Of a DNA stretch of 6,100 nucleotides, positions 1 through 6,100 are shown in pieces. This DNA comes from a bacterium (lineage in GTDB: Bacteria > Coprothermobacterota > Coprothermobacteria > Coprothermobacterales > JAADFF01). The stretch spans positions 1 to 6,100 of the forward strand of contig JAMORD010000120.1 in assembly GCA_027063755.1 (NCBI GenBank), in the 5' to 3' direction. A program made the position numbers and the translations under genes. The stretch's first letter is position 1. The number at the start of each line of letters is the position of its first letter. The notes under the pieces are model-generated. The model saw only the letters and a program-made list of their open reading frames with translations. It searched no databases and was not told where the DNA came from.

Positions 1-164
1 GAAAGGAATTAAAATTTGAGACAATTAAAGATGAAGATATGGTTGTTTTGGTTGATACTGGTAAGGCCAAGATAGATGTGTCGCCATCGGTAATAGTTGA
101 GGAACTTGTGAGAAGTAACCTGGCTGCAATTAGGGATACTGTTCTGAAGGGGGTAGTATCATGA
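1..164 (+). CDS. atpE: V/A-type ATPase subunit E, C-terminal fragment (5' end outside window)
   Basis: The only open frame reaching the left edge starts at base 3 and reads 53 codons to a TGA at 162-164. It encodes a beta-strand-like stretch (DMVVLVDTGKAKIDV) followed by a helix (VIVEELVRSNLAAIRDTVL). This is the layout of the globular C-terminal end of subunit E (NtpE), where a strand reading like G-x-V/I-V is followed by a helix of the LEARLERLREEL type. Subunit E is part of the peripheral stalk that holds the A3B3 head still against the membrane sector. The position directly upstream of subunit C, with an ATGA stop/start overlap, fits the usual E-C-F-A-B-D order. The tail is divergent: the usual asparagine-threonine-leucine-glutamate stretch is replaced by SPSVIVEE. 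The identification therefore rests on position as much as on sequence. The gene is cut by the window edge. Confidence 0.7.
   Translation, partial: KELKFETIKDEDMVVLVDTGKAKIDVSPSVIVEELVRSNLAAIRDTVLKGVVS
147..153 (+). promoter_or_regulatory. Ribosome binding site of subunit C
   Basis: AAGGGGG lies 7 bases before the ATG at 161, inside the last codons of subunit E. Together with the ATGA overlap it suggests that translation of C is coupled to that of E. Confidence 0.7.
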
Positions 165-958
165 TTGTGTGGAAGCACTATGAAAGGCTTCTTGGTGGCA
201 CGATTGCAGCCCGTTTAGGTGACATTCCAACGAAAGCTCAAGTTGTTCGCATGGCAGATGCAACATCATGGTCGGAGTTCATTTCCATGCTTAATGGAAT
301 AAAAGGATTTGCGTCTATTGAAGGTGATATCACTTTAAGTGATGTTGTTTCTCTTGCCAAACAGCATATTGCTGAAGAAATATCAGACTACTTTACTATT
401 GTTGATGATGAAAGGCCTATTGCACTGGCTCTGTTTCCCGATTGGTTTGTCAAAGATAAAGAAACACTTACTCTTGAGGATATGATAGATGCCACAGGTA
501 AACTGTGGAAGATTGTTCATTCGTTTGGTGACAGATATTTAGAAGCAGAATACGATGAGTGGTATAGATATCTGCTTCTATTTTTATACAAACGCGCCCA
601 TGCATATGGGTGGGATCTTGCAACTATGAGGCGCTTATTTGCCCCTATGTATATGGGAGACAAAATTTCTGTTCTTCTTGAGAGGGGTGAGGCTGATCCT
701 AAGCAAGTGGCCTCTGTTTTGGGACTTGCTCCAGACTTGGGAGATATGCCTACATTAGATTTTGAAGTGCTTGTAGATGAATATTTCTTGTTGAAACTTA
801 GTGGTCTTGCCATGACAAGTAATCCGCTGTATGAGATTATATTTTATTACAGAGCATTGAATACAGCTTATAGAAATATTCGTATCGTTGCAACGGGAAT
901 ATGGGGACACTTGTCAAGAGAAGAAATTGTAAAGAGGGTGCGTGAGGTCTATGTATAA
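161..958 (+). CDS. atpC: V/A-type ATPase subunit C (C/d family), short and divergent
   Basis: This 265-residue protein is the likely subunit C (NtpC, the bacterial counterpart of eukaryotic subunit d). It sits as a socket between the central shaft D-F and the rotor ring in the membrane. The best signature is the C-terminal helix pair at about residues 222-265: NPLYEIIFYY, then NIRIVATGIWGHLSREEI, then VKRVREVYV. This matches the family's closing pattern of asparagine-[IL]-R, a glycine turn, a helix starting with acidic residues, and terminal Tyr-Val. Residues 1-45 resemble the family N-terminus (a helix with ERLLGG, then a SWSEFISML helix). Family members I know of are about 320-350 residues, so some 60-80 residues of the usual three helical subdomains are missing or shrunk. 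The conserved Lys-Glu before the NIR motif is Arg-Ala here. The ATG overlaps the subunit E stop (ATGA), and AAGGGGG at 147-153 lies 7 bases upstream, so this start is firm. Confidence 0.85.
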   Translation: MIVWKHYERLLGGTIAARLGDIPTKAQVVRMADATSWSEFISMLNGIKGFASIEGDITLSDVVSLAKQHIAEEISDYFTIVDDERPIALALFPDWFVKDKETLTLEDMIDATGKLWKIVHSFGDRYLEAEYDEWYRYLLLFLYKRAHAYGWDLATMRRLFAPMYMGDKISVLLERGEADPKQVASVLGLAPDLGDMPTLDFEVLVDEYFLLKLSGLAMTSNPLYEIIFYYRALNTAYRNIRIVATGIWGHLSREEIVKRVREVYV

Positions 959-1247
959 GATAGCGGCCGTAGGAAATTTACCTCATATTAGGGCTTTAGC
1001 CCTTATAGGTGTAGAGTGGTTTGATGAAAATGATGAAGTTACCCAGAAAATTAGAGAAATTATCTCTAATAAGGAGTATGCCATATTAATAGTTTCTGAA
1101 GATGTGTATGTGAAGCACCAAGAACTCTTAGATAATGTGAAGAGACCAGAATTTTCTGTCGTTATTCTCGGTAAAGACGAGGAGAAGGCATCTAAGGTTC
1201 TTGAAAAGAAGATAGAACGTGCCCTTGGTATAAGGATTTTTGAATAG
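951..1247 (+). CDS. atpF: V/A-type ATPase subunit F
   Basis: This is a 98-residue central-stalk subunit F (NtpG in Enterococcus naming), which binds subunit D and rotates with it. It opens with MYKIAAVGN, the family's first beta-strand (consensus MYKIAVIGD). It continues with RALALIGVEWF, the helix/strand around the GVDVF-like motif, and then EYAILIVSEDVY, the counterpart of the DYAIIFITEE strand. It ends with a helix KVLEKKIERALGI and the last strand RIFE. The usual glycine-rich GSLG loop before the last helix is absent and replaced by GKDEEKASK. I chose the ATG at 951 because it gives the canonical N-terminus. An in-frame GTG at 942 would add three residues (MRS) and cannot be fully excluded. 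The ATG start overlaps the subunit C stop by 8 bases, so coupling to C is likely. Confidence 0.88.
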   Translation: MYKIAAVGNLPHIRALALIGVEWFDENDEVTQKIREIISNKEYAILIVSEDVYVKHQELLDNVKRPEFSVVILGKDEEKASKVLEKKIERALGIRIFE

Positions 1248-1250
1248 GGA

Positions 1251-1258
1251 AGGGGTGG
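1251..1258 (+). promoter_or_regulatory. Strong ribosome binding site of subunit A
   Basis: AGGGGTGG within a purine-rich run (about 1247-1258) ends 7 bases before the ATG at 1266. This is the only junction in the operon with a real spacer (18 bases after the F stop), so subunit A probably starts by independent initiation at a good site. Confidence 0.65.
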
Positions 1259-1265
1259 ATAGCAT

Positions 1266-3044
1266 ATGGCACAGGTTGTACGAGGAAAAGTAGCACGAGT
1301 AGCCGGTCCCCTCGTCGTGGCCAAAGAGATGCAAGGCGTAAAGATGTTTGAGGTTGTGCGTGTTGGTTCTCTTGGCCTGTTCGGTGAAGTTATTCGTATA
1401 GAGGGAGACAGGGCTTATATACAGGTGTACGAGGAAACTGGTGGCGTTAGACCTGGTGAAGAGGTGGTTGGTACAGGTGAGCTTCTCAGCGTTGAACTTG
1501 GTCCAGGTCTTATTAAGAATATTTACGACGGTATTCAGAGACCTCTGGAGGTTCTCTGGAAGATGGGCGGTTCCTTCCTTGTGAGAGGTGTAGAGGCGCC
1601 TTCACTTGATAGAAATACTAAATGGCATTTTGAGCCAAAGGTAAAAATAGGCGATGAGGTATCCGAAGGTGATATTCTTGGCGAAGTGCCTGAAACATCT
1701 ACTGTAATACACAAAATTATGGTTCCCCCAGGTATTCGTGGTAAGGTTATTGATATTAAGAGCGGTGATTTTACCATTGAAGAAGTAGTTGCAGTTATTG
1801 ATACTGGTAAGGAGAAAAAAGAGATAAAAATGTATCAGAAATGGCCTGTTCGTATGGGTAGACCATATCGCAAGAAAGTTGCCGCTTCGGAGCCAATGAT
1901 CACTGGACAGAGAACTATAGACACATTCTTCCCCATCGTTAAAGGTGGTACGGCAGCTGTTCCTGGTCCATTTGGTAGTGGTAAAACAGTTATCCAGCAT
2001 CAGCTTGCCCGTTGGTCTGATGCCGATGTTGTTGTCTACATCGGTTGTGGAGAGCGTGGAAACGAGATGACAGATGTTCTGATTGAATTTCCTGAGCTCA
2101 AAGACCCGAGAACTGGTGGTCCTCTTATGGATAGAACAGTGCTTATTGCTAATACGTCCAACATGCCAGTTGCCGCCCGTGAGGCATCAGTCTTCACGGG
2201 TATTGCCATAGCAGAGTATTTCAGAGATATGGGATACAATGTTGCATTGATGGCCGATTCTACATCAAGATGGGCTGAGGCCATGCGTGAAATTTCCGGT
2301 CGACTTGAAGAGATGCCCGGTGAGGAAGGTTATCCTGCATATCTTGCCTCAAGAATATCTTCATTCTATGAAAGGGCCGGGATGGTTGAGGCATTAGGTA
2401 GTCCTGAGAGAACTGGTTCTGTATCTGTTATCGGTGCTGTTTCACCACCTGGTGGTGACCTTTCTGATCCAGTTGTTCAGGCAACATTGCGTGAGGTTCG
2501 TGTATTCTGGTCTCTTGACCAGCAGCTTGCCTTTGCCCGTCACTTCCCAGCTATTCACTGGCTCAGAAGTTATTCTCTGTATGTTGACAGAGTAGGTGAA
2601 TGGGCCAAAGAACAGATTGCCCTTGACTGGGTTGATAACAGAAATGAGGCAATGAGAATACTCCAGCAGGAGTCTGAACTTCAAGAGCTTGTGCGTCTTG
2701 TCGGTTATGATGCTTTATCGCCACATGACCAGCTTTTATTGGAAACAGCAAGGTCTTTAAGAGAGGATTTCTTACAACAAGATGCTTTTGATGATATTGA
2801 TACATATTGTCCGCTTGAGAAGCAGTATCACATGCTTCGCAATGTCCTTCACTTCCATCACAAGGCCATAGAAGCTCTTGAGGCCGGTGTAGATGTTAAA
2901 GCAATTGTTACACTTCCTATACGTGAAAAAATTTCTCGTATGAGGTTTATTCCACCAGATAGGTTAGATGAAATCAAGGCTATTCACGATGAGATAGATG
3001 CATCATTTGAGACATTGATGAAGAAAGGTGGTGAGCAGGCATGA
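1266..3044 (+). CDS. atpA: V/A-type ATPase catalytic subunit A
   Basis: This 592-residue protein is the catalytic subunit A (NtpA, EC 7.1.2.2), which hydrolyses or makes ATP in the A3B3 head. The N-terminal beta-barrel covers about residues 1-75 ([13 protein letters not shown]). The bulge domain specific to A subunits follows at about 115-190 (PGIRGKV near 155-161). The Walker A P-loop GPFGSGKT is at 234-241 with Lys240. The catalytic glutamate lies in GCGERGNEM (Glu263). The Walker B strand [10 protein letters not shown] is at about 327-336, followed by SSFYERAG at 365-372 and the PPGGD turn at 394-398. A helical C-terminal domain ends the protein. All catalytic residues I can check are present, and the length is normal. 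There is no intein in or near the P-loop, a known insertion point in this family. The stop overlaps the subunit B start (ATGA), which suits the equal A:B stoichiometry. Confidence 0.98.
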
Positions 3045-4420
3045 TTAGGGAATACACCACCATATCTGAAATATCTGGTCCACTAGTGGTTGTACAAGGT
3101 GTATCTGATGCTGCTTATGGAGAACTTGTTGAGATAGAAGTTGGTGGACATACAAGATACGGTCAGGTATTGGAGACCTCTGAGGATTATGCAGTTGTTC
3201 AGGTTTTTGAGGGTACGCATGGTATAAACCTCACGGAAACAAAGGTTAGATTCTTGGGGAAAGGCCTGACATTTGGTGTGTCTCCTGAAATTCTTGGTCG
3301 TGTATTTGATGGTATTGGTAGACCTATAGATGGTAGTCCTGCTCCTGTTCCGGAAAAAGAGCTGGATATTAATGGTAGTCCTATCAACCCAACAGCAAGA
3401 GACTATCCTAACGAATTTATTCAGACGGGTGTTTCTGCCATTGACGGCATGAATACACTTGTTCGTGGTCAGAAACTGCCAATATTCTCCGGTTCCGGTC
3501 TTCCTCACCCTGAGCTGGCTGCCCAGATTGCCAGACAGGCAAGGGTTAGAGGTACCGGTGAAGATTTTGCTGTTGTCTTCGCTGCTATGGGTATTACCTT
3601 TGAAGAGGCCAACTTCTTCCTTGAAGACTTCAGAAAAAGGGGAACCCTTGACAGAACGGTTGTGTTTCTCAACCTTGCTAATGACCCAGCTATTGAACGT
3701 ATAGCTACCCCTCGTGTGGCCCTAACTGCTGCTGAGTATTTGGCATTTGATCTCGGTATGCATGTTCTTGTTATTCTTACTGATATGACTAACTACTGTG
3801 AGGCCTTGCGTGAAATCTCTGCTGCCCGTAAAGAGGTTCCCGGTCGTCGTGGTTATCCTGGTTACATGTATACCGACCTTGCCACCATATATGAGCGTGC
3901 AGGGCGTATTAAGGGTAAGAAAGGTTCTGTTACACAGATTCCGATACTTACCATGCCAGAAGATGATAGAACGCACCCTGTTCCAGACCTTACCGGTTAT
4001 ATCACCGAGGGTCAGATATTCCTTAGTCGTGACCTCCACAGAAGAGGTATTTATCCTCCAATAGATGTTCTTCAATCCCTGTCCCGTTTGATGCAGAAAG
4101 GTATTGGTAAGGGTAAGACGAGAGAGGATCACTCAGGTGTGGCGAATCAGCTATATGCAGCATATGCTAAGGGTAAAGAAGTTAGAGAACTTGCAGTTGT
4201 TCTTGGTGAATCATCTATCAGTGAACTAGATAGGAAATACATGGAGTTTGCAGATAGGTTTGAAAAAGAATTTATCAAACAGGGGCAGTTTGAAAACAGA
4301 ACCATTGAAGAGACCCTAGATATAGGTTGGAGGCTCCTTTCCATGCTTCCAAGAAGTGAGCTTAAGCGTATTAAGCTTGAAATGATTGAAAAATATATGC
4401 CAAAGAAGGCGGAGGAGTAA
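3041..4420 (+). CDS. atpB: V/A-type ATPase non-catalytic subunit B
   Basis: This 459-residue subunit B (NtpB) alternates with A in the head and supplies the arginine finger to the catalytic site. Visible landmarks are the N-terminal barrel ([10 protein letters not shown], about 12-21), [13 protein letters not shown] (86-98) and [18 protein letters not shown] (123-140). The degenerate nucleotide-loop region is [18 protein letters not shown] (150-167), which lacks a Walker lysine as expected of B. Further on are [19 protein letters not shown] (270-288) and the [19 protein letters not shown] block (304-322). The arginine-finger region VLQSLSRLM (343-351) carries Arg349. The Gln at 345 replaces the Pro normally found in the VLPSLSRL motif. 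The start overlaps the subunit A stop by four bases, and AAAGGTGG at 3024-3031 serves as ribosome site. The length is typical and the frame is intact. Confidence 0.98.
4411..4417 (+). promoter_or_regulatory. Ribosome binding site of subunit D
   Basis: GGAGGAG lies 6 bases before the ATG at 4424, inside the last codons of subunit B. It is a near-perfect Shine-Dalgarno site. Confidence 0.7.
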
Positions 4421-4423
4421 GCC

Positions 4424-5068
4424 ATGGCACTGACAAATGTGACTCCAAACCGAATGACCCTTCTACGTCTAAAGAGACGCTTGAAGATGGCCAAGAGGGG
4501 GCACAAACTTTTAAAAGATAAGTTAGAGGGTCTCCGTAAGGAATTTATGACATTGATTGATGAATATAAATCGTTAAAGGACCGTGTTACCAAACAAATG
4601 GAAACCATAGAAACATATATGGCTATGGCCGATGCTGCCTCATCCGATAAGGCTATAGAAAGAATGCGCACAGAAAGCAAGGTATCTCAAACTGTTGAGG
4701 CCTCTGTACGCTATGTTCTGTCTATTCCTATTCCGTCTTACAAACTGACGGAAAAAGAGATAAGCCTTGTATACCCAACACTATTTGTATCAAGTGATAT
4801 GGACCTTGCTCTCAGTGAATATGTGAAACTTTTAGAGGATATTATCAGATTAGCTGTTGTTGAAAAAGCACTCCGTATCTTGGCCGAAGAAATGGAGAAA
4901 ACAAAGAGAAGGGTCAATGCACTGGAATACACAATTATACCTCAGACAGAAGAGGCCATTAAGATGATAGAGCTCCGCCTTGACGAGATGGAAAGGAGCC
5001 ATATTGTAAGGCTTATGAAGATAAAAGAGACTCTTGCCAAAAAAGAAGGAGGGGTGCGTAGTGCTTAG
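4424..5068 (+). CDS. atpD: V/A-type ATPase subunit D (central shaft)
   Basis: This 214-residue subunit D (NtpD) forms the coiled-coil axle turning inside the A3B3 ring, the functional analogue of F-type gamma. The N-terminal helix carries the family signature NVTPNRMTLLRLKRRLKMA and then RGHKLLKDK (residues 5-33). A variable middle segment follows at about 68-125. The C-terminal helix has the second signature, KRRVNALEYTIIP followed by EEAIKMIELRLDEMER (160-191), and a basic tail. Both long helices needed for the antiparallel coiled coil are present, and the length matches the family. The ATG starts 3 bases after the subunit B stop with a strong ribosome site. The gene overlaps the following small gene by 8 bases. 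Confidence 0.97.
   Translation: MALTNVTPNRMTLLRLKRRLKMAKRGHKLLKDKLEGLRKEFMTLIDEYKSLKDRVTKQMETIETYMAMADAASSDKAIERMRTESKVSQTVEASVRYVLSIPIPSYKLTEKEISLVYPTLFVSSDMDLALSEYVKLLEDIIRLAVVEKALRILAEEMEKTKRRVNALEYTIIPQTEEAIKMIELRLDEMERSHIVRLMKIKETLAKKEGGVRSA
5046..5054 (+). promoter_or_regulatory. Ribosome binding site that fixes the GTG start of the small gene
   Basis: AAGGAGGGG lies 6 bases before the GTG at 5061, within the end of subunit D. Its strength and spacing favour GTG 5061 over the earlier in-frame TTG at 5034, which would place this purine run inside the coding sequence. Confidence 0.7.
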
Positions 5069-5357
5069 TTTAGAAGATGTTATTGCTTCTACGAAAAGGC
5101 TCAAGGCATTAGCCAAACAGGATACTCTCAAGTATCCTGAAGGTTCCGACGAATACAATGCCGCAAAGATTCGCCATAAGATGTACTCCGAATGGGTTGA
5201 TAGACTTGAAGAGGGAAAGGAACCTCTTGTTGACCTTGTTGAAGAGGTCAAAAAAGCCTATGCCGAGCTTAAGGAAAAAGAGCACCTATCTCTTGAGGAA
5301 AAAGCACGCAAAGAAGCTTTATACGAATTTCTCCTTATCAACGGTATAGAACTGTGA
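5061..5357 (+). CDS. Small charged helical protein of unknown function, last gene of the ATPase operon
   Basis: This is a 98-residue protein that I do not recognise. It starts at GTG 5061, overlaps the subunit D stop by 8 bases, and has an excellent ribosome site. It lies before the operon terminator, so it is almost certainly transcribed and translationally coupled with D. It is rich in Glu and Lys, has no Cys, no signal peptide and no membrane segment. It looks all-helical: LSLEDVIASTKRLKALAKQ (2-20), then a KYPEGSDEY loop (24-32), a helix containing KIRHKMYSEWVDRLEEG (36-52), a helix LVDLVEEVKKAYAELKEK (56-73), and a last helix LSLEEKARKEALYEFLL (76-92) ending in NGIEL. In Enterococcus hirae a small gene, ntpH, also follows ntpD, but I see no sequence basis for equating them. 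It may be a cytoplasmic assembly factor, stalk partner or regulator of the ATPase. That is inferred from position only. Confidence 0.85.
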   Translation: MLSLEDVIASTKRLKALAKQDTLKYPEGSDEYNAAKIRHKMYSEWVDRLEEGKEPLVDLVEEVKKAYAELKEKEHLSLEEKARKEALYEFLLINGIEL

Positions 5358-5381
5358 AACTATTGGGGGATTTTATCTTCG

Positions 5382-5411
5382 GGCGGGGCATGTGTCCCGC
5401 CTTTTATTTTT
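5382..5411 (+). terminator. Rho-independent terminator of the ATPase operon
   Basis: GGCGGGGC (5382-5389) pairs with GTCCCGCC (5394-5401), giving an 8-bp stem with one G-U pair and the loop ATGT. TTTTATTTTT follows directly at 5402-5411. It lies 24 bases after the last stop codon, which marks the end of the operon. Confidence 0.93.
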
Positions 5412-5614
5412 GGCAAATATTTACATCCATGCTTTTACCACATGCGTACTTGCTTCACACTGTTTCGTAAATGGTACATGACGCACCAAGATGTTATGTG
5501 TCGTTATTTCATCATTAGACCTATGCAAATAAGATACAGAATAGTTTTATTAAATATTTATAGCGATAGTTATAATTAACAGTATACAATCTGAAGTGAC
5601 TTGCTAATAAAACT
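5412..5614. other. AT-rich intergenic stretch without a supported gene
   Basis: Apart from tiny open frames of 13-15 codons without ribosome sites, no coding signal is visible on either strand. TATAAT at 5571-5576 on the + strand looks like a -10 box. The sequence at the 17-base spacing (TATTAA, 5548-5553) is a poor -35, so promoter activity is doubtful. A six-base inverted pair, ATTTAC (5419-5424) and GTAAAT (5467-5472), is too short and too far apart to call. Confidence 0.5.
5571..5576 (+). promoter_or_regulatory. Isolated -10-like TATAAT box (weak promoter candidate)
   Basis: This is a perfect TATAAT in AT-rich DNA with no convincing -35 element. Transcription from it would start near 5583 and run into the hairpins at 5615-5654, giving at most a short RNA. 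Chance occurrence in AT-rich DNA is a good alternative. Confidence 0.2.
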
Positions 5615-5654
5615 CTCCCTTTTTCAACAAGGGGGGAGCCTTTATAGGCTCCCC
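5602..5654 (-). terminator. Hairpin cluster, probable terminator of the - strand gene
   Basis: GGGGAGCC (5633-5640) and GGCTCCCC (5647-5654) form a perfect 8-bp stem with a 6-base loop, starting 28 bases past the - strand stop codon. Read on the - strand, it is followed by a second short hairpin (CCCTT at 5633-5629 with AAGGG at 5621-5617). After that comes AGAGTTTTATTAG, whose T-rich part is near 5604-5612. The two stems share about one base at their edges. The T run is not directly beside the strong stem, so this is a less classic terminator than the one at 5382. Position between convergent genes supports the role. Confidence 0.6.
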
Positions 5655-5681
5655 TAACTATAACTACTAAAATTTGTTTTA

Positions 5682-6100
5682 TTATTCGTGGCTTTCTTTT
5701 TCTGCTGTGACATAAGCCTCGTCGTCAAGGTAAAGGTCTCTTTCCCATTCTACTTTACCGTCAAATATTGGTTTAGGATCACCTATGAGTTCTACACGGT
5801 ACATGTTAGATGTATAGAAGTATGCATCGGGGAAATTAACCTTTACAGGTGCCTCTGTGTACACTCTGAAGTTGAGATCTTCTTTTACGATATCCTCGTT
5901 TTCAAGAGCATAGTCGCTGAATCTTCTGATGATATCTGTGATAACAAGATTCATGTCAAGCAGATTTCTCTGAATCTGATGCCACTTCTTACGGGAGGCC
6001 TCAATGTGTGTAAGACCAAAGTATCCTGCAGAGCCTTCACCTTTAAGACCCTGAATACATCTGGATAAGAACAGGCTGATCCCCTTGACTGTTTCAACAG
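5682..6100 (-). CDS. Unrecognised protein, C-terminal fragment (5' end outside window)
   Basis: The - strand is open from the right edge (first full codon 6098-6096) to TAA at 5684-5682, giving 138 residues. I do not recognise the family. The internal ATG at 5954 is not the start, because the frame continues 48 codons upstream without a stop. What can be seen is a helix-prone N-terminal part (VETVKGISLFLSR, then a glycine-rich KGEGSAGYFGL loop) and a long helix HIEASRKKWHQIQRNLLDM followed by VITDIIRRFSDYAL. A strand-rich segment comes next (NFRVYTEAPVKVNFPDAYFY, then YRVELIG), and the protein ends with an acidic tail (WERDLYLDDEAYVTAEKESHE minus a few residues). There is one Cys and no clear membrane segment. 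Codon use looks like that of the ATPase genes, with no sign of recent transfer. It is convergent with the ATPase operon and not part of it. Confidence 0.75.
   Translation of the reverse strand, partial: VETVKGISLFLSRCIQGLKGEGSAGYFGLTHIEASRKKWHQIQRNLLDMNLVITDIIRRFSDYALENEDIVKEDLNFRVYTEAPVKVNFPDAYFYTSNMYRVELIGDPKPIFDGKVEWERDLYLDDEAYVTAEKESHE

Follow-up and report, generated by a model that had tools for sequence, protein, structure and literature searches.

The stretch of DNA analysed here, hereafter the window (6,100 nucleotides), derives from a small draft genome (1.5 Mb) related to Coprothermobacter species and, within its own genus, to a MAG carrying the NCBI name 'Dictyoglomota bacterium'. 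It bears a V-type ATPase operon in which subunits F, A and D were matched by family models, while subunit B was identified through its clear relatives. The Pfam matches of subunits C (positions 161-955; E = 1.8e-6, under the curated cut-off) and F (942-1244; E = 3.7e-8) are weak, indicating that this ATPase is divergent from the curated ones. The subunit D gene, atpD (4424-5068, plus strand; Pfam PF01813, E = 1.8e-51), is coupled to a downstream gene of 98 codons, referred to as gene X (5061-5357, plus strand), which starts with GTG and was delineated from its open reading frame, homology and predicted fold as a member of an uncatalogued four-helix family. The two genes share 8 bases (5061-5068, plus strand), the TAG stop of atpD lying at 5066-5068, and a Shine-Dalgarno sequence AGGAGG is found on the same strand at 5047-5052, 8 bases 5′ of the GTG. 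The ATPase operon has its intrinsic terminator, with a T tail behind it, at 5381-5402 (plus strand), 23 bases past the gene X stop, and a similar hairpin occurs 3′ of the orthologue in a relative of the same genus (locus L026). Convergent with the operon, a gene fragment at 5682-6098 on the minus strand encodes the C-terminal part of the branched-chain polyamine synthase BpsA (Pfam PF01861, E = 3.8e-31), which fits a thermophile.

Gene X is under purifying selection. Comparison with the L026 orthologue revealed 61 nucleotide differences, 50 of them at codon position 3, and codon changes comprising 45 synonymous and 7 nonsynonymous ones. Each of the seven Coprothermobacterales genomes sequenced, which represent two families, has an orthologue (from 92% down to 41% identity) situated directly after atpD, and in every one of these the X start overlaps or abuts the atpD stop. 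A small frame overlapping another gene may be suspected of being spurious, or an artefact of read-through from atpD; here that suspicion is already refuted by conservation and has next to no probability, given a family conserved in three phyla, the third-position substitution bias, a ribosome site of its own and a confident predicted fold.

An AlphaFold2 model computed from an alignment of six rows (the window and related-locus sequences) shows four helices spanning residues 4-24, 30-51, 56-71 and 78-93, with a pLDDT of 95.0 and a pTM of 0.85. Protein X, whose net charge in the window is -5, is taken to be a small cytosolic protein with this predicted fold. Searches of Pfam and NCBIfam returned no V-ATPase subunit family for X at E ≤ 1 and none for 44 members of its family at E ≤ 0.01, so that its identity with a known subunit (A, B, C, D, E, F, G/H, I or K, including the coiled-coil subunits E, G and H) was rejected. 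No model in either collection describes the X family, which is uncatalogued. Scattered weak matches were obtained with PADLOC and PHROGs, and sequence matches in the PDB, most of them to helical chains such as designed repeats, were judged compositional. Fold searches with the model gave nothing well above the helical background, the best Foldseek match to the PDB having E = 0.28 and the best match of the VIA fold search (Z 7.7, rmsd 4.1, 93 aligned residues) lying within that background. Several points of the original prediction are thereby borne out, namely a helix-rich, non-chance gene of 98 residues that matches no known subunit, shares 8 bases with the end of atpD behind a strong ribosome site, is followed by the operon terminator and is, by position, translationally coupled to atpD.

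The first lead to a wider family was a weak full-length match to X (E 0.0075) in a sequence called Thermus-like from its composition and neighbours; every genome of that genus carries an X homologue. A profile built only from Coprothermobacterales retrieved Dictyoglomota proteins with E of about 1e-6 and gave a 99-column alignment with a Thermus profile (probability 92.5%). The reverse profile, containing Dictyoglomota and Deinococcota only, recovered the window ORF (5.9e-8) and its counterparts in genomes G001 (1.9e-9) and G003 (5.0e-10), with no further match in these three genomes; the Coprothermobacter genomes G002 and G004-G006 were not reported by it, though mixed or own-clade profiles find them. 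As judged from these profile comparisons, X is homologous over its full length to the Deinococcota and Dictyoglomota proteins. Across the three phyla, six residues of X (A18, A35, R38, Y42, A86 and F90) never vary, a pattern consistent with a single molecular role in common. Other weak whole-genome matches of the 98-residue query lay mostly inside much longer reading frames or contained stops and were taken as chance, as was a match in genome G242 to a frame of 801 residues.

Among the Deinococcota, 101 genomes out of 111 carry a family member, as do 6 out of 7 among the Dictyoglomota, these phylum names being a reading of control genomes, gene content and context rather than database labels. 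Profile searches across a wide range of other bacterial families did not find it. The usual, though not universal, setting of the gene is beside a type-4 uracil-DNA glycosylase gene, and this adjacency was not used to decide who belongs to the family. The original prediction had proposed a profile search for a family match: no curated family emerged, and homologous proteins were found in these two phyla. In two Deinococcota genomes (G132 and G142) a second, divergent copy of X resides away from the type-4 uracil-DNA glycosylase (UDG) gene discussed below (L123, 2998-3393; L128, 2986-3396). One study groups Coprothermobacterota and Dictyoglomota as a thermophilic clade to which Deinococcota may also belong (PMC10356935), and the distribution of X would then be simply explained by descent with loss. 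Literature searches on the Coprothermobacter V-ATPase and on guessed Thermus and Deinococcus locus tags yielded nothing useful.

Type-4 UDG is an Fe-S enzyme of base-excision repair. In 30 of the 35 Deinococcota genomes checked, the X homologue is encoded directly upstream of this gene and on the same strand, UDG being the sole constant adjacent same-strand neighbour; in the other five X lies away from it. All six Dictyoglomota carriers show the order UDG - X - dnaE, again with same-strand adjacency, so that the order of X and UDG is opposite between the two phyla. Neither a V-ATPase B nor a D gene was present beside X homologues from outside Coprothermobacterales in the loci examined. In Thermus (G027:C4 39635-40000 and 61939-62505; L008, L213) the V-ATPase D gene lies some 22-25 kb from the X-UDG pair, a proximity that is probably incidental and is not shared by other Deinococcota such as G094.

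These neighbourhoods bear on another account, in which X would be a housekeeping protein related neither to the ATPase nor to UDG and both positions would have been kept by descent within phyla. That one family occurs in three contexts (beside atpD, beside UDG and beside neither) agrees with this account, as does the frequency with which descent alone conserves gene order within a phylum. That X should adjoin UDG on the same strand in two phyla, in opposite orders and with different outer neighbours, would however be unlikely by chance, with odds that for one gene among about 2,000 can be put at roughly 1 in 1,000. A UDG tree gave no sign of transfer of the X-UDG pair between Deinococcota and Dictyoglomota, a result with which an ancestral pair is compatible. 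We consider an unrelated function possible but distinctly less than probable. Within Coprothermobacterales, type-4 UDG is encoded in all genomes, which makes a UDG-linked role of X possible there; the gene is not beside X and is instead flanked by genes named here, by their sequences and not through a family search, as pnp-like and RNase J-like.

The proposal that the rotary ATPase has in X a dedicated factor, whether for assembly, inhibition or another accessory role, fared less well. Subunit D was found in 155 of 386 sampled genomes, most of them without the X family; in the sister class of the same phylum atpD is followed by a gamma-carbonic-anhydrase-like gene, without X; and in Deinococcota D occurs without X in G126 and G169, both nearly complete genomes. 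The reverse case, G088, in which X but no D match was found, was left uncounted because this genome is fragmented and D is present in a congener. Small reading frames that follow D were compared at about 50 other loci, and none is related to X. The expectation that homologues always follow atpD held in all seven Coprothermobacterales genomes and failed in Deinococcota and Dictyoglomota, where UDG is the neighbour; at phylum level, homologues thus sit in unrelated contexts, the outcome named beforehand as counting against a dedicated factor. With the UDG context elsewhere and most V-ATPase genomes devoid of X, the ATPase link of X amounts to an operon position peculiar to a single order, and X is probably not a dedicated part of the ATPase.

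A narrower version, in which an old family member was recruited in Coprothermobacterales as a lineage-specific V-ATPase accessory acting in assembly, stalk binding or inhibition, draws on the invariable contact with atpD in two families and on the similar divergence of the two proteins between these families (about 41-45% identity for X and 38-40% for D). Coprothermobacterales members also form one clade (support 0.993), are more acidic (net charge -5 to -8, where most Deinococcota proteins have about 0 to +2) and have no basic C-terminal tail, features that would fit a changed partner. An ATPase role acquired in this lineage alone is possible; still, the family elsewhere has no ATPase neighbours, the presence of V-ATPases in all three carrier phyla is a weak argument when D is so common in the sample, and a generic helix bundle matches no known ATPase factor, an absence that is not proof. 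On balance we hold this recruitment to be unlikely.

The explanation that we tentatively prefer, although it falls short of an even chance, is that X is an ancestral small helical accessory protein tied to UDG or to replication and repair, whose role has been kept in Coprothermobacterales behind atpD; our reserve reflects the nature of the functional evidence, which is gene neighbourhood. The ancestral protein may have been a non-enzymatic adaptor or stabiliser working with type-4 UDG or, more loosely, in replication and repair, and the same molecular role would persist in Coprothermobacterales. There, the atpD overlap and strong ribosome site would secure steady co-expression of X with an abundant housekeeping complex of which it is not a part. 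Confidence in this accessory role is lowered by the location of UDG elsewhere in Coprothermobacterales, without X beside it, and the five Deinococcota genomes in which the two genes are apart count against it as well. In addition, the position after atpD, invariant across seven genomes and two families, has lasted long for an arbitrary one, and since UDG is widespread, a partnership with it gives no account of the confinement of X to three phyla. A composite history, with X as the type-4 UDG partner in Deinococcota and Dictyoglomota and one branch recruited in Coprothermobacterales as a V-ATPase regulatory or assembly factor, seems to us quite improbable.

Taken together, an orphan reading frame now belongs to a family whose members are nearly universal in Thermus and Deinococcus, both tractable models, offering a route to asking whether type-4 UDG has a conserved partner, and the case cautions against taking an operon position in a single lineage as function.

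Among known systems, NtpH and other small genes occur downstream of atpD in V-ATPase operons, as in the ntp operon of Enterococcus hirae. X resembles NtpH-type genes in its position after a bacterial V-ATPase D gene, a likeness that carries no claim of membership; a literature search on ntpH returned no text. Closer counterparts are the family's own members. The uncharacterised protein of about 118-122 residues encoded upstream of type-4 UDG in Thermus and its relatives is homologous across the whole of X, with which it shares the six invariant residues and about 20-31% identity, but is encoded in a UDG operon rather than with atpD and has, in addition, a basic tail at the C terminus and an insert of 4 residues. 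The uncharacterised Dictyoglomota protein (99 residues), likewise homologous, resembles X in its length and in having no basic tail, while differing in its operon, which contains UDG and DNA polymerase III alpha, and in sequence, at about 26% identity.
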